Positions 1 to 60,880 of a stretch of 60,880 nt of DNA are shown piece by piece (position 1 is the stretch's first letter; each line of letters begins with the position of its first letter). The stretch comes from Bacillus sp. ISL-37. GTDB taxonomy: Bacteria > Bacillota > Bacilli > Bacillales > Cytobacillaceae. The position numbers and the translations under genes are program-made. A model generated the notes under the pieces. That model was not told where the DNA came from. It saw only the letters and a list, made by a program, of their open reading frames with translations, and searched no databases. Location: contig NZ_JAGGQL010000022.1 of the NCBI RefSeq assembly GCF_018613315.1, forward strand, positions 1 through 60,880. Reading direction: 5' to 3'.

Positions 1-170
1 TTTCTGGACAGTCGGCTATACTTTCCGATTTCGGTCCGCCCAATGAAGTCAAAGAACGACTTCACTGGTCGGCCCTCCGAGGCACACGATGTGCTAGACC
101 CGCCAGCCACAGGACGTGGCGTTATCGGAGGGCAGCGCTTGTCGTGGCTGAACAAGGCGCTTGCGCTTTT
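1..170 (+). repeat. Dispersed modular repeat, copy 1 (long form, cut by the window edge)
   Basis: This is the 3' half of the long form of a dispersed repeat that recurs at 40425-40592, 45059-45174 (inverted) and 50580-50929. It matches 50757-50929 nearly base for base, including the GGTCGGCCCTCC block, the small hairpins GCACACGATGTGC and GCCACAGGACGTGGC, and the tail CAAGGCGCTTGCGCTTTT. No reading frame in it is credible. The 5' part lies outside the window. Confidence 0.85.
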
Positions 171-265
171 CTTATATTTGTGAACGTTTTTAAAACCTTT
201 TTCTCTTAAGAAGGTATTATCAGACTGTCCTCGAATATTTCATGATGAAAGGAGGCGAATAGATT

Positions 266-1474
266 TTGCTAGTTGCAATTAAAAGCGATGGTGAAAGGTT
301 ATCACTGGGTGAAAGGTGGGAGAGAAGCGAATTAGTAGACATCAGGTCGACGGAAAAGTTCCACTGTCCGGAATGTGGTGAAGAGGTGGTTATGAAACTG
401 GGGAGCAAGAAGATTTGGCACTTTTCTCATTTGGCGGGAGGCAGCTGCCAGTATGAGTATGACCGTGAATCTGAATATCATCTTTCTGGAAAGCTTCAGC
501 TCTTCAATTGGGTAAAAAAGCAAGGAATCAATGCTGAACTTGAGCAATTTGACCAACATATGAAGCAGAAACCCGACATTGCTTTCGAGTTGGAAAACCA
601 AAAATATGCGATTGAATTTCAATGTTCAGTTATACCTGAAGAGATTTTTGAAAAAAGGACCAAAACTTATTTGCATTATGGTGTAATTCCAATTTGGGTT
701 GCTGCAGAGACATTGGTTAAGCGTAAGAAGAATAATGTTGTATCAATCAATAACTTCCTCTATCTCTTCGTTAGGCAGACAAGGCACTCTTGGAATATCC
801 CGGCTTTTTGTCCGATTTCAGGTCAATTCATCAATCTGAATGGAGCCATTCCAATCACTGCCAAAAAGACAATCACGAATCTTATAGTGAACTCACTTAA
901 TCAGTATTCAGTAGTGGACTTACTGAGCCCAATCGATAAGCCATTCCCCATATTGAAGACTTGGCAAGTTGAAAATCAAAAACTGAAATCCCGCTACTTA
1001 ACTTCCCCAGGAGCATGGCAAAATCCATTTCTGAAAGAACTTTATCGCAATCACCTAGGCCTTCTTACACTTCCATCCGAAATTGGCCTTCCTGTCCGCT
1101 CGAGCCCCCATATTGAAACACCTTCACTCATATGGCAGACATTCTTATACCTCGATGTATTCCGGCATTATCAAAAGGGGGACATAATAATTTATGCGAA
1201 AATCCGGGATGCCTTTGATAGGCGAATAAGAAGGAAAGAAATCAAACTTCGAACTCTGCCTGTTGCTGGGCAAAAAGACCATTGGTACGCTCTTGCTGAA
1301 TATGTATTTCTTTTGACAAAGGTATCATTCTTGGAAAGAATCAATTCAGGTACAGTGAGAGTACTCCGGGAAATCATTATTCCAGATTCAATTGACGAAC
1401 AAATCAAAGCAGAAGCCAAATTTTTCACCAAGTACCGAAATGAAATTACACAATCAATATTCCCACTAACATGA
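266..1474 (+). CDS. coiA: Competence protein CoiA family
   Basis: CoiA-type protein of 402 aa, linked to recombination of incoming DNA during transformation in the cytoplasm. The N-terminal zinc-ribbon-like part has C34, C37, H52, H55 and C61. It is followed by a nuclease-like core with E70/H72, D104 and E117-F-Q119, which suits the PD-(D/E)xK-like CoiA nuclease domain. The start is TTG, set by AAAGGAGG about ten bases upstream; no ATG in frame fits better. It precedes pepF as in B. subtilis (yjbF-yjbG). I see no convincing ComK box, so competence control is not shown here. The same CxxC/HF-x-H module also begins the yjcD helicase in this window. Confidence 0.9.
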   Translation: MLVAIKSDGERLSLGERWERSELVDIRSTEKFHCPECGEEVVMKLGSKKIWHFSHLAGGSCQYEYDRESEYHLSGKLQLFNWVKKQGINAELEQFDQHMKQKPDIAFELENQKYAIEFQCSVIPEEIFEKRTKTYLHYGVIPIWVAAETLVKRKKNNVVSINNFLYLFVRQTRHSWNIPAFCPISGQFINLNGAIPITAKKTITNLIVNSLNQYSVVDLLSPIDKPFPILKTWQVENQKLKSRYLTSPGAWQNPFLKELYRNHLGLLTLPSEIGLPVRSSPHIETPSLIWQTFLYLDVFRHYQKGDIIIYAKIRDAFDRRIRRKEIKLRTLPVAGQKDHWYALAEYVFLLTKVSFLERINSGTVRVLREIIIPDSIDEQIKAEAKFFTKYRNEITQSIFPLT

Positions 1475-1521
1475 AATGTGATATAACTGCGTAAAATAGG
1501 GTAGTTAGAATGCAAACTCTT

Positions 1522-1549
1522 GAAAAAGAAAAACTTTTTCCTTATTTAA
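1522..1549 (+). terminator. Weak A/T-rich hairpin after coiA
   Basis: GAAAAAG and CTTTTTC form a seven-base stem around an A-rich loop, followed by a T-rich run. It could be a weak terminator between coiA and pepF. A stem this rich in A and T may be chance. Confidence 0.3.
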
Positions 1550-1636
1550 TTTTATAGAAGGAAATAAGAAACCATTATCGAATATATGTTACTAGAAAAG
1601 TTTTTCGAATTCCGAAATGTTGTAAGGAGGATCCAT

Positions 1637-3454
1637 ATGTCAAACGAATCTACAGTAAAGAAATTACCGGCAAGGGACGAGGTTTCCACAGAAAATACGT
1701 GGAGACTTGAAGATATTTTTGCGGTCGATGAGCAATGGGAAAAAGAATTCAATGAAGTTAAAGGATTGATTCCTTCTGTTCAGGAGTATCAAGGCAAGCT
1801 TGGTGAAAGTGCTGAACAACTTTATAGTGCACTCCAGTTGCAGGATAAATTGCTTGAGCGTCTAGGACGACTTTATACATACGCGCATATGCGCTATGAC
1901 CAGGATACAACGAATTCCTTTTATCAGGGGCTTGATGACCGCATCAAGAATCTATATTCCCAAGCAGCAAGCGCACTTGCCTTCATCGTGCCGGAAATCC
2001 TGGCTGTTGATGAAGAGAAAATCAAAGGCTTCTTGAATGAAAAAGAAGAATTGAAGCTTTATGAACATGCATTGGAGGAAATCAATCTTCAGCGTCCGCA
2101 TGTGCTATCCGCTGAAGAGGAAGCGCTTCTTGCTCAAGCTTCAGAGGTTATGAGCTCACCTTCGAATACATTTGGAATGCTGAACAACGCTGATTTAGAA
2201 TTCCCTTCAATCAAGGACGAGAACGGAGAAGAAGTGGAAATCACGCATGGCCGCTATATCCGTTTCCTTGAAAGCGAAGATCGCAGGGTTCGGGAAGATG
2301 CTTTCAAAGCTGTGTACAAAACATATGGCAGCTTTAAAAATACCTTTTCCAGCACATTGAGCGGAAATGTCAAAAAGGATAATTTCAATGCAAGGATTCG
2401 CAAATATGACTCTGCTAGGCATGCCGCGCTTGCAGCAAACAATATTCCTGAGAGTGTCTATGAAAACCTTGTAAATACGGTAAATGACAACCTGCACCTG
2501 CTGCACAGATATGTCAAGCTTCGCAGAAAGGTATTGGGTCTGGATAAGCTTCATATGTATGATCTTTACACACCGCTTGTTAAGGATGTGAAAATGGAGA
2601 TTCCTTATGGTGAAGCAAAGGAATATGTCCTAAAAGGTTTAGCGCCTCTTGGAGATGAATATAACAATATCCTAAAAGAAGGATTTGAAAATCGCTGGGT
2701 GGATGTTTATGAGAATAAAGGAAAGCGAAGCGGAGCTTATTCTTCAGGGGCGTATGGCACTAATCCATATATCCTGATGAACTGGCAGGACAATGTTAAT
2801 AACTTGTTTACGCTGGCTCACGAGTTTGGCCATTCCGTGCACAGCTACTATACTAGGAAGACACAGCCATATCCTTACGGTAACTACTCTATTTTCGTTG
2901 CTGAAGTGGCGTCTACCTGCAATGAAGCGTTGTTGAATGACTATATGCTAAAGACAATTGATGATGAGCAGAAGCGACTGTATCTTTTGAATCATTACCT
3001 CGAAGGCTTCAGGGGAACAGTATTCAGACAGACTATGTTTGCTGAATTTGAACATATGATTCACCAAAAGGCACAGAATAACGAGGCGTTAACAGCTGAT
3101 TCATTGACAAAAGATTACTACGAGCTGAATAAAAAGTATTTCGGTGAAGAGGATATCATGATCGATGAAGAAATCGGACTTGAATGGTCAAGGATCCCGC
3201 ATTTCTACTACAATTATTATGTATACCAGTATGCGACTGGCTTCAGTGCGGCAACAGCGCTGAGCAAACAAATCCTTGAAGAGGGGCAGCCGGCCGTTGA
3301 ACGCTATATTGATTTCTTGAAATCAGGCAGCTCAGATTATCCAATCGAAGTACTGAAAAAAGCAGGCGTCGATATGACAAGCTCTAAACCAATCGAAGAA
3401 GCATTGAAGGTCTTCGAAGAAAAACTCAACGAAATGGAAGCATTGCTTTCATAA
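1637..3454 (+). CDS. pepF: Oligoendopeptidase F (M3 family)
   Basis: Cytoplasmic zinc metallopeptidase that degrades oligopeptides; YjbG/PepF orthologue of 605 aa. The M3 signature HEFGH is at residues 395-399 (two His ligands and the catalytic Glu), with a downstream E-V-A-S-T-x-N-E segment supplying the third ligand. The start is ATG at 1637 behind AAGGAGG; the frame is open further upstream to 1586 but lacks a ribosome site there. It has its own strong terminator and so is probably monocistronic. It sits between coiA and spxH as in B. subtilis. Confidence 0.95.
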   Translation: MSNESTVKKLPARDEVSTENTWRLEDIFAVDEQWEKEFNEVKGLIPSVQEYQGKLGESAEQLYSALQLQDKLLERLGRLYTYAHMRYDQDTTNSFYQGLDDRIKNLYSQAASALAFIVPEILAVDEEKIKGFLNEKEELKLYEHALEEINLQRPHVLSAEEEALLAQASEVMSSPSNTFGMLNNADLEFPSIKDENGEEVEITHGRYIRFLESEDRRVREDAFKAVYKTYGSFKNTFSSTLSGNVKKDNFNARIRKYDSARHAALAANNIPESVYENLVNTVNDNLHLLHRYVKLRRKVLGLDKLHMYDLYTPLVKDVKMEIPYGEAKEYVLKGLAPLGDEYNNILKEGFENRWVDVYENKGKRSGAYSSGAYGTNPYILMNWQDNVNNLFTLAHEFGHSVHSYYTRKTQPYPYGNYSIFVAEVASTCNEALLNDYMLKTIDDEQKRLYLLNHYLEGFRGTVFRQTMFAEFEHMIHQKAQNNEALTADSLTKDYYELNKKYFGEEDIMIDEEIGLEWSRIPHFYYNYYVYQYATGFSAATALSKQILEEGQPAVERYIDFLKSGSSDYPIEVLKKAGVDMTSSKPIEEALKVFEEKLNEMEALLS

Positions 3455-3464
3455 AAAAAAACAG

Positions 3465-3493
3465 ACCGGCCGCAAAATCTGCGGCCGGTTTTT
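3465..3493 (+). terminator. Terminator of pepF
   Basis: A nine-base G/C stem ACCGGCCGC / GCGGCCGGT with a short loop is followed by a T run directly after the pepF stop codon. Confidence 0.9.
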
Positions 3494-3503
3494 AGGTTAA
3501 AGT

Positions 3504-3686
3504 TTAGAATCCTTTGAACTTTTTCCGGTTATTTAAATATATCAGTAAAATAAATAAGGCTATAAATAGAATAGGAGATGTTAGATACAAGGGCAGGAGA
3601 TGCATTAATCCTAAAATATTTAGGATAAATGAAAAAACTATGAACAGAGCAATAAGGGAAAGACCTAGTTTATCCAATTGAATCAC
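3504..3686 (-). CDS. Small two-span membrane protein, unknown
   Basis: Predicted 60-aa protein with two hydrophobic segments (about residues 9-30 and 34-51) and a basic C-terminal tail (NRKKFKG). The proposed start is GTG at 3686 with only a weak CGGA before it. B. subtilis also has a small gene near this place (yizD), but I cannot claim homology. The length, composition and clean two-span topology argue for a gene; the poor ribosome site argues against. Function unknown. Confidence 0.45.
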   Translation of the reverse strand: MIQLDKLGLSLIALFIVFSFILNILGLMHLLPLYLTSPILFIALFILLIYLNNRKKFKGF

Positions 3687-3882
3687 TCCGAATCGCTTTA
3701 TAGTTCATTTATATGCTTCAGTCCAGGCATTCATGAATGTATTTGACAATATTGTGAAATAACACACAAGGTTATTGTGATAGGGAGCATGGATATGATA
3801 TATTTATGGCGTGAAGTTGATCACAAACAAACATTTACCCCTTTGTTTGACCGTGAAAAATTTCTCCCATCCCCTTTGTTCG

Positions 3883-3931
3883 TATAAAATAGAGAAAAGG
3901 CCTTGCAGTTGGAGAGCTGCAAGGCCTTTTT
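3883..3931. terminator. Strong unassigned hairpin with a -10-like box beside it
   Basis: GGCCTTGCAG and CTGCAAGGCC form a perfect ten-base stem with A runs before and T runs after, so it can terminate in both directions. No gene ends next to it on either strand. On the + strand a TATAAAAT box (3883-3890) lies just before the stem, so a very short terminated transcript is conceivable. The rest of 3687-4231 holds only this hairpin, the 41-bp repeats and the spxH terminator. Confidence 0.5.
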
Positions 3932-4000
3932 CTGTGCAGTGCTGTTGAAAACCACTAGAAGAAATGATGAAAATAGATAAATCTACCATATTTCAAAGAT

Positions 4001-4122
4001 TTTTTAATTTATTCGACCATATTCTGAAATATATTGGCGAATTTTTAATTTATTCGACCACATTCCGAAATATATTGGCGAATTTTTAGTTATTTCGACC
4101 ACTTTTCCAATTAATTCGACCA
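4001..4122. repeat. 41-bp short tandem repeat
   Basis: The box TTCGACCA recurs at 4012, 4053, 4094 and 4115 (steps 41, 41 and 21). The first two 41-bp units are almost identical. Each pairs TTCGACCA with a downstream TTGGCGAA box as an imperfect dyad. It lies in the gap between pepF and spxH, and no frame is credible. Confidence 0.8.
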
Positions 4123-4207
4123 ACCTGCTTTTGATTCCAAGGTTTCCTAACAATATACTTTTTAAGTTCGATAGCCCAAGCTAGTGGAGCATCGGCACTA
4201 ACCCAAA

Positions 4208-4233
4208 TAAAAAAACCGCGCTAATGCACGGTC
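4208..4233 (-). terminator. Terminator of yjbI-spxH
   Basis: On the minus strand ACCGTGC and GCGCGGT form an imperfect stem with an ATTA loop, followed by a run of T, immediately after the spxH stop. Confidence 0.7.
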
Positions 4234-5113
4234 ATCCTTCAACATATCGCCAAAACACCCCATATTTAGCGGGGATTTGTTCGACTTGTTGCTTTAACAT
4301 TAATTTCTTTAATTCCTTCTCTGCCTGTTGAACAGTTATGTCATATACAACGGCTACTTCCTTGGAGGCTACCATTTTGTATTGCTTCAGAAACTGTTCG
4401 AGCATCGGCGGATGGGCAGCTTCTGGTTTTTCCTGCAGCATTTCTTCGAGAATCTGGACGTATACCTCATATGGATAAAGTCCGGTAATCTTAATGCCTT
4501 CCTCTTCAACATTTGCGTTAAAAAAAACGAAAGTCGGGATTTCCTGGACATCCATTTCATTCGTTATTTTTAAATCGCACTGAAATGCTTTTGCTGCTGT
4601 TTCAGAATGAATATCGGTTACGAATTCCTCTACGTCCAATCCTACGCTCCTCGCGCAGTTTTTTAGCACCTCGAAGTTCGAGACATTCTGTTTTTCAAGA
4701 AATAGCACTTCCTGAAGCTTGCGCAGGAACCTGATGCCTTTCTTTCTCCCCTGAAGCTCAGCTGATTTTATGGCAATCGATGCTAAATACGGGGATGACA
4801 CAGGGTTTTCAAACCACAGCGATCCGTCACAAGACATTCCTGTTCTGCTTGCTGTTTTTTCCCAAAGCTCGGCGATCGTTTCGTAACGTTTTTTTCTGCT
4901 CATGTTCAGTGTGGCCAGTTTGCCGCTTAAAACATGGCGAATGGAAAAATACTTGCCGTATTCGATTTGTAGCTTTTTGATGATTGGTTCGAGTGCCCAG
5001 CATTCCGGACAGAGCGGGTCGACAAACATATAAATTTCGATAGGTTTTTTATCCAAGCTATGGCAAAATTCCGATGGGTCATAGCTCAAAAGGTTTTCCC
5101 GACTCAGTTTCAT
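4232..5113 (-). CDS. spxH: SpxH (YjbH), DsbA-like ClpXP adaptor for Spx
   Basis: 293-aa cytoplasmic adaptor of the SpxH/YjbH family, known to present the redox regulator Spx to ClpXP for degradation. The N-terminal thioredoxin-like fold carries the CPEC motif at residues 35-38 after DPL. A DsbA-like helical insert follows, then a conserved IPTFVFF strand-turn near residue 194. The start codon overlaps the yjbI stop by four bases (ATGA), so the two genes are translationally coupled, as in B. subtilis yjbI-yjbH. Confidence 0.93.
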
Positions 5114-5511
5114 GTGTTATCACCAGTTTCATCATCTGGTGTATTGATCATATGCTGGGCGGTCAGGTATAGTCTTGCATAAAAGTCTTCCCTTACAGGT
5201 CCTTCAAGCCCCACTTCATCCATGGCTTCAGCCATACAGGCAAGCCAGGCTGTAGCCCTCACCGGTGTGATTTCGAATGGCAAATGTCTTGCGCGGAGCA
5301 TTGGATGGCCATGTTCATTAGTATAAAAGGGAGGGCCTCCTAAATATTGAGTTAAAAACTGCTTTTGTTTTCGTGCAGTTTCAGTTAAATCATCCGGGAA
5401 TATAGGAGCAAGATCAGGATGCATTCCAACGCGGTGGTAAAAAGCATCGACCAGCCGGTGAAGTGTCCCTTCGCCAATGGCTTCGAATGGTAAGATCTTA
5501 TTCTCGACCAT
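5110..5511 (-). CDS. yjbI: Group II truncated haemoglobin YjbI
   Basis: 133-aa 2-on-2 globin (trHbO class). Visible family residues are Tyr25 (B10) in FYHRV, His76 (proximal F8) in LRARHLPF, Trp89 (G8) and the GG bend in YLGGPPFY. Known members bind O2 or act in redox defence. Here it shares a transcript with spxH through a four-base overlap, as in B. subtilis. The ATG has a good AAAGGAGT site ahead of it. Confidence 0.95.
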
Positions 5512-5663
5512 ATTGATAACTCCTTTAAAATAAATTTTAGAAATGTCATTCTGCTTTGATAGTTATGCTTTTTATTGTAGCAATGCTAAATTTATATCTC
5601 AAATAAATCGTCTTGAGTTCTATAAAAACTGTCATTTTTAATGATTGCTTTACTAATGTACAC

Positions 5664-5695
5664 AAAAAGGCCGCCTGTTACCACTGACAGGCGGC
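5664..5695 (-). terminator. Terminator of yjbK-yjbJ
   Basis: GCCGCCTGT / ACAGGCGGC forms a nine-base stem. On the minus strand it is followed by CTTTTTG, downstream of the lytic transglycosylase. Confidence 0.85.
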
Positions 5696-5733
5696 TAAAA
5701 CATATGGGAATATTCTCCTTCTAACGCTCTTCT

Positions 5734-6384
5734 TTATCCGTAAAAGACATCCGTGACTTTCTGTACATAGTTTTGCGTTTCTTTGAATGGAGGGATTCCC
5801 CCATATTTGTCTACATTTCCTGGTCCAGCATTATATGCTGCAAGCGCAAGCTCTATATTATTATCATACTTGTCCAGCATTTGACGAAGGTATTTAGTCC
5901 CTGCGAGAATATTTTCCGCTGGATCAAATACATTTTTAACGCCGAGACCTCTGGCTGTCGCAGGCATCAATTGCATAAGTCCTGAAGCACCGGCATGGCT
6001 CACGGCATTTGGATTAAAATTCGATTCCTTTTGAATGACAGACTTAATTAATTTGGCTGGAATATTGAACATAGCTGAAGCCTTATCAATGATACCATCA
6101 AAATCACCATTATTTTTGGCCGTCACTTTCGTCAGTTGAATAGGAGGAAGCATTTGTCCAATGTTTGGTTTTGCTAAATCGAAAGAGTCAACCGTTGTTT
6201 GCACGTTGTTAAATAACTCTTCAAGTCTTGTTGCAGTGGCACCCAGAGCATTGCTTTGGTCACTGAGGATTCCGGAAAGCATTTCCTGAAAAAGGCTATT
6301 ACCTGATTGGCTGTTTGTCGGTTGGTTGAAGTTTTGGAGCGCCTGCAATTCAAGCATGACTTTTAACTGGTCAACATTCATCAT
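5734..6384 (-). CDS. cwlQ: Lytic transglycosylase (CwlQ/YjbJ type)
   Basis: 216-aa peptidoglycan lytic transglycosylase of the SLT family. The first ~95 residues are low in structure. The C-terminal SLT domain has the catalytic Glu120 in QKESNFNP, then GLMQLMP and the AAYNAGPGNVDKYGG block typical of the family. No signal peptide is visible, as in YjbJ. I chose ATG at 6384 (a second ATG follows at 6381) because AGGAGA lies just before it; the longer frame runs into yjbK. It is co-transcribed with yjbK, 16 bases apart. Confidence 0.9.
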   Translation of the reverse strand: MMNVDQLKVMLELQALQNFNQPTNSQSGNSLFQEMLSGILSDQSNALGATATRLEELFNNVQTTVDSFDLAKPNIGQMLPPIQLTKVTAKNNGDFDGIIDKASAMFNIPAKLIKSVIQKESNFNPNAVSHAGASGLMQLMPATARGLGVKNVFDPAENILAGTKYLRQMLDKYDNNIELALAAYNAGPGNVDKYGGIPPFKETQNYVQKVTDVFYG

Positions 6385-6400
6385 GATTCTCCTGCCTGAT

Positions 6401-6988
6401 CTATTCTTGTAAAAGATTATATTTAGTAGCGTAAAACCGTTTAATTTTATTATCGGTCGGTCTAACCGGGATTTTAAGTTCTTCCAATAACTTGGAGAAG
6501 ATCTGATACCCTTCTGATTCATTCAACACTTCATATTCTAGCTCATAATCTTCTGTATTTAAATAGTAACTATGGTCCAGGACAAGCAATCCTTCTTTGA
6601 ACTCAACCTCGGCACGGACGGTTGTGAGCGACCCGAAGTATTGCAATGGCTCTGTATCTTTGATTAATTCCACAACAGCGTCTTTTACTTCACCTTCTGG
6701 CAGCTTTCCTGACGACAAGGCTTCCTCAGCCTGGCCAGTCGTGAGCATCTGATTCGTTTCTAGCAACCCTGTTTCGGCAGGCTGCTTTAAAGTCATTTCA
6801 AACTTGGACCCTTTTTCCCTGATTCTTAATGCAGAACCATGATCTTTCAAGGTGAAGGAATTTGTATCAAAATAATGATTAATCTGTTTTTTGAAATGCT
6901 CCGGCTCTATTTTGAAGTATTGTTCAAGGAAGTGGAACTCTTCCTCTGTCAGCATATTCTTGAATTCGATTTCGATATTCTGGCTCAC
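6401..6988 (-). CDS. yjbK: CYTH-domain protein YjbK
   Basis: 195-aa CYTH (triphosphate tunnel metalloenzyme) protein. It opens with the signature ExExK pattern (EIEFK, residues 6-10) and has alternating charged strands such as ALRIREK, EMTLKQP and TVRAEVEF that line the tunnel. Family members hydrolyse inorganic or organic triphosphates with divalent metal; the substrate here is unknown. The start is GTG at 6988 behind AAAGGGCGG (ATG at 6990 reads into a stop). First gene of the yjbK-cwlQ transcript and divergent from yjbL. Confidence 0.9.
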   Translation of the reverse strand: MSQNIEIEFKNMLTEEEFHFLEQYFKIEPEHFKKQINHYFDTNSFTLKDHGSALRIREKGSKFEMTLKQPAETGLLETNQMLTTGQAEEALSSGKLPEGEVKDAVVELIKDTEPLQYFGSLTTVRAEVEFKEGLLVLDHSYYLNTEDYELEYEVLNESEGYQIFSKLLEELKIPVRPTDNKIKRFYATKYNLLQE

Positions 6989-7106
6989 ATCTATCCGCCC
7001 TTTCCAACAAGCTCTCCTTATTATCTCGTTAAATCAGGTTCGCTTCAATCCTTAGTAGAAAATGATTCGATATGATAAAATAAAAAAGATTATGGAGGTT
7101 GAAGAA

Positions 7107-7487
7107 ATGAGCCAAAAAATTTTAATTACCGATGCAAAAATAGAAAATAATGAGTTGCTTCTCTCTACAGACATAGAGATAGAACTGGGGGATTTTGCCG
7201 CAACAGGTCAAATGCTTGTTGATTCCGATCAATTATCATTTATCTATATTATTGATAAAGAGGACGGGTATCATTATGTCACCATTCCTGAGAGTACTTG
7301 GAGTGTTATTCAGGAAGGTCTCCAGGCTGGACTAGAAACTTATTTAACAAATAATGGATCCAAACTTAAACTGGATGGATTCCAAAGTGAAATGGAATAT
7401 TTGATAGCGAATATAACTGGCAACAGCAACTATGGAGAGGGAATGGTCGCGAAAGTGGAACAGGTTTTTGCTGCACCCTCCGCTTAG
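7107..7487 (+). CDS. yjbL: Conserved YjbL-like protein
   Basis: 126-aa acidic soluble protein, identified mainly by position between yjbK and relQ and by its length. No catalytic motif is visible. The start is ATG at 7107 set by TGGAGG; the frame is open further upstream without a ribosome site. It probably leads the transcript that continues into relQ and the NAD kinase. Function unknown. Confidence 0.75.
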   Translation: MSQKILITDAKIENNELLLSTDIEIELGDFAATGQMLVDSDQLSFIYIIDKEDGYHYVTIPESTWSVIQEGLQAGLETYLTNNGSKLKLDGFQSEMEYLIANITGNSNYGEGMVAKVEQVFAAPSA

Positions 7488-7521
7488 GCTTTTGTGAATA
7501 GAACCGGATGAGGTGACTGAT

Positions 7522-8160
7522 GTGAAACACTGGGATCAATTTTTAGAACCTTATAAGCACGCTGTTGAAGAATTGAAGGTAAAGCTAAAGGGAATCAGGA
7601 GCCAATATGAGCTCCATTCCGACCATTCGCCGATTGAATTCGTTACTGGAAGGGTAAAGCCTATTGCGAGCATTCTTGATAAAGCGCATCAGAAAGGAAT
7701 TTCACTCGATAAGCTTGATACAGAAATGCAGGATATTGCCGGACTGAGGATCATGTGCCAGTTCGTCGATGACATCAAGACAGTCGTCGAACAATTGAGA
7801 AGCCGGAATGATTTTGAGATTATCGAGGAGAGGGATTATATCTCCCATAAGAAAGCGAGCGGCTACCGCTCCTATCATGTCGTGATCCGTTATCCAGTGC
7901 AGACAATCCGAGGTGAAAGAAATATACTGGCAGAAATCCAGATCAGAACATTGGCAATGAATTTCTGGGCAACAGTGGAGCATTCGTTGAATTATAAATA
8001 CAAAGGACTTTTTCCTGAGGACATAAAGATCAGGTTGCAGAGAGCAGCCGAGGCCGCATTCCGGCTTGATGAAGAAATGTCGACAATCAGAGGAGAAATC
8101 CAGGATGCACAGGCTTTTTTTACAAGGAAAAAAGAAATGCAGCAGGATGGGAAGAAGTAG
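7522..8160 (+). CDS. relQ: Small alarmone synthetase RelQ (YjbM)
   Basis: Single-domain (p)ppGpp synthetase of about 212 aa without HD, TGS or ACT domains. Diagnostic segments are HSPIEFVTGRVKP, QDIAGLRI, SGYRSYH, the EIQIRT metal/ATP motif and NFWATVEHSLNYKY. It forms tetramers and makes pppGpp/ppGpp in known species. GTG at 7522 has GAGGTGA at good spacing and gives the usual family length; GTG at 7513 is the alternative. It lies directly upstream of NAD kinase, as in B. subtilis. Confidence 0.95.
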   Translation: MKHWDQFLEPYKHAVEELKVKLKGIRSQYELHSDHSPIEFVTGRVKPIASILDKAHQKGISLDKLDTEMQDIAGLRIMCQFVDDIKTVVEQLRSRNDFEIIEERDYISHKKASGYRSYHVVIRYPVQTIRGERNILAEIQIRTLAMNFWATVEHSLNYKYKGLFPEDIKIRLQRAAEAAFRLDEEMSTIRGEIQDAQAFFTRKKEMQQDGKK

Positions 8161-8192
8161 TTTAAATCCGAAATGCAGGGGTGTTTGATTAC

Positions 8193-8993
8193 ATGAAATT
8201 TGCGATCACTTCAAAAGGGGATTCCAGGTCCAATACGTTGATGCATAAAATGAGGACATATCTTTTGGACTTTGATTTACAATATGATGAAGACCAGCCC
8301 GATATTTGTATTTCCGTGGGAGGAGATGGCACGCTTCTGTATGCCTTCCATCGATACGCGAGCAGGCTGGACAAAACAGCATTCATTGGAGTACATACCG
8401 GACACCTTGGCTTTTATGCCGACTGGGTTCCTGAAGAAATTGAAAAGCTGGTCATTGCCGTTGCCAAAACACCATACCAGGTGATTGAATATCCGCTGCT
8501 GGAGGTAATCATCAGATACCAGCATGGCGGCAGAGAAACAAGGTATCTTGCCCTGAATGAATCAACCGTCAAATCTGTTGAGGGCACTCTTGTAATGGAT
8601 GTTGAGATTAGAGGCCAGCATTTTGAACGCTTCCGAGGAGATGGTTTGTGCGTTTCCACGCCATCTGGAAGCACAGCCTACAATAAAGCATTGGGCGGTG
8701 CCATCCTGCATCCGTCACTAAGGGCTATCCAGGTTGCGGAAATGGCATCCATCAACAATCGTGTCTTCAGGACAGTGGGATCACCGTTGATCCTTCCCGA
8801 CCATCATACATGTACACTAAAACCGGTTAATAGACCTGACTTCCAGGTAACTGTAGATCATTTGACACTATTGCATAAGGACGTTAAGTCAATTCAATTC
8901 CGGGTTGCAGATGAAAAAATCCGATTCGCCCGCTTCAGGCCGTTCCCGTTCTGGAAAAGGGTACACGATTCCTTTATTTCAGACAGCGATTAA
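8193..8993 (+). CDS. nadF: NAD kinase
   Basis: 266-aa ATP-dependent NAD kinase making NADP. The GGDG motif is at residues 43-46 (SVGGDGTLL), the NE pair is in LALNEST, and the substrate loop is [17 protein letters not shown] at 8193 gives the [10 protein letters not shown] start typical of this family; GTG at 8181 is less likely. It lies 32 bases after relQ, so the two are probably co-transcribed. Confidence in function is very high. Confidence 0.96.
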
Positions 8994-9047
8994 GAAGTAG
9001 TTTGATTTTATGTGGACAGACCGCTGACAGACTGTTCAGGGAGAGAT

Positions 9048-9150
9048 GTTTAATGGACATTTCAGGGTCATAGCGCGCTCAAAATGTCTAATAAACAAGG
9101 TTTAATGGACATTTCGCAGGCAGAATGCGGTCAATATGTCCAAGAAACAG
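9048..9150. repeat. 52-bp tandem repeat with internal dyad
   Basis: GTTTAATGGACATTTC occurs at 9048 and again at 9100, a period of 52. Each unit has an inverted partner box downstream (AAAATGTCT, then AATATGTCCA), so each can form a hairpin. It fills the unusually long gap between NAD kinase and yjbO. The short open frame across it has no ribosome site. Confidence 0.75.
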
Positions 9151-9243
9151 TTATTGATCATTCGTTGAACAAAAACGCAATCGATAAATGCTTTTTGCCA
9201 AAAAACATTGGTATTAGAAACGTTGTAGACAGGAGCCGCTTAT

Positions 9244-10149
9244 ATGGGGAAGAACTTCACACTGGAATATACAGCTGGGGCTGCTGATCAGGGTAAATTG
9301 CTAAGGGAATATCTCAAGGAGAAAGAAATCTCCAAGTCTGCGCTTACCGATATAAAGTTCAAGGGTGGTTTTATTTCAGTAAACGGCCAGGAGGTAAATG
9401 TCAGGTACATACTGAAAAGCGGGGATTTTGTCAGAGTGGGGTTTCCTCCTGAAGTTCCTTCTGAGGGATTGAAGGGTGAGGAAATCCCACTTGAGATTTT
9501 GTATGAGGATGAGCATTTACTGGTGGTCAATAAGCCAGCGGGAATGAATACGATTCCTTCGAGGGAACATCCTTACGGCAGCCTGGCTAGCGCACTTATC
9601 GGGTATTATGAACGTAGTGGCCTATCCGCAACAACCCATATTGTCACGAGGCTTGATAGGGATACTTCTGGACTAGTATTGATTGCGAAGCATAGCCATG
9701 TCCATCATTTATTCAGCAAGCAGCAGCGTAGTGGGGATGTTAAGCGAAAGTATGAGGCAATTGCCGAAGGTATTATAGATGTGGATGAAGGTAGTATCGA
9801 AGAACCGATTGCCAGGAAACAGGACAGCATCATTGAGCGTGAAGTACATCCCGATGGTCAGTATGCTTGTACATTATTTGAAGTTGCAAAAAGATATGGA
9901 GATTTTAGCCATATTATCTTAAGGCTATTGACGGGCAGAACGCACCAGATCAGAGTGCATATGAGTTATTTAGGTCATCCTCTGCTCGGGGATACTTTAT
10001 ATGGCGGAAATAAAAATAAGATATCAAGGCAAGCTTTGCATTGCTGCGAACTTAGCTTTATCCATCCATTTTCACAAAAGGGATTGCGATTCAATGCAAG
10101 CCTTCCACCTGATATGAATGCAGTGCTTGAAAAAGGCAGATCGTTCTAG
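9244..10149 (+). CDS. yjbO: RluA-family pseudouridine synthase YjbO
   Basis: 301-aa RNA pseudouridine synthase of the RluA/RluD family. An N-terminal S4-like segment is followed by the catalytic motif RLDRDTSG with Asp138 as nucleophile, then the KxYEAI and LTGRTHQIRVH motifs. The substrate (23S rRNA or tRNA) cannot be told from the sequence. The start is ATG at 9244 with CAGGAG upstream. It is separated from NAD kinase by 250 bases containing tandem repeats, so it may have its own promoter. Confidence 0.93.
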   Translation: MGKNFTLEYTAGAADQGKLLREYLKEKEISKSALTDIKFKGGFISVNGQEVNVRYILKSGDFVRVGFPPEVPSEGLKGEEIPLEILYEDEHLLVVNKPAGMNTIPSREHPYGSLASALIGYYERSGLSATTHIVTRLDRDTSGLVLIAKHSHVHHLFSKQQRSGDVKRKYEAIAEGIIDVDEGSIEEPIARKQDSIIEREVHPDGQYACTLFEVAKRYGDFSHIILRLLTGRTHQIRVHMSYLGHPLLGDTLYGGNKNKISRQALHCCELSFIHPFSQKGLRFNASLPPDMNAVLEKGRSF

Positions 10150-10167
10150 AGACGATTTGCCTTTTTC
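10131..10167 (+). terminator. Terminator of yjbO
   Basis: AAAAAGGCAGATCGT pairs with ACGATTTGCCTTTTT around a short loop. The stem overlaps the last codons and stop of yjbO and ends in a T run. Confidence 0.88.
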
Positions 10168-10259
10168 CATTTCTCTCAAATTTTTCTTTATATATTTCCG
10201 TGCAATACGTCAAATCATAAGGAAGTAATAAATGAAAAATTTGAAGGAGGAAACATCCG

Positions 10260-11393
10260 TTGAATATATATAAGCACGGTAAATTAATTGCCGTATCCGC
10301 TGTTATGTTATTAGGTCTCGCAGCCTGCAACAACAATAATGAAGAAGCGTTGGATTTACGCGACAATAGAATGACCACCCTTGGAAATGGCCAAGAAGGT
10401 TATTGGGATAATGACGCAAATAGAATTAAGCAGCAAAGGCGTAGAGCAGAAATCAATAATGCGAAAAGAAATACAAATGAGACTGGGCTTAATCAAAAAG
10501 GCGGAAATGCAACGAGTGAAATCATGCAAACGCCTGAAGGGTATATTACCATTGATCCGAACTCTTACAGTACTGGCATTCCGAGTTCTCAGTTTCCCCA
10601 CACACAAATGAACAGGCAGGGGAGGTTGACATTAACAGAAGGACAACGAGCGGATCTTGATCAAATGCTCGGAGAATTGCAGCGCCGTACAGGTGTAGAA
10701 CTTCCGGAATTGAATAGGGGTGGAATTCCTTCACCAGAACAGGGAGCAGCACCGGCACCCCAGGAAAGGGCAACACCAGCTCCTGAACAGGAAGCACCAG
10801 CACCGGCACCACAGGAGAGAGCAACCCCAGCTCCTGAACAGGAAGCACCAGCACCGGCACCACAGGAAAGGGCAACACCAGCTCCTGAACAGGAAGCACC
10901 AGCACCGGCACCACAAGAAAGAACAGCACCAGCTCCACAAGAAGAAGCAGCACCGGCACCACAAGAAGAAGCAGCACCGGCTCCAGAACAAAAGCAAACT
11001 CCAACTGGAACAGAAATCAGTGCTTTTGAATCGAGGGTAATCGATCTGACCAATGAACAGAGGCGGAAAAATGGCTTGCCAAATCTCCAGCCTGATACTG
11101 CTTTAAGCAATGTAGCCCAGGAAAAATCAAACGATATGCAGGCCAAGAATTACTTTTCGCATACGAGTCCTACTTATGGTTCACCGTTCGATATGATGAG
11201 GGACTTTGGTGTATCGTATAACACAGCTGGAGAGAACATCGCAATGGGTCAGCGAAGTGCGGAAGAAGTCGTGAATGCATGGATGAACAGTGAAGGTCAC
11301 AGGAAGAACATTTTGAGTCCTAATTACACACATATTGGTGTAGGCCATACAAGCCAGGGGAACTATTGGACACAAATGTTTATCGGTAAATAA
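10260..11393 (+). CDS. CAP/SCP-domain lipoprotein with Pro/Ala/Glu repeats
   Basis: 377-aa exported lipoprotein. The N-terminus has a signal peptide with a LAAC lipobox (Cys23), followed by an Asn-rich stretch. A central linker contains three perfect or near-perfect 17-residue repeats of the type ATPAPEQEAPAPAPQER. The C-terminal CAP domain has EQRRKNGL, KNYFSHTSP, GENIAMG and the NSEGHRKNILSP motif seen in YkwD-like proteins. The start is TTG at 10260 behind GGAGGAAA. The role is unknown; CAP domains in Bacillus are often cell-surface or spore-linked. It is not part of the B. subtilis order here. Monocistronic. Confidence 0.88.
   Translation: MNIYKHGKLIAVSAVMLLGLAACNNNNEEALDLRDNRMTTLGNGQEGYWDNDANRIKQQRRRAEINNAKRNTNETGLNQKGGNATSEIMQTPEGYITIDPNSYSTGIPSSQFPHTQMNRQGRLTLTEGQRADLDQMLGELQRRTGVELPELNRGGIPSPEQGAAPAPQERATPAPEQEAPAPAPQERATPAPEQEAPAPAPQERATPAPEQEAPAPAPQERTAPAPQEEAAPAPQEEAAPAPEQKQTPTGTEISAFESRVIDLTNEQRRKNGLPNLQPDTALSNVAQEKSNDMQAKNYFSHTSPTYGSPFDMMRDFGVSYNTAGENIAMGQRSAEEVVNAWMNSEGHRKNILSPNYTHIGVGHTSQGNYWTQMFIGK
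10770..10922 (+). repeat. 51-bp coding tandem repeat (three units)
   Basis: Units start at 10770, 10821 and 10872 and encode 17-residue Pro/Ala/Gln/Glu repeats in the CAP lipoprotein linker; shorter related pieces continue to about 10990. The spacing is an exact multiple of three, so copy number could change without a frameshift. Confidence 0.9.
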
Positions 11394-11396
11394 ATG

Positions 11397-11433
11397 GAAA
11401 AAGCTAACCATCATCCAAGTGGTTAGCTTTTTT
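11397..11433. terminator. Bidirectional terminator between the CAP gene and prpE
   Basis: AAAAAGCTAACCA pairs with TGGTTAGCTTTTTT around a nine-base loop. It lies between two convergent genes and can serve both. Confidence 0.9.
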
Positions 11434-11445
11434 CAAATACGGGTA

Positions 11446-12186
11446 TTATTTTATCTCTCGAAATTTTTCTGGAACAAAAGGCATGGAGGACGAAACAGAA
11501 ACCAGTTCCATTTCAGGATAACGTAAGCCTGTCAGTTTTCCGCCGAATACAGCTCCTGTGTCTATATTGTAAGTATTATTCAGGACTCTCGGCTCCCTAA
11601 CAGGAGTATGTCCATAAACAATGATTGAAGTTCCTTGATAATTCTTCGCCCAATCCCGCCTTACGGGTGTTCCGTCGGGATTATTTTGGCCAGTGATATC
11701 ACCGTAAAGGACAAAGGTTTTTACTTTAGAATTATCCTTGCCTATGTAATCTTCACGGATACCTGCATGTGCTAGCACAAGCTTTCTATGGTCGAGAATA
11801 TGATACAGAGGCGCTGACTCATATAAGTCGATGAATTTATTCCGGAAAGAATCTCTTTGTACTTTTTCCAAAGCTAAAAATTCTGAGACAGTAGTTTCCA
11901 GGCCATGTGTCGTTTGAACTTTGTTTCCTAGCAGGTACCGGTATAGTTTATTGCAGTGGTTCCCTGGTACATAGAAAGAAATCTTCCTATTCCTGACTAA
12001 TTCCCAGACCAGTTCCGCTGTCTTCACTGATTCTGGTCCTCGGTCAGTCAAATCCCCAATAAAAGCAAGCTGCCTGCCGTTAGGGTGAATAGGGACTCCG
12101 GAAACCCAATCGTATCCTAAATTTAGAGAGAGTTCTTCAAACTCGGCATAACAGCCATGGATATCTCCAATGATATCTATGTTCAT
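11446..12186 (-). CDS. prpE: Bis(5'-nucleosyl)-tetraphosphatase PrpE
   Basis: 246-aa metallophosphatase of the PPP superfamily. The metal-binding blocks are GDIHG (7-11), GDLTDRGP and GNHCNK, and there is a later VYGHTP. B. subtilis PrpE has diadenosine tetraphosphatase and protein phosphatase activity and affects spore germination. ATG at 12186 has a GGAGGAACC site. It lies at the same place as in B. subtilis (yjbP), but mgtE now separates it from yjbQ. Confidence 0.94.
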
Positions 12187-12421
12187 TTCGGTTCCTCCTT
12201 TTTCTGTTATTCTTCCCGAAGCGGAAAAAAAGAAAAGTTTAAATTGAAAAAGGGAATGTTAAATAGAAGAAATTCAGTTTCATGACTAAATACAATGGCT
12301 AAAAGAACGTTACTAGAGGACGCATCAAATTGTTTACACTGAAAAAGCGCAGATAAAAAGACAAAGAAATCAATAAATGCTAGTATAATGAAATGTACAT
12401 AGAAGAAAGGGGGTAAGGTGG

Positions 12422-13804
12422 ATGTCTGAAGAACGGCAGGAAATGGCATCTAAGCAGCAGATTAATACTCAGCTGCTGATGGAAGCACTTTACTCTGAGA
12501 AAATTGATGACTTCCGTGATGAATTTTTAGAGTTGCATCCGTACGATCAGGCAGCTTTTTTCGGTGAACTGAAAGATGAAGAGCGAGCGAAAGTGTATAA
12601 CTTTCTGTCACCAGAAGAAATGGCCGACCTCTTCGAGAACCTGGAATCGGATGAGGAGGATTTTAAAGACGTACTTGCGCAAATGAATCCTAATTATGCG
12701 GCAGATATGCTATCAAATATGTATGCTGATGACGCGGTCGATGTCCTGAATGAGCTTGATAAAGATCAAGTCGTCAGTTATTTGACAATTATGGATGAAG
12801 AAGCAGCACAAGAAATCAAGGACTTGCTGCATTATGAGGAATACACAGCCGGTAGTATCATGACGACAGAATTCATTGCGATCTCTGCCAACCAGACTGT
12901 CAGATCGGCGATGTATATCCTGAAAAAAGAAGCGCCACAGGCAGAGACCATTTATTATATTTTTGTGGTTGATGAAGATAAGAGGCTAGCTGGTGTTATT
13001 TCATTGCGTGACTTGATTGTCGCAGATGATGAAACAATGATTGCTGAGGTTATGAATGACCGTGTTGTTTCCGTTTCTGTAGGGGAGGACCAGGAAGAAG
13101 TCGCACGGATGATGAGAGATTATAATTTCCTCGCTCTTCCAGTCGTTGATTTTCAAAATCATCTCCTCGGGATCATCACTGTTGATGACATCATGGACGT
13201 CATGGAGGAAGAGGCGTCAGATGACTACTCAAAACTGGCAGGTATAGCAGACCTTGATACTGTCGACCGAAATCCGTTAACCGCTGCAAAGAAGCGTCTG
13301 CCATGGCTTATCATTTTGCTCTTTTTGGGCATGTTCACAGCAAGCCTTATTGGAAGATTTGAGGATACATTGGATAAGGTAGCTATTTTAGCAGTTTTCA
13401 TCCCTCTGATTGCCGGGATGGCAGGTAATACAGGTACACAGGCACTGGCCGTAGCTGTCAGGGGAATCGCAACTGGGGACCTTGAGAAAGAGAGCAAATG
13501 GAATATTATCCTTAGGGAAGCGGGAACTGGATTTATTACTGGTGCAGTTTGCGGTATCCTTATCACATTTGTCGTCTATTTTTGGAAAGGTGAACTATTC
13601 CTCGGAGCTCTCGTAGGCATCTCTATTTTTATTACACTAATCATCGCAACGCTTGCAGGTTCACTTGTGCCCTTGCTGATGCACAGGCTTAAGATTGACC
13701 CGGCTGTGGCATCAGGACCATTTATTACAACGATAAATGATATTATCAGCATCTTGATCTATTTTGGAATTGCTACTGCTTTCATGAGTTATCTTACTAA
13801 ATAA
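12422..13804 (+). CDS. mgtE: Magnesium transporter MgtE
   Basis: 460-aa MgtE-type Mg2+ channel. An N-terminal superhelical acidic domain (DLFENLESDEEDF) is followed by two CBS domains (TTEFIAI to ITVDDIMDV) and about five membrane spans from residue 290, including GMAGNTGTQALAVAVRG. ATG at 12422 follows AAGGGGGTAAGG. A TATAAT box is at 12384. I see no M-box (ykoK) leader, although the B. subtilis mgtE has one. It lies seven to fourteen bases from yjbQ, so the two are probably co-transcribed. Confidence 0.95.
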   Translation: MSEERQEMASKQQINTQLLMEALYSEKIDDFRDEFLELHPYDQAAFFGELKDEERAKVYNFLSPEEMADLFENLESDEEDFKDVLAQMNPNYAADMLSNMYADDAVDVLNELDKDQVVSYLTIMDEEAAQEIKDLLHYEEYTAGSIMTTEFIAISANQTVRSAMYILKKEAPQAETIYYIFVVDEDKRLAGVISLRDLIVADDETMIAEVMNDRVVSVSVGEDQEEVARMMRDYNFLALPVVDFQNHLLGIITVDDIMDVMEEEASDDYSKLAGIADLDTVDRNPLTAAKKRLPWLIILLFLGMFTASLIGRFEDTLDKVAILAVFIPLIAGMAGNTGTQALAVAVRGIATGDLEKESKWNIILREAGTGFITGAVCGILITFVVYFWKGELFLGALVGISIFITLIIATLAGSLVPLLMHRLKIDPAVASGPFITTINDIISILIYFGIATAFMSYLTK

Positions 13805-13817
13805 AGGAGGGATGAAG

Positions 13818-15671
13818 GTGGAACATCATGCTTCAATCACTTCACTAGTGATTGTCATCATTGTCGCATTTTTAACACCTATTTTACTTCATCGTTTAAA
13901 ATTGAACATCATACCGGTTGTAGTTGCAGAAATCATTATGGGCTTAATCATAGGTAAAAGCGGCTTCAATATCGTCCATGAGGATGCCTGGCTTGGTACT
14001 CTATCTACATTAGGATTTCTGTTCCTAATGTTCCTGAGCGGATTGGAAATAGATTTTTCTGCATTTACAAGTGGCAAAAAGAATAAATCAGTGCCGAAAA
14101 AGGAACCTAATACATTTGCAGTGGCATCAATCATCTTTGTGGGCATTTTCATTGCTTCGTTAGGATTGTCTTATTTATTTGTACTTGCCGGCTTTATCGA
14201 AAATGTATTTTTAATGACGCTGATTATTTCGACAATTTCACTTGGAGTCGTAGTGCCTACGCTAAAAGACGCCCATTTAATGAAGACCAATATCGGTCAA
14301 ATCATTTTATTGGTGGCCGTCATCGCGGATCTGGCAACGATGATTCTGCTAGCTGTCTTTGTCTCTCTTTATGATGGCGGAGAAGGAAACACATGGCTGC
14401 TTCTCCTTTTGTTCGCGGCTGGAGTTGCATTGTATTTCGTTGGAAAAGTTTTTAAAAACCGTACATTCATCAATGCTCTCTCCACCGGTACAACCCAAAT
14501 AGGTACTCGTGCAGTTTTCGCACTGATTATCCTGTTAGTGGCGATTTCTGAAACGGTTGGTGCTGAAAACATCCTTGGGGCGTTCCTTGCCGGGGTACTT
14601 GTTTCACTTCTGGCACCAGACCAGGAAATGGTCCACAAACTTGATTCATTTGGCTATGGATTTTTAATCCCGATATTTTTCGTTATGGTCGGGGTTGATT
14701 TGGATATATGGGCCTTATTCAGCGATAAGAAGCTTCTGATGCTGATCCCACTATTGCTGCTGGCGTTATTCTTATCTAAGCTGATTCCAGTCTACCTCTT
14801 GAAAAAATGGTATGATACGAAAACGGTGTTAGCAGCTGGATTTTTGCTGACGTCAACACTATCGCTAGTCATCGCAGCCGCAACAATAGGTGAAAGAATG
14901 GAAATGATCACTCCAGAAATGAGCGGTACACTTATTCTTGTTGCGGTCATCTCCAGCGTTCTGACACCAATTTTATTCAAAAAGCTGTTCCCGCAGGAAA
15001 AAGCCGAAGAGAAGAAAGTAAAAGTAGTCTTCATTGGCGCAAACCAGATGACACTTCCTGTTTCCCGAGCCCTGCAGTCTTCTTTGTACGAACCGGTTCT
15101 TTTTCATACGAAACAGGAAAAAGCGGATAACCGAATTGCAGATTCTGTTTTTGAAATCATTGAGATGGAGAATTATGAAATTGATACATTAGATAAACAT
15201 GAAGTTTACAATGCGGAAATCATTGTCATCTCCACCGGGGATCCTGACCTGAATGCAACGATTGCTGTCAGTGCGAAGGAGCATGGTGTTGAACGTGTAA
15301 TCGCCAGAATTGAAAGTCCGGATCTTGCTGAAAAAGCACAGGAAGAGGGAATTGAGGTATTCTCGGTCCTTCGTTCAACTGAATCCCTGCTGCGTGCGAT
15401 GATTGAATCGCCTGGTGTCATGAGCATCCTGACCAATCAGGAAAACTCCCTGCATGAAATAAGAATGCTTAATGATCACTTTGACGGCATGACCCTAAGA
15501 CGCTTCCCATTCACGGGGGATGTCATTTTTGTCCGTATCTTACGTGAGAATGAATCAATCGTGCCTCATGGGGATACCGAGTTGAGGCTCAATGACCGAT
15601 TGATTGTGACAGGCTCAAAAGAGTATGTAGATGAGCTAAAGCGTGAGCTCGAATTCTGTTTCTGGTGTTAA
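13818..15671 (+). CDS. yjbQ: CPA2 monovalent cation:proton antiporter YjbQ
   Basis: About 617 aa. The N-terminal ~390 residues hold 11-13 membrane spans of the KefB/CPA2 exchanger type (LMFLSGLEIDF, then AENILGAFLAGVL). A cytoplasmic TrkA-N-like domain begins near KVVFIGANQM, and a C-terminal TrkA-C domain ends in RLNDRLIVTGS. It likely exchanges K+ or Na+ for H+, gated by a nucleotide or redox ligand. GTG at 13818 is seven bases after AAAGGAGG; ATG at 13812 is too close to that site. It follows mgtE directly. Its orthologue in B. subtilis is followed by thi genes, which are missing here. Confidence 0.9.
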   Translation: MEHHASITSLVIVIIVAFLTPILLHRLKLNIIPVVVAEIIMGLIIGKSGFNIVHEDAWLGTLSTLGFLFLMFLSGLEIDFSAFTSGKKNKSVPKKEPNTFAVASIIFVGIFIASLGLSYLFVLAGFIENVFLMTLIISTISLGVVVPTLKDAHLMKTNIGQIILLVAVIADLATMILLAVFVSLYDGGEGNTWLLLLLFAAGVALYFVGKVFKNRTFINALSTGTTQIGTRAVFALIILLVAISETVGAENILGAFLAGVLVSLLAPDQEMVHKLDSFGYGFLIPIFFVMVGVDLDIWALFSDKKLLMLIPLLLLALFLSKLIPVYLLKKWYDTKTVLAAGFLLTSTLSLVIAAATIGERMEMITPEMSGTLILVAVISSVLTPILFKKLFPQEKAEEKKVKVVFIGANQMTLPVSRALQSSLYEPVLFHTKQEKADNRIADSVFEIIEMENYEIDTLDKHEVYNAEIIVISTGDPDLNATIAVSAKEHGVERVIARIESPDLAEKAQEEGIEVFSVLRSTESLLRAMIESPGVMSILTNQENSLHEIRMLNDHFDGMTLRRFPFTGDVIFVRILRENESIVPHGDTELRLNDRLIVTGSKEYVDELKRELEFCFWC

Positions 15672-15774
15672 TTAAAGGCTATTTTCTCAAACTTTGTTGC
15701 TATTTGACTACAAAATTAGGATATGACCTATTTTCTTTAACAACAATCTTTACGAAATCAGCCTAATTAAAAGT

Positions 15775-15799
15775 AAACCCGCCTTCTCGGCGGGTTTTT
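15775..15799 (+). terminator. Terminator of mgtE-yjbQ
   Basis: AAACCCGCC / GGCGGGTTTTT forms a perfect stem with a T run, between yjbQ and the fabI promoter. Confidence 0.9.
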
Positions 15800-15800
15800 C

Positions 15801-15829
15801 TTTTCAAATGAAAAAATATAGTGTAGAAT
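15801..15829 (+). promoter_or_regulatory. Candidate SigA promoter of fabI
   Basis: TTTTCA (15801) and TAGAAT (15824) are 17 bases apart. The FapR operator starts at the last base of the -10 box, which would place the repressor over the start site. Confidence 0.5.
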
Positions 15830-15845
15830 TAGCACTAGGTACTAA
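15829..15845 (+). promoter_or_regulatory. FapR operator upstream of fabI
   Basis: TTAGCACTAGGTACTAA is a 17-base near-palindrome matching the known FapR operator pattern (TTAGTAC...GTACTAA-like arms). FapR represses fatty-acid synthesis genes, including fabI, and is released by malonyl-CoA. Its position next to the -10 box fits repression. Confidence 0.75.
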
Positions 15846-15877
15846 TAACTTGTATTAACATTGGGGGAACAGTAAAA

Positions 15878-16645
15878 ATGACTCTTTCACTGAACGGAAA
15901 AACATATGTAGTAATGGGTGTTGCCAATAAACGAAGCATTGCCTGGGGGATTGCACAGTCACTTCACAATGCGGGAGCGAATTTGATCTTCACGTATGCG
16001 GGAGAGCGTCTGGAGAAAAGTGTACGCGAGCTTGCTGAATCGTTGGACCAGAGCTATTTAGTATTGCCATGCGACGTTACGAGCGATGAAGATGTTGCAA
16101 AATGCTTCCGCGAGGTCAAGGAAGCGGTTGGCACGATTTCTGGTGTTGCCCACTGTATCGCATTCGCGAACAAAGAGGAACTCCAGGGGGACTATATGAA
16201 TGTATCACGCGACGGCTTCCTGTTAGCCCATAATATCAGTGCTTACTCATTGACTGCAGTTGCCAAGGAAGCGAAGGAACTAATGTCAGAAGGCGGAAGT
16301 ATCGTTACTTTGACTTACCTTGGAGGGGAACGAGCGATTCCGAATTATAATGTCATGGGAGTAGCAAAAGCATCTCTGGATGCCAGCGTCCGCTACCTTG
16401 CAGCAGACCTGGGGAAGGATAATATCCGCGTGAACTCAATTTCAGCAGGACCAATCCGTACACTATCTGCAAAAGGTGTAAGTGACTTTAATTCAATCTT
16501 AAAAGAAATCGAAGAAAGAGCTCCGCTTCGCCGCAACACAACACCTGAAGAAGTCGGTGATACAGCAGTATTCCTATTCAGCGACATGTCTCGCGGAATT
16601 ACTGGTGAAAATCTTCATGTTGATTCTGGTTTTCATATTTTATAA
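15878..16645 (+). CDS. fabI: Enoyl-[acyl-carrier-protein] reductase FabI
   Basis: 255-aa SDR-type enoyl-ACP reductase, the last step of each fatty-acid elongation cycle. It has the divergent nucleotide motif GVANKRSIAWGIA, the catalytic Tyr147, Tyr157 and Lys164 (Y-x6-K), and the C-terminal GENLHVDSG. The 255-258 aa length is typical. ATG at 15878 is preceded by GGGGGAA. It is probably monocistronic, flanked by terminators, and controlled by the FapR site just upstream. Confidence 0.96.
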   Translation: MTLSLNGKTYVVMGVANKRSIAWGIAQSLHNAGANLIFTYAGERLEKSVRELAESLDQSYLVLPCDVTSDEDVAKCFREVKEAVGTISGVAHCIAFANKEELQGDYMNVSRDGFLLAHNISAYSLTAVAKEAKELMSEGGSIVTLTYLGGERAIPNYNVMGVAKASLDASVRYLAADLGKDNIRVNSISAGPIRTLSAKGVSDFNSILKEIEERAPLRRNTTPEEVGDTAVFLFSDMSRGITGENLHVDSGFHIL

Positions 16646-16651
16646 TCAATC

Positions 16652-16682
16652 AAGTCCGCCAATGTGCGGGCTTTCTTTTTTA
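16652..16682 (+). terminator. Terminator of fabI
   Basis: GTCCGCC-AATGT-GCGGGC hairpin followed by TTTCTTTTTTA, directly after fabI. Confidence 0.75.
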
Positions 16683-16710
16683 TTATAAACAATTCAAAAA
16701 ATGAGCCTGG

Positions 16711-16739
16711 CACCTATCCTAGGCTACCGCATACATATA
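16711..16739 (+). promoter_or_regulatory. Candidate SigK promoter of cotO
   Basis: CACC at 16711 is followed, 16 bases after the AC, by CATACATATA (16730). This resembles the SigK pattern AC-N16/17-CATAnnnTA, with the final TA one base displaced. It lies about 30 bases before the cotO start. Confidence 0.4.
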
Positions 16740-16768
16740 GGGTGAGCGAAGTATTGGAGGTGCCGTAT

Positions 16769-17227
16769 ATGGGGAGGAAACGAAGTCGTAAGCAGTCTCC
16801 TTTGTTTTACATTAATCAACCAAACATTGATCTGCCGCAACCTGATATGCAAAAGAATTACTCTTTTAAAAATAGTGATGAGATGTCTGAGAATTTAAAA
16901 GTACAGAATTCAAAGACCAATGAAGTTGATTCTGAAGCAAACGAAAATTCTGAAGAAGAAGTTATTCATGAAACAGAAAGCCCGGTTGCACCAAGGAAGA
17001 GGACTTTCAATGAATATACACTCGAGGAAAAGGTAAAACATTTAAAGCTTGTCCCGGTATCTGTCGCGAAGGTTAAATATGAATTCATTACCATAGAAAG
17101 ATCATATAAGGGATATTTTATGGAAATGAAAGGAGAAGTATTGATTATACATTCGATCAGTCCGAGAAAGAAAAGTGTAAGCATCCTCAAAGAGGATTTA
17201 GTCGATATAAAGAGGGTTGGGCTATAA
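16769..17227 (+). CDS. cotO: Spore coat morphogenetic protein CotO
   Basis: 152-aa CotO/YjbX-like protein. The basic N-terminus is GRKRSRKQSPLFYI. A charged acidic middle (NEVDSEANENSEEEV) follows, then a conserved C-terminal domain of about 70 residues starting TLEEKVKHL. CotO controls coat assembly in B. subtilis. ATG at 16769 follows TTGGAGGT; the open frame upstream to 16664 lacks a ribosome site. Convergent with the CotY/Z-like gene and expressed late if the SigK-like box is real. Confidence 0.85.
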   Translation: MGRKRSRKQSPLFYINQPNIDLPQPDMQKNYSFKNSDEMSENLKVQNSKTNEVDSEANENSEEEVIHETESPVAPRKRTFNEYTLEEKVKHLKLVPVSVAKVKYEFITIERSYKGYFMEMKGEVLIIHSISPRKKSVSILKEDLVDIKRVGL

Positions 17228-17262
17228 AAATAGGCTTACCAATTACGGTAAGCCTGATTTTC
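17226..17262. terminator. Bidirectional terminator between cotO and the CotY/Z gene
   Basis: AGGCTTACC / GGTAAGCCT forms a nine-base stem with a six-base loop between convergent genes, with A and T runs on both sides. Confidence 0.85.
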
Positions 17263-17274
17263 TAACTGTAGTGA

Positions 17275-17796
17275 TCAGTCATTTCCAGGTAGGCCTGAAA
17301 GTGGTAATGCAGCTACAGGGTCTAGGCAGGTGACAGCGCAGAAGCAATCCAAGTCGACAGTGATGCAGATTCCAGTTCTGAAGAATTCATTTCTGGCTCC
17401 TCCAGTTTGGATTTGTCTGCATGGAGTGTCGAAACCTTCTCCTTCATCACCGCGTGTGGCCAACAACTCGATTTTTGCACAGCAGTTGTCGTCTACTGAA
17501 GTGACACGGAAGAAGAATGACCTGAAGCAATCAAGTCTTTGTGGACCTCCTCCATTTGTACGGATGCGAGTTCCAAATCCTTCGAATGGTACACAGTCAC
17601 CGCAATAAAGAATTAGTGGGATTGTATCTAAATCCGTCGTTGGAGTTTGTGCGCCTGCAAGTAACTCTTGGATAGACTTGTGGCAGCTGACATCGCAATC
17701 ATTGTCTACATCCACTTCATCTTGAGCATCTGCTACTGCTCTAAGAACCTCGCAAACACAGCTGTCGCCATCATGTTTTTTACCTTTGCAACCCAT
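17275..17796 (-). CDS. cotZ: Spore coat/crust protein, CotY/CotZ family
   Basis: 173-aa Cys-rich structural protein of the CotY/CotZ/ExsY family, which self-assembles through disulfides in the spore crust or exosporium. Conserved landmarks are DCDVSCHKSIQELL, LILYCGDCVPFEGFG, the CFRSFFFRV strand, and the C-terminal DLDCFCAVTCLDP; about 14 Cys in all. AAAGGAGAT precedes the ATG. The family cannot be split into CotY or CotZ by eye. A good SigK-type promoter lies just upstream. Confidence 0.9.
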   Translation of the reverse strand: MGCKGKKHDGDSCVCEVLRAVADAQDEVDVDNDCDVSCHKSIQELLAGAQTPTTDLDTIPLILYCGDCVPFEGFGTRIRTNGGGPQRLDCFRSFFFRVTSVDDNCCAKIELLATRGDEGEGFDTPCRQIQTGGARNEFFRTGICITVDLDCFCAVTCLDPVAALPLSGLPGND

Positions 17797-17840
17797 AACA
17801 AGTTCATCTCCTTTTAGTTGATATGACCTATTGTCCTTAA

Positions 17841-17870
17841 TAGAATATGAAACGCCCTCCTAATGGTGTG
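17841..17870 (-). promoter_or_regulatory. SigK-type promoter of the CotY/Z gene
   Basis: On the minus strand CACA is followed after 17 bases by CATATTCTA, a perfect CATAnnnTA box, about 45 bases before the start codon. Confidence 0.65.
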
Positions 17871-18000
17871 GGTGTTTGTCTAATTTTCAACAGGTTTCCC
17901 ATAAAAAATGATGACAGGAGCGGACTGGCTAAGGGCCTACACATAGGGATTTGCCCTGCATAAGCTGTATTGACTTGATTCAACACAGGTGGTGTAGTGG

Positions 18001-18345
18001 ATGGGGAATTGGCTGGATTTATGCCTTCTTGTATTTGCGAGCTTTCGTCTGACGAGGCTGATTGTTTATGATACAATCACTGAATTCCTTCGAGCACCAT
18101 TTCACGATATGGTGGAGGAGACCCTGGAGGATGGCAGTACGGAAACTTATATAGAAATTAAAGGAGAGGGACTCAAATATTGGATAGGCGAGCTATTAAG
18201 CTGCCACTGGTGCACTGGTATTTGGGCAACTTCTTTCCTATATTCTGGCTATGCATTGATACCGCAACTTTCAATGCCGGTCATCACTGTGCTTGCAATA
18301 GCCGGAATTGCTTCAGTAATCCAGCATTATTTCATTAAAGACTGA
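18001..18345 (+). CDS. yjcA: DUF1360 sporulation protein YjcA
   Basis: 114-aa membrane protein of the DUF1360/YjcA family. It has a hydrophobic N-terminus (LCLLVFASFRLTRLIVYD), a conserved ELLSCHWCTGIW motif with a CxxC, and a hydrophobic C-terminus. YjcA is made in the mother cell in B. subtilis. The ribosome site (AGGTGGTG) is poor but the position after the crust gene matches the B. subtilis order. Function unknown. Confidence 0.85.
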   Translation: MGNWLDLCLLVFASFRLTRLIVYDTITEFLRAPFHDMVEETLEDGSTETYIEIKGEGLKYWIGELLSCHWCTGIWATSFLYSGYALIPQLSMPVITVLAIAGIASVIQHYFIKD

Positions 18346-18382
18346 GCAGTATAACAAACCTAAATTAGTGAGTCCGTCCAGA

Positions 18383-18410
18383 ACCCGTTTGAAGATTTGT
18401 TCATAAACTA
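18383..18410 (+). promoter_or_regulatory. SigK-type promoter of a small basic peptide gene
   Basis: AACC is followed after 17 bases by CATAAACTA, a perfect CATAnnnTA -10 element, 33 bases before the 40-codon gene. Confidence 0.6.
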
Positions 18411-18443
18411 TCGTATGGACTCTTTAATGAAGGGGTTGTATTC

Positions 18444-18566
18444 ATGGAGGAAAAGCAAAAAACGAAAATCAGCAAAGGTTCTACTGTATCCAAAAGTAAT
18501 GCTTCAACCCGCAGAGTGCGTAAGAAACGTGGCTGTGGTTGCGGGAAAAAGAAAAAACAAGCATAA
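18444..18566 (+). CDS. Small basic Cys/Lys-rich spore peptide (40 aa)
   Basis: 40-aa peptide, very basic, ending in RKKRGCGCGKKKKQA. ATG at 18444 follows AAGGGG with good spacing, a SigK-type promoter lies upstream and a strong terminator follows, so it is a complete small unit in the coat cluster. The CGCG pair could allow cross-linking in the coat; that is inference. I do not recognise a named family. Confidence 0.7.
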   Translation: MEEKQKTKISKGSTVSKSNASTRRVRKKRGCGCGKKKKQA

Positions 18567-18570
18567 AACA

Positions 18571-18605
18571 GCGTCTGCCAAACTTTCTGGCAGGCGTTTT
18601 TTTTT
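18571..18605 (+). terminator. Terminator of the small basic peptide gene
   Basis: CGTCTGCCA / TGGCAGGCG stem with a seven-base loop followed by a long T run. Confidence 0.9.
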
Positions 18606-18829
18606 GTAGATTACGTCAAATAGGGAAGGCTATAAAAAGCAATAAGAGAGAGCTTTATTTTATTGAAAGGTCGTAAAAAGGTTATTAAGGATACAAAACT
18701 AAATTTACTTCCAAGAAGGCTAACTACCATTTTTACATTAATTGGATGTGAAACCAGCTTTAAAAAATTCATAAATTGGGTTTTAGACGTGGAAAATAAT
18801 TTTATCAGATGAAGCATAGGAAGGGATTA

Positions 18830-19321
18830 ATGATGAATATGAAACAAGCTGTAAGTATTTTAGCGATATTCATGCTGATTGGCGCTGGTACTGCGGGCTG
18901 TACTTCTTTTGGCAAAACATCTCCAGATAGCAGGAAGTCATTGATTCAGTCAGTCAATCCAGATCCAGGAGCGACAAATGATCTTGATGAGAAGAATATC
19001 AAACTGGCTAAGAAGGTCAAGAAAGATATTGCTGCACTTGATGAAATTTATGATGTTGCGGTCATCGCAGGTAAAGAAGACATATTGGTGGCTTATAAGG
19101 TCAAGCATTTAAAGCGGTTCGGCATGAAGCGGATCGAGAAAGAAATCAATAAGAAACTGGAAAAGAATTATCCTGATGAAGACTTCATTGTTTCTAGTGA
19201 TTATAAAATTTTTATTGAGGCGGTCGAGCTTCGGGAGAGAATGAAAGATCCGTCCTTTCCGGATAAAAAAGCAGAAGAACAATTGCAACGGATTATTTCT
19301 TTGAAAAAAGAATTAACTTAA
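18830..19321 (+). CDS. YhcN/YlaJ-type sporulation lipoprotein
   Basis: 163-aa lipoprotein with a signal peptide and lipobox GTAGC (Cys24), then a charged domain with DIAALDEIYDVAVIAG and a basic helix, like YhcN/YlaJ proteins of the spore inner membrane. Start ATG at 18830 (or 18833) behind AGGAAGGG. It lies 15 bases before spoVAC and is the first gene of a spoVA2-type operon. In known spoVA2 operons a YhcN-like lipoprotein occupies this place. Confidence 0.85.
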   Translation: MMNMKQAVSILAIFMLIGAGTAGCTSFGKTSPDSRKSLIQSVNPDPGATNDLDEKNIKLAKKVKKDIAALDEIYDVAVIAGKEDILVAYKVKHLKRFGMKRIEKEINKKLEKNYPDEDFIVSSDYKIFIEAVELRERMKDPSFPDKKAEEQLQRIISLKKELT

Positions 19322-19336
19322 GAAAGGATGGGTGAA

Positions 19337-19816
19337 ATGGGGGATAAACAAAAACAAAAGTTAACACCTGAACAGCAGCAGTATCAGGAGATGGAACAAA
19401 AGCATGAGCTTAAACGTCCGGTAGTTAAAAATTGCATCAAAGCATTTTTAGTTGGCGGATTGATTTGTGCGATTGGTCAGGCAATTACCTATTTTTATAT
19501 ATACTTTTTTAATTTTACCGAACAAACAGCTGGAAATCCGACAGTTGCTACGATGATTTTTCTTTCCATGCTGTTGACAGGCTTCGGTGTCTATGACCAT
19601 ATCGGTCAATTCGCAGGAGCGGGTAGTGCTGTTCCGGTGACCGGTTTTGGGAATTCTGTTATTGCAGCAGCTATTGAGCATCGAACTGAAGGCTTTGTTC
19701 TTGGTGTCGGTGGAAATATGTTCAAATTGGCAGGGTCAGTAATCTTATTTGGAGTCTTTGCAGCCTTCGTCGTTGCACTCGTAAAAACTTTGCTGATCAT
19801 GATGGGGGTGCTGTAA
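19337..19816 (+). CDS. spoVAC: Stage V sporulation protein AC
   Basis: 159-aa inner-spore-membrane protein of the SpoVA channel that moves dipicolinic acid. Four hydrophobic segments follow a charged N-terminus, with GVYDHIGQFAGAGSAVPVTGFGNS as the family landmark. SpoVAC is known as a mechanosensitive channel part in germination. ATG at 19337 is better spaced from AAAGGATGGG than ATG at 19328. The spoVAD start overlaps its stop region directly. Confidence 0.93.
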   Translation: MGDKQKQKLTPEQQQYQEMEQKHELKRPVVKNCIKAFLVGGLICAIGQAITYFYIYFFNFTEQTAGNPTVATMIFLSMLLTGFGVYDHIGQFAGAGSAVPVTGFGNSVIAAAIEHRTEGFVLGVGGNMFKLAGSVILFGVFAAFVVALVKTLLIMMGVL

Positions 19817-20830
19817 ATGTTGATTGGAAAGCAGTCATGGGAATTTGCGAACCGGCCTGTCATTGAATCATGGGGCACATCCGGCGGTCCTTTTGAAGCT
19901 GAGGGAAAACTGGCAGCTGACTTTGATGTCCTTCATGACGATTTGTGGATGGGTGAAGACTCATACGAGAAAGCTCATAGAGTTTTACTTGAAGAGGCAA
20001 TCAAATCGGCCTTGCAAAAAGGTGAATTCAATAAAGAGGACATGCAGTTTATGCTTGCAGGCGATTTAATCAATCAGATCACACCGACGAGTTTTGCGGC
20101 AAGGACGATGGAAATCCCTTATTTTGGTCTCTTCGGTGCTTGCTCTACCTCAATGGAAGGTCTTGCGCTAGCATCTTTCATTGTGAACTACCAGGGAGCA
20201 AAGAAGACTGTAACTGGCGCATCAAGCCACAATTCTGCAGCGGAAAAACAATTTCGCTATCCGACAGAATATGGCGGACAAAAACCACCAACAGCGCAGT
20301 GGACTGTAACCGGAGCAGGAGCTGCTGTTGTAACGGACAATTCGAATAAACAGGGAAAAATCGTCACCACCTCTGCCACTATCGGGAAAGTGGTGGATAT
20401 GGGAATTTCGGATCCATTTAATATGGGCGGAGCAATGGCACCTGCCGCAGCGGATACGATCATTGCACACTTTAAAGATTTGAATCGTAATCCATCTTAT
20501 TATGATTTAGTTGTAACAGGTGATCTTGGAAGGATTGGGCAGGCTACTGCATACGAGCTTTTGCAGCAGTCTGGACTGGACATAACAAAGGAACAATTTC
20601 AGGATTGCGGTTTGATGATTTATAACGAGGACCAGCAAGTGCAATCTGGAGGCAGCGGAGCAGGATGTTCTGCTTCCGTGTTATATGGCCACTTATTAAA
20701 TCAAATGAAAAAAGGTGTCTATAAGAGAATACTTGTTGTTGCTACAGGAGCCCTGTTATCACCGCTCTCGTTCCAGCAAAAAGAAACCATTCCATGTATA
20801 GCCCATGCTGTCTCAATTGAAATGAACTAA
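19817..20830 (+). CDS. spoVAD: Stage V sporulation protein AD
   Basis: 337-aa thiolase-fold soluble component of the SpoVA system that binds dipicolinic acid. Landmarks are [13 protein letters not shown], a Cys-containing [15 protein letters not shown], and [15 protein letters not shown]. It starts at the base after the spoVAC stop, with GGGGGTG as ribosome site inside spoVAC. Same operon. Confidence 0.95.
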
Positions 20831-20844
20831 AAGGAGGAATCGCT

Positions 20845-21201
20845 TTGCTACCAATGTTTTTCTGGGCTTTTGTTGTCGGAGGCTTGATCTGTGTATTCGG
20901 CCAGTTAATGTTTGATATCGCGAAATTGACACCAGGGCACACGATGAGTCTGCTTGTTGTCATTGGTGCTGTCCTTGATGGTTTCGGGCTTTATGAACCA
21001 TTAATTGATTTTGCTGGAGCTGGTGCTACGATTCCAATCACAAGCTTTGGGAATTCGCTTGTTCACGGAGCGCTTCAGGAAGCAGAGCAGCATGGGCTGG
21101 TCGGTGTCCTGACAGGCATGTTCGAAATCACGAGTTCTGGTATATCGGCTGCTGTGATTTTTGGCTTTATCGGCGCCCTGATATTTAAACCAAAAGGTTG
21201 A
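20845..21201 (+). CDS. spoVAE: Stage V sporulation protein AE (AEb type)
   Basis: 118-aa membrane protein of SpoVAEb type. It shares with SpoVAC the [23 protein letters not shown] block, as expected for these two paralogues. The start is TTG at 20845 behind AAAGGAGG at good spacing. Operon order AC-AD-AE is conserved. It probably completes the membrane part of the dipicolinic-acid channel. Confidence 0.92.
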
Positions 21202-21225
21202 TTCTGTGTTTCAAGGGATGATTTA

Positions 21226-21942
21226 ATGCCGGATATTTTTAGAACGATCATACGCTCTATTTTGCTGATTTTAGGCTTATTTATCATTACAAAGCTTCTT
21301 GGGAAAAAGCAGTTATCGAGTCTGTCATTTTTTGAATATATCGTAGGCATCACTGTAGGAGATATTGCTGGTACATTAGCGATGGATCCTGATTTGAGCT
21401 TGAGGGATGGAATTGCCAGTCTGGTTGTTTGGTCATTCGTCCCTTTGGCGATTTCAACGATATCCTTAAGAAGCAGAGCATTTCGCAAAATAGTTGAGGG
21501 GAAATCAACTACCTTCATTGAAAATGGTAATATTCTCGAAAAAAATATGCGGAAAGAAAAATACAGCATAGATGAACTCCTGGAACAACTTCGCAAGAAA
21601 AGTGTATTTAAGGTAGCTGATGTTGAGTTTGCTTCTCTTGATTCCAATGGAGAATTGAGTGTTTTATTGAAGAAAGCCAAACAGCCTTTAAAGTATGAAG
21701 ATATCGGAATTAAAGTGGAAGCAGAGTCTGCTTCGGTGTCCGTTATGATGGACGGTAAATTTATCGAGGAAAACTTAAGGCAAGCTGGTCTGAATAGAGT
21801 TGAACTGATTGCAAAAATCCAAGCTAAAGGATATCAGCCACAACAAGTCTTTTATGCAGAAATGGATTCTAGAGGAAACCTTAGTGTTGATTTATATGAT
21901 GAATTTATATTCTGCCCTTTCCCGGACTTTGATTCAGTTTAA
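21226..21942 (+). CDS. DUF421 (YetF-type) membrane protein
   Basis: 238-aa DUF421 protein with three N-terminal membrane spans (GKKQLSSLSFFEYIVGITVGD is the landmark) and a soluble tail with two alpha/beta repeats. YetF-like proteins are common partners of spoVA2 operons, where their removal alters germination or heat resistance; that role is inferred here. It lies 24 bases after spoVAE and likely ends the operon. I see no clear terminator. Confidence 0.88.
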   Translation: MPDIFRTIIRSILLILGLFIITKLLGKKQLSSLSFFEYIVGITVGDIAGTLAMDPDLSLRDGIASLVVWSFVPLAISTISLRSRAFRKIVEGKSTTFIENGNILEKNMRKEKYSIDELLEQLRKKSVFKVADVEFASLDSNGELSVLLKKAKQPLKYEDIGIKVEAESASVSVMMDGKFIEENLRQAGLNRVELIAKIQAKGYQPQQVFYAEMDSRGNLSVDLYDEFIFCPFPDFDSV

Positions 21943-21976
21943 TAGATGATTTTCAAATGAATGGGGGCTCGCCCAT

Positions 21977-22004
21977 ACATATTCGTTAAGCCTCACATAT
22001 ATTG
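21977..22004 (+). promoter_or_regulatory. SigK-like promoter of the YjcZ peptide
   Basis: AC at 21977 is followed after 17 bases by CATATATTG, which differs from CATAnnnTA at the last base. Confidence 0.4.
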
Positions 22005-22036
22005 CTAATGAGTAATAAAAAGTGAGGTGAAGAAGA

Positions 22037-22162
22037 ATGGGCTACGGTTGGTGTGGCGGCGGCTACGGCTACGGAGGTGGCGGCTACGGAGGTTCCACTT
22101 TCGTATTGATCGTCGTATTGTTCATTTTGTTGATTATTGTAGGAGCAAGCTTCTACAACTAA
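22037..22162 (+). CDS. YjcZ-family sporulation peptide (41 aa)
   Basis: 41-aa peptide with a Gly/Tyr-rich head ([18 protein letters not shown]) and a single C-terminal membrane helix ending ASFYN. This is the classic YjcZ/YhzX-type layout found in many Bacillus spores. GTGAGGTGAAG precedes the ATG and a terminator follows. Function unknown; likely membrane-anchored. Confidence 0.88.
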
Positions 22163-22175
22163 GAAAGGGAAGGAG

Positions 22176-22204
22176 AAGCTGTTCCAATCGGAACAGCTTT
22201 TTCT
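22176..22204 (+). terminator. Terminator of the YjcZ gene
   Basis: AAGCTGTTCC / GGAACAGCTT stem with a short loop followed by a T run. Confidence 0.9.
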
Positions 22205-22240
22205 GCATAGACTAATGCTGATTTTTTTGGGCTCTCTTTC

Positions 22241-22267
22241 ACCATTTTATGCTTCCTTCATACAATA
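22241..22267 (+). promoter_or_regulatory. SigK-type promoter of spoVIF
   Basis: ACC is followed, 16 bases after the AC, by CATACAATA, a perfect CATAnnnTA box, 30 bases before the ATG. SpoVIF is SigK-controlled in B. subtilis. Confidence 0.75.
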
Positions 22268-22296
22268 GAGTAGTTAAAGAAGGAGGCGTGATTTAT

Positions 22297-22551
22297 ATGG
22301 ATAATAATTTCTTCAAGAATATAGAGAAAAAAACGGGCGTAAATATGAATGATGTATTTGAGTTAGCGAATTCATTACAAAATGCGAACTTTAAAGATGA
22401 GCAAACTGTAAGAGGCGTAATCCGCCGTGTTTCAAAAATGGCTAACAAACCGGTAAATAAAGAAATGGAAGACAAAATTGTAGAATCCATTGTTAAGGAT
22501 GGAAAGCAGCTTGATTTTGGCCAAATCTCCAAAATGATCAACAAGAAGTAA
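22297..22551 (+). CDS. spoVIF: Stage VI sporulation protein F (YjcC)
   Basis: 84-aa SpoVIF. The N-terminal DNNFFKNIEKKTGV and C-terminal QLDFGQISKMINK segments are typical. It is needed for late coat assembly and stabilises GerE in B. subtilis. ATG at 22297 has AAGGAGG upstream. Monocistronic with a SigK promoter and its own terminator. Confidence 0.92.
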   Translation: MDNNFFKNIEKKTGVNMNDVFELANSLQNANFKDEQTVRGVIRRVSKMANKPVNKEMEDKIVESIVKDGKQLDFGQISKMINKK

Positions 22552-22561
22552 TTCTTGAATG

Positions 22562-22602
22562 CCAAATCAGGACCTGAGTTTATATCCCCAGGTCCTGATT
22601 TG
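22562..22602. terminator. Bidirectional terminator between spoVIF and yjcD
   Basis: CCAAATCAGGACCTG pairs with AGGTCCTGATTTGG around a loop of about 12 bases, followed by CATTTTTC. It overlaps the last codons of yjcD. Confidence 0.88.
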
Positions 22603-24898
22603 GCATTTTTCTCTTAATATTGGATAAAAAACGGGAAGGATTAGCTTTTCTTCCACGTCTTTTTTGTGGAACTGAAATGAATAAGTTCTTTTCTGCCCTT
22701 GTCACTGCTACATAAAGCAGTCGGCGTTCTTCTTCGAGCGGCTGGAGGTCTCCATTACGATAGGCGTCCAAAGCATAATCATGAGGGATGCTTCCGTCTA
22801 CGGTACCAATGATGTAGACATTTCCGTATTCAAGCCCCTTGGCTCGATGAATGGTGCTCAATGTGATGGCGTCAGTCAGGTTCCTGCTGCTTCGCTTGAT
22901 TTCAGCGTTCATGGCTGTCATATGGTCAGCATGCTCGATGAATTCTCCGACGGTTTTAAAGTTGCGTGCCGCCACTTTTAAATCCCGGATGTCGTCCGAG
23001 CCCTTTTCAAGCTGGTTGCCTTCATTTCCGCGCTTTTTGATAAAGTCCTGATAACCAAGGTCCTTTTCAACTATATCGATTGCCGCAACTGGAGAGAGAG
23101 TTGATAGAGAGCGTACAATCGGAATGAGTCTTTTTAGCTTTTGTTCCTGGAAGGCAAAGCCGGTTTTTACATGGGTAAGTGCTTCAAGCATGGAACAATC
23201 GTTCAGGATGCTATTCGCTTGTAAATCACGGAAAATCGACTGCTTTAAAAATAGTGATGGAAGAATATTTTTGATTGCCTCTGAGTCATCAGGATTCATG
23301 CTTAGCCGCAGAAATGACAGCATTCCTTTTATCATGAAACGCTCGTAAAAGGATTCAATATCCTGATCAAGACGGAATGGCAAGCTTGAATTCGCCAGCC
23401 TCTCGAATACTGCACGGCTGGCTGCATTCGTCCTGAACAGGATAGAGAAATCACCGGGGCGTTCGCCTTGTTCGACCCGTTCTTTTATATCTGTCAGAAT
23501 CATCGTTGCTTCTTCTTCTTCATCATAAGGATGGAAGATTACTGGCGGACGCTCACCTGAAAATTGGGCCCGCATTTCTTTTTCATGACGGGTGAGATTT
23601 GCAGAAATTAAAGTGTTTGCTGTCTCGACAATCTCATGCGCCGAGCGGTAATTCTGGTTTAAGATGATTAAATTTGTATTTTTGAAATCTGTCTTAAAGT
23701 TAAATAGATAGGCAGGGTCACTGCCTCGGAATGAATAGATTGACTGGTCGTCATCGCCGACAGCGCAAACATTTCCATGCTTGCTAGAGAGCATTTTCAT
23801 AAGTTCGTATTGAACTTTATTAATATCCTGGAACTCGTCTATTAAAAAATAGTGAAAACGATTTTGGTAGTTTTCAAGTATTTCAGGCTTTTCCTTAAAA
23901 AGCTTATAACAGCCCAGAAGCATGTCATCAAAATCGAATAACTTCTGCCTGTCTTTAGCAGCTTCATAGTCTTTATACAGCAAAGCCACCTTTTCTTCCC
24001 ATGGAGATTCTGGCTTAACTTCGTGTGGCATGATCATCGTGTTTTTCCATAAGCCGATTTGCTGGAGTGCGAGGTCATAGGCAAACTCTTTTTCATCCAG
24101 CTGAAGCTTTCGGCCAGCCTCCTTTAATATCTGTTCCCGCTGCCATTCTTTTTTCATCAGCTTGTCAGATGACCAATTTTCACGGTCATGGAAACAAAGG
24201 ATTCGATAGAAGATGCTATGGAAGGTGCCAGCAATCAGCTGGTTAACCTTAGAGGGGGACATTCCCGGATAAAGGGCAATCCTTTTCTTCATTTCAGCGG
24301 CAGCCTTTGCTGTGAAGGTGACAAGCATGATAGAACCGGGATCAACTTTCTTCTCTTCAATCATGAAGGCGGTTCTTGCGGTCAGTACTCTCGTCTTTCC
24401 ACTCCCAGCACCAGCTAAAATTAATAATGGCCCATCTATAGAAACAACAGCTTTTTCCTGGTTGCCATCGAAATGGATCCCAGCTTCTTTAAGGTGTTTT
24501 AAATAATTTAACTTTACCCCTGGCTTAGCCGGAGGGAACGGATTAAAAGGTGAAGGAATCTTTACTTCCCGTGGGAATATGAATTTTTCCTCTCTTTCAG
24601 CTTCAGCCGTAATGGAACGGGCCTTCGGGATCCGGAAGCCATTTCGTTCGATATATTCCGCTTCCTCGGAAGATTGAACGGACGGGGAGGATTCATTTTG
24701 TTCACTGCAATCTTCTTTTGCGGAAAGGTGATGATAGAAATGGGGCTTGTCCTTAATGCCGAGATAAAGCCGGACAGGGCCTCCGCATACAGAACAGGTG
24801 AGCATCCCTTTTTTTCCGTCATCATAAAGCTTTTGATAATCCTCACGGTTATATCGATCCAGGCTTATTAACTGTTGATTATACGTGGCTGTTTTCAT
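22580..24898 (-). CDS. yjcD: UvrD/Rep-type helicase YjcD with CoiA-like N-terminal domain
   Basis: 772-aa superfamily 1A ATP-dependent DNA helicase. The motor has Walker A LAGAGSGKT, DEFQDIN (motif II), GDDDQSIYSFRG (motif III) and a C-terminal STIHRAKGLEY and VAVTRA. The first ~70 residues carry C35, C38, H53, H56/H57 and C64 in a pattern matching the start of CoiA. I start at ATG 24898 (MKTATYNQ) with GAGGG before it; the upstream ATG at 24910 lacks spacing. The role is DNA repair or recombination in principle; the substrate is unknown. Confidence 0.9.
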   Translation of the reverse strand: MKTATYNQQLISLDRYNREDYQKLYDDGKKGMLTCSVCGGPVRLYLGIKDKPHFYHHLSAKEDCSEQNESSPSVQSSEEAEYIERNGFRIPKARSITAEAEREEKFIFPREVKIPSPFNPFPPAKPGVKLNYLKHLKEAGIHFDGNQEKAVVSIDGPLLILAGAGSGKTRVLTARTAFMIEEKKVDPGSIMLVTFTAKAAAEMKKRIALYPGMSPSKVNQLIAGTFHSIFYRILCFHDRENWSSDKLMKKEWQREQILKEAGRKLQLDEKEFAYDLALQQIGLWKNTMIMPHEVKPESPWEEKVALLYKDYEAAKDRQKLFDFDDMLLGCYKLFKEKPEILENYQNRFHYFLIDEFQDINKVQYELMKMLSSKHGNVCAVGDDDQSIYSFRGSDPAYLFNFKTDFKNTNLIILNQNYRSAHEIVETANTLISANLTRHEKEMRAQFSGERPPVIFHPYDEEEEATMILTDIKERVEQGERPGDFSILFRTNAASRAVFERLANSSLPFRLDQDIESFYERFMIKGMLSFLRLSMNPDDSEAIKNILPSLFLKQSIFRDLQANSILNDCSMLEALTHVKTGFAFQEQKLKRLIPIVRSLSTLSPVAAIDIVEKDLGYQDFIKKRGNEGNQLEKGSDDIRDLKVAARNFKTVGEFIEHADHMTAMNAEIKRSSRNLTDAITLSTIHRAKGLEYGNVYIIGTVDGSIPHDYALDAYRNGDLQPLEEERRLLYVAVTRAEKNLFISVPQKRRGRKANPSRFLSNIKRKMPNQDLGI

Positions 24899-25120
24899 GT
24901 TTTCCCTCATCTCCGACCAAAAATAGCACAATCTCTATCATAGCAGAATAAGATTTTTAACAAAAGGTGTTTTAGGTATCCATACACACTTTGTGCATAC
25001 ATTATATCTAGGGCGGAAGCCGAAAAAAATTTTCATTAGCAGTTTAGTACGGTCATAAACAGGGAAAAGGAAAAGAAGAATATAGTGAGAAAAAAATAAT
25101 TATACTTGGGGGATACCAAA

Positions 25121-25459
25121 ATGGGATACATTCTTCCAGTGACAAATTATCAATATATACAATATGCTGAGCGTGAAATAGGGATAGATTATGATCCGTT
25201 CCAGATTAATAAAATCGCAAAGATCCGCAAAGAAGATCCTGTAGAACAGGGACAGGATCAGGAACAGCGGGAGCAAGCAGTAGAACCCATGAAAAAGCGC
25301 AAGGACCATCAGCCTGTGGCACGAATGCAGCTGGCAGCCTCTGATATAAGCTTCTCTAATACGGATCAGGTTTATAAGAAGAAGGTAAATCCTTCAGTGG
25401 TCAGCCAGGCATATGCTGAATTAACGGGAAAAGGAAGGCACTACAGCGAGTCAATTTAA
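25121..25459 (+). CDS. Hypothetical protein (112 aa) at the yjcE position
   Basis: 112-aa hydrophilic protein with a Tyr-rich N-terminus (GYILPVTNYQYIQYAERE) and a Gln/Glu/Lys-rich middle. GGGGGATACC precedes ATG at 25121 and a good terminator follows. It stands where B. subtilis has yjcE, but I can claim only position. A CATACATTA box at 24996 resembles a SigK -10, though no AC -35 fits. Confidence 0.75.
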   Translation: MGYILPVTNYQYIQYAEREIGIDYDPFQINKIAKIRKEDPVEQGQDQEQREQAVEPMKKRKDHQPVARMQLAASDISFSNTDQVYKKKVNPSVVSQAYAELTGKGRHYSESI

Positions 25460-25480
25460 ACTAGCTGTAGTGCCTTTTTT
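25436..25480 (+). terminator. Terminator of the 112-aa gene
   Basis: AGGCACTACAGC pairs with GCTGTAGTGCCT, followed by a T run; the stop codon lies in the loop. Confidence 0.9.
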
Positions 25481-25579
25481 TATTGTAAAAGGACTGTTTT
25501 TGTAAAGATTTACGAAGGAATAAGGTAATCCAATCCAATATTGTATTCACTAGCAACAAAGTGTGAATAAAGAGTCATC

Positions 25580-25614
25580 AAAAAAAAGACTCCACTCATA
25601 AAAGAATGGAGTTT
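25580..25614 (-). terminator. Terminator of yjcG-yjcF
   Basis: On the minus strand ACTCCATTC pairs with GAGTGGAGT, followed by a run of T, ten bases after yjcF. Confidence 0.85.
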
Positions 25615-25622
25615 CAGTAAAT

Positions 25623-26048
25623 TTAAATGGATTTTTTCATTGTTTTATGTGGGATTCCGGCATCCAGGAATTCTTCTGATACCGTTTCATATCCTAGCTT
25701 GCTGTAAAATGGGATAGCATGTGTCTGCGCGTTCAATTTCAAGGTTGATATGCCTTGTGACTTGGCATAATCCTCGATTTCATTCATGATCGCGACTCCA
25801 GCGCCTGTTTTGCGGTTTTCTTTTAAAACGCAAATACGTTCTACCTTGCCGATTCCATCAAGTACACGGAATCTTCCAGCACCAGCTGCTTTTCTGTTAT
25901 CATCATATAACACAAAATGAACAGATTCGGATTCAAATTGATCGATTTCTTCTTCTTCCGGAACATTTTGTTCATGAATGAATACACTCTTGCGTACTTC
26001 GAATGCATCTGCTAATTCTTGATCGTTGTTTACAATTTTTACTTCCAC
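25623..26048 (-). CDS. yjcF: GNAT-family N-acetyltransferase YjcF
   Basis: 141-aa GNAT-fold acetyltransferase. It has the N-terminal VRKSVFIHEQNVP segment of the ElaA/YjcF group, the acetyl-CoA loop as VLKENRKTGAGVAIM, and the C-terminal FYSKLGYETVSEEF. The substrate is unknown. The start is GTG at 26048 behind AAAGGAAT, which lies within the end of yjcG, so the two genes are coupled. Confidence 0.92.
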   Translation of the reverse strand: MEVKIVNNDQELADAFEVRKSVFIHEQNVPEEEEIDQFESESVHFVLYDDNRKAAGAGRFRVLDGIGKVERICVLKENRKTGAGVAIMNEIEDYAKSQGISTLKLNAQTHAIPFYSKLGYETVSEEFLDAGIPHKTMKKSI

Positions 26049-26054
26049 GTTAGA

Positions 26055-26564
26055 TTATTCCTTTCCAAGCCTGAATGTTTCATATACTGTCCACGATCCA
26101 TTATCCAGCTGATACAATAGGTGGATTCTGTCGGCGGTATCCTCAAATTGCACTTTTGTCATCCTCAATGAACCATATACATCGGAATGTTCATCGTCAG
26201 ACATTTTCTGGCCGATAGTGATATGTGGTACAAAGTTATATTCCTGATTTCCATCAAATGTTGCATTTAGCTCATTATGAAGCTTTTCCAAGTCTTCAGG
26301 TGATTCAACCTTTAAGTAGATTACATTGTTAACGGGTTTAAAGGAGCCAATCTTAGTGACCTTGAGGTCGACTGGCCTGAAATTCCTGGCGATTGAATCG
26401 AGTTTATTCGCGATTTCCTTGATTTCTTCCTCCGTTGCTTCAAAGGGTGACTTTAAAGTTACGTGAGGCGGGATTAACGCATAGTGCGGATCATAACGCC
26501 TTCTCATTGAATTTGCAAAATCCTGGATTTTTTTCGATGGAAATATGACAATACCGAATTTCAT
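26055..26564 (-). CDS. yjcG: 2H phosphoesterase family protein YjcG
   Basis: 169-aa protein of the 2'-5' RNA ligase/2H phosphoesterase fold. The paired catalytic motifs are HVTL (residue ~45) and HITI (~128). The start is ATG at 26564 behind GGGGGTATC, giving the family length. RNA end processing is likely from the fold, but the substrate is not shown. It is co-transcribed with yjcF. Confidence 0.92.
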   Translation of the reverse strand: MKFGIVIFPSKKIQDFANSMRRRYDPHYALIPPHVTLKSPFEATEEEIKEIANKLDSIARNFRPVDLKVTKIGSFKPVNNVIYLKVESPEDLEKLHNELNATFDGNQEYNFVPHITIGQKMSDDEHSDVYGSLRMTKVQFEDTADRIHLLYQLDNGSWTVYETFRLGKE

Positions 26565-26678
26565 CTGAGATACCCCCGTTTCATTAGTATGGTGCATATC
26601 GATTTACTAAAAACCTATATTATGATTTACCATTCATTATAACAAATTTTCTAAATATATAATATAAAGAAGCATATA

Positions 26679-27404
26679 TTAGGAAAACACTTGTCTTATT
26701 GCCCGCTTGAGGTCTGGCTGCCAATAAGTCCATGTATGGTTCCCGCTGAACTCATCGTAAAAATAGCCAAAGCCTCTTTCCTTAAAAATCCTCGACAGCT
26801 CCCTGTTTGGCGTTAAAAAGTCTTTGTTTTTGGAAGATGTCGTTTTTACGACTGTTTCTTGCTCTCCAACAGTATGGTAAATCTGGAGCAATTCAGGTTG
26901 GCGGAAGTCCTTTACGGCCGTGAATACATCCTCGTTTACATAAGGTGACTGCAGAAGTACTTTTCCAAATGTGTGCGGATACTGGAGCGCGGCAAGCAAG
27001 GAAACTGTAGCTGCGAGTGAATCACCAATCAATGCGCGGCCCATGCCCATTTGGTAGGTAGGATATTGTTCATCTAAATAAGGAACAAGCTCATGCGCCA
27101 GAAAACGGATATAGGATTGGTGCTGCTCTCCTTTTGGATGGTACTTTCGTCGTCGATCCTCGACAGATTCATACGGTATTCCTACGATGATGACGTTTTC
27201 AATTTCCTTTTTGCCAAGGAGCTCATCTGCAATCCTCCCAATCCGTCCGAGCTGGAAATAATCCCGGCCATCCTGTGCGATAAGCAATGAATATTTATAT
27301 AAGGGAGAATAGTTTGCAGGCAAGTATACCAGCATAGTTACTTCTTCTCCAAGTTCCTTGCTTTTAAGTGTGATTTCTTCTATTTTGCCCATTGGAAAAT
27401 CCAT
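26679..27404 (-). CDS. yjcH: Putative esterase YjcH (Fes/enterochelin esterase-like)
   Basis: 241-aa alpha/beta hydrolase of the esterase D/Fes type. The nucleophile elbow is IGDSLAA (Ser in GDSLA), with a C-terminal GNHTWTYW His. ATG at 27404 follows GGAGGTAAATT. It is upstream of yjcG-yjcF in the same direction, about 115 bases away. The substrate is unknown; no siderophore gene is near. Confidence 0.9.
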   Translation of the reverse strand: MDFPMGKIEEITLKSKELGEEVTMLVYLPANYSPLYKYSLLIAQDGRDYFQLGRIGRIADELLGKKEIENVIIVGIPYESVEDRRRKYHPKGEQHQSYIRFLAHELVPYLDEQYPTYQMGMGRALIGDSLAATVSLLAALQYPHTFGKVLLQSPYVNEDVFTAVKDFRQPELLQIYHTVGEQETVVKTTSSKNKDFLTPNRELSRIFKERGFGYFYDEFSGNHTWTYWQPDLKRAIRQVFS

Positions 27405-27598
27405 TAATTTACCTCCAAACAACAATTATCTTGTGTTTCATCACTAAGATTTTAGCATATGTATTTTAAAAAAGCTTTTTTGGCAATCTACTTGTAGCGT
27501 TAAAGAAATATAGTAAGCAAGTAACATGTTTGACAATTGTGTGAAGTCTTATGTTAAGATTATGTTGAACAATTCTATTTCTATAAGGGGGAATTCTG

Positions 27599-28597
27599 AT
27601 GAAAAAAAGAAAGTTTCTTTTATTCGCTGCATTGATGCTGGTTCTTTCAATGGTCCTGGCTGCATGTGGCGGCGGCGACTCTAAAGAAGAGGGTGGCGGA
27701 GAAGGAAAATCAGAAGAAAAGCCAAAATACATGAGCATCCTTACTGGTGGTACGGGTGGTACATACTTCCCGTTGGGCGGATCATTTGCCAAAATCGTAT
27801 CTGACGCAACAGGGGTTAGCACAAATGCTGAAACAACAGGAGCCTCTGCAGAAAACATGCAGAGCATTAAAAACAATAAAGGTGAAATCGCCTTCACACA
27901 AACTGACATCGCTTCCTACGCAACTGAAGGAAAGTTAATGTTCGATGGAAACAAAATCGAAAATATCAAGGCAATCGGAACATTGTATCCTGAAACAATC
28001 CAAATCGTCACTACAGAAAAATCAGGTATCAAATCAGTAGAAGATCTTAAAGGCAAAAAGGTCTCAATCGGTGCACCAGGTTCTGGTACGGCAGCGAATG
28101 CTGAACAAATTCTTGAAGTTTACGGTCTTTCACTGGATGATATTCAAAAGCAGGACTTGAGCTTTGATGAATCAGTAAACGGTATCAAAGATGGCAACAT
28201 CGATGCAGCATTCGTAACGGCTGGAACACCTACAGCAGCTGTTGAAGAACTTTCTGCAACGGAAAAGGTAGTTATTGTTCCGGTTGAAGCTGACAAAGCT
28301 GAAGAGCTTATCGAAAAGTATCCATACTATGCTAAAGAGGTAGTACCTTCTGGAACATACAAATTAGGTTCCGAAGTACCGACAGTGGCAGTTCTTGCGA
28401 TGCTTGTCGTAAAAGCGGATTTATCTGAAGAAATCGTTTATGACATTACAAAGTCAATCTTTGAGAACCTTGATCAGGTAACACACGCAAAAGCGAAGCA
28501 AATCAAGCCTGAAAATGCTCTAAACGGTGTTGGCATTGAAGTTCACGCAGGTGCCCAGAAGTACTATGATGAAAAAGGTATTAAGGCAGCTCAGTAA
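27599..28597 (+). CDS. TAXI-family TRAP transporter solute-binding lipoprotein
   Basis: 332-aa lipoprotein with signal peptide and LAAC lipobox (Cys23), a Gly/Glu/Lys linker, and a TAXI-type binding domain starting ILTGGTGGTYFPLGG. The motif GKKVSIGAPGSGTA is typical. TAXI systems import organic acids such as glutamate or 2-oxoglutarate; the substrate here is unknown. ATG at 27599 follows AAGGGGG. A terminator separates it from the permease, so it should be made in excess. Confidence 0.93.
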   Translation: MKKRKFLLFAALMLVLSMVLAACGGGDSKEEGGGEGKSEEKPKYMSILTGGTGGTYFPLGGSFAKIVSDATGVSTNAETTGASAENMQSIKNNKGEIAFTQTDIASYATEGKLMFDGNKIENIKAIGTLYPETIQIVTTEKSGIKSVEDLKGKKVSIGAPGSGTAANAEQILEVYGLSLDDIQKQDLSFDESVNGIKDGNIDAAFVTAGTPTAAVEELSATEKVVIVPVEADKAEELIEKYPYYAKEVVPSGTYKLGSEVPTVAVLAMLVVKADLSEEIVYDITKSIFENLDQVTHAKAKQIKPENALNGVGIEVHAGAQKYYDEKGIKAAQ

Positions 28598-28703
28598 TAG
28601 TTTGAACATGGCCGGACATTGTCCTGAAAGGACATTGCCCGGTCAATTCATCTTTTTCACAAAAAGTAGAAGATGACCACCACATGGGTGAGAACCCAGG
28701 CAG

Positions 28704-28734
28704 ATAGACCGAACTTCCAACCGGTCTATTTTTT
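28704..28734 (+). terminator. Terminator between the TAXI binding protein and DUF1850
   Basis: ATAGACCG / CGGTCTAT is a perfect eight-base stem with a T run, inside the transporter operon. Partial read-through would set a high binding-protein to permease ratio. Confidence 0.85.
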
Positions 28735-28788
28735 ACTGTTATAAAGAAAGTACTCCATCGGAGACATTGGACAGGCGAGGCTAGTGAT

Positions 28789-29322
28789 ATGAATTTAAAC
28801 TGGATTAAATCAAAAATCTTCGTTCTGTTAACCCTCATTATTTTTTTAGCAATTATCTCAATCAATATCCCTTACAAACAAGCTTTAGTTTTTCAAGCAC
28901 CTGAAAGTAATGATATACTCTGCTATGTACCGATTAATATAGGGGAAACCTTTAAAATAAAGTATAAGCATTCGATCCATCTGTCAGATGTGATTGAAAG
29001 CTATAAAGTTACCGAAAGCCATAAAATCAGGCAATGCGAACTGGAGTATGAGGATTTTGCTATCGGTATGCCATCTGAAGTCGCGGATGGAGAGAACTTT
29101 GAAATGAAGGATGGCAAGTACTATATTACGAATATGAACAGGGAATTTTCGCATTTCGATATGAGGCTTGGCCAGGTCCGGGCAAACCACACCCTGATTT
29201 TTGAAGACATAACGTACCCGTTGTCCAAGGCGATTGAACCAGGGACAAGGATACGGATAAAGATTGAGGAAATTAGTTTATTGAAGCAATTGGAAGGAGT
29301 GAATATCCTTGACGACAAATGA
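28789..29322 (+). CDS. DUF1850 protein of the TAXI-TRAP operon
   Basis: 177-aa protein with one N-terminal membrane anchor (FVLLTLIIFLAIISI) and an outside domain carrying the YKHSIHLSDVIESY motif of DUF1850. DUF1850 is regularly found between the TAXI binding protein and the fused permease, so it is probably an accessory subunit. Its end overlaps the permease start by 14 bases. Confidence 0.88.
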   Translation: MNLNWIKSKIFVLLTLIIFLAIISINIPYKQALVFQAPESNDILCYVPINIGETFKIKYKHSIHLSDVIESYKVTESHKIRQCELEYEDFAIGMPSEVADGENFEMKDGKYYITNMNREFSHFDMRLGQVRANHTLIFEDITYPLSKAIEPGTRIRIKIEEISLLKQLEGVNILDDK

Positions 29323-31267
29323 AGAAATGGTATCTCAAGAAAAACAACAAGAGCTTCTGGAAAAATATGATCCGGAGGCTGCAACTAGAAAATTGGCAGG
29401 TAAGATGGGATGGATTGTTTTCTTCGGGCTTCTGGCTTTCTCAGTATTCCAGCTATACACCTCTATATTTGGTGTCCTTACTGCCCAACTCCAGCGTTCG
29501 ATCCACCTGGGATTCGCTCTCGCTCTCATTTTCTTGCTGTTTCCGGCAAGGAAGAAGAATCTTAAAGTAAAAAAGGTTGCATGGTACGACCTGCTATTGG
29601 CTGTGCTTGCTATTGCAGTTGGGGCCTATTGGCCAGTGATGATAGACGAACTCGTCAATCGTGTCGGGCGACTGACACCAACAGATTTCTACATTGGTAT
29701 TGCCGCTATCCTGCTGGTACTGGAAGCGACAAGAAGAACGGTCGGCTTGCCGATCACGATCATTGCAGCTTTATTCATGGTTTACGCCCTTTTTGGACCG
29801 TATATGCCTGGATTCCTGGCGCATAGAGGACTTGATCTGGAATCTCTCGTCCAGACAATGTTCTTTACTACCGAGGGAATTCTGGGAACTCCTTTGGGTG
29901 TTTCATCAACATTCATCTTCCTGTTTTTATTGTTCGGTGCATTCCTGGTAAAGACGGGTGTTGGTCAATATTTCAATGATCTCGCTGTTGCCGTTGCAGG
30001 AAAAAGTACTGGAGGACCAGCAAAGGTTGCGATTTTTTCCAGTGCCCTTCAAGGAACAATCAGTGGAAGCTCAGTGGCTAACGTTGTGACATCGGGGTCA
30101 TTTACGATTCCGATGATGAAAAAGCTTGGCTACCGCAAAGAATTCGCCGGTGCCGTAGAAGCAGCGGCATCAACAGGAGGACAGCTAATGCCTCCAATCA
30201 TGGGAGCGGCAGCGTTCCTGATGGTTGAATTCATCGGTGGCGGAATTACTTACTGGGAAATTGCCAAGGCAGCTACAATCCCTGCATTGTTATATTTCTC
30301 CGGTATATGGATTATGACTCATTTTGAAGCGAAAAGGATCGGTCTGCGAGGTTTATCTGATGAAGAAATGCCTGACAGAAAAGAAGTCCTTAAAAAGATT
30401 TATCTTCTATTGCCTATCCTGATTGTTATTATATTGATGGTAAGCGGAATGAGTATCATGCGTGCTGCCTTGTGGTCGATTCTATCCACAATTGTCGTCA
30501 GTGCCTTCAGCAAAGAGACGCGAATTGGTTTCAAAGATGCGATCGATGCACTTGTCGATGGAGCGCGGACTGCACTGGGAGTTGCGGCAGCTACAGCTGC
30601 TGCAGGTATCATTGTTGGGGTAGTTACTAAGACTGGTCTTGGACTGAAGCTTGCAAATGGCTTGCTCGATCTTTCTGGTGGTTACCTAATTCCTACTTTG
30701 ATGCTGACAATGGTCGCCGCAATCGTTTTAGGTATGGGTTCGCCAACCACGGCTAACTATGTTATCACTTCAACAATTGCTGCACCGGCCATAATTTTAC
30801 TTGGTGTACCGGATTTATCAGCTCACTTATTTGTTTTCTATTTTGGTATTATTGCCGATATCACGCCTCCAGTTGCTCTTGCAGCATTTGCGGCGGCTGG
30901 AGTTTCCGGTGGAGAACCGCTGCGTACCGGTGTGAATTCGGCCAAGCTGGCGATAGCTGCATTTATCATACCTTATATGTTCGTGTTATCTCCTGAACTT
31001 CTTATGATCGATACAACCTGGACAGAATTAATTTGGGTGGTATTCTCGGCCATTTCTGGTATGCTGGCCATTGGAGCAGGGGTCATTGGTTACTGGTTAA
31101 GGAAATTGCAATGGTGGGAAAGAGTGCTGGGAATCGTAGGCGGTATTATGCTGATTTATCCAGAAGGAATGTCGGATATAATCGGTCTCGGTCTTTTTGT
31201 ACTGCTTGTTGCACTTCAGTTGATTATTAAAGATAAAGATTCAGTGAAACCAAAGCCAGCAAATTAA
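29309..31267 (+). CDS. TRAP transporter fused permease (4TM-12TM)
   Basis: 652-aa membrane protein joining the small (DctQ-like) and large (DctM-like) TRAP subunits, with about 16-18 spans. Landmarks are GTISGSSVANVVTSGSFTIP, MKKLGYRKEFAGAVEAAAST and ASTGGQLMPPIMGAAAFLM. Proposed start TTG at 29309 behind GGAAGGAG, within the DUF1850 gene. It imports a solute using the sodium gradient; the substrate is unknown. Confidence 0.93.
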   Translation: MTTNEEMVSQEKQQELLEKYDPEAATRKLAGKMGWIVFFGLLAFSVFQLYTSIFGVLTAQLQRSIHLGFALALIFLLFPARKKNLKVKKVAWYDLLLAVLAIAVGAYWPVMIDELVNRVGRLTPTDFYIGIAAILLVLEATRRTVGLPITIIAALFMVYALFGPYMPGFLAHRGLDLESLVQTMFFTTEGILGTPLGVSSTFIFLFLLFGAFLVKTGVGQYFNDLAVAVAGKSTGGPAKVAIFSSALQGTISGSSVANVVTSGSFTIPMMKKLGYRKEFAGAVEAAASTGGQLMPPIMGAAAFLMVEFIGGGITYWEIAKAATIPALLYFSGIWIMTHFEAKRIGLRGLSDEEMPDRKEVLKKIYLLLPILIVIILMVSGMSIMRAALWSILSTIVVSAFSKETRIGFKDAIDALVDGARTALGVAAATAAAGIIVGVVTKTGLGLKLANGLLDLSGGYLIPTLMLTMVAAIVLGMGSPTTANYVITSTIAAPAIILLGVPDLSAHLFVFYFGIIADITPPVALAAFAAAGVSGGEPLRTGVNSAKLAIAAFIIPYMFVLSPELLMIDTTWTELIWVVFSAISGMLAIGAGVIGYWLRKLQWWERVLGIVGGIMLIYPEGMSDIIGLGLFVLLVALQLIIKDKDSVKPKPAN

Positions 31268-31275
31268 TGAACGGG

Positions 31276-31310
31276 AAAAGGAGTCCTTTTACAGGGCTTC
31301 TTTTTTTAGC
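31276..31310 (+). terminator. Terminator of the TAXI-TRAP operon
   Basis: AAGGAGTCC pairs with GGGCTTCTT (with G-T pairs) followed by a T run after the permease. Confidence 0.6.
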
Positions 31311-31527
31311 TTGATTTAAGCAGTTTGTGTCTTTCGGGCATAACAGATAGTATGTTTTCCTTTTTGAACAGGCGATCTGCGTTTCTGAGAAAACAGAAAG
31401 CTTTAAAATAACGATCATGCATTTCTTTTACGATAATCCGGCGATGGGTAATTTGGTTATTAGCTGCAAGATAAATCATCTCGACAGGAAGGTTTTCCTT
31501 AAATGATTTTTCAAGAAGGCCATTCAT
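31306..31527 (-). CDS. Small WYL-like protein, SOS-type promoter
   Basis: 73-aa protein resembling a stand-alone WYL-type core: VEMIYLAANNQITHRRI, a KAFCFLRNADRLFK stretch, then ENILSVMP. ATG at 31527 has AAAGGAGT ahead. A LexA box lies between its -35 and -10, so it should be induced by DNA damage. WYL domains bind single-stranded or cyclic nucleotides in several regulators; the function here is not known. Confidence 0.75.
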   Translation of the reverse strand: MNGLLEKSFKENLPVEMIYLAANNQITHRRIIVKEMHDRYFKAFCFLRNADRLFKKENILSVMPERHKLLKSS

Positions 31528-31556
31528 GCGCTCTCACTCCTTTGATTTCTATTTAT

Positions 31557-31586
31557 ATTATACCCGAACATTTGTTCTTTATTCAA
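31557..31586 (-). promoter_or_regulatory. SigA promoter of the WYL-like gene
   Basis: On the minus strand TTGAAT and TATAAT are 18 bases apart, and the first LexA box lies in the spacer. Confidence 0.7.
31565..31578. promoter_or_regulatory. LexA (DinR) box 1
   Basis: CGAACATTTGTTCT matches the Bacillus SOS operator CGAAC-N4-GTTCG with one change at the last base. It lies in the -35/-10 spacer of the WYL-like gene. Confidence 0.8.
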
Positions 31587-31593
31587 TATTTTT

Positions 31594-31607
31594 AGAACAT
31601 TTGTTTG
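31594..31607. promoter_or_regulatory. LexA (DinR) box 2
   Basis: AGAACATTTGTTTG is a weaker copy of the same operator, 29 bases from box 1. It lies towards the NUDIX gene, about 25-38 bases before its TATTAT box. Confidence 0.6.
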
Positions 31608-31654
31608 TAAAAACTTAAAGGGATATATGGTATTATTTAGAAGGGGGTGTAATC

Positions 31655-32272
31655 ATGGAAAACGAATTACTTAAGGTGTTTGATCAAAAGGGAATTTGTA
31701 TTGGTACTGCTACGAGGTCGGAAGTTCATAAAACAGGACATTGGCATGAAACCTTTCATTGCTGGTTTACCGAGCGGATAGACAATGAAGAATTTCTTTT
31801 CTTCCAAGTCCGCAGTTTAGCTAAAAAAGATTATCCTAATTTGTTGGATATTACCGCAGCAGGACATATTCTTGCTGATGAAAGTCCTGTGGATGGCTTA
31901 AGAGAAGTGAAAGAGGAACTTGGGATAGACCTTGCCTTGGAGGAATTGCATTCATTAGGGATGATAAAGGATTCATTGAACAGTCCTGGATTTATCGACA
32001 ACGAATTATGCCATGTGTTTTTGTATGAACAACCTCAACCTTTCGATAATTACAAGCTGCAAAGAGAAGAGGTGTCGGGTATCATGATGGCGAGCCTTTC
32101 GGAATTTGAAGATCTTTGGTTTGGAAAGAAAAAGGAAATGAAAGTTGAAGGTTTCCTTGCGAGTGTGAATAATGAAAAGAAATCACACAGCATGCTTGTG
32201 ACCAAAAAGGATTTTGTCCCACATGAAGATACATATATCGAAAGTGTAATTAAGGCAATTAAAAAATTATAG
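31655..32272 (+). CDS. NUDIX hydrolase
   Basis: 205-aa NUDIX protein. The NUDIX box is GHILADE followed by REVKEELGID, one residue shorter between E and R than the textbook pattern, as in some IDI-like members. Pyrophosphohydrolase activity on a nucleotide derivative is expected; the substrate is unknown. AAGGGGGTG precedes ATG at 31655. It is divergent from the WYL-like gene with two LexA boxes between, so joint damage control is possible. Confidence 0.9.
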   Translation: MENELLKVFDQKGICIGTATRSEVHKTGHWHETFHCWFTERIDNEEFLFFQVRSLAKKDYPNLLDITAAGHILADESPVDGLREVKEELGIDLALEELHSLGMIKDSLNSPGFIDNELCHVFLYEQPQPFDNYKLQREEVSGIMMASLSEFEDLWFGKKKEMKVEGFLASVNNEKKSHSMLVTKKDFVPHEDTYIESVIKAIKKL

Positions 32273-32300
32273 ATTAGGGTATTTTTACGTAAAAATTATA

Positions 32301-32329
32301 TTGACATTCCTATTAATCCAGTATATATT
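32301..32329 (+). promoter_or_regulatory. Promoter of the tRNA-Val gene
   Basis: TTGACA and TATATT are 17 bases apart, 36 bases before the tRNA. Confidence 0.8.
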
Positions 32330-32365
32330 AGTAAATGTCCTCACTACATGGGACAATGCTAAATT

Positions 32366-32438
32366 GATTCCTTAGCTCAGCTGGGAGAGCGCTACCTTGA
32401 CAGGGTAGAGGTCGCTGGTTCGAACCCAGTAGGAATCA
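32366..32438 (+). tRNA. tRNA-Val (anticodon GAC)
   Basis: The acceptor stem GATTCCT / AGGAATC pairs perfectly. The D arm is AGCTCAGCTGGGAGAGC. The anticodon stem CTACC / GGTAG encloses TTGACAG, giving anticodon GAC. The T arm GCTGG / CCAGT encloses TTCGAAC. The 3' CCA is not encoded. It is a single gene with its own promoter and terminator. Confidence 0.95.
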
Positions 32439-32442
32439 TACT

Positions 32443-32487
32443 AAAAAGCTTCAATCCTTTTCTCAAGGGTTGAAGCTTTTTTTTTTC
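32443..32487 (+). terminator. Terminator of the tRNA-Val gene
   Basis: AAAGCTTCAATCCTT pairs with AAGGGTTGAAGCTTT, followed by a long T run. Confidence 0.92.
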
Positions 32488-32505
32488 GTCGAATTCCGTT
32501 AGTTC

Positions 32506-33360
32506 TCACATTAAATTTGGCGGTATTTGCTCATTGCGCAAAACCGCAGGTGGTGTATTAAAAATATAAGGAGGTGCTGGTTTAAGCTTTGGCTTTGGCC
32601 CAAATGGAGCTGGATTCTGGACGTATTGGAATGTGCCGAGGCCATCCATGCTAGTTCCGCTTGCCCATCTGCCCGCCGCACTTTCGTCTCCCTCTGAAAG
32701 GTTAAACAGCACGTAGGAAACTTCCTGTTTTTCCAGGTGTTTCGGGAAGGTGCTTGGCACCACTACGTTTTCCTTTGCTTCCAATTCTTTTATGGCTGCG
32801 ATCCACTGATTCTGGTGCATTGTGTCCCTTGCAAGCAGCCAGGATAGCATATCCCTCACTCCACGGTCCGTCGTTTCATAATATAACCTCGCGACCTGGA
32901 GCCTTCCTTGAGACTCAGCATTAAGGTTTGCCCTGAAGTCGGCCAGAAGATTGCCGCTCGCGGCAATGTAATCTGCCGTCCAGCGGTTTCCGACACTGTC
33001 CGCAGGCATTGCTCCCAATCCTGATACGATGACATGCTGTGGATTCATCCCGCCTAGGATCGCTTTCATCACGGGATCCTTTGCAGCTTCCTCCTGTGCG
33101 CCTACAGGTGCTCCATCTAAAAGTCTGGCGACCATGGTAGAAAGCATTTCAATATGGGCAAGTTCTTCTGTCCCGGTATCCATCAAAAGATCCCGATACT
33201 TCCCATCCCCGCGCGTATTCCAGCCCTGGAATAAATATTGCATGGCAACAGAGATTTCCCCGAATTGTCCACCTATAACTTCCTGAAGTTTTCTGGCATA
33301 GACAGGATCAGGCCTTTCTGGTTTTGCTTGGTATTGTAATTCTTTTACATGGTAAAACAT
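32506..33360 (-). CDS. Manganese catalase
   Basis: 284-aa non-haem dimanganese catalase that breaks down H2O2. The metal ligands Glu35, Glu66, His69, Glu149 and His182 are all visible in the expected four-helix layout (QFGEIS, EELAHIEM, NAESQG, DTMHQNQ). The Pro-rich C-terminal arm matches subunit-exchange tails. ATG at 33360 follows GGGGAGGAATAGG. In Bacillus such proteins are often spore-associated (YdbD, CotJC). Convergent with the tRNA gene. Confidence 0.94.
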   Translation of the reverse strand: MFYHVKELQYQAKPERPDPVYARKLQEVIGGQFGEISVAMQYLFQGWNTRGDGKYRDLLMDTGTEELAHIEMLSTMVARLLDGAPVGAQEEAAKDPVMKAILGGMNPQHVIVSGLGAMPADSVGNRWTADYIAASGNLLADFRANLNAESQGRLQVARLYYETTDRGVRDMLSWLLARDTMHQNQWIAAIKELEAKENVVVPSTFPKHLEKQEVSYVLFNLSEGDESAAGRWASGTSMDGLGTFQYVQNPAPFGPKPKLKPAPPYIFNTPPAVLRNEQIPPNLM

Positions 33361-33640
33361 CCTATTCCTCCCCAAAACAATTTTGCACTCCACTTTTATG
33401 ATATGGGCAAATCAATATTAGGTAACTTGCCCATGCAAAAGACGGGGAGAATCATTGAGGCTGTCATTCTTGAATGAATAGCTCATTTATTTCATAAAAC
33501 TGCAATAGAATGGAAAAGGAGCAGTTTATCAACTCTTTCTTATATAAAATGACTTTTCATAACGAATCCGAATAAATCTTCAGACAAAGGGGGAATGGAC
33601 AATATTTTTCTTTAATAGAAAAGTAAAGTCGCCTATTGAA

Positions 33641-34726
33641 GTGATCCAAGAAAACTTGCAAAGAAGGCAAGAAATGAGTTTTGCTAAAAACCCCTCAGAA
33701 GAAGAGAGAAAAATCATTCGCGAGATAAAGAACAAGACTGAAGAATTAAACATAAACAATATTACTAGAACGAAAGCGTATCTGGATTATTATAAAGAGC
33801 ACCCGGAAATCCACTGGGCATTCCTTGCCCATATGGTCTCAAGGAATGGCGGTTGGAGCATGACGGATTTAAAAGCTGAGCTTTTAGCAAGACTGTTATC
33901 TAAAAGGGAAAAAAACTCCTATTTCTCTTTCCTAGAACGAGGGAATTGGCTTATTTTCCAGGATGCCTATCCACAGCTGCTGCTTTACGAAGAAAGTCTC
34001 AAAAGGAAAGAGCCGCTATTCAGGCTGCTTCCCCACTTTAATGTTTCAATCTTTATAGAGACGATCTGGGATTATTACTGGAACTCTTCCAATTCATCTC
34101 TGCTCACATTTGGACTGATTGGTAATGAACAGAACTATATCGAAAATAGAGTCATCCAGAAGCAGAAATATATTAAAGAAGTATTCAGTACCCTGGAGTT
34201 TGAATTACAGGATTTATTATCCTTTAATCAAATTATTTTCCCTTATAATGATTACGGTGTGACTAAATTGGCCGGACAGACAGTAAACCAGTTCGAATCA
34301 TTGCACGAACGTATCCAGTTAGGAAAGAGACTGTATACCATCCTTTTTGATAAAGATGTTTTGAAAAAGGTGGAAGAGTGGGCCGTGGCACACCCACATA
34401 CGGGTTCACGAAAAGATTACTGGCCACATATTTTTAATGATGTACACGAAGGAATGCCTGGGCTTAAATATCAAATAAAATTGAGTTCCTGCAAGCTTAA
34501 ATCCGGAGCAAGACGAATCTATAGCCCAACACTTGAAAATGTATGGGAAAACGTTAAACACCAGGAAGCTGAGAAGGGCGAGTGGTTTAGTGATTTTAAA
34601 GTAATAGAGTATCTTAGAGAGATAGAGGGACCATCAGTTGGCAATATTGAATATGATTACTGTCATACACTTGAAAAGCTGGAACTAGCTGCTTTTGCTA
34701 AAAAGATCATTTCAATCCTTGATTAG
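33641..34726 (+). CDS. yppC: DUF2515 family protein (YppC-like)
   Basis: 361-aa protein of the DUF2515/YppC family with HMVSRNGGWSMTDLK and FLERGNWLIFQDAYPQL as landmarks. No catalytic motif can be named. The given start is GTG at 33641, which has no good ribosome site. The best site (AAAGGGGG, 33586) lies 48 bases upstream, and the frame remains open to there without an ATG. The true N-terminus may be about 13 residues longer, from a rare start or after a one-base slip in a T run. Confidence 0.82.
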   Translation: MIQENLQRRQEMSFAKNPSEEERKIIREIKNKTEELNINNITRTKAYLDYYKEHPEIHWAFLAHMVSRNGGWSMTDLKAELLARLLSKREKNSYFSFLERGNWLIFQDAYPQLLLYEESLKRKEPLFRLLPHFNVSIFIETIWDYYWNSSNSSLLTFGLIGNEQNYIENRVIQKQKYIKEVFSTLEFELQDLLSFNQIIFPYNDYGVTKLAGQTVNQFESLHERIQLGKRLYTILFDKDVLKKVEEWAVAHPHTGSRKDYWPHIFNDVHEGMPGLKYQIKLSSCKLKSGARRIYSPTLENVWENVKHQEAEKGEWFSDFKVIEYLREIEGPSVGNIEYDYCHTLEKLELAAFAKKIISILD

Positions 34727-34816
34727 TGATCAGAGGTATAACAAAAAAATGGTTTATTCTTCTAGACGAATCATCAAACTTCTTATATAGTAGAGATGAC
34801 AATTGGAGAATAGGAA

Positions 34817-34906
34817 ATGTAGGGGAGCCGGTGGTGCCGGCTGAGATAGTATCCATAGATGCTGACCCTTTAACCTGATCTGGTTAGTACCAGCGTAGGG
34901 AACATC
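34817..34906 (+). promoter_or_regulatory. TPP riboswitch (THI element)
   Basis: The conserved blocks are present: AGGGGAGCCGG, GGCTGAGA, GACCCTTTAACCTGATC, TGGTTAGTACCAGCG and TAGGGAAC, closed by ATGT/ACAT. A terminator follows at 34944, so thiamine pyrophosphate should switch the downstream operon off. Confidence 0.96.
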
Positions 34907-34943
34907 TTCTGATAGACGGTTTTCGTTTATTATGGATTTTTTC

Positions 34944-34978
34944 ATGCGCTTGGGATTCCCTGAGTGCATTTTTTATTT
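34944..34978 (+). terminator. Riboswitch-controlled terminator before thiY
   Basis: ATGCGCTTGGGA pairs with TCCCTGAGTGCAT (one mismatch), followed by a T run, 66 bases before thiY. Confidence 0.88.
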
Positions 34979-35042
34979 TACTAACTTTACCTATCCTTCT
35001 TTTCCACCTTCATTGTCAAATAAATAGAGAAGAGGGGAATAA

Positions 35043-36044
35043 ATGAAGAAGTTATTAATCTTGTTTTCTGCATTATTGTTAGTCACAAGTTTGGCTGCTT
35101 GTTCTGCAAGCCAATCATCAGTAGAAAAGGTAGATGAATTGAAAAAAGTGTCAATTGTGCTGGATTGGACGCCAAATACTAATCATACGGGTATCTATGT
35201 CGCGAAAGAAAATGGATATTTTAAGAAACATGGGTTGGACGTAGATATAATCCTCCCGGGAGAAGCAGGAGCAGACCAGCTTGTCGCGTCAGGAAAGTCT
35301 GAATTCGGAGTGAGTTATCAGGAAGGAATCACGCAGGCGAGAATCCAGGGGATACCACTTGTTTCACTGGCAGCTGTTATCCAGCATAATACTTCAGGAT
35401 TTGCCTCGCCGAAGGCTAAAAATATCGCTACCCCAAAGGATTTTGAAGGCAAAACCTATGGCGGATGGGGGTCGCCAATTGAAAAGGCTGTAATCAATTC
35501 AGTAATGATGCAAGAAAATGCTGATGTGGATGAAGTGAAAATTATTAATATGGGAGACTCTGACTTTTTTACAGCGGTTAATCGTGATATTGATTTTGCC
35601 TGGATTTATTATGGTTGGACAGGAATCGAGGCGGAAATTCGCAATGAACCTATCAATATGGTGTATTTAACAGATTACTCAGAGAAACTTGATTACTACA
35701 CACCGGTCATTACTACGAATGAAAAGATGATCAAGAATGATCCGGAAATAATCAAGGCATTCATGGCTGCACTCACAGAGGGATATGAGTTTGCGATTGA
35801 GCACCCAGCTGACAGTGCCGATATTTTGATAAAGGCAGTACCTGATTTGGATGAAGAGCTGGTGAAGAGAAGTCAGGAATGGCTTTCCCCGAGATACCAG
35901 GATGACGCTGAGCGCTGGGGAGAGCAAAAGCTGGAGGTCTGGCAGAATTACAGTGAATGGATGTTTGAGAATGGCCTTCTGGAGAAGGAATTAGAAGCAG
36001 AAAAAGCTTTTACGAATGAATTTTCACCAAAAAGGGGGAACTAA
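35043..36044 (+). CDS. thiY: Pyrimidine (HMP precursor)-binding lipoprotein ThiY
   Basis: 333-aa binding lipoprotein of the NMT1/THI5 family with lipobox LAAC (Cys20). The motifs VLDWTPNTNHTGIYVAKENG and GWGSPIEKAVI are typical of ThiY, which binds formylaminopyrimidine, a degraded thiamine base. It is the first gene after the TPP riboswitch. The next ATG overlaps its stop by one base. AGGGGAA precedes the ATG. Confidence 0.94.
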   Translation: MKKLLILFSALLLVTSLAACSASQSSVEKVDELKKVSIVLDWTPNTNHTGIYVAKENGYFKKHGLDVDIILPGEAGADQLVASGKSEFGVSYQEGITQARIQGIPLVSLAAVIQHNTSGFASPKAKNIATPKDFEGKTYGGWGSPIEKAVINSVMMQENADVDEVKIINMGDSDFFTAVNRDIDFAWIYYGWTGIEAEIRNEPINMVYLTDYSEKLDYYTPVITTNEKMIKNDPEIIKAFMAALTEGYEFAIEHPADSADILIKAVPDLDEELVKRSQEWLSPRYQDDAERWGEQKLEVWQNYSEWMFENGLLEKELEAEKAFTNEFSPKRGN

Positions 36045-36340
36045 TGATGGCAAAAGCGTTAGTAAGTGTACAAATCATACCTAAAGCTTCTTCTACAGAA
36101 GAAGTCATTGGACTGGTGGATGAGGCAATTAAAATCATTGATCAAGCAGGTGTAATTTATGAAGTCCATCCGCTGGAGACAACAATGGAGGGTGATTTGG
36201 AGCATCTGTTGGCTGTAATCGCAGAGATGAACAAGAAAATGGTCGAGCTCGGATCACCAAACGTAATCTCCCAGGTGAAAATCTTGTATCAGCCTGATGG
36301 AATTACAATGAGCAGGCTGACGGAGAAATATCGGTCATGA
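36044..36340 (+). CDS. MTH1187/YkoF-type thiamine-binding protein
   Basis: 98-aa soluble protein of the MTH1187 family (YqgV-like): ALVSVQIIPKAS, YEVHPLETTMEGD and a repeat of the fold to QVKILYQPDG. Members bind thiamine or HMP. Its place between the binding protein and the permease suggests it is a cytoplasmic ligand holder. AAAGGGGG at 36030 gives good initiation. ATGA overlap with thiX. Confidence 0.88.
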   Translation: MMAKALVSVQIIPKASSTEEVIGLVDEAIKIIDQAGVIYEVHPLETTMEGDLEHLLAVIAEMNKKMVELGSPNVISQVKILYQPDGITMSRLTEKYRS

Positions 36341-37098
36341 ATACACTATGGAATAAAGGATGGCGGCCATTTTTGGTTCTCCTCCTTTTCTTCTTATTTT
36401 GGGAAGTGATTGCTCGTGTCCAGGAGATACCGGCATGGCTGCTGCCTGCTCCGTCTGTCATTTTTAAAGAAGCATCGACGAGTTATCCATTATTTTTACC
36501 AGATATTGGAGCAACCTTGACATTGGCGATTATCGGCCTTTTACTGGGCTCAACCATCGGATTTTTGATTGCCATGATGCTCCACTTGATACCTTCTCTG
36601 AGAAACGCATTTTACCCATTGCTGATTCTATCGCAAAATGTACCAATTATCGTTTTAGCTCCTCTGTTGGTCATTTGGTTTGGTTTCGGCTTTTTGCCTA
36701 AATTGCTCATCATCATTTTGGTTTGTTTCTTCCCGATCACTATTGCTTCATTGGATGGTTTCAGCAATGTACCGGGAGAACTTCTGCATTACATGAGGAT
36801 GTCAGGCGCCACACGGTTGCAGATATTTGCGAAGCTTGAACTCCCAAATGCACTGTCGCCTCTGTTCTCTGGATTGAAAATAGCAGCGACATATAGCGTC
36901 ATGGGTGCTGTCATTTCAGAATGGCTGGGGGCTGAGAAAGGAATTGATGTATTCATGACACTAGCTTCATCAGCCTTCAGGACAGACAGAGTTTTTATTG
37001 CCATTTTCATTATTATTTTTTTCAGCATGCTGCTCTACAGTGTTATTGTGATGATTGAAAAGAATGTGATTAAATGGAAGGTCAAGGGTGAGAAATGA
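36337..37098 (+). CDS. thiX: ABC transporter permease ThiX
   Basis: 253-aa permease with six membrane spans and the EAA loop (GATRLQIFAKLELPNALSPL), typical of ThiX/SsuC. It starts in an ATGA overlap with the upstream gene, and thiZ starts in another. It forms the membrane part of ThiXYZ. Confidence 0.94.
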   Translation: MNTLWNKGWRPFLVLLLFFLFWEVIARVQEIPAWLLPAPSVIFKEASTSYPLFLPDIGATLTLAIIGLLLGSTIGFLIAMMLHLIPSLRNAFYPLLILSQNVPIIVLAPLLVIWFGFGFLPKLLIIILVCFFPITIASLDGFSNVPGELLHYMRMSGATRLQIFAKLELPNALSPLFSGLKIAATYSVMGAVISEWLGAEKGIDVFMTLASSAFRTDRVFIAIFIIIFFSMLLYSVIVMIEKNVIKWKVKGEK

Positions 37099-37856
37099 TG
37101 GAATTGAAAATCAGGCTTGAAAATATCACCAAATCCTATAAAGACACGGGGTTAGTGCTTGATAATCTTTCTATGTATGTGAAAGAGGGAGAATTTGTTT
37201 CCATTATTGGACCTTCTGGCAGCGGGAAAAGCACCATCTTACAATGTATTGGGGGATTGCTCAAACCTGAAAAAGGAGAACTGTTTCTGGATAACAGGAA
37301 AATTAATGGGGAGACAGGAAATATAGCATATATGCCCCAGCAGAACTCACTTCTCCCCTGGAGGACGGTAACTGATAATGTCTTGCTAGGCCAGGAACTG
37401 TTTCGGAAACCTGACAAACAAGAGGCGCAAAATTGGTTAAGGAAAATAAACTTATCAGACTATCAAGATGCTTATCCACACCAGCTTTCAGGAGGGATGA
37501 AGCAAAGGGTCGCTTTTCTAAGGGCGCTTCTAAGTCCACAATCTGCATTGCTGCTAGATGAGCCATTTTCTGCACTGGATGAGTTCACCCGATTTGATAT
37601 GCAAAAGTGGTTGTTATCGATCTGGGAAGCGAAGAGGAAATCCGTTCTGTTTATTACACACAACATTGAAGAGGCTATTTTTTTATCTGATCGGATCTAT
37701 CTCTTATCTCCTAGGCCAGCTAAAATCATTCGTGAGATCGAAGTATCTTTTAAGAGGCCGCGAACAGACACTTTGCTTATGGAAAGCGAGTTTCTCGAGC
37801 TGAAGAGGGAAATATACAGCGATTTGAAGGCAGGTGGATTGCATGAAAGTGTTTGA
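37095..37856 (+). CDS. thiZ: ABC transporter ATP-binding protein ThiZ
   Basis: 253-aa ATPase with Walker A GPSGSGKST, Q-loop MPQQNS, signature LSGGMKQR and Walker B LLLDEPFSALD. It couples to ThiX. The TatD-like gene starts 14 bases before its stop, so the operon is tightly packed. Controlled by the TPP riboswitch. Confidence 0.95.
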   Translation: MMELKIRLENITKSYKDTGLVLDNLSMYVKEGEFVSIIGPSGSGKSTILQCIGGLLKPEKGELFLDNRKINGETGNIAYMPQQNSLLPWRTVTDNVLLGQELFRKPDKQEAQNWLRKINLSDYQDAYPHQLSGGMKQRVAFLRALLSPQSALLLDEPFSALDEFTRFDMQKWLLSIWEAKRKSVLFITHNIEEAIFLSDRIYLLSPRPAKIIREIEVSFKRPRTDTLLMESEFLELKREIYSDLKAGGLHESV

Positions 37857-38619
37857 TGCTCATATTCATTTTGATAAATATACAGAAAGAGATCAAAATC
37901 AAATTATCAAAACGTTAGCGGAAAAGAAGGTGGAAGGTATGATAACAGTCTCAATGGACCTTTTATCCAGCAAAGAAAACCTGAGATTGGCTGATCAACA
38001 CCCGAATATTTATCCCGCTTTTGGCTGCCATCCCGAACAGCCTCTGCCAACCGATAATGAAGTTGCAGAACTGTTGAATTGGATTGAAGCAAATCAAGAA
38101 AAAATGGTTGCTGTCGGTGAAGTTGGACTACCTTATTATCTACGGAAGAAGGCAAAAGGCAGCAGGTTTCCTTATCGGGCTTATTTGGAGGTTTTAGAGC
38201 AATTTATTGTTTTGGCCAAGAATCTGGATAAACCGATCATCCTTCATGCAATTTATGACGATGCATCTGCAGTATGTGATCTGTTGGAAAAACATAATGT
38301 AAGGAAGGCTCATTTTCATTGGTTTAAAGGTGATCAGAAAACAATGGGAAGAATGGTGGGCAATAAGTATTTTATCTCGCTCACACCGGATATCCTTTAT
38401 GAAGAAGAAATCAGAGGGGTTGCAGAATTCTATCCTTTGCATTTGATCATGGCGGAAACTGATGGTCCCTGGCAGTTTGAAGGGATTTTTCAAAACAAGA
38501 TGACTCAGCCAGCGATGGTACATCAGGTGGTCCATCAAATTTCCGCCATTAAGAAGGTCAGGGGTGAAGATGTCTACAACAATTTATACAACCAGGTGAA
38601 AAGTTTCTATCAAATATAA
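37843..38619 (+). CDS. TatD-family metal-dependent hydrolase
   Basis: 258-aa TIM-barrel hydrolase. His7 and His9 are in HIHFD, with GEVGLPYY, ILHAIYDDAS and AETDGPW as metal or substrate blocks. Related to TatD nucleases. As the last gene of a thiamine-salvage operon it may hydrolyse a thiamine breakdown product; this is inference. ATG at 37843 has AGGTGGA before it. Confidence 0.88.
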   Translation: MKVFDAHIHFDKYTERDQNQIIKTLAEKKVEGMITVSMDLLSSKENLRLADQHPNIYPAFGCHPEQPLPTDNEVAELLNWIEANQEKMVAVGEVGLPYYLRKKAKGSRFPYRAYLEVLEQFIVLAKNLDKPIILHAIYDDASAVCDLLEKHNVRKAHFHWFKGDQKTMGRMVGNKYFISLTPDILYEEEIRGVAEFYPLHLIMAETDGPWQFEGIFQNKMTQPAMVHQVVHQISAIKKVRGEDVYNNLYNQVKSFYQI

Positions 38620-38624
38620 TTTCA

Positions 38625-38657
38625 ACAAAAGGATAGGCTGCTCCTATCCTTTTGTTT
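38625..38657 (+). terminator. Terminator of the thiYXZ operon
   Basis: CAAAAGGATAGG pairs with CCTATCCTTTTG around a five-base loop, followed by TTT. Confidence 0.85.
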
Positions 38658-38684
38658 ATGTCAGAACAATTGCCGTTAACAGAA

Positions 38685-39257
38685 TCAGGGATGCTGCTGG
38701 TGCTGTTCTTGGTTTTTGATTAAATTCAAGTCATTTATCCATTCATCCCCAAGAAGATTTCCTGAATATAGGTAGATGATAAACAATGTGAAAATAAGAA
38801 TTGGTTTTATGATATATTTTTTTGATTTAATTGTTGACTCAGTTTTTGGAAGTATTTTAAAAAGGAATAAGCTTGCTGCTGAAATCGTTAAGAAGATGCT
38901 GATCAAAATCAGGGATTTTTCAGGCAGCAGCATTTCTCCAAGCATTGCCCCCATCATGCCGCCCATAATACCGGACATAAGACCTTCGATTGCTGAAGCA
39001 GAACTGAATAAAGCACCTGTTATCGTGCCAGCTGCTGCCCCTATCAGCATTGAGAGAATAGTAGAATGAGATAAATCGCCACGAAACACAGTTCCAAATA
39101 AAATCCCAGTAGTCAATCCTATATTCATGCCGAGATACATTGAAATGATCATTCCATTCATGCCTGTCAATCGATCTTTGTTACGAAGTACAAGCATAAT
39201 GGAAAGCAGAAGTGTAACGGCGAGGCTAAAAAGAACATAAGCATTAAAAATAATCAT
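38685..39257 (-). CDS. Small-residue-rich membrane protein, unknown
   Basis: 190-aa integral membrane protein with about five spans. The middle is rich in Gly/Met/Ala (GLMSGIMGGMMGAMLGEMLL) in glycine-zipper style. The tail has His and Gln (QEQHQQHP), which could bind metal. AAAGGAGG precedes ATG at 39257. No family name is certain. Single gene. Confidence 0.8.
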   Translation of the reverse strand: MIIFNAYVLFSLAVTLLLSIMLVLRNKDRLTGMNGMIISMYLGMNIGLTTGILFGTVFRGDLSHSTILSMLIGAAAGTITGALFSSASAIEGLMSGIMGGMMGAMLGEMLLPEKSLILISIFLTISAASLFLFKILPKTESTIKSKKYIIKPILIFTLFIIYLYSGNLLGDEWINDLNLIKNQEQHQQHP

Positions 39258-39430
39258 GGCAAGCCTCCTTTTCACCATCATATGAAAGGCGAGGACAAAC
39301 CATTACTATGTTTAGGAAGGATCTTCTTGGAAATGTTACCATTTCTACCGGTTTTGTTTACTGCTGTATCCTCAGGGTAGAAAAATAATAGATGGAGATC
39401 ATCTAATTCGAACTCAGGAGGGATCATTAT

Positions 39431-39583
39431 ATGAATAAGAATAAAGCTCCCAACAAAGGGTTGAATACGGAACAGAACAATGGTTTGTCTGATGCGCAAG
39501 AAGTGCTTTACGCTAAGGAATTCACTCGTGCAATAAAGGTCGAAAATAAGTATAGAGCAGAGAACGGAAACAAAGGAAAATAG
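39431..39583 (+). CDS. Small hydrophilic protein (50 aa)
   Basis: 50-aa peptide rich in Asn and Lys (starts NKNKAPNKGLN, ends ENGNKGK), with no Cys or Trp. ATG at 39431 is preceded by CAGGAGG at good spacing and a terminator follows, so it is a complete unit. Composition recalls small spore-core proteins, but I do not recognise the family. Confidence 0.72.
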   Translation: MNKNKAPNKGLNTEQNNGLSDAQEVLYAKEFTRAIKVENKYRAENGNKGK

Positions 39584-39589
39584 GCTGAT

Positions 39590-39622
39590 GAAAAGATGGC
39601 TTTTTGGCCATCTTTTCTATTT
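39590..39622 (+). terminator. Terminator of the 50-aa gene
   Basis: GAAAAGATGGC pairs with GCCATCTTTTC around a short T loop, followed by a T-rich run. Confidence 0.88.
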
Positions 39623-39634
39623 CCTTGACTCTAT

Positions 39635-39659
39635 GTTTAGTCCAAAATGTGACGGGTAT
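39635..39659 (+). promoter_or_regulatory. SigB-type promoter
   Basis: GTTTAG is followed after 13 bases by GGGTAT, close to the SigB consensus GTTTAA-N12/14-GGGTAT. It faces the 17M-like stress gene, leaving a leader of about 165 bases. I see nothing else in 39623-39833. Confidence 0.65.
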
Positions 39660-39833
39660 TGGTTCAATGTAGGCAAAATCACACACTTTGTTAAATGGTA
39701 AATAGCCGTTTTGGCATACAAGTCTTAGTTTTGAGAATCTCAGTTTTAAGACTTTGTATGCCGGATCAGAATGCATCACGCTCAATCATTCAATCCGGAA
39801 TGAGCGTAAAAACCAGAATGGAGGTAATAGTCT

Positions 39834-40376
39834 ATGGAAAAGACAATCATAGGTGGAGTATTCGGGAATACAGATGAAGCAATTGGTGCAATTAGAAGAC
39901 TTAAGGAAATCGGATTTGACGCGCACGACTTATCGATCTTTGCAAAAGACGATGATAAACTGGAGAACATTGAAGACCAAACGGATGTAGATGTAATTGA
40001 AAATGAATCTGATCGAGGCAAAAATGCTGGCAAGGGTGCCGGAATTGGCGCTGGAACCGGTGGAGTTCTTGGAGGAATCGCTGGCCTGATTGCCGAAATC
40101 GGCCTGCTTTCAATTCCTGGGATTGGTGTCCTTGCTGCCGCTGGTCCGCTTGCAACAACATTGAGCGGTGCAGCAATTGGCGCCACAGGAGGCGGAATTG
40201 TTGGTGCATTGACAGGCGCAGGAGTAACGGAAGATGACGCAAAGGAATATGAGAGATACTTGAAGGAAGGCAATATCCTGGTGTTAGTCGAAGTGGATGA
40301 GGAAAGAAAAGAGGAAATCCATACCACTTTTAGAGACTCTAATTCAATAAACACTGATATGTATGTGACTTCCTAA
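39834..40376 (+). CDS. General stress protein 17M-like (YflT-type)
   Basis: 180-aa protein. The N-terminal ~60 residues form a YflT-type domain (IIGGVFGNTDEAIGAIRRL). A Gly/Ala-rich central segment follows with glycine-zipper spacing (GKGAGIGAGTGGVLGGIAGL) that could insert into membrane. The C-terminal domain ends LVLVEVDEE. TGGAGGTAATAG precedes the ATG. The SigB-type promoter upstream fits a stress role. Confidence 0.85.
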   Translation: MEKTIIGGVFGNTDEAIGAIRRLKEIGFDAHDLSIFAKDDDKLENIEDQTDVDVIENESDRGKNAGKGAGIGAGTGGVLGGIAGLIAEIGLLSIPGIGVLAAAGPLATTLSGAAIGATGGGIVGALTGAGVTEDDAKEYERYLKEGNILVLVEVDEERKEEIHTTFRDSNSINTDMYVTS

Positions 40377-40386
40377 GCTGGAGGGA

Positions 40387-40423
40387 AAGAGGCATTCCTT
40401 TGGATAGGAATGCCTCTTTTTTA
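40387..40423 (+). terminator. Terminator of the 17M-like gene
   Basis: AGAGGCATTCCT pairs with AGGAATGCCTCT, followed by a T run. Confidence 0.92.
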
Positions 40424-40424
40424 T

Positions 40425-40592
40425 TGTTTAGGAAAAATTATTTAGTTGTGGATAAATACATGTAGTATTCTTAATCTAGCTCCAGCGCCTAGCCCCTCGA
40501 GTCGCTTCGGTCCGCCCAATGAAGTCAAAGAACGACTTCACTGGTCGGCCCTCCAGCGCTTGTCGGGGCTGAACAAGGCGCTTGCGCTTTTT
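40425..40592 (+). repeat. Dispersed modular repeat, copy 2 (short form)
   Basis: It begins with a TTGTTTAG...TTATTTAG lead shared with copy 4, then CTAGCTCCAGCGCCTAGCCC (40476), the block around TCGGTCCGCCCAATGAAG, and the tail ending CGCTTGCGCTTTT. GCGCCTAGCCCC near its 5' side can pair with the GGGGCTG...AAGGCGC at its 3' side. It sits directly after a terminator. Confidence 0.9.
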
Positions 40593-40621
40593 GTTATGGA
40601 TACAGGGATTGCTTCTGTATT

Positions 40622-40653
40622 AATAAAAGTACCTGTTCCAGTAGGACAGGTAC
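40622..40653 (-). terminator. Terminator of the M50-like gene
   Basis: On the minus strand GTACCTGTCC pairs with GGAACAGGTAC, followed by TTTTATT, 15 bases after the gene. Confidence 0.85.
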
Positions 40654-40667
40654 GATTCATGAAGAAG

Positions 40668-41147
40668 TTACCCGGTTAGTTTTGGCCATTCATTATAACG
40701 AATAACGTGGTAGATAGCCAGCCCGTCACTATAATTCCCGTTGCCGTAATCAACTGGAATCAGTGAAAAGGTTGCCAGCCAGACGGAAAAATAGGAATAG
40801 CGGACAAATATAGTATGAGGTTCTAAAATGCCTTGTGAGATGAGGATATTCAGCACGAGCACTGATCCAAGATTAAAAATGATTCCACCTGCATGGACAA
40901 GGAAATGGGTTAATCGATTATTCCATTTAAGGTGCTCATACTCGCTAAAAGCGTCCAGAAAATACATGCTGTTTAAACTGAATGGTCCCTTTTTGAAAAT
41001 CCTTTTTCCGCGGCCAAGGGAGAAACTGAATTCCCCTCCAAATATCCATGCGAAGAAGGAATGCCCTAATTCATGAATTAGTGAAACCACCGGATAAATA
41101 AATAACAGTGCTAGAAGAAAGCCGATAAAGTCTGAAAAGCCGAACAT
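40668..41147 (-). CDS. M50-like site-2 protease-type membrane protein
   Basis: 159-aa membrane protein. A HELGH metal motif sits at the end of the first span (residues 25-29). GGEFSFSLGRGKRIF follows, then a membrane segment around HAGGIIFNLGSV (the second motif place). The C-terminal motif NGNYSDGLAIYHV resembles the DG of the family's third metal site. AGGAGGTC precedes the ATG. Substrate unknown; single gene. Confidence 0.82.
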   Translation of the reverse strand: MFGFSDFIGFLLALLFIYPVVSLIHELGHSFFAWIFGGEFSFSLGRGKRIFKKGPFSLNSMYFLDAFSEYEHLKWNNRLTHFLVHAGGIIFNLGSVLVLNILISQGILEPHTIFVRYSYFSVWLATFSLIPVDYGNGNYSDGLAIYHVIRYNEWPKLTG

Positions 41148-41324
41148 GATTAGAGACCTCCTATCTTAAAAATATTTTTTATAATCAATGTACAGATTTT
41201 ACCCATGGGCTAGTAACCTAAACGAACATATAAGTTGAAATATATTACTCATTTCCATATTATTTTCAACTTTTTACACAAATAGACAAGTCCACCAAAT
41301 TAATCTGGAAAGGACAGGTGGAAA

Positions 41325-41544
41325 ATGGATAATTGTAAAAGAGTGATTTTAAGCCAATGTTTTTGGCAGGCATTGCTGGATAGTCGTTAGAGCGATTCTT
41401 ATCTTCTTGCTTGGTCCGTTTACGTCTGAAAAAGATTTAGTGTCTACAGCCAAGAACGATTCAGAGGGAAAGTTTACTGCAAAAGTCAGTGCGGATGAGG
41501 GTGAAGAGAATCCCACTATAAAGGAAGCAGTAATGCAACATTGA
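41325..41544 (+). pseudogene. Possible broken small secreted protein gene
   Basis: An ATG at 41325 behind GGACAGGTGG opens 21 codons and then stops. A second frame continues with a hydrophobic run (AILIFLLGPF) and an acidic tail (SADEGEENPTIKEAVMQH) to 41544, followed by a terminator. The pieces look like one signal-peptide protein split by a frameshift. I do not know the family. The rest of 41148-41701 holds no gene. Confidence 0.35.
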
Positions 41545-41580
41545 CTCTGGACGAAGATCTGTCAAAAAACAATTAATCGT

Positions 41581-41609
41581 ACAAAAACGCCGTTATGGCG
41601 TTTTTGTTG
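41581..41609. terminator. Terminator-like hairpin
   Basis: ACAAAAACGCC pairs with GGCGTTTTTGT around a TTAT core with T runs on both strands. It would end the broken gene upstream. Confidence 0.8.
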
Positions 41610-41701
41610 TTAATGCAGAAGATTTAAATTAAAACCGCCTATACCCTTCCCGGACGAACGAATAGGATAATACAGAATAAATAAAGGCGGGAGGGGAAAA
41701 T

Positions 41702-41941
41702 ATGTCACGTGAAAAAAAAGAAAAGGTTATCCATGTAGATAAGCTTACAATTCATGCCAAAGAAGTTGAAATCATTCAAGAAAGGGCAAGGAAACACCAC
41801 GGGGATAGAAGACATCCTTGGGGCTTCTTTGGGCCAAGAAGAAGGTTTCAGCATGAGCATGATGACGACAAACACATCCAGGACGAGAGCAGTTCGTCAG
41901 AGGGAAAGAGTGACAGGCACAGAGGACCTAGGTGGCTATAA
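41702..41941 (+). CDS. Small charged hypothetical protein (79 aa)
   Basis: 79-aa highly charged protein: starts SREKKEKVIHVDKLTIHAKE, then an Arg/His-rich middle (RRHPWGFFGPRRRF) and a His/Asp tail that may bind metal. GGCGGGAGGGG precedes the ATG. I recall similar small hypothetical proteins in Bacillus, without a known role. Confidence 0.75.
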   Translation: MSREKKEKVIHVDKLTIHAKEVEIIQERARKHHGDRRHPWGFFGPRRRFQHEHDDDKHIQDESSSSEGKSDRHRGPRWL

Positions 41942-42100
41942 TAATTCGCCTTTTTCGTAAGTCTTGGCTTCCTTTCACGGATTACAACAATCTAGAAAAG
42001 CAGCCAATTATAACGGAACTTTTGGTGCTCTAAATGTCTAACGGAGAACAGTATGCGAGGAAAATGACCAGCTCTTTTAGTTCGGTAAAACTTAAATATA

Positions 42101-42141
42101 CTAAAACAGCTTGCAGAAATTAGGTCTGCAAGCTGTTTTAT
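42101..42141. terminator. Terminator of the FdhF/YdeP-type gene
   Basis: AAAACAGCTTGCAGA pairs with TCTGCAAGCTGTTTTA around a short loop, eleven bases after the oxidoreductase stop on the minus strand. It could work in both directions. Confidence 0.88.
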
Positions 42142-42151
42142 TTATCTCGAT

Positions 42152-44512
42152 TTAAGCTGGTGCATCGATTTCATCATCTTCAATGCGTTTTTCGTGGTGT
42201 TCGACGTCTTTTCTCGCGTTGAAGCGATCAGCTTTTTCCAGTGTGACTGTGATGTTGTAGTCCGGGATACCGGCATACTTTTCATAGCGTCCCCTTGGGA
42301 GCAGGAAGTTTCCTTCCGGGAAGTGGACCTGGACGTTGCCGCGTGAAATGTCTACGAATTTAGCTCTGCCCTGGAAGACACCGAAGCCGTTGTATAAAAC
42401 TATTCCTTCACCTTCGGCAATGCTAAGGTCCTGTGCGTCTTCTGCATTCATCAGGACATCATAGCGTCCAGCACCGTTAAGCGGATCCACTTCATTATAG
42501 ACCATGGAATTGAATTGCTTTCCACGGCGGGAGGTAACGATGAATTGTCCTTCCTTTTTACCGAGTTCAGGGATATCAACTGAAATCAGATTTCCTTTTC
42601 CGTCAGAAGTAGGACAGATTCCATCCTCACATAACCAAGCTCCGCCCCACTGGAACACATCACCTGCTTTTTTAAGATGTTGTATTCCATCATAATTAGG
42701 ATTCGCCAGTGCAATCTCATTCCGTATCTCCTGAGCATCTTTAAAATCAACCAAATGCGCAGACTCAGGCTTGACCCGCTTAGCTAAATCAATGTAGATT
42801 TTCCATTCAGCACGAGCTTCTTCAACTTGATTCTTGTTGCCTTCAATTTCAGGGCTGAAATAAACCATTCGCTCAGTTGAAGTGGATGTTCCGCCGCCTT
42901 CCTGCTCATATCGAGTTTTCGCAGGAAGAACGATGACGGCTTCCTTTGCATCAACAAGGGTAGAAGTATTCAGGATGATATCCTGGTGGACACGGATATC
43001 CAATTCAGACAATGCTTTTTCCACAAAGTTTGGGTCTGGCATTGTCTCGAGGAAATTGCCTCCAGATAAGTAATACATTTTGATTTTGCGTTCATGATCT
43101 TCAGGAAGCAGAATATTCTCGAGAGTCACTCCGACGATATCTCCTTGCCAATCCTGGAGTTCGAATCCCCATAGACCCTCAATTCGCTTAATATTTTCTC
43201 CATAAAAATCTCCGCCTGGAAGAACGAAAGGATCTGCACCCATTTCACCGCTGCCCTGAACAGAGGAGTGTCCGCGGAAAGGCATCAGACCTGCGTGCTT
43301 TCTGCCAAGGTGTCCGCGAAGGAGCGCAAGATTTGCCACTTGCGATATATTGTCAGTCGCAAATGAATGCATCGTTAAGCCAAGAGCCCATGCATACACG
43401 GCATTCTTGCTGTTTGCGAGCAGTTCCGCCAACTCGATAATGCGTTCTTTAGAAATGCCAGAAGATGCGATAACATCTTCCCATTCTTGCTCCTGGACTT
43501 TAGCTTTTAATTCCTCAAAACCATTCACATGCTCTTGAACAAATTCATGATTGATGGCTGAACCGTACCTGATTTCCTCCATATCAAACCAGTGTTTCAT
43601 GATCCCATGCATAAAAGCAATGTCTCCGCCGATATTGACCTGGTAGAAATCATCCGCAATTTTCGTTCCAAAAAGAGCGGATTCTGGATTTGAAGGAATC
43701 CAGTACTCATCCATTGCCGGTTCCTTATACGGGTTTACAACAATAATTTTTGTTCCCTTTTTCTTTGCTTCCAGCATGTACTTAGAAGAAACAGGGGAGC
43801 TGTTCGATGCTACACTGCCCCAGAACAACAAGACATCAGTGCCAATCCAGTCTTGGTAATTTGAAGTAGAAGCTCCAACGCCAATCGAACGTTTTAAAGC
43901 TGTTTTTGAAGGTGAATGGCAAATCCGGCTTGCATTATCAATATTATTTGTACCAAGAAAGCGGGAGACTTTTCCGGCTACATAGTAAGACTCATTTGTA
44001 ATCCCACGGCTTGTCAGGTAGAAAGCGTACTGTTTGGGATCAAGCTTCTTCATTTTCTCAGCAATCATATCCATTGCATCATCCCATGAAATTCGGGAAA
44101 ACTTCCGCTCACCCTTCCTGCGGATCATAGGATATGGGATACGTCCCAGCTTACGAAGCTGGGTGCTATCATATTTTCTTAGTTCATCTATATCAGCATG
44201 TAGAATCTCCGGCTTTATTGCCCCGGCAGTATTCAGTCTGAGGACATTTAATCTTGTCGTACAAATATGCGGGCCTGTCAAAGTCTGGTCTTGCAGGCCT
44301 GATACACCTAATGCACAACCATCACATACTCCTTTGGTCAGGATGTTGGTCGCGTAGCCAAAGTTATCCCGATTGTCCCAAAGGGTTTTCATGGTATCTC
44401 TTATATGTTTCGGCTTCACTTTGCCAAGCCCGAAAGGAATCGGACTTACCCAGTGCTTTGGTGCAGGCATTGCCGCTTTTTTCTGTGGTCCTGGATGTTT
44501 TGTTTTACCCAA
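42152..44512 (-). CDS. FdhF/YdeP-type molybdopterin oxidoreductase
   Basis: 786-aa molybdopterin-dependent oxidoreductase of the formate dehydrogenase-like FdhF/YdeP group. An N-terminal Cys cluster (GVCDGCALG...HICTTRL) comes first. Molybdopterin blocks include ASRICHSPS, the pattern LLFWGSVASNSSP and GHSSVQGSGEMG. The C-terminal cap ends with the dinucleotide-binding strand near LLPRGRYEKYAG. The start is TTG at 44512 behind GGGAGTG. The reaction cannot be proved, but an OFA transporter and fdhD next to it favour formate. A leader RNA with terminator separates it from DUF2294 in the same direction. Confidence 0.88.
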   Translation of the reverse strand: MGKTKHPGPQKKAAMPAPKHWVSPIPFGLGKVKPKHIRDTMKTLWDNRDNFGYATNILTKGVCDGCALGVSGLQDQTLTGPHICTTRLNVLRLNTAGAIKPEILHADIDELRKYDSTQLRKLGRIPYPMIRRKGERKFSRISWDDAMDMIAEKMKKLDPKQYAFYLTSRGITNESYYVAGKVSRFLGTNNIDNASRICHSPSKTALKRSIGVGASTSNYQDWIGTDVLLFWGSVASNSSPVSSKYMLEAKKKGTKIIVVNPYKEPAMDEYWIPSNPESALFGTKIADDFYQVNIGGDIAFMHGIMKHWFDMEEIRYGSAINHEFVQEHVNGFEELKAKVQEQEWEDVIASSGISKERIIELAELLANSKNAVYAWALGLTMHSFATDNISQVANLALLRGHLGRKHAGLMPFRGHSSVQGSGEMGADPFVLPGGDFYGENIKRIEGLWGFELQDWQGDIVGVTLENILLPEDHERKIKMYYLSGGNFLETMPDPNFVEKALSELDIRVHQDIILNTSTLVDAKEAVIVLPAKTRYEQEGGGTSTSTERMVYFSPEIEGNKNQVEEARAEWKIYIDLAKRVKPESAHLVDFKDAQEIRNEIALANPNYDGIQHLKKAGDVFQWGGAWLCEDGICPTSDGKGNLISVDIPELGKKEGQFIVTSRRGKQFNSMVYNEVDPLNGAGRYDVLMNAEDAQDLSIAEGEGIVLYNGFGVFQGRAKFVDISRGNVQVHFPEGNFLLPRGRYEKYAGIPDYNITVTLEKADRFNARKDVEHHEKRIEDDEIDAPA

Positions 44513-44543
44513 TTTGAAACACTCCCATTTATAACAATCTTAT

Positions 44544-44618
44544 AAAAAAACCACCGTAAACCCGAAGCTGATGCTCCAGGTTCTAACGGTGGTTAGTCTT
44601 TAGCAGGGTCGCTGCCAA
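44544..44618 (-). promoter_or_regulatory. Candidate leader RNA A (hairpin plus terminator) before the oxidoreductase
   Basis: Read on the minus strand: a small hairpin TTGGCAG-CGACC-CTGCTAA, then AGACTAACC, then a terminator (AACCACCGT ... ACGGTGGTT followed by seven T). The ACTAACC block overlaps the 5' arm of the terminator. The same AGCGA-CCTGCT-ACTAACC series recurs in leader B at 46627-46777. I do not recognise a known riboswitch family. It lies in the DUF2294-oxidoreductase gap. Confidence 0.6.
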
Positions 44619-44628
44619 GTGCCATACC

Positions 44629-44991
44629 TTATAAGTTATAGAATTTTTCTTGAATGTCCTCATCAAAAACAAAGATGGACATTCCAAAATCCCGATCGAT
44701 ATCTATATCTACAAAAAGTTCTACCAACTTGCAGCCAAGAAACTCTTCCATTTCCACTGGAGGATTCTTTCGGTACATTTCTTTAACCATTTCTGTTCTG
44801 GCCGCCCTAAGTGCCTGTTTTCCTTCATTGGCTGATGCAATGAATTTTTCTACAGGTGAAAGGTTTCCTTCCATTTCGCAGATGGCCCATTTCTTACAAA
44901 AGGTAGTGGTTATTTTGCTTGGCCCTTTGCCCATGTGCTTTTTGCGAAAGGATCGGACCAGATTGCTGAATTCTGCCTCGTATTTATTCAT
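44629..44991 (-). CDS. DUF2294 protein
   Basis: 120-aa soluble protein of the DUF2294 family (FSNLVRSFRKKHMGKGPSKI and ARTEMVKEMYRKN are landmarks). Such genes often neighbour formate dehydrogenase genes in Bacillus. AGGAGGATAAT precedes the ATG. It is the promoter-proximal gene of the operon, with leader A between it and the oxidoreductase. Function unknown. Confidence 0.88.
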   Translation of the reverse strand: MNKYEAEFSNLVRSFRKKHMGKGPSKITTTFCKKWAICEMEGNLSPVEKFIASANEGKQALRAARTEMVKEMYRKNPPVEMEEFLGCKLVELFVDIDIDRDFGMSIFVFDEDIQEKFYNL

Positions 44992-45058
44992 ATTATCCTC
45001 CTGTTATCGATACAGGTTATAAGACGATAGGTATTTTACCATATTGAGAGGCAATTAG

Positions 45059-45174
45059 AAAAGCGCAAGCGCCTTGGTCAGCCCCGACAAGCGCTGGAGG
45101 GCCGACCGGTGAAGTTGTTCTTTGACTTCATTGGGCGGACCGAAGCGTCTCGAGGGGCTAGGCGCTGGAGCTAG
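45059..45174 (-). repeat. Dispersed modular repeat, copy 3 (short form, inverted)
   Basis: On the minus strand it reads CTAGCTCCAGCGCCTAGCCC through TCGGTCCGCC to CGCTTGCGCTTTT, with the same order as copy 2. It lies after the OFA transporter stop and before DUF2294. Confidence 0.9.
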
Positions 45175-45220
45175 ACAATTCTTTAAGTTAAATATAATTC
45201 TTCAGATAATTTTAAAAGCA

Positions 45221-46483
45221 TTAACCAGCTAATCTTTCATTAGCTTCATTTTGTTTTCGAAGCTTATTGATATCACGGCGGATTAAAATGGACACCGCCA
45301 GCGCAACAACGAACAGTCCGCTGAAGAACGTTAAGCTCGTTCCGTAGCTTCCTGTAGTGTCTTTCATCCAGGCTGCGAACATTGGTCCAGCCAATCCTGC
45401 AGCTGCCCATGCAGTCAGGATATAGCCGTGTATCGCACCGAGCTGTTTTGTTCCAAATATGTCACCGATGAATGCTGGGATGGCCGCAAAACCGCCGCCA
45501 TACATTGTGTAAACTACCGCAAGCATTACCTGGAATAGAAATGCTTCCTTTGTATGCGGCAGCATCATGAACAAGACAATCTGTGTTGCAAAGAAAATTG
45601 TGTATGTGTTAGGGCGGCCGATATAGTCAGAAATCGAAGCCCATGCGATTCGTCCAAAGCCGTTGAATAGACCTAAAACTCCAACTAGTGCAGCTGCCTC
45701 TGCTGTCGATAGACCAATACTTTCTTCTGCTAAAGGTTTTGCAGCTGAAAGGATGGCGATTCCGCAAGTAACATTGATGAACAGCATCACCCAAAGATAG
45801 TAAAAACGTGAAGTTTTTATTGCTTCATTTGCTGTCAGCTGAGAAAGGTCTTTCTTGAATTTCACTTTTCCTGATTCAGCTTTTTCCCTAAAGCCTTTTG
45901 GAGCCCAATCAACAGGAGGCCTTTCGAGGTACAGGGATGACAGTGTCATTATAATAAAATAAGCTGCACCTAGAATGTAAAATGTATTGGCAGTACCTAC
46001 AGATTTAATCAGAGAATCCATAATTGGGCTGCTGATCGCTGCCGCAAAACCGAATCCCATGATGGCAAGTCCTGTGGCAAGTCCGCGTCTGTCTGGGAAC
46101 CATTTTACCAAAGTGGAAACTGGGGCTATATAACCGACTCCCAGACCAATTCCGCCTAAAACACCATAAGTAATATACAATAATGGCAATGAACCGAGAT
46201 TGACCGCCAGTCCTGATCCTAAAATACCTGCTCCGAAAAAGGCTGCTGCCAGGAGTCCAGCTTTTCTTGGACCGTGTTTTTCAACAAAATGCCCGAGGAA
46301 CGCTGCTGATAATCCTAAAAATAAAATGGCAAGGCTGAAGGTAAATTGTACTTGCTTGGAAGTCCAACCGAACTCCTCGATTAATGGGTTCGTGAAGTTG
46401 CTCCAGGCATATACAGACCCAATGGAAATGTGGATTCCCACTGCTGAGGCTGCAATAAGCCATCGATTCTTCGTTTTTTTCAT
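45221..46483 (-). CDS. OFA (oxalate/formate antiporter)-family MFS transporter
   Basis: 420-aa MFS protein with 12 spans. The N-terminal HISIGSVYAWSNFTNP is the OFA landmark, followed by FGWTSKQVQFTFSLAI and the GVGYIAPVSTLVKWFPDRRG loop. A second DRRG-like loop is SDYIGRPNT. It likely moves formate or oxalate for the neighbouring oxidoreductase. AAAGGGGAAAAAGC precedes ATG at 46483. Leader RNA B lies 140-300 bases upstream. Confidence 0.92.
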   Translation of the reverse strand: MKKTKNRWLIAASAVGIHISIGSVYAWSNFTNPLIEEFGWTSKQVQFTFSLAILFLGLSAAFLGHFVEKHGPRKAGLLAAAFFGAGILGSGLAVNLGSLPLLYITYGVLGGIGLGVGYIAPVSTLVKWFPDRRGLATGLAIMGFGFAAAISSPIMDSLIKSVGTANTFYILGAAYFIIMTLSSLYLERPPVDWAPKGFREKAESGKVKFKKDLSQLTANEAIKTSRFYYLWVMLFINVTCGIAILSAAKPLAEESIGLSTAEAAALVGVLGLFNGFGRIAWASISDYIGRPNTYTIFFATQIVLFMMLPHTKEAFLFQVMLAVVYTMYGGGFAAIPAFIGDIFGTKQLGAIHGYILTAWAAAGLAGPMFAAWMKDTTGSYGTSLTFFSGLFVVALAVSILIRRDINKLRKQNEANERLAG

Positions 46484-46626
46484 GCTTTTTCCCCTTTACT
46501 TTTTTTGTTTTTCCATATGACCAATGACTGCAACAATGAAGTGGATGGAATCTCTTAAACTACAAAGACCTTGATTCCAAGCTCGATATGTATACTGTTG
46601 TTGTTCCTAGTTCTTTCCCAAGAAAC

Positions 46627-46777
46627 AGAAAACCGTCAATCTTCCCAAGTCCGCGACAAAGAAGCGGACATTGATAGAAAAATTGACGGTTAGTACTAAG
46701 CAGGATTCGCTACTTACGGACCAACAGTTAATCGCTTACATTTCCATGACACCTTAACCGACGACAGGATCGCTATC
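46627..46777 (-). promoter_or_regulatory. Candidate leader RNA B before the OFA transporter
   Basis: Read on the minus strand: hairpin GATAG-CGATC-CTGTC (46763-46777), a region with CGGTTA (46755-46760), hairpin TAAGTAG-CGAATC-CTGCTTA (46697-46716), then TACTAACCG and a terminator (AACCGTCAAT ... ATTGACGGTT then TTTT). CGGTTA could pair with the TAACCG in the terminator 5' arm, giving an antiterminator. The motif is shared with leader A. The rest of 46484-46967 is A/T-rich and without a gene. Confidence 0.6.
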
Positions 46778-46967
46778 TCGAATCAAAATGTGACAGAATA
46801 GTGAACTTCGGGAAAATTTTATCATCTTAGAACTGTAGATGCAATACATTTTAGGTTGCTAAATCAATTTTACACTATGAGTGTGTTGTAAATTTTTCTT
46901 GAGAAAAAGAAAATAGTGTGTTTAGATTTTAAGTATTCTCAAATTCTAAAAAATTCAGGTGACGACT

Positions 46968-47756
46968 ATGTTAGAAAACATGAGTGAAAAATATACCATA
47001 ACAAAATATCAGGATGGACAATTCCTGGATGTAGAGGATGTCATCGTAAATGAATTCCCATTGACCATTTATGTAAATGACATGGAGTTTGCAACAATGG
47101 TTTGCACTCCTACACATTTTGAGGAAATGGTTGTCGGTTTTCTGGCATCCGAAGGGGTTATCCGTTCCTACAATGACATCCATTCACTTAGCATCGATGA
47201 AAGCAGAGGCTATGCTTACGTTATGCTAAAAGTGAGTATGACAACAAACCAGGAGTATTATTCAAAACGATTTATTGGTTCCTGTTGCGGGAAGAGCCGT
47301 CAATTTTATTTTCATAATGATGCCCGGACAGCGAAAACCTCGATGTCCAATACAACCATATCAGCGACTCAGAGCATTGCCCTGATGAAAAAGATGCAAA
47401 ACAGCTCTCAAGTGTTTCTTGAAACTGGAGGAGTACACAATGCAGCTCTTTGTTCCCCTGATGAAATGATTGCGGTTCGCACGGATATTGGAAGACATAA
47501 TGCACTGGATAAGTTATATGGATATAGTATTTTGAATAGGGTGCCTGTAAGAAATAAAATCATTGTATTTAGTGGCAGGATTTCCTCAGAAGTACTATTG
47601 AAAGCTGCGAAGATCGGGGTAGGAATCGTCCTGTCAAAATCAGCGCCGACTGATCTTGCTATCAAACTGGCTAAGGACTTAAATATAACTGCAGTAGGTT
47701 TTATCCGTGGAAAATCTTTTAATGTGTATTCTTGTCCAGAAAGAATTATTGATTAA
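46968..47756 (+). CDS. fdhD: Formate dehydrogenase accessory sulfurtransferase FdhD
   Basis: 262-aa FdhD, which passes sulfur to the molybdopterin cofactor of formate dehydrogenases. Landmarks are NEFPLTIYVND, EMVVGFLASEGVI, the reactive GSCCGKS (Cys pair), TGGVHNAAL and TDIGRHNALDKLYG. ATG at 46968 with CAGGTGA is preferred to GTG at 46959. Its location by the OFA and oxidoreductase genes supports a formate role for the cluster. Confidence 0.95.
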   Translation: MLENMSEKYTITKYQDGQFLDVEDVIVNEFPLTIYVNDMEFATMVCTPTHFEEMVVGFLASEGVIRSYNDIHSLSIDESRGYAYVMLKVSMTTNQEYYSKRFIGSCCGKSRQFYFHNDARTAKTSMSNTTISATQSIALMKKMQNSSQVFLETGGVHNAALCSPDEMIAVRTDIGRHNALDKLYGYSILNRVPVRNKIIVFSGRISSEVLLKAAKIGVGIVLSKSAPTDLAIKLAKDLNITAVGFIRGKSFNVYSCPERIID

Positions 47757-47843
47757 ATCCTTTGTTATAATCTGTAAAAACCGAACGAAATTCATTTGAA
47801 ATATAGTATTACTTTCATGAGTTTTTTAATAGACCAAACATAC

Positions 47844-47880
47844 TAAAAGCCAGGGTCCATATATGGATTCTGGCTTTTCC
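47844..47880 (+). terminator. Terminator of fdhD
   Basis: AAAAGCCAG / CTGGCTTTT with an inner TCCATATATGGA dyad. It lies about 90 bases after fdhD. From here to 48271 I see only the possible SigB box. Confidence 0.8.
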
Positions 47881-48139
47881 TAGTATAATGTAATTTTTCC
47901 GCGTACATTGTCGGACAAGGAAGAATCAGGAGTATCTTAAAGGATTCAGAGGGAAAAGGGAGGCTCGGCAGGCTCAGTGGACGAGAACAAAGAATATCAC
48001 ATGATTTGATAAATTATCAGATAATTTGGATTTTGATTGAATATTACAGGATTGTTACAATTATTGTTATAACGTATTTTCATATTTTAAGCGTAATTTT
48101 CGGTGAAATAGGAAATTTGGATGAATTCTTACAATACTA

Positions 48140-48165
48140 GTTTACTGTTCTTGAAAAGTGGGTAT
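48140..48165 (+). promoter_or_regulatory. Possible SigB-type promoter
   Basis: GTTTAC is followed after 14 bases by GGGTAT, about 105 bases before the ABC-transporter operon. Confidence 0.35.
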
Positions 48166-48271
48166 AAGTACTTTGGGTCGAATGTTACGGTTTATAATGA
48201 CTGAGTTATATGGACCGTTTAACAGAATAAATATTAAAGAAAGTAAAGATTATGAGGGGGAGTTTTAAACA

Positions 48272-49063
48272 GTGAAGAAAATTTTATCATTATTCATTAT
48301 TATGGTGACCATGGTAGGTCTCCTGGCTGCTTGCGGCAGCGATGAAAAAACATCCGGCATTGAAGGCGGTATGAAATTGGCCGAGGATGGCAAGTTCACT
48401 TTTGCATCATCTGGAGAATTCAAACCATTCAGCGTAACGGACGGGGAAGGCAAGATGAGCGGTTTTGACATCGATGTTGCTGAAGCAGTGGCAAAGGAAA
48501 TGGGTCTGGAACCAAGCCAGAAAAAGTTCAAGTTTGCCAGTATCGTAGAAGGTGTTAAGTCAGGCCGATTCGATGCAGCTGTTGCGAGCCATACCATTAA
48601 CGAAGATCGCTTAAAGCATGTGGATTTCTCAACACCTTACTATTATTCCGGACCTCAGATTTTTGTAAGACCAGATAGCGATGCAGAAAAACTTGCTGAT
48701 CTTGATGGACTGGAAATTGCCGTTTCAAAAGGTTCTACTTATGCAAAGACTGCTGAAGAAGTGACAGATAATATTGTGCTTTATGACAGTGACGTAACTG
48801 CTTTAGAAGCGTTAGCCAATGGAAGGCACGACGCTGTTATAACGGACTTTATTACAGGGAAAGAAGCGATTGGTGCTGGTCTTGAAATTGAAGGCAAAGA
48901 GCTTCTTGGCCGAAGCGAGCAGGCAATTGCCATAGCCCAAGACAACGATGAATTACTGAAGAAAGTCAACGAGGCATTGGAAACTTTAAGAGAAAATGGA
49001 ACGTTGAAAGAAATCAGTGAAAAATATTTCGGTGAAGACATCACAGCTAAACCGGAGGAATAA
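48272..49063 (+). CDS. Polar amino-acid ABC transporter binding lipoprotein
   Basis: 263-aa family 3 binding lipoprotein with lipobox LAAC (Cys21). GFDIDVAEAVAKEMG, DAAVASHTINEDR and the C-terminal LKEISEKYFGEDI are typical of polar amino-acid or cystine systems. Proposed start GTG at 48272 behind GAGGGGG. A hairpin separates it from the permease, which can lower permease expression. Confidence 0.93.
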   Translation: MKKILSLFIIMVTMVGLLAACGSDEKTSGIEGGMKLAEDGKFTFASSGEFKPFSVTDGEGKMSGFDIDVAEAVAKEMGLEPSQKKFKFASIVEGVKSGRFDAAVASHTINEDRLKHVDFSTPYYYSGPQIFVRPDSDAEKLADLDGLEIAVSKGSTYAKTAEEVTDNIVLYDSDVTALEALANGRHDAVITDFITGKEAIGAGLEIEGKELLGRSEQAIAIAQDNDELLKKVNEALETLRENGTLKEISEKYFGEDITAKPEE

Positions 49064-49076
49064 GTTGTCATCTGGA

Positions 49077-49110
49077 GCGAATGTGCGGTGTAACTGCACA
49101 TTCGTTTCTG
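49077..49110 (+). terminator. Hairpin between binding protein and permease
   Basis: GCGAATGTGC / GCACATTCGT is a ten-base stem followed by a weak T run inside the operon. It can be a partial terminator or an mRNA end stabiliser. Confidence 0.65.
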
Positions 49111-49167
49111 CTTAAAAATGATGTTTACCAAGAAAGATAAAAGAGCCCACAGGGAGTTGAATGAATT

Positions 49168-49827
49168 TTGCCAAGTCTATCGCATGTTATAGAAGTCTTT
49201 TTTGACACGTATGATATATTCCTCAAAGGCATGCTGCTTACATTGCAAGTTACAGCAGTCTCGATTTTGATTGCTATTTTCATAGGGTTGTTTTTTGCCT
49301 TCCTCAAAATATCAGGAATTAAAGTTTTGGAATGGATTGCAAATGCCTATATCTATTTGGTTAGAGGAACCCCGTTGATCGTCCAGATCTTCATTTTCTA
49401 CTTTGGAATGACCAATTTGAACATCTCTGCTTTCTGGTCTGTAGCCCTTGGACTAGCTTTCCATAACGGTGCCTATATTGCAGAAATCTTCAGGGGAACT
49501 ATCCAATCGATCGACAAGGGACAAATGGAAGCCGGTCGTTCCCTTGGAATGAGCAGGGTCCTTACAATGCGGAGAATTATCCTTCCACAAGCATTCCGTC
49601 GTGCCTTGCCTCCTCTTGGGAATCAATTCATCATTGGCCTCAAGGATTCATCACTAGCAGCATTCATTGGGATGTACGAATTATTCAATGTCGCGACAAC
49701 AAAAGGAGCAAACGATTTTGACAATATGACGTACTTGCTCATCGTTGCTGTGTACTATCTATTCCTTGTTTACTTGATATCTGCATTGGTTGGACTGCTT
49801 GAGAAGAAACTTTCGGTAAGTGATTAA
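49168..49827 (+). CDS. Polar amino-acid ABC transporter permease
   Basis: 219-aa permease of the HisM/GlnP type with about five spans. ARG-like loop [13 protein letters not shown] and [24 protein letters not shown] (EAA loop) are visible. The start is TTG at 49168 with AGGGAG upstream; an ATG at 49161 is in the wrong frame. The ATPase gene follows. Confidence 0.93.
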
Positions 49828-49840
49828 GGGGGAATTTGTT

Positions 49841-50578
49841 TTGGACGGAAGAGATATGATCAATGTTAAGAAACTGAATAAATCATTTGGCGACCTTCAT
49901 GTATTGAAGGATGTTGATATAAATGTAAAAGAAAGTGACGTTGTCTGCTTGATAGGAGCAAGTGGCTCTGGTAAAAGTACTCTGCTGCGCTGCCTGAACT
50001 TCCTGGAAATTAAAGATAATGGCCAAATCATCATTGAAGGTGAAGAAGTAAATGCAGATTCTCATGACCTGAACGAAGTACGCCAGAAAATCGGCATGGT
50101 TTTTCAGCACTTTAACCTATTTCCTCATAAAAATGTGATTGAGAATATTATCGAGGCGCCAGTACATGTAAAAGGAATCAGCAAATCACAGGCGATCAAG
50201 GAAGCAAGAGAGCTGCTAGATAAGGTTGGCCTGGCGGATAAAGAAAAAGTCTATCCATCCAAGCTTTCTGGCGGTCAGAAACAGCGAGTAGCAATTGCGA
50301 GAGCGCTGGCGATGAAGCCAGATATCATGCTGTTCGATGAGCCGACATCAGCACTCGACCCGGAGTTAGTTGGAGAAGTACTGGCAACGATGAAGGAGCT
50401 GGCAGAAGAGGGCATGACCATGGTAGTCGTGACACATGAAATGGGCTTTGCGCGCGAAGTAGCTGATTGGGTTGTCTATATGCACGGAGGCCGGATAGTG
50501 GAAGTAGGCCATCCAGATGAAATTTTCGATAACCCTGTCGAAGAACGTACACGTGAGTTTTTAAGCAAGACCTTTTAA
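49841..50578 (+). CDS. Polar amino-acid ABC transporter ATPase
   Basis: 245-aa GlnQ-type ATPase with Walker [10 protein letters not shown], the Q-loop in [17 protein letters not shown] and Walker [14 protein letters not shown] at 49841 is nine bases after AAGGGGG; ATG at 49856 is the alternative. Dispersed repeat copy 4 begins at its stop, with no separate terminator before it. Confidence 0.94.
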
Positions 50579-50579
50579 T

Positions 50580-50929
50580 TGTTTAGAAAATCATAAAATT
50601 ATTTAGTGGTGGATAACTACATGCAGTATTCTTAATCCAGCTCCAGCGCCTAGCCCCTCGAGACGTTTGTCTAGTGTCGCCTCCTAGAAACTCCGAAACT
50701 TCAACTCCGCCGGCAGAAGCAAAAAGCGCTTCTTTGTCGGAGTTTCCAGTTTCTGCGTTTCTGGACAGTCGGCTATACTTTTCGATTTCGGTCCTGCCAA
50801 TGAAGTCAAAGAGCGACTTCACTGGTCGGCCCTCCGAGGCACACGATGTGCTAGACCCGCCAGCCACAGGACGTGGCGTTATCGGCGGGCAGCGCTTGTC
50901 GGGGCTGAACGAGGCGCTTGCGCTTTTTG
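50580..50929 (+). repeat. Dispersed modular repeat, copy 4 (long form, complete)
   Basis: Lead (TTATTTAGTGGTGGATAA...), then CCAGCTCCAGCGCCTAGCCC, then an extra ~100-base module. The module holds an AACTCCG / CGGAGTT stem with an inner AAGCGCTTCTT hairpin and ends CAGTCGGCTATACTTTT. The core TCGG...GACTTCACTGG follows, then a second extra module (GCACACGATGTGC; GCCACAGGACGTGGC) and the common tail. All modules are self-complementary. It begins at the ATPase stop codon. Confidence 0.92.
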
Positions 50930-50937
50930 TTCTGGAT

Positions 50938-50969
50938 GGACGCTTAGGTTCTCTAAGCGTTCATTTTTT
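50938..50969 (+). terminator. Terminator after dispersed repeat copy 4
   Basis: ACGCTTAG / CTAAGCGT stem with a short loop then a T run. It may end the ABC operon through the repeat. The rest of 50970-51169 shows no gene. Confidence 0.85.
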
Positions 50970-51169
50970 AGCTTTATTAGGACCTAATGCTATCTAGGTG
51001 GAAATGGGATGTAAAAAATGTTTTACCATGGATAATAGAGGGAAAAAGTTGCAGAATAATTACATGGCAAAATGTCAATGTTTTCCCTTCCCAAATATAT
51101 TTCCTTAGGTTAAAGGTAAGTGTAATTTGTATACATAACTAGAAAAATGCATATTTTTTGGAGGCTGAC

Positions 51170-52726
51170 ATGATCAAGAATATATTATCAAACTTTGTTT
51201 TTTCTGTGTCAGCTGCGGTGATTTTGTTGTTCGTCGTAGTTGGAGCTATTATGCCAAAAAAGTTTGGTGCGGTGGCTGGAGAGTTATTTGGTTTTACAAC
51301 AGTTAATTTTGGCTGGTTCTACTTGCTTGCAGTATTTATTATTGTGCTTTTCTTAATAGGACTGGCAGTCAGTAAATATGGCGCCATCAGACTTGGTGGA
51401 GAAGGAGAACGACCTGAGTTTTCCTTCTTTACCTGGATTGGAATGCTCTTCTCAGCTGGCTTTGGGGCTGGACTTGTATTCTGGGGAATTGCAGAACCAA
51501 TGAGCCACTTTTTCAACACACCATTCGCGGATATTCAAGGGGAATCAAGAAGTGCTGCTAGAGTTGCAATGGGATACTCCTTTTTTCACTGGGGTGTGAG
51601 TCAATGGTCTGTTTTTGCGATAGTTGGCTTAGTAATTGGATTCCTTCAATTCCGTAAACAAAAAAATGGTTTGGTGTCTACTGCACTTGAACCTATTACA
51701 GGTACAAAACCAGCAGTGAAAAACACAATTGATACCCTTGCTGTTGTGGCGACTGTCATGGGGATCGCCACATCCGTCGGACTAGGTGTCCTGCAAATGA
51801 ATGGCGGGCTCAATGCTGTTTTTGACACTGGCAACTCTATCGGCATACAAATGATCATTATTTTAGTGATTTTCATTGCCTATATGATTTCATCTTCGAC
51901 TGGACTTGAAAAAGGGATCGCGATGTTGAGTAACTTGAATCTTGGAATCGCAATTGTTCTACTGCTATTCGTGTTGATTGCGGGACCAACAGTCTTCATC
52001 ATGGAAAGCTTCACACTCGCGATTGGGGATTATTTTGCCAACTTCATTCAATACAGCCTAAGACTGCAGCCCTACCAGGAAGGGACCTGGACAAGAGATT
52101 GGACAATCTTTTATTGGGCATGGGCGATAGCGTGGTCTCCATTTGTTGGAGCGTTCGTAGCCAGGGTATCAAAGGGCCGGACCATCAGGGAATATATTTT
52201 TGGCGTTATGGTAATCCCACCGGTTATTGCCTGTCTCTGGATTGCGGCATTTGGCGGAACAGCATTATGGAACGATTTGAATTATGACACAGGAATTGCT
52301 GCAGCAGTGAACGCAGACCTAACATCTGCTTTATTCAAGACTTTTGAAGTGCTGCCAATGTCAACTATTCTTTCGATTTTATCTATTATATTAATTTTCA
52401 CTTTCCTGGTAACATCAGCGGATTCAGCAACCTATATACTGGCAAGTATGACGACTTCCGGAAGTTTGAACCCGCCAAGATTCGCAAAAATTGTTTGGGG
52501 CTCCCTAATGGCAGCCATCTCTGCAGTTTTGCTATACGCAGGTGGTCTCGAAGCTTTACAGACTGCATCATTGATTGCCGCACTACCATTTACAGTGTTG
52601 CTTCTGCTGTTAATGTTCGCGATTCTTAAGCTTCTGAAAAAAGAACCACTGCCAATAAGATCTGCAGATCTAAGGCGATTCAGGAGATTAGAGAAAGCTG
52701 CAAATAAAGATGAGGATCGTAAATAA
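51170..52726 (+). CDS. BCCT-family osmolyte transporter (OpuD-like)
   Basis: 518-aa betaine/carnitine/choline transporter with 12 spans. Landmarks are AGFGAGLVFWGIAEPMSHF, HWGVSQWSVFAIVGL and the Trp-rich IFYWAWAIAWSPFVG followed by VSKGRTIREY. The C-terminal tail is charged and may sense salt. ATG at 51170 follows TTGGAGGC. Single gene. Confidence 0.94.
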   Translation: MIKNILSNFVFSVSAAVILLFVVVGAIMPKKFGAVAGELFGFTTVNFGWFYLLAVFIIVLFLIGLAVSKYGAIRLGGEGERPEFSFFTWIGMLFSAGFGAGLVFWGIAEPMSHFFNTPFADIQGESRSAARVAMGYSFFHWGVSQWSVFAIVGLVIGFLQFRKQKNGLVSTALEPITGTKPAVKNTIDTLAVVATVMGIATSVGLGVLQMNGGLNAVFDTGNSIGIQMIIILVIFIAYMISSSTGLEKGIAMLSNLNLGIAIVLLLFVLIAGPTVFIMESFTLAIGDYFANFIQYSLRLQPYQEGTWTRDWTIFYWAWAIAWSPFVGAFVARVSKGRTIREYIFGVMVIPPVIACLWIAAFGGTALWNDLNYDTGIAAAVNADLTSALFKTFEVLPMSTILSILSIILIFTFLVTSADSATYILASMTTSGSLNPPRFAKIVWGSLMAAISAVLLYAGGLEALQTASLIAALPFTVLLLLLMFAILKLLKKEPLPIRSADLRRFRRLEKAANKDEDRK

Positions 52727-52761
52727 ATTGGCAAACCCCAGTTAAATAAATTAAGATTGAG

Positions 52762-52790
52762 TGCGCTGCTTCCTGCAGCGTTTTTTTTTT
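52762..52790 (+). terminator. Terminator of the BCCT gene
   Basis: CGCTGC / GCAGCG stem with a TTCCT loop followed by ten T. Confidence 0.9.
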
Positions 52791-52932
52791 CGGAAAATTT
52801 GGCAAGAGAGTTTTCCAGGTCTGCCACCACTCCAAAGTAAATTAACTGTTTGGCTATATTCAAAATAAAGAACTTTAGCCGATATAATTACCATAAACAA
52901 CATGAAAATCAAATAAAGGATGTTAGCCAAAC

Positions 52933-54982
52933 ATGTTTTTTAGTCCCGAGTCAGACAATATTGTTATTTTACAGGGAGAATATTCACTGCCAATTGTATT
53001 TCTTTCGGTGATAATAGCCTTCCTTGCTTCCTTTTCTGCCCTTTCAATGAACGAAAGAATCAGCAAGAATGGGTTTTTTAGCCGGAATTTTTGGCTGACC
53101 CTTGCTTCCATTGCGATGGGCCTGGGAATTTGGGCGATTCATTTCATCGGGATGAGTGCTTTTAGACTTCCGGTATCGATGGAGTATAACGTTTCCGAGA
53201 CGATATTATCCGTTTTTCCTGCTGTCATGTCCTCATACCTGGCTTTTTATATTTCCAATCGAATCAATTTAACTCGCTTGCCCCAAATACTCGCTGGCAT
53301 GATCATGGGTATCGGAATTGCTTCGATGCATTATATCGGGATGTCGGCAATGGAGATGGATATTGAGTATTCTTATCGGCCTTTCATTTTTGTTCTGTCC
53401 GTTCTGATTGCCATCATTGTTTCTTATGTTGCTCTGTACATATTTACCAGCATGCAAAAATTTATGGGGAACTTTTATGTCAAGTTGATTACGTCCTTAC
53501 TGATGGGGATCGCTATATCAAGTATGCATTATACAGGCATGGAGGCGGTTGTTTTTTATACAGATGGAACCGTACTTCCAGTAACTCAACATGGACATCA
53601 TATGAATTTGCGCATGCTAATTATTGCTGTGACGATTGGAATAGGAGTAATATTAGGGTTTTCTGGATTATCCAGCCTGCTTGACCGGTATGTCGATTAT
53701 CGCTTAAATCATTTCGATGCCTTGACAGGATTGCCGAATAGACGACAATTCGAAAAAGTGCTCAATGCCTCTTCACCAGCCAGCATGGCGGTGATCCATT
53801 TACATGGACTGGAAAAGTGGAATAGCCGATATGGTTACGAATACGGTGATGAAGTCATTAAGGTAGTTAGTGAGATTCTTGTCAGCCTAAAACCGTCATT
53901 CGGTGTGATTTATAGAATAGAAGGGAATCGCTTTGCCATATTATCAGAGGATGGACGAGATTATGAAAAACTGAAAACCTCTCTGGAAAGAATCACCGTG
54001 ATTTTGAAAAAGCCGTTAGTCATCAAGGAAAAGAAATTAGGCATTAATATGGTTTGTGCAGTAGCTTGCTCAGAGGAGAATGAACAATCTGATTTATTTT
54101 CTAATACGATGGCAGTGCTACAGCAGTCTAACATTGCTTACAATCATGAAGTAATTGAATATGATCCGAAGATCCATACTTTTGTATTTGAACGGAATCT
54201 CATTCATGATATCGACAGGGCAATGGATGATGATGAACTTTATGTTCTCTATCAGCCAAAAGTATGTTCAAACACGAAAATGATCTTTGGTGTTGAAGCA
54301 TTGCTGCGATGGAAGCATCCTGTGCACGGTATTATTTCTCCTGGTATTTTCATCCCGGTTCTCGAAGAAAATGGCAAGATGCATGAGGTAACGGATTGGC
54401 TCATCAACCATGTGTGCAGACAGATTATGTTTTGGATGAATGGAGGAAACGAAGCTTTCAAAGTAGCGATTAATATTCCAGGTTCCTATTTTACATCGCC
54501 ACAATTGATGGAAACGTTGAAACAATGTATTGCGAAATATGAAATCGAAAGCAAGTATCTTGAGCTTGAAATTTACAGAGACAAGCGTAATCGATCAGAT
54601 AGAAAATGCAATCAGGGCAGTAAGTGTTTTTAAAGAATTTGGTTTTACTGTTGCTCTCGATGATTTCGGAACGGGTGTATCTTCTTTATCGTATTTAAAG
54701 CGGCTGCCGATTTCTACGTTGAAAATTGATAAGTCCTTTGTTGATGACGTTCCCCAATCAGAGAAGGATTCAGCAATTATGAAAGCAATCATTAGTCTGG
54801 GACATTCGTTGAAACTAAAAGTGGTAATTGAAGGAGTGGAAACAGAAGACCAGATGAACTTCCTGTCCAAAAATTTTGATAATCCAATTATTCAGGGTTA
54901 TTACTATTCAAAGCCGCTTCATGCTGTTGAGGTAGTTGATTGGATCAATACTCTGGAGACACAATCAGGTGCGGTCTCTTAA
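52933..54982 (+). pseudogene. MHYT-GGDEF-EAL signalling protein, frameshifted
   Basis: A membrane c-di-GMP protein read in two frames. Residues 1-~250 form a seven-span MHYT domain (WAIHFIGMSAF, SMHYIGMSAM, SMHYTGMEAV). A GGDEF domain follows in which GGDEF is replaced by EYGDEV, so cyclase activity is doubtful. The EAL domain has EALLRWKHP and DDFGTG. An extra T in the TTT at 54572-54574 breaks the EAL reading frame: the first frame stops at 54633, and the second frame carries on to 54982. One base less restores ELEITETSVID. ATG at 52933 has AAAGGATG upstream. Confidence 0.85.
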
Positions 54983-55060
54983 AATATTCTGTGAATTTGT
55001 TAATTTTTTCAAAATATAATTGGTGTGTATCTTCAATTTAGTTTTTTAGGAGGAAAGTGA

Positions 55061-55747
55061 ATGAATATATCTATTTCACAAATCAAAAAGAAGGCTCTTG
55101 CAACATTAAAAGGAAAGTGGGGCATTGGTGTAGCACTTACATTTATAGTCTTTTTGATTACGACTATAGTACCGACGATTGTAGAAGTGCCTTTAAGTGG
55201 TGGATTTTCTGAGTGGTTTAATCAAACCGAAACTCCATTGATTGCTGACATGGTTAATCTTCTAATCTCATTTTTGTTCATCCCGATGACAGTTGCCAGC
55301 TACTGGTTCTACCTTGTTATTGCCAGATGGAATGACCCGAAAATTTCCGATGTCTTCGTGGTGTATAAAGAATGGGAGCTATCCCTAAAAGTTATCGGAA
55401 CATCTATCCTTGTTGGAATCTTCACGATACTATGGTCACTACTACTGATTATACCAGGGATTATTAAGGGGATTTCCTACTCACAAGTGTTTTTCATTTT
55501 AAGGGATAACCCACAGCTCTCCGCTCTCGAAGCAATCACAGAAAGTAAAATCAGGATGAAGGGCTATAAGTGGAAATACTTTCTGATGAATCTTAGTTTT
55601 ATAGGGTGGGTCTTCATTGCCATCTTTACTTTAGGGATTGGTTTCTTGTGGCTGACTCCGTATATCAGTACAGCCAATGCTACTTTTTATAATGAATTAA
55701 TCGCGCCGCAAGATGAAGAGGCTAATCCTGCTGACTTGGAAAGCTAA
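55061..55747 (+). CDS. DUF975 membrane protein
   Basis: 228-aa membrane protein of the DUF975 family with about five to six spans. It opens SISQIKKKALATLKGKWG and has the LLLIIPGIIKGISYSQVFFIL and NPQLSALEAITES blocks. AGGAGGAAAGTG precedes the ATG. Function unknown. Single gene. Confidence 0.88.
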   Translation: MNISISQIKKKALATLKGKWGIGVALTFIVFLITTIVPTIVEVPLSGGFSEWFNQTETPLIADMVNLLISFLFIPMTVASYWFYLVIARWNDPKISDVFVVYKEWELSLKVIGTSILVGIFTILWSLLLIIPGIIKGISYSQVFFILRDNPQLSALEAITESKIRMKGYKWKYFLMNLSFIGWVFIAIFTLGIGFLWLTPYISTANATFYNELIAPQDEEANPADLES

Positions 55748-55755
55748 TGTATTAA

Positions 55756-55787
55756 AGTCCCAGCTAAATTTTGCTGGGCTTTTTTAT
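55756..55787 (+). terminator. Terminator of the DUF975 gene
   Basis: AGTCCCAGC / GCTGGGCT stem with a T run. Confidence 0.85.
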
Positions 55788-55945
55788 TCTCATCGAGATC
55801 TAATTGCTCCATTTTCTCGGCAGGCAGGACGATCCGGCATGCTCTATGATGATCATGCCATTCCATGACAAATGAAAAAATAAAGGATAATTGTGGAAAA
55901 AGTCGAATAATATTAGTTCATGAAATATAAGAAATGAGGGGAAAT

Positions 55946-56497
55946 ATGGAAATAGACAGATCTACGTTATTTTTGGTCGATCAGAAAGAAGGGTTCAGTC
56001 CAACTTTCGGTCATCTGGTGTCAATGATGAATTACGCACGTTCCACAACCATGGAAGCAGTGGAGGGACTCACAATTGAGGAACTTGATTTCCTAGTCCA
56101 TGATGAAGCGAACTCAATTGGTATGTTGCTTGGACATATGGCTGCTGTGGAACGGATCTATCAAATTATTACCTTTGAGAGAAGGGATCCAACTGTGGAA
56201 GAGGAAGAAGCCCTGGCAGCGGGTCTTGAACTTGGTGAAAAAGGAAAGGCAGCATTCAAAGGGTTCCCTCTGGAACATTACCTTGCCGATCTCCAGGCTG
56301 TACGGGAAGATACGTATCGTAAATTCCGGACACTTTCTGATCAATGGTTGTTTGAGCAGACGAACTGGTGGTGGAACGAGCCGGGAAACAATTATTTTAA
56401 ATGGTTCCATGTCCTGGAGGATGAATTGAATCATCGTGGACAAATCAGGATGATTAGGAAGATTCACAGCAAGGAAAAAGAACAATTAGCCAAATAG
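55946..56497 (+). CDS. DinB-like/DUF664 protein
   Basis: 183-aa four-helix protein of the DinB/DUF664 type. Putative metal His are in MLLGHMAAVE and in ELNHRGQIRMI. ATG at 55946 follows GAGGGGA; ATG at 55934 is less well placed. Members include thiol-transferases such as those using bacillithiol; the function here is unknown. Single gene. Confidence 0.85.
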   Translation: MEIDRSTLFLVDQKEGFSPTFGHLVSMMNYARSTTMEAVEGLTIEELDFLVHDEANSIGMLLGHMAAVERIYQIITFERRDPTVEEEEALAAGLELGEKGKAAFKGFPLEHYLADLQAVREDTYRKFRTLSDQWLFEQTNWWWNEPGNNYFKWFHVLEDELNHRGQIRMIRKIHSKEKEQLAK

Positions 56498-56507
56498 AGT
56501 AACCGTT

Positions 56508-56534
56508 AGAATCCGTGGAAAATTCACGGATTCT
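56508..56534 (+). terminator. Hairpin after the DinB-like gene
   Basis: AGAATCCGTG / CACGGATTCT is a ten-base stem without a clear T run. It may be a weak terminator. Confidence 0.45.
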
Positions 56535-56582
56535 CGCAATTTATTCATGTGCAGCTAATTTTCTACAAATTTTTAAAAATAT

Positions 56583-56610
56583 TGAAACCAAAGCCCATGA
56601 CAATCGTATT
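56583..56610 (+). promoter_or_regulatory. SigW promoter of yuaF-floT
   Basis: TGAAAC and CGTATT are 16 bases apart, matching the SigW consensus TGAAAC-N16-CGTA. The B. subtilis yuaF-floT operon is known to be SigW-dependent. Confidence 0.85.
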
Positions 56611-56676
56611 ACATATCAAGAAATAAATGGAATAAGGGAGGGTGCTTGTATCGATTTTAGTAAGGGGTGAGTAAAA

Positions 56677-57213
56677 ATGGAGCTGTTTGGCATGCCATTA
56701 GAAACGATTTATTTTTACGGGTTGGTGATTTCGGGTGCGGTCACGATTATTTATTTGTTTTTCGGTGACGCCCTTGAGGGACTGACAGAAGCTATTCCTT
56801 TTGTGAATCCAACATTAATTTTTTCCTTTGTTGCGATTTTTACAGCAGGCGGGTATTTAGGTGAAGTTTTTACAAAGCTGCACAGTGTCCTTATTGCTGC
56901 TGCTTCTGCAATTATTGCTCTTATTCTAGTAACTTTGCTGAATGTATTTGTGCTGATTCCACTATCCAATGCCGAGGAATCCCTCGTCTATAAAGAGAGT
57001 GCCTTAAGAGGGAGGATCGGCACCGTCATTACTGGTATTCCGGTCGACGGCTATGGTGAAGTCATGATTGAGAATATCAGTGGCCGCATCTCTAAGCCGG
57101 CAGTCAGTTTTACAAAATCTGAAATTCCATATGGTAAAAAAGTACTGGTCATCGATATCGAAAATGGAGTCCTGCAGGTCAAGTTGTATGAAGAGTTAGA
57201 GACTTATATTTAG
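56677..57213 (+). CDS. yuaF: NfeD-like membrane protein YuaF
   Basis: 178-aa protein with three or four N-terminal membrane spans and a C-terminal OB-fold domain (RGRIGTVITGIPVDGYGEV). NfeD-like proteins pair with flotillins in membrane microdomains. AAGGGGTGAG precedes the ATG, and floT begins eleven bases after it. Confidence 0.92.
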   Translation: MELFGMPLETIYFYGLVISGAVTIIYLFFGDALEGLTEAIPFVNPTLIFSFVAIFTAGGYLGEVFTKLHSVLIAAASAIIALILVTLLNVFVLIPLSNAEESLVYKESALRGRIGTVITGIPVDGYGEVMIENISGRISKPAVSFTKSEIPYGKKVLVIDIENGVLQVKLYEELETYI

Positions 57214-57224
57214 GGGGAAAAAGT

Positions 57225-58772
57225 ATGGATCTTATGTTTATTGTTATTGGTTTTGTTGTCTTCCTTGTCATCGCTATGATAGCCGTTTTCATCACCAAAT
57301 ATAAAACGGCTGGACCAGATGAAGCTTTGATTGTTACCGGCAGCTTCCTTGGCAGCCGCAATGTTCATACGGATGAGTCGAGCAACAGGATAAAAATTAT
57401 TCGTGGAGGCGGCACGTTCATCTTCCCGGTATTCCAGCAATCCCGCCCACTCAGCCTGCTTTCAAGCAAGCTTGAAGTCACCACACCTGAAGTATACACA
57501 GAACAGGGTGTTCCAGTTATGGCAGATGGAACGGCGATTATTAAAATCGGAGGATCCATCAGTGAAATTGCCACTGCTGCTGAGCAATTCCTAGGAAAAT
57601 CAAAAGAAGACCGCGAGAATGAAGCAAAGGAAGTATTAGAAGGGCATCTTCGGTCGATTTTAGGATCGATGACTGTAGAAGAAATCTATAAGAACCGTGA
57701 TAAGTTCTCGCAGGAAGTCCAGCGTGTGGCATCACAGGATCTTGCAAAAATGGGACTTGTCATAGTGTCATTCACGATTAAGGATGTCCGTGATAAAAAT
57801 GGGTACCTTGATTCCCTTGGTAAGCCTCGTATTGCCCAAGTAAAACGAGATGCTGATATCGCAACTGCTGATGCGGAAAAAGAAACACGAATCAAGAAAG
57901 CTGAAGCAGATAAAGAAGCGAAGAAGGCTGAATTTGAACGCGCGACTGAAATCGCCGAAGCAGAAAAAATCAATGGTTTGAAAGTTGCTGAGTACCGCCG
58001 CGAGCAGGATAGTGCCAAGGCGAGAGCTGACCAAGCTTATGATTTGGAAATGGCACGTACACAGCAAGAGGTTACCGAACAGGAAATGCAGGTAAAAATC
58101 ATCGAGCGTCAAAAGCAAATTGAGCTTGAAGAGAAAGAAATTCTGCGCCGCGAACGCCAATACGATTCTGAAGTCAAGAAGAAAGCAGATGCGGACCGCT
58201 ATGCTGTCGAGCAATCAGCAGCTGCTGATAAAGCCAAGCAAATTGCTGAAGCAGATGCAAATAAATATCGTATTGAAGCAATGGCTAAGGCTGAAGCAGA
58301 AAAAGTACGTATGGACGGTCTTGCGAAAGCGGAAGCAGAAAAGGCAAAAGGTGAAACCGAAGCGGAAATTATCCGCCTGAAAGGTGTTGCCGAAGCAGAA
58401 GCAAAGGAAAAGATCGCCGAAGCGTTCGAACAATTCGGTCAGGCCGCAATCCTCGATATGATCTTGAAAATGCTTCCTGAATACGCGAAGCAGGTTGCAG
58501 CGCCACTTGGAAACATCGATAAGATTACCGTTGTCGACACAGGCGGCAGTGACGCCAATGGCGGAGCAAACAAAGTAACCGGCTATGCGACTAATCTTAT
58601 GTCGACGCTTCAGGAATCACTAAAAGCATCATCCGGTATTGATGTAAAAGAGTTAATCGAGAACTTCTCAGGCAAAGCAAATGTAAGACACAGTATCGAT
58701 GCATTGGCAGACGAAATTCGCGAGAATAAGACTGAAAACAGAGTTGAAGCTGCTTTGAAGCAGGAAGAATAG
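57225..58772 (+). CDS. floT: Flotillin FloT (YuaG)
   Basis: 515-aa flotillin. An N-terminal hairpin membrane anchor (VIGFVVFLVIAMIAVFI) comes first, then a PHB/SPFH domain (GTFIFPVFQQ to FTIKDVRD) and long Ala/Glu/Lys coiled coils (about residues 200-400, with AEA and KAEAEK repeats). The C-terminal oligomerisation tail ends VEAALKQEE. It organises lipid microdomains and supports membrane fluidity, sporulation and secretion in B. subtilis. Under SigW with yuaF. Confidence 0.96.
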   Translation: MDLMFIVIGFVVFLVIAMIAVFITKYKTAGPDEALIVTGSFLGSRNVHTDESSNRIKIIRGGGTFIFPVFQQSRPLSLLSSKLEVTTPEVYTEQGVPVMADGTAIIKIGGSISEIATAAEQFLGKSKEDRENEAKEVLEGHLRSILGSMTVEEIYKNRDKFSQEVQRVASQDLAKMGLVIVSFTIKDVRDKNGYLDSLGKPRIAQVKRDADIATADAEKETRIKKAEADKEAKKAEFERATEIAEAEKINGLKVAEYRREQDSAKARADQAYDLEMARTQQEVTEQEMQVKIIERQKQIELEEKEILRRERQYDSEVKKKADADRYAVEQSAAADKAKQIAEADANKYRIEAMAKAEAEKVRMDGLAKAEAEKAKGETEAEIIRLKGVAEAEAKEKIAEAFEQFGQAAILDMILKMLPEYAKQVAAPLGNIDKITVVDTGGSDANGGANKVTGYATNLMSTLQESLKASSGIDVKELIENFSGKANVRHSIDALADEIRENKTENRVEAALKQEE

Positions 58773-58781
58773 AAGGGAAAA

Positions 58782-58815
58782 TCCGTCTGGGGCTTTGGCT
58801 CCAGGCGGTTTTTTG
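58782..58815 (+). terminator. Terminator of yuaF-floT
   Basis: CCGTCTGGGG / CTCCAGGCGG stem with a short loop followed by a T run. Confidence 0.9.
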
Positions 58816-58880
58816 CATTTACATTCAGAATGCAACATTATATGGATTTAAGATTGAGACTGCGTCTGATTTAGGAATTA

Positions 58881-58962
58881 AACGATTGCTAATGCGTATA
58901 ACTTAATATTTAGCGATTGCTAATGCGTATAACTTAATATTTAACGATTGATATGGCGTGAA
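58881..58962. repeat. 31-bp short tandem repeat
   Basis: CGATTGCTAATGCGTATAAC with its tail repeats exactly at period 31 (58881, 58912, then a partial unit from 58943). It lies in the 312-base gap between floT and the NERD gene, where I see no gene. Confidence 0.85.
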
Positions 58963-59084
58963 ATCTTCAAGTATACGTGAATCATTGAATCGAATCTAGA
59001 TAGGCAATAGAAAAAGTTAACAAAATATTCACAAAAATTATATGCGATTTGGATTAGAATAAGCTTAAAGAAAGGAAGTGGACT

Positions 59085-59993
59085 ATGTTACTAAAAAAAA
59101 GAACTGAATCAGAGGAATTAGTAGGACTGCGCTACCTGAACACACGAATGGAGTTAGCCACTAAGGATAAATTTCATCTTTCGAATTTGGAAAAGGGGTA
59201 TAGAGGGGAGATTGAATTTGACCGGTTGACTGAAAACCTCTCTGAGGAAAGGTATATAATAGATGACCTCCTGCTCCAGGTGAATAATTCATATTTCCAA
59301 ATTGATAAGGTAATAATCTCTGGGGGATTGATACATCTATTGGATGTGAAATATCACGAAGGTGATTATTTCCTGGAATCAGACAAATTGTACTCCGTAA
59401 AGAGCAGCCGAGAGTTCAAAAATCCAGTCATACAATTAAAGAGAAGCGAGACGCTCTTTCGCCAACTGCTTCAAAACCTCAAATTAAATTACCTCGTCCA
59501 GGCTGCAGTCGTTTTTAACAATCCTGAATTCACCCTTTACCAAGCCCCGATGGATCAGCCAATCATTTTACCAACCCAAATCAATCGCTACTTAAAAGAA
59601 CTTAACGAAACACCATCTAAGATGGACGAGAAGCATAAACTACTCGCCCAAAAACTGCTTTCCTTGCACCACGTTAAAAATCCATTTACCACTTTGCCTG
59701 CATATGATTATGACCAATTGGAAAAAGGTATGCACTGCAGGGCTTGTGGTTCATTTAATACGTCTATAAAAATACGGCATTTAGTCTGTGGTAAGTGCGG
59801 AAGTTCTGAACCTGTAGAACAAGCAATCGTACAGCAAGTAGAAGAATTCAAGCTATTGTTTCCAGAAAGAAAGATAACGACACAAAGCATATATGAATGG
59901 TGCAACATTGAAATAAATAAAAGACGAATAACCAGAGTATTAAAGAAGTTTTACACAGCAAAAGGAACCACGTCGGATACTTATTACGAATGA
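59085..59993 (+). CDS. NERD-domain protein with C4 zinc ribbon
   Basis: 302-aa protein. The N-terminal NERD (nuclease-related) domain has GYRGEIEFDRL, then VIISGGLIHLLDVKYHEGDY with the Asp and Lys of the NERD core. A C-terminal C4 ribbon (CRACGSFN...LVCGKCG) and a basic helix-turn-helix-like end (SIYEWCNIEINKRRITRVLKK) follow. It is probably a DNA-binding or DNA-processing protein. AAAGGAAGTG precedes ATG at 59085. The repeat array starts at its stop codon. Confidence 0.9.
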   Translation: MLLKKRTESEELVGLRYLNTRMELATKDKFHLSNLEKGYRGEIEFDRLTENLSEERYIIDDLLLQVNNSYFQIDKVIISGGLIHLLDVKYHEGDYFLESDKLYSVKSSREFKNPVIQLKRSETLFRQLLQNLKLNYLVQAAVVFNNPEFTLYQAPMDQPIILPTQINRYLKELNETPSKMDEKHKLLAQKLLSLHHVKNPFTTLPAYDYDQLEKGMHCRACGSFNTSIKIRHLVCGKCGSSEPVEQAIVQQVEEFKLLFPERKITTQSIYEWCNIEINKRRITRVLKKFYTAKGTTSDTYYE

Positions 59994-60880
59994 TGTATGG
60001 TCTGAAGAAGGTGCAGGTTCGGACAAAGTAGGAGAGTCTCGGCGGTGATTTGTCTGAAGTAGGTACAAGTTCGGACAAAACAGGAGAGTCGCACCGGTGA
60101 TTTGTCTGAAGTGGGTACAGGTTCGGACAAAACAGGAGAGTCTAGGCGGTGATTTGTCTGAAGTGGGTACAGGTTCGGACAAAACAGGAGAGTCTAGGCG
60201 GTGATTTGTCTGAAGTGGGTACAGGTTCGGACAAAACAGGAGAGTCTCGGCGGTGATTTGTCTGAAGTAGGTACAGGTTCGGACAAAACAGGAGAGTCGC
60301 ACCGGTGATTTGTCTGAAGTAGGTACAGGTTCGGACAAAACAGGAGAGTCGCACCGGTGATTTGTCTGAAGTAGGTACAGATTCGGACAAAGTAGGAGAG
60401 TCTAGGCGGTGATTTGTCTGAAGTAGGTGCAGGTTCGGACAAAACAGGAGAGTCTCGGCGGTGATTTGTCTGAAGTAGGTACAGGTTCGGACAAAACAGG
60501 AGAGTCTAGGCGGAGATTTGTCTGAAGTAGGTACAGGTTCGGACAAAACAGGAGAGTCTAGGCGGTGATTTGTCTGAAGTAGGTGCAGGTTCGGACAAAG
60601 TAGGAGAGTCTAGGCGGAGATTTGTCTGAGTGGGTACAGGTTCGGACAAAACAGGAGCGCCTCACCGGAAATTTGTCTGAAGTAGGTACAGGTTCGGACA
60701 AAGAAGGAGAGTCTAGGCGGAGATTTGTCTGAGTGGGTACAGGTTCGGACAAAACAGGAGCGCCTCACCGGAAATTTGTCTGAAGTAGGTACAAGTTCGG
60801 ACAAAACAGGAGCGTCACGGCGGTGATTTGTCTGAAGTAGGTACAGGTTCGGACAAAACAGGAGAGTCTCGGCGGTGATT
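59994..60880. repeat. 52-bp dyad tandem array (about 17 units, continues past the window)
   Basis: The box TTTGTCTGA recurs at 60049, 60101, 60153 and so on to 60827 (steps of 52, twice 51), with a degenerate first unit at 59994. Each unit also holds TTCGGACAAA; TTTGTCTGAA and TTCGGACAAA can pair with an 11-base loop. The open frames on the minus strand arise because 52 is not a multiple of three, so a stop-free repeat is read in all three frames in turn. There are no spacers as in CRISPR. Confidence 0.95.

Follow-up and report, generated by a model that had tools for sequence, protein, structure and literature searches.

Two related leader RNAs in an OFA-MpsC-YdeP gene string of Bacillus sp. 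ISL-37 belong to a conserved family with a candidate protein partner

Described systems and the ISL-37 locus

In protein-worked antiterminators such as the RAT/PRD systems (LicT, SacY), the antiterminator hairpin overlaps the first arm of the terminator, as it does in the leaders described here, although we know of no sequence resemblance between the two. The ANTAR systems (EutV/NasR/AmiR) share more of the present layout: a pair of small hairpins whose heads hardly vary, a strand common to the second hairpin and an intrinsic terminator, a partner protein (here proposed) and a gene that is on when the RNA is bound (here the presumed direction). Leader B likewise has two tandem hairpins, the second overlapping its terminator, and leader A has one. 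Unlike ANTAR targets, the present leaders have CGNNC or CGNNNC loops and an outer helix, P1, around the second hairpin. According to PMC3369931, the loop of an ANTAR target comprises six nucleotides, the first being A and the fourth G. In 111 distinct dual-hairpin elements, chosen for at least three outer pairs in both stems, none of the 222 loops has A at position 1, and an ANTAR target RNA was rejected. An ANTAR-type regulator, suggested in the original prediction, is further disfavored by the count of ANTAR proteins (PF03861), which is zero in this genome and one among 20 leader-bearing genomes (G296).

As with the Moco riboswitch, a leader here precedes molybdenum-enzyme genes; unlike that riboswitch and other Rfam leaders, it has no Rfam match. 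At gathering score, no family of Rfam 15 comes near leader A or B, in agreement with the proposal that they belong to no known family, and at E values up to 10 the five rows returned all score far below gathering and lie off the leaders. For Bacillus subtilis, a 139-nt RNA located between yrhF and yrhE, a formate dehydrogenase gene, is listed as a new sRNA or the yrhE leader region (PMC3574147, Table 2). The likeness to the present leaders considered here is one of position before a formate dehydrogenase gene, and it offers a hint toward the MpsC reading set out below. The B. subtilis genome encodes a PF10057 protein, and YrhF is presumably an MpsC/DUF2294 protein.

The window, that is, the whole stretch of DNA analyzed, comprises 60,880 nt of Bacillus sp. 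ISL-37 (GCF_018613315.1, NZ_JAGGQL010000022.1, positions 1-60,880, forward strand). Two related leaders, each a hairpin followed by ACTAACC fused to a terminator, are present on its minus strand as predicted (Table 1). They had been assigned to two operons; both instead lie inside the single string OFA - MpsC - leader A - YdeP. The order of fdhD divergent to OFA-MpsC-YdeP is kept in 61 of 80 named loci. The transporter scores 463.9 bits with the L-lactate MFS transporter model NF049980 (cut-off 320) and 222.2 bits, below the cut-off of 374.85, with the oxalate/formate family TIGR00890, and the FdhF/YdeP enzyme exceeds the TIGR01701 cut-off of 582.15 with 815.7 bits.

Table 1 Features of the leaders and their gene string.
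Feature	Position	Strand	Description and basis
Leader B hairpin 1	46763..46777	-	GAUAG-CGAUC-CUGUC; stem varies, pairing kept; sequence
Leader B middle helix P2	46725..46760	-	CGGUUAA 46760-46754 with UUAACUG 46731-46725, one G-U; sequence
Leader B antiterminator	46689..46725	-	P1 GUUGGU 46725-46720 / ACUAAC 46694-46689 around hairpin 2
Leader B hairpin 2	46715-46710, 46703-46698	-	AAGUAG - CGAAUC - CUGCUU; hairpin covariation
Leader B terminator	46627..46691	-	AACCGUCAAU..AUUGACGGUU and U-rich tail; sequence, folding
Leader A antiterminator	44591..44628	-	sequence; 29 aligned copies
Leader A P1	44628-44622, 44596-44591	-	5' strand GGUAUGG, 3' strand CUAACC
Leader A hairpin	44618-44612, 44611-44607, 44606-44600	-	UUGGCAG / loop CGACC / CUGCUAA
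Leader A terminator	44544..44594	-	AACCACCGU..ACGGUGGUU and U7; first arm shares AACC with P1
OFA-type MFS transporter	45221..46483	-	420 aa; 3' of leader B; PF07690 match
MpsC/DUF2294 protein	44629..44991	-	120 aa; candidate trans-acting antiterminator; PF10057 114.7 bits, cut-off 23
FdhF/YdeP family molybdopterin oxidoreductase	42152..44512	-	786 aa; 3' of leader A; PF00384, PF01568
fdhD	46959..47756	+	divergent from leader B; PF02634 276.3 bits

Structure and conservation of the leader RNAs

Leaders A and B represent one RNA family conserved beyond chance, and the expectation of a shared control is supported. Its form is a small hairpin with AG/CU closing pairs and a CGNNC or CGNNNC loop, held within P1, whose strands are GGU-A-UGG or GUUGGU with CUAACC or ACUAAC. 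Because the 3' strand of P1 doubles as the beginning of the terminator, the antiterminator and terminator folds are mutually exclusive; in minimum-energy folds, partial transcripts adopt P1 and the hairpin and full-length transcripts adopt the terminator. Across the class Bacilli, compensatory changes are found in both the hairpin and P1 (for P1, without a shuffle control). Pairing of the hairpin, scored over 65 diverse copies, holds in 89.9% of cells, compared with 85.2% when shuffled and no more than 57.4% when slid; 31 cells are altered on both sides (10.2 in shuffles) and the covariation score is 0.307 (0.224 in shuffles), with none of 500 shuffles reaching the pairing, the two-sided changes or the score. 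The hairpin heads are nearly invariant and the stems drift. Variants of P1 include GUUGG/CUAAC, GUUGA/UUAAC, GUUAA/UUAAC, GUUAG/CUAAC, AUUGG/CUAAU and GUUGU/GCAAC. Two mutually exclusive helices, each with compensatory changes (P1 again without a shuffle control), are what an attenuator displays, and the riboswitch- or antitermination-like layout originally proposed is supported.

On the minus strand from 44628 to 44591, leader A reads GGTATGGCAC TTGGCAG CGACC CTGCTAA AGA CTAACC, followed by a terminator that has seven T and ends at 44544. The outer helix (GGU-A-UGG with CUAACC) was absent from the original prediction and is added here. As the transcript grows, P1 with the hairpin is the fold of lowest energy at 42, 50 and 74 nt, and a different fold is obtained at 58-66 nt. 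Once the leader is complete, the terminator is the minimum-energy fold, at -37 to -38 kcal/mol, and pairing of its arms is preserved through compensatory changes. Leader A scores 93.0 bits with model R2, a model that includes this very copy. It has one hairpin in the window and two in Brevibacillus.

The terminator stem of leader B differs from that of leader A, as had been noted. Its first arm shares AAC with P1 and AACCG with an alternative strand, TAACCG, for which pairing with CGGTTA had been suggested. These two stretches are complementary (46760-46755 and 46692-46687) and may pair over this long range; however, hairpin 2 is directly enclosed by GUUGGU/ACUAAC, and the folding program favors P2 together with P1. 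P2, in which the partner TTAACTG starts 22 nt downstream of CGGTTAA, is seen in folds of partial transcripts, and P1 with hairpin 2 is the minimum-energy fold at transcript lengths 98-146.

Relatives contain additional copies, with compensatory changes, ahead of functionally coherent genes, as the original prediction had required. The pattern AGCGAN{1,2}CCTGNN{4,8}CTAACC is found in 45 of the 397 genomes searched within the order and occurs twice in nine of the ten genomes drawn from the same genus. Its reversed control yields 17 sites in 15 genomes, so some matches are due to chance: five of 20 fetched matches (L046, L049, L052, L059, L062), and likewise L022, lie in unrelated sequence, and the remaining 15 of the 20 lie within the same gene cluster. 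A search for a wider regulon in the ISL-37 genome returned two places with this pattern and one, leader B, with model R1. A dual-hairpin pattern is present in 76 of 398 Bacilli genomes (reversed control, approximately 30), and its matches in genomes lacking the MpsC clade described below resemble coding repeats or chance, as judged by eye from letters with stems unchecked.

Association with MpsC and competing readings

These leaders co-occur with one clade of the uncharacterized protein MpsC (DUF2294), and other MpsC clades accompany other leader types. At a threshold of 220 bits or more, the clade is present in 46 of 398 Bacilli genomes. With R1, true leaders were found genome-wide in 35 of the 398, 34 of them among the 46, and the other 12 clade-bearing genomes all have leaders once the locus is searched; the leader therefore occurs in 46 of 46. 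Both are also kept, though far apart, in six further genomes. Two R1 matches were discarded as false, one inside a coding region (G133) and one a plain terminator lacking the hairpin (G703). Leader A follows MpsC in 73 of 80 named loci. Six of the seven exceptions (the Cytobacillus oceanisediminis group and the like) retain the two leaders, together with OFA and YdeP, at another place in the genome; in the seventh, Neobacillus terrae, an EAL-CheW-chemoreceptor operon is preceded by a dual-hairpin leader. MpsC is encoded in 27 of 30 Bacillales genomes, 20 of which were picked for carrying a leader.

In the proposed mechanism, leaders A and B, likely transcription attenuators of the antiterminator/terminator type, would be worked by MpsC as an RNA-binding antiterminator, a reading to which we give about an even chance. 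Left alone, the completed RNA would form the intrinsic terminator and the downstream gene would be off. A trans-acting factor would recognize the hairpin with the AG-CGNNC-CU head, perhaps as a dimer, because leader B and some forms of leader A have two hairpins. Once bound, it would keep P1 closed and the shared strand unavailable to the terminator, thereby allowing read-through into the genes for the OFA transporter and FdhF/YdeP. MpsC, itself a product of this gene string, is the likeliest such factor and may sense formate or a related one-carbon compound. The AlphaFold2 model of MpsC is alpha/beta with a pLDDT of 93; comparison with PDB structures gave no clear relative and no known RNA-binding family prominent among the rows, and a PDB sequence search gave weak rows only (E 0.096 and 0.41). 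An S. aureus mpsC deletion is described as lacking a growth phenotype (PMC6689103).

The main rival, which we consider rather unlikely, is a small-molecule riboswitch, in which formate (or bicarbonate/CO2) would bind the P1-hairpin RNA and stabilize the antiterminator, with MpsC a mere pathway neighbor. Leader A is indeed very strongly conserved, down to the internal loop (YAC / AGA) that separates P1 from the hairpin, and the contexts are mostly formate-linked (OFA, YdeP, FdhD and Fdh-alpha, with NAD-dependent FDH for a related leader). However, the near-invariant nucleotides are split over two small hairpins 47-69 nt apart (decile listing), and the joining stretch differs among families; because the conserved parts are separate and the stretch between them is variable, a protein with two sites fits better than a single pocket. 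A lone hairpin of 5-7 bp with a 5-nt loop would also provide scant material for a pocket, and the leader type shifts with the MpsC clade. This tracking is seen for class I rows (99/99) and the bicarbonate-transporter type (100/100), and 11 of 12 rows of GUAC-GUGC leaders fall within one MpsC clade (100/99).

A different RNA-binding protein common to these Bacilli, neither MpsC nor ANTAR, is a still less probable agent. Protein-directed antitermination has the same dual-hairpin layout (compare PMC3369931), and one genome (G525) has a class I leader but a different MpsC. Against this, MpsC and the leader go together in the genomes checked, even when unlinked, an argument made weak by ANTAR having been the sole other candidate screened. 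Finally, plain terminators with a protective hairpin and no regulated switching appear highly improbable. Both terminators fold strongly, and genes within one string are commonly separated by partial termination, but the P1 pairing survives changes despite disfavoring the terminator, and the heads stay almost invariant on drifting stems.

Candidate signals and leaders of other MpsC clades

Formate may be the signal for leaders A and B. The molybdenum cofactor, also named in the original prediction, is a weak and unlikely candidate because a related leader precedes a molybdenum-free, NAD-dependent formate dehydrogenase, whereas leader A also stands before fdhD-moeA-moaA at one locus (L127). A literature search with most subscription journals outside its scope returned nothing on a formate riboswitch and one unrelated paper that names DUF2294. 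According to the literature searched, the first regulatory RNA family of Bacilli with a link to the metabolism of formate would thus be at hand, and the uncharacterized MpsC gains a testable role.

A broader reading, tentative and somewhat short of an even chance as a whole, is that MpsC/DUF2294 constitutes a new family of RNA-binding antiterminators of one-carbon metabolism, with hairpin types specific to each clade and formate or CO2/bicarbonate as signal. In this scheme, OFA, YdeP and FdhD have CGNNC heads upstream; the molybdenum-free NAD-dependent formate dehydrogenase, among other genes, has GUAC-GUGC hairpins; a putative molybdenum formate dehydrogenase has UUAGYA-UGCUAA hairpins; and GGGAGAU-AUAAACCG leaders precede SbtA-type bicarbonate transporters as well as NuoL/MpsA-like genes. 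Should the clades indeed recognize different hairpins, transcription attenuation, formate and the uptake of CO2/bicarbonate would be connected through a single family. The bicarbonate-transporter leaders gave no match at gathering score in Rfam 15. A class III pattern is present in 5 of the 299 genomes searched within the order; its reversed control gave 2 sites.

Architecture and folding of leaders A and B

On the minus strand of the window, an OFA transporter gene is followed by MpsC (DUF2294) and an FdhF/YdeP oxidoreductase, and fdhD lies divergently ahead of the OFA gene. The letters and coordinates originally predicted for the two leaders agree with the window sequence. Both leaders carry hairpin heads with AG/CU closing pairs and loops of CGACC, CGAUC, or CGAAUC. 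An outer helix, P1, encloses the leader A hairpin (GGU-A-UGG with CUAACC) and hairpin 2 of leader B (GUUGGU with ACUAAC); hairpin 1 of leader B lacks it. In both leaders, the first arm of the terminator continues from the 3′ strand of P1. In minimum-energy structures of the growing transcript (ViennaRNA), leader A contains P1 and the hairpin at 42, 50, and 74 nt, has a different minimum at 58 and 66 nt, and adopts the terminator fold from a length of 82 (−37 to −38 kcal/mol). Leader B contains P1 and hairpin 2 at 98–146 nt and the terminator from 154 nt. Directly upstream of hairpin 1 of leader B, a stretch that is perhaps a candidate protein-binding site is conserved at the same place across Bacillaceae, and a weak promoter-like sequence near it is absent from the promoter-scan listing.

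Features of the window and of two other loci
Feature	Position	Strand	Remark
Leader A	44544-44628	minus	between MpsC and YdeP
MpsC	44629-44991	minus	DUF2294/PF10057
OFA gene	45221-46483	minus	
Leader B	46627-46777	minus	upstream of OFA
AAGTTCAC-N5-TGTNACATTTTG	46784-46808	minus	
TTGCAT-17-TAAAAT	46844-46816		promoter-like
RsaE/RoxS sRNA	3811-3929	plus	reaches gathering score
TPP riboswitch	34811-34918	plus	reaches gathering score
tRNA	32366-32438		
Dual CGAAC-hairpin leader	L216:7908-8047	minus	Neobacillus terrae
Bicarbonate-type leader	L091:1861-1960		

Conservation and covariation

Of 397 genomes of the order, 45 contain the hairpin followed by CTAACC; the chance level, taken from the reversed pattern, is 17 sites in 15 genomes (our own count). 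Nine of the ten genomes drawn from the genus itself have two copies, and G005 has none. Among 20 pattern stretches examined, 15 lie within the same gene cluster and five are unrelated (L046, L049, L052, L059, and L062).

In the consensus structures, 4 of 16 pairs are changed on both sides for leader A (29 aligned copies) and 11 of 24 for leader B (21 copies). Hairpin covariation was assessed in 65 diverse copies pooled from both leaders, with 500 shuffles and a slid alignment as controls. Paired cells amount to 89.9%, relative to 85.2% in the shuffled and at most 57.4% in the slid alignments. Changes on both sides occur in 31 cells, against a shuffled mean of 10.2, and none of the 500 shuffles reaches the covariation score. 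Two other hairpin measures are unremarkable (34 and 117 of 500 shuffles equally high), and the two innermost pairs are invariant and thus uninformative. P1 occurs as nine pair sets, including GUUGG/CUAAC, GUUGA/UUAAC, GUUAG/CUAAC, and AUUGG/CUAAU. Five contiguous P1 pairs in the best register are present in 113 of 178 rows, a tally that has no shuffle control, includes a few non-leaders, and leaves out the bulged leader A forms GGUAUGG/CUAACC and GGUUUGG/CUUAACC. In 111 distinct dual-hairpin elements, selected by requiring three or more outer pairs in each stem, the loop is CGNNC or CGNNNC in every hairpin 1 and in 108 of the hairpins 2, the remaining three starting with UG; the distance from the CCU of hairpin 1 to the AG of hairpin 2 is 47–69 nt by deciles.

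Both leaders are, with near certainty, conserved structured leaders. They are real and related, they form one attenuator family, and no description of it was found in the literature searched.

Downstream genes and the tie to MpsC

Covariance models were built from leader B (R1) and leader A (R2), and further copies precede mostly formate and one-carbon genes. R1 matched 37 of 398 genomes of the class at E ≤ 0.01; inspection showed the match in G133 to be inside a coding region and that in G703 to be a plain terminator, leaving 35 genomes. Downstream lie OFA, YdeP, fdhD (L125, L127–L129, and L133, followed in L127 by moeA and moaA), and an Fdh-alpha-type formate dehydrogenase (L124), whose gene is interrupted, the larger piece scoring 616.5 bits to TIGR01591 (cut-off 666.25). 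The single outlier of this set centred on formate and one-carbon genes is an EAL–CheW–sCache chemoreceptor operon in N. terrae, at a distance of 3 kb from an MpsC gene that stands alone, which makes a link of leader control to chemotaxis possible in this species. NCBIfam places the window's OFA gene above the cut-off for an L-lactate MFS transporter and below that for the oxalate/formate model, so its substrate, and that of the cluster, is less certain than the label.

MpsC was followed in one genome per species (84,980 species), which gave 213 stretches with a relative, the best 80 of which were named and retained. Leader A directly follows MpsC in 73 of these best 80 and an R1 match precedes it in 72 (our own counts), some of the 80 being source sequences of R1 and R2. 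Seven loci lack leader A. One of them is that of N. terrae; in the other six genomes, from Cytobacillus oceanisediminis and two named Bacillus sp., MpsC adjoins fdhD, and leader B–OFA–leader A–YdeP is found on a different contig or at a distance of 0.77 Mb. Among the 398 genomes, 46 carry the MpsC clade, including 34 of the 35 with a true R1 match; the other, G525, has MpsC from another clade. A locus search with R1 and R2 recovered leaders in all 12 MpsC-clade genomes that lacked an R1 match, so that the clade is accompanied by a leader in 46 of 46. Genes of one pathway co-occur anyway, and fdhD is found in 71 of the best 80 loci of 213 (our own count). MpsC adjoining leader A is 74–90% identical to that of the window in 18 relatives. 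In L125, L126, L132, L133, L135, and L139 its identity is 77–85%, compared with 54–71% for OFA and 56–62% for FdhD; in L009 and L058, OFA is conserved as much as MpsC or more. One genome (G232) has two OFA-YdeP loci: MpsC is present in one, and the other (L045) has leader B but no MpsC.

Three further leader types accompany other MpsC proteins. Class II leaders follow MpsC in eight Staphylococcus-like loci (L276 and L311–L317), with the same logic and a hairpin, GUAC-NNN(N)-GUGCUG, that gives up its own strand to the terminator. Behind them, seven of eight loci have a frame containing MKIV(A/V)LFPE, none being listed for L316 in the frame scan. These are putative NAD-dependent formate dehydrogenases, the family having been tested in L312 only of the seven (NF005750, 550.3 bits, cut-off 329; best PDB match 6ttb). 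A similar hairpin precedes other genes in L273, L328, L327, and L274, the last with OFA. Class III leaders (L277, L320, L322, L326, and L330; GGAUUGG-like, UUAGYA-loop-UGCUAA, AUCCACC-like) match R2 at E-values of 9.8e-7 to 0.017 and precede a long putative formate dehydrogenase-like gene divergent from MpsC. The fourth, bicarbonate-transporter type, a hairpin-terminator of GGGAGAU, stem, and AUAAACCG, separates MpsC from the gene that follows it in 11 of the 12 loci of a different clade (L065, L068, L069, L071, L072, L074–L078, and L091; missing in L064). Pfam identifies the following gene of L068 as an SbtA-type bicarbonate transporter and that of L071 as NuoL/MpsA-like; the others are similar by eye. 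Upstream of MpsC, six of these 12 loci have a longer leader that contains TTTAGCA; Rfam gave no match to either element. Four further MpsC loci (L066, L067, L070, and L073) have neither an SbtA/NuoL/MpsA-like gene nor the fourth-type element.

In the MpsC tree (46 rows), class I rows form one clade (99/99), as do 11 of 12 class II rows (100/99) and the six bicarbonate-type rows (100/100), the exceptions being L327 and G525. Ten rows labeled as leaderless, a label given before class III was recognized, join G525 in one clade (100/99) that includes the five class III loci and L324; no leader was seen in L278, L319, L325, and L329 of this clade. MpsC clades also track host kinship.

Candidate factor and signal

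By default, expression would be off, and a factor holding P1 closed would turn it on, a reading consistent with both the predicted folds and the conserved P1. Where a leader has two like heads, these argue for a factor that binds at two sites, comparable to ANTAR control. The ANTAR-type factor of the original prediction is nevertheless not supported, as the loops of the class I leaders depart from the ANTAR rule and an ANTAR protein is absent from this genome and from 19 of 20 leader-bearing genomes. The strongest candidate is MpsC, for two reasons: it accompanies the RNA in the genomes checked, unlinked cases included, and its clades go with leader types. That it works the leaders is a proposal from comparative sequence data, and we give this proposal an even chance. 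Its structure model (39 sequences, pLDDT 93) is an alpha/beta protein with no clear relative in the PDB, and the fold therefore offers no proof of RNA binding. A formate riboswitch in place of MpsC appears less likely but is the main rival. As to the predicted shared signal, formate is favored over the molybdenum cofactor, because an enzyme that uses no molybdenum is encoded behind one related leader; the NAD-dependent formate dehydrogenase class is molybdenum-free.

YrhF of Bacillus subtilis is presumably MpsC-like and, if so, an RNA between yrhF and yrhE is in the position expected for such a leader. A B. subtilis Hfq pull-down study lists a 139-nt RNA between these genes, classed as a new sRNA or as the leader of yrhE, with a ratio of 170, as well as ncr2184/ncr60 at yrzI-yrhG (PMC3574147). 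YrhF also appears, with a ratio of 0.42, in a table of new B. subtilis targets for RoxS (PMC10433868). For Staphylococcus aureus, published work (PMC6689103, PMC8552792) states that an mpsC deletion has no growth phenotype, that MpsC is judged to be outside MpsAB, that a weak terminator separates mpsAB from mpsC, and, in a section heading, that mpsA is lower at 5% CO2. The same work places mpsC apart from mpsAB homologues outside staphylococci (PMC6689103, PMC8552792); in contrast, MpsC precedes the NuoL/MpsA-like gene in L071.
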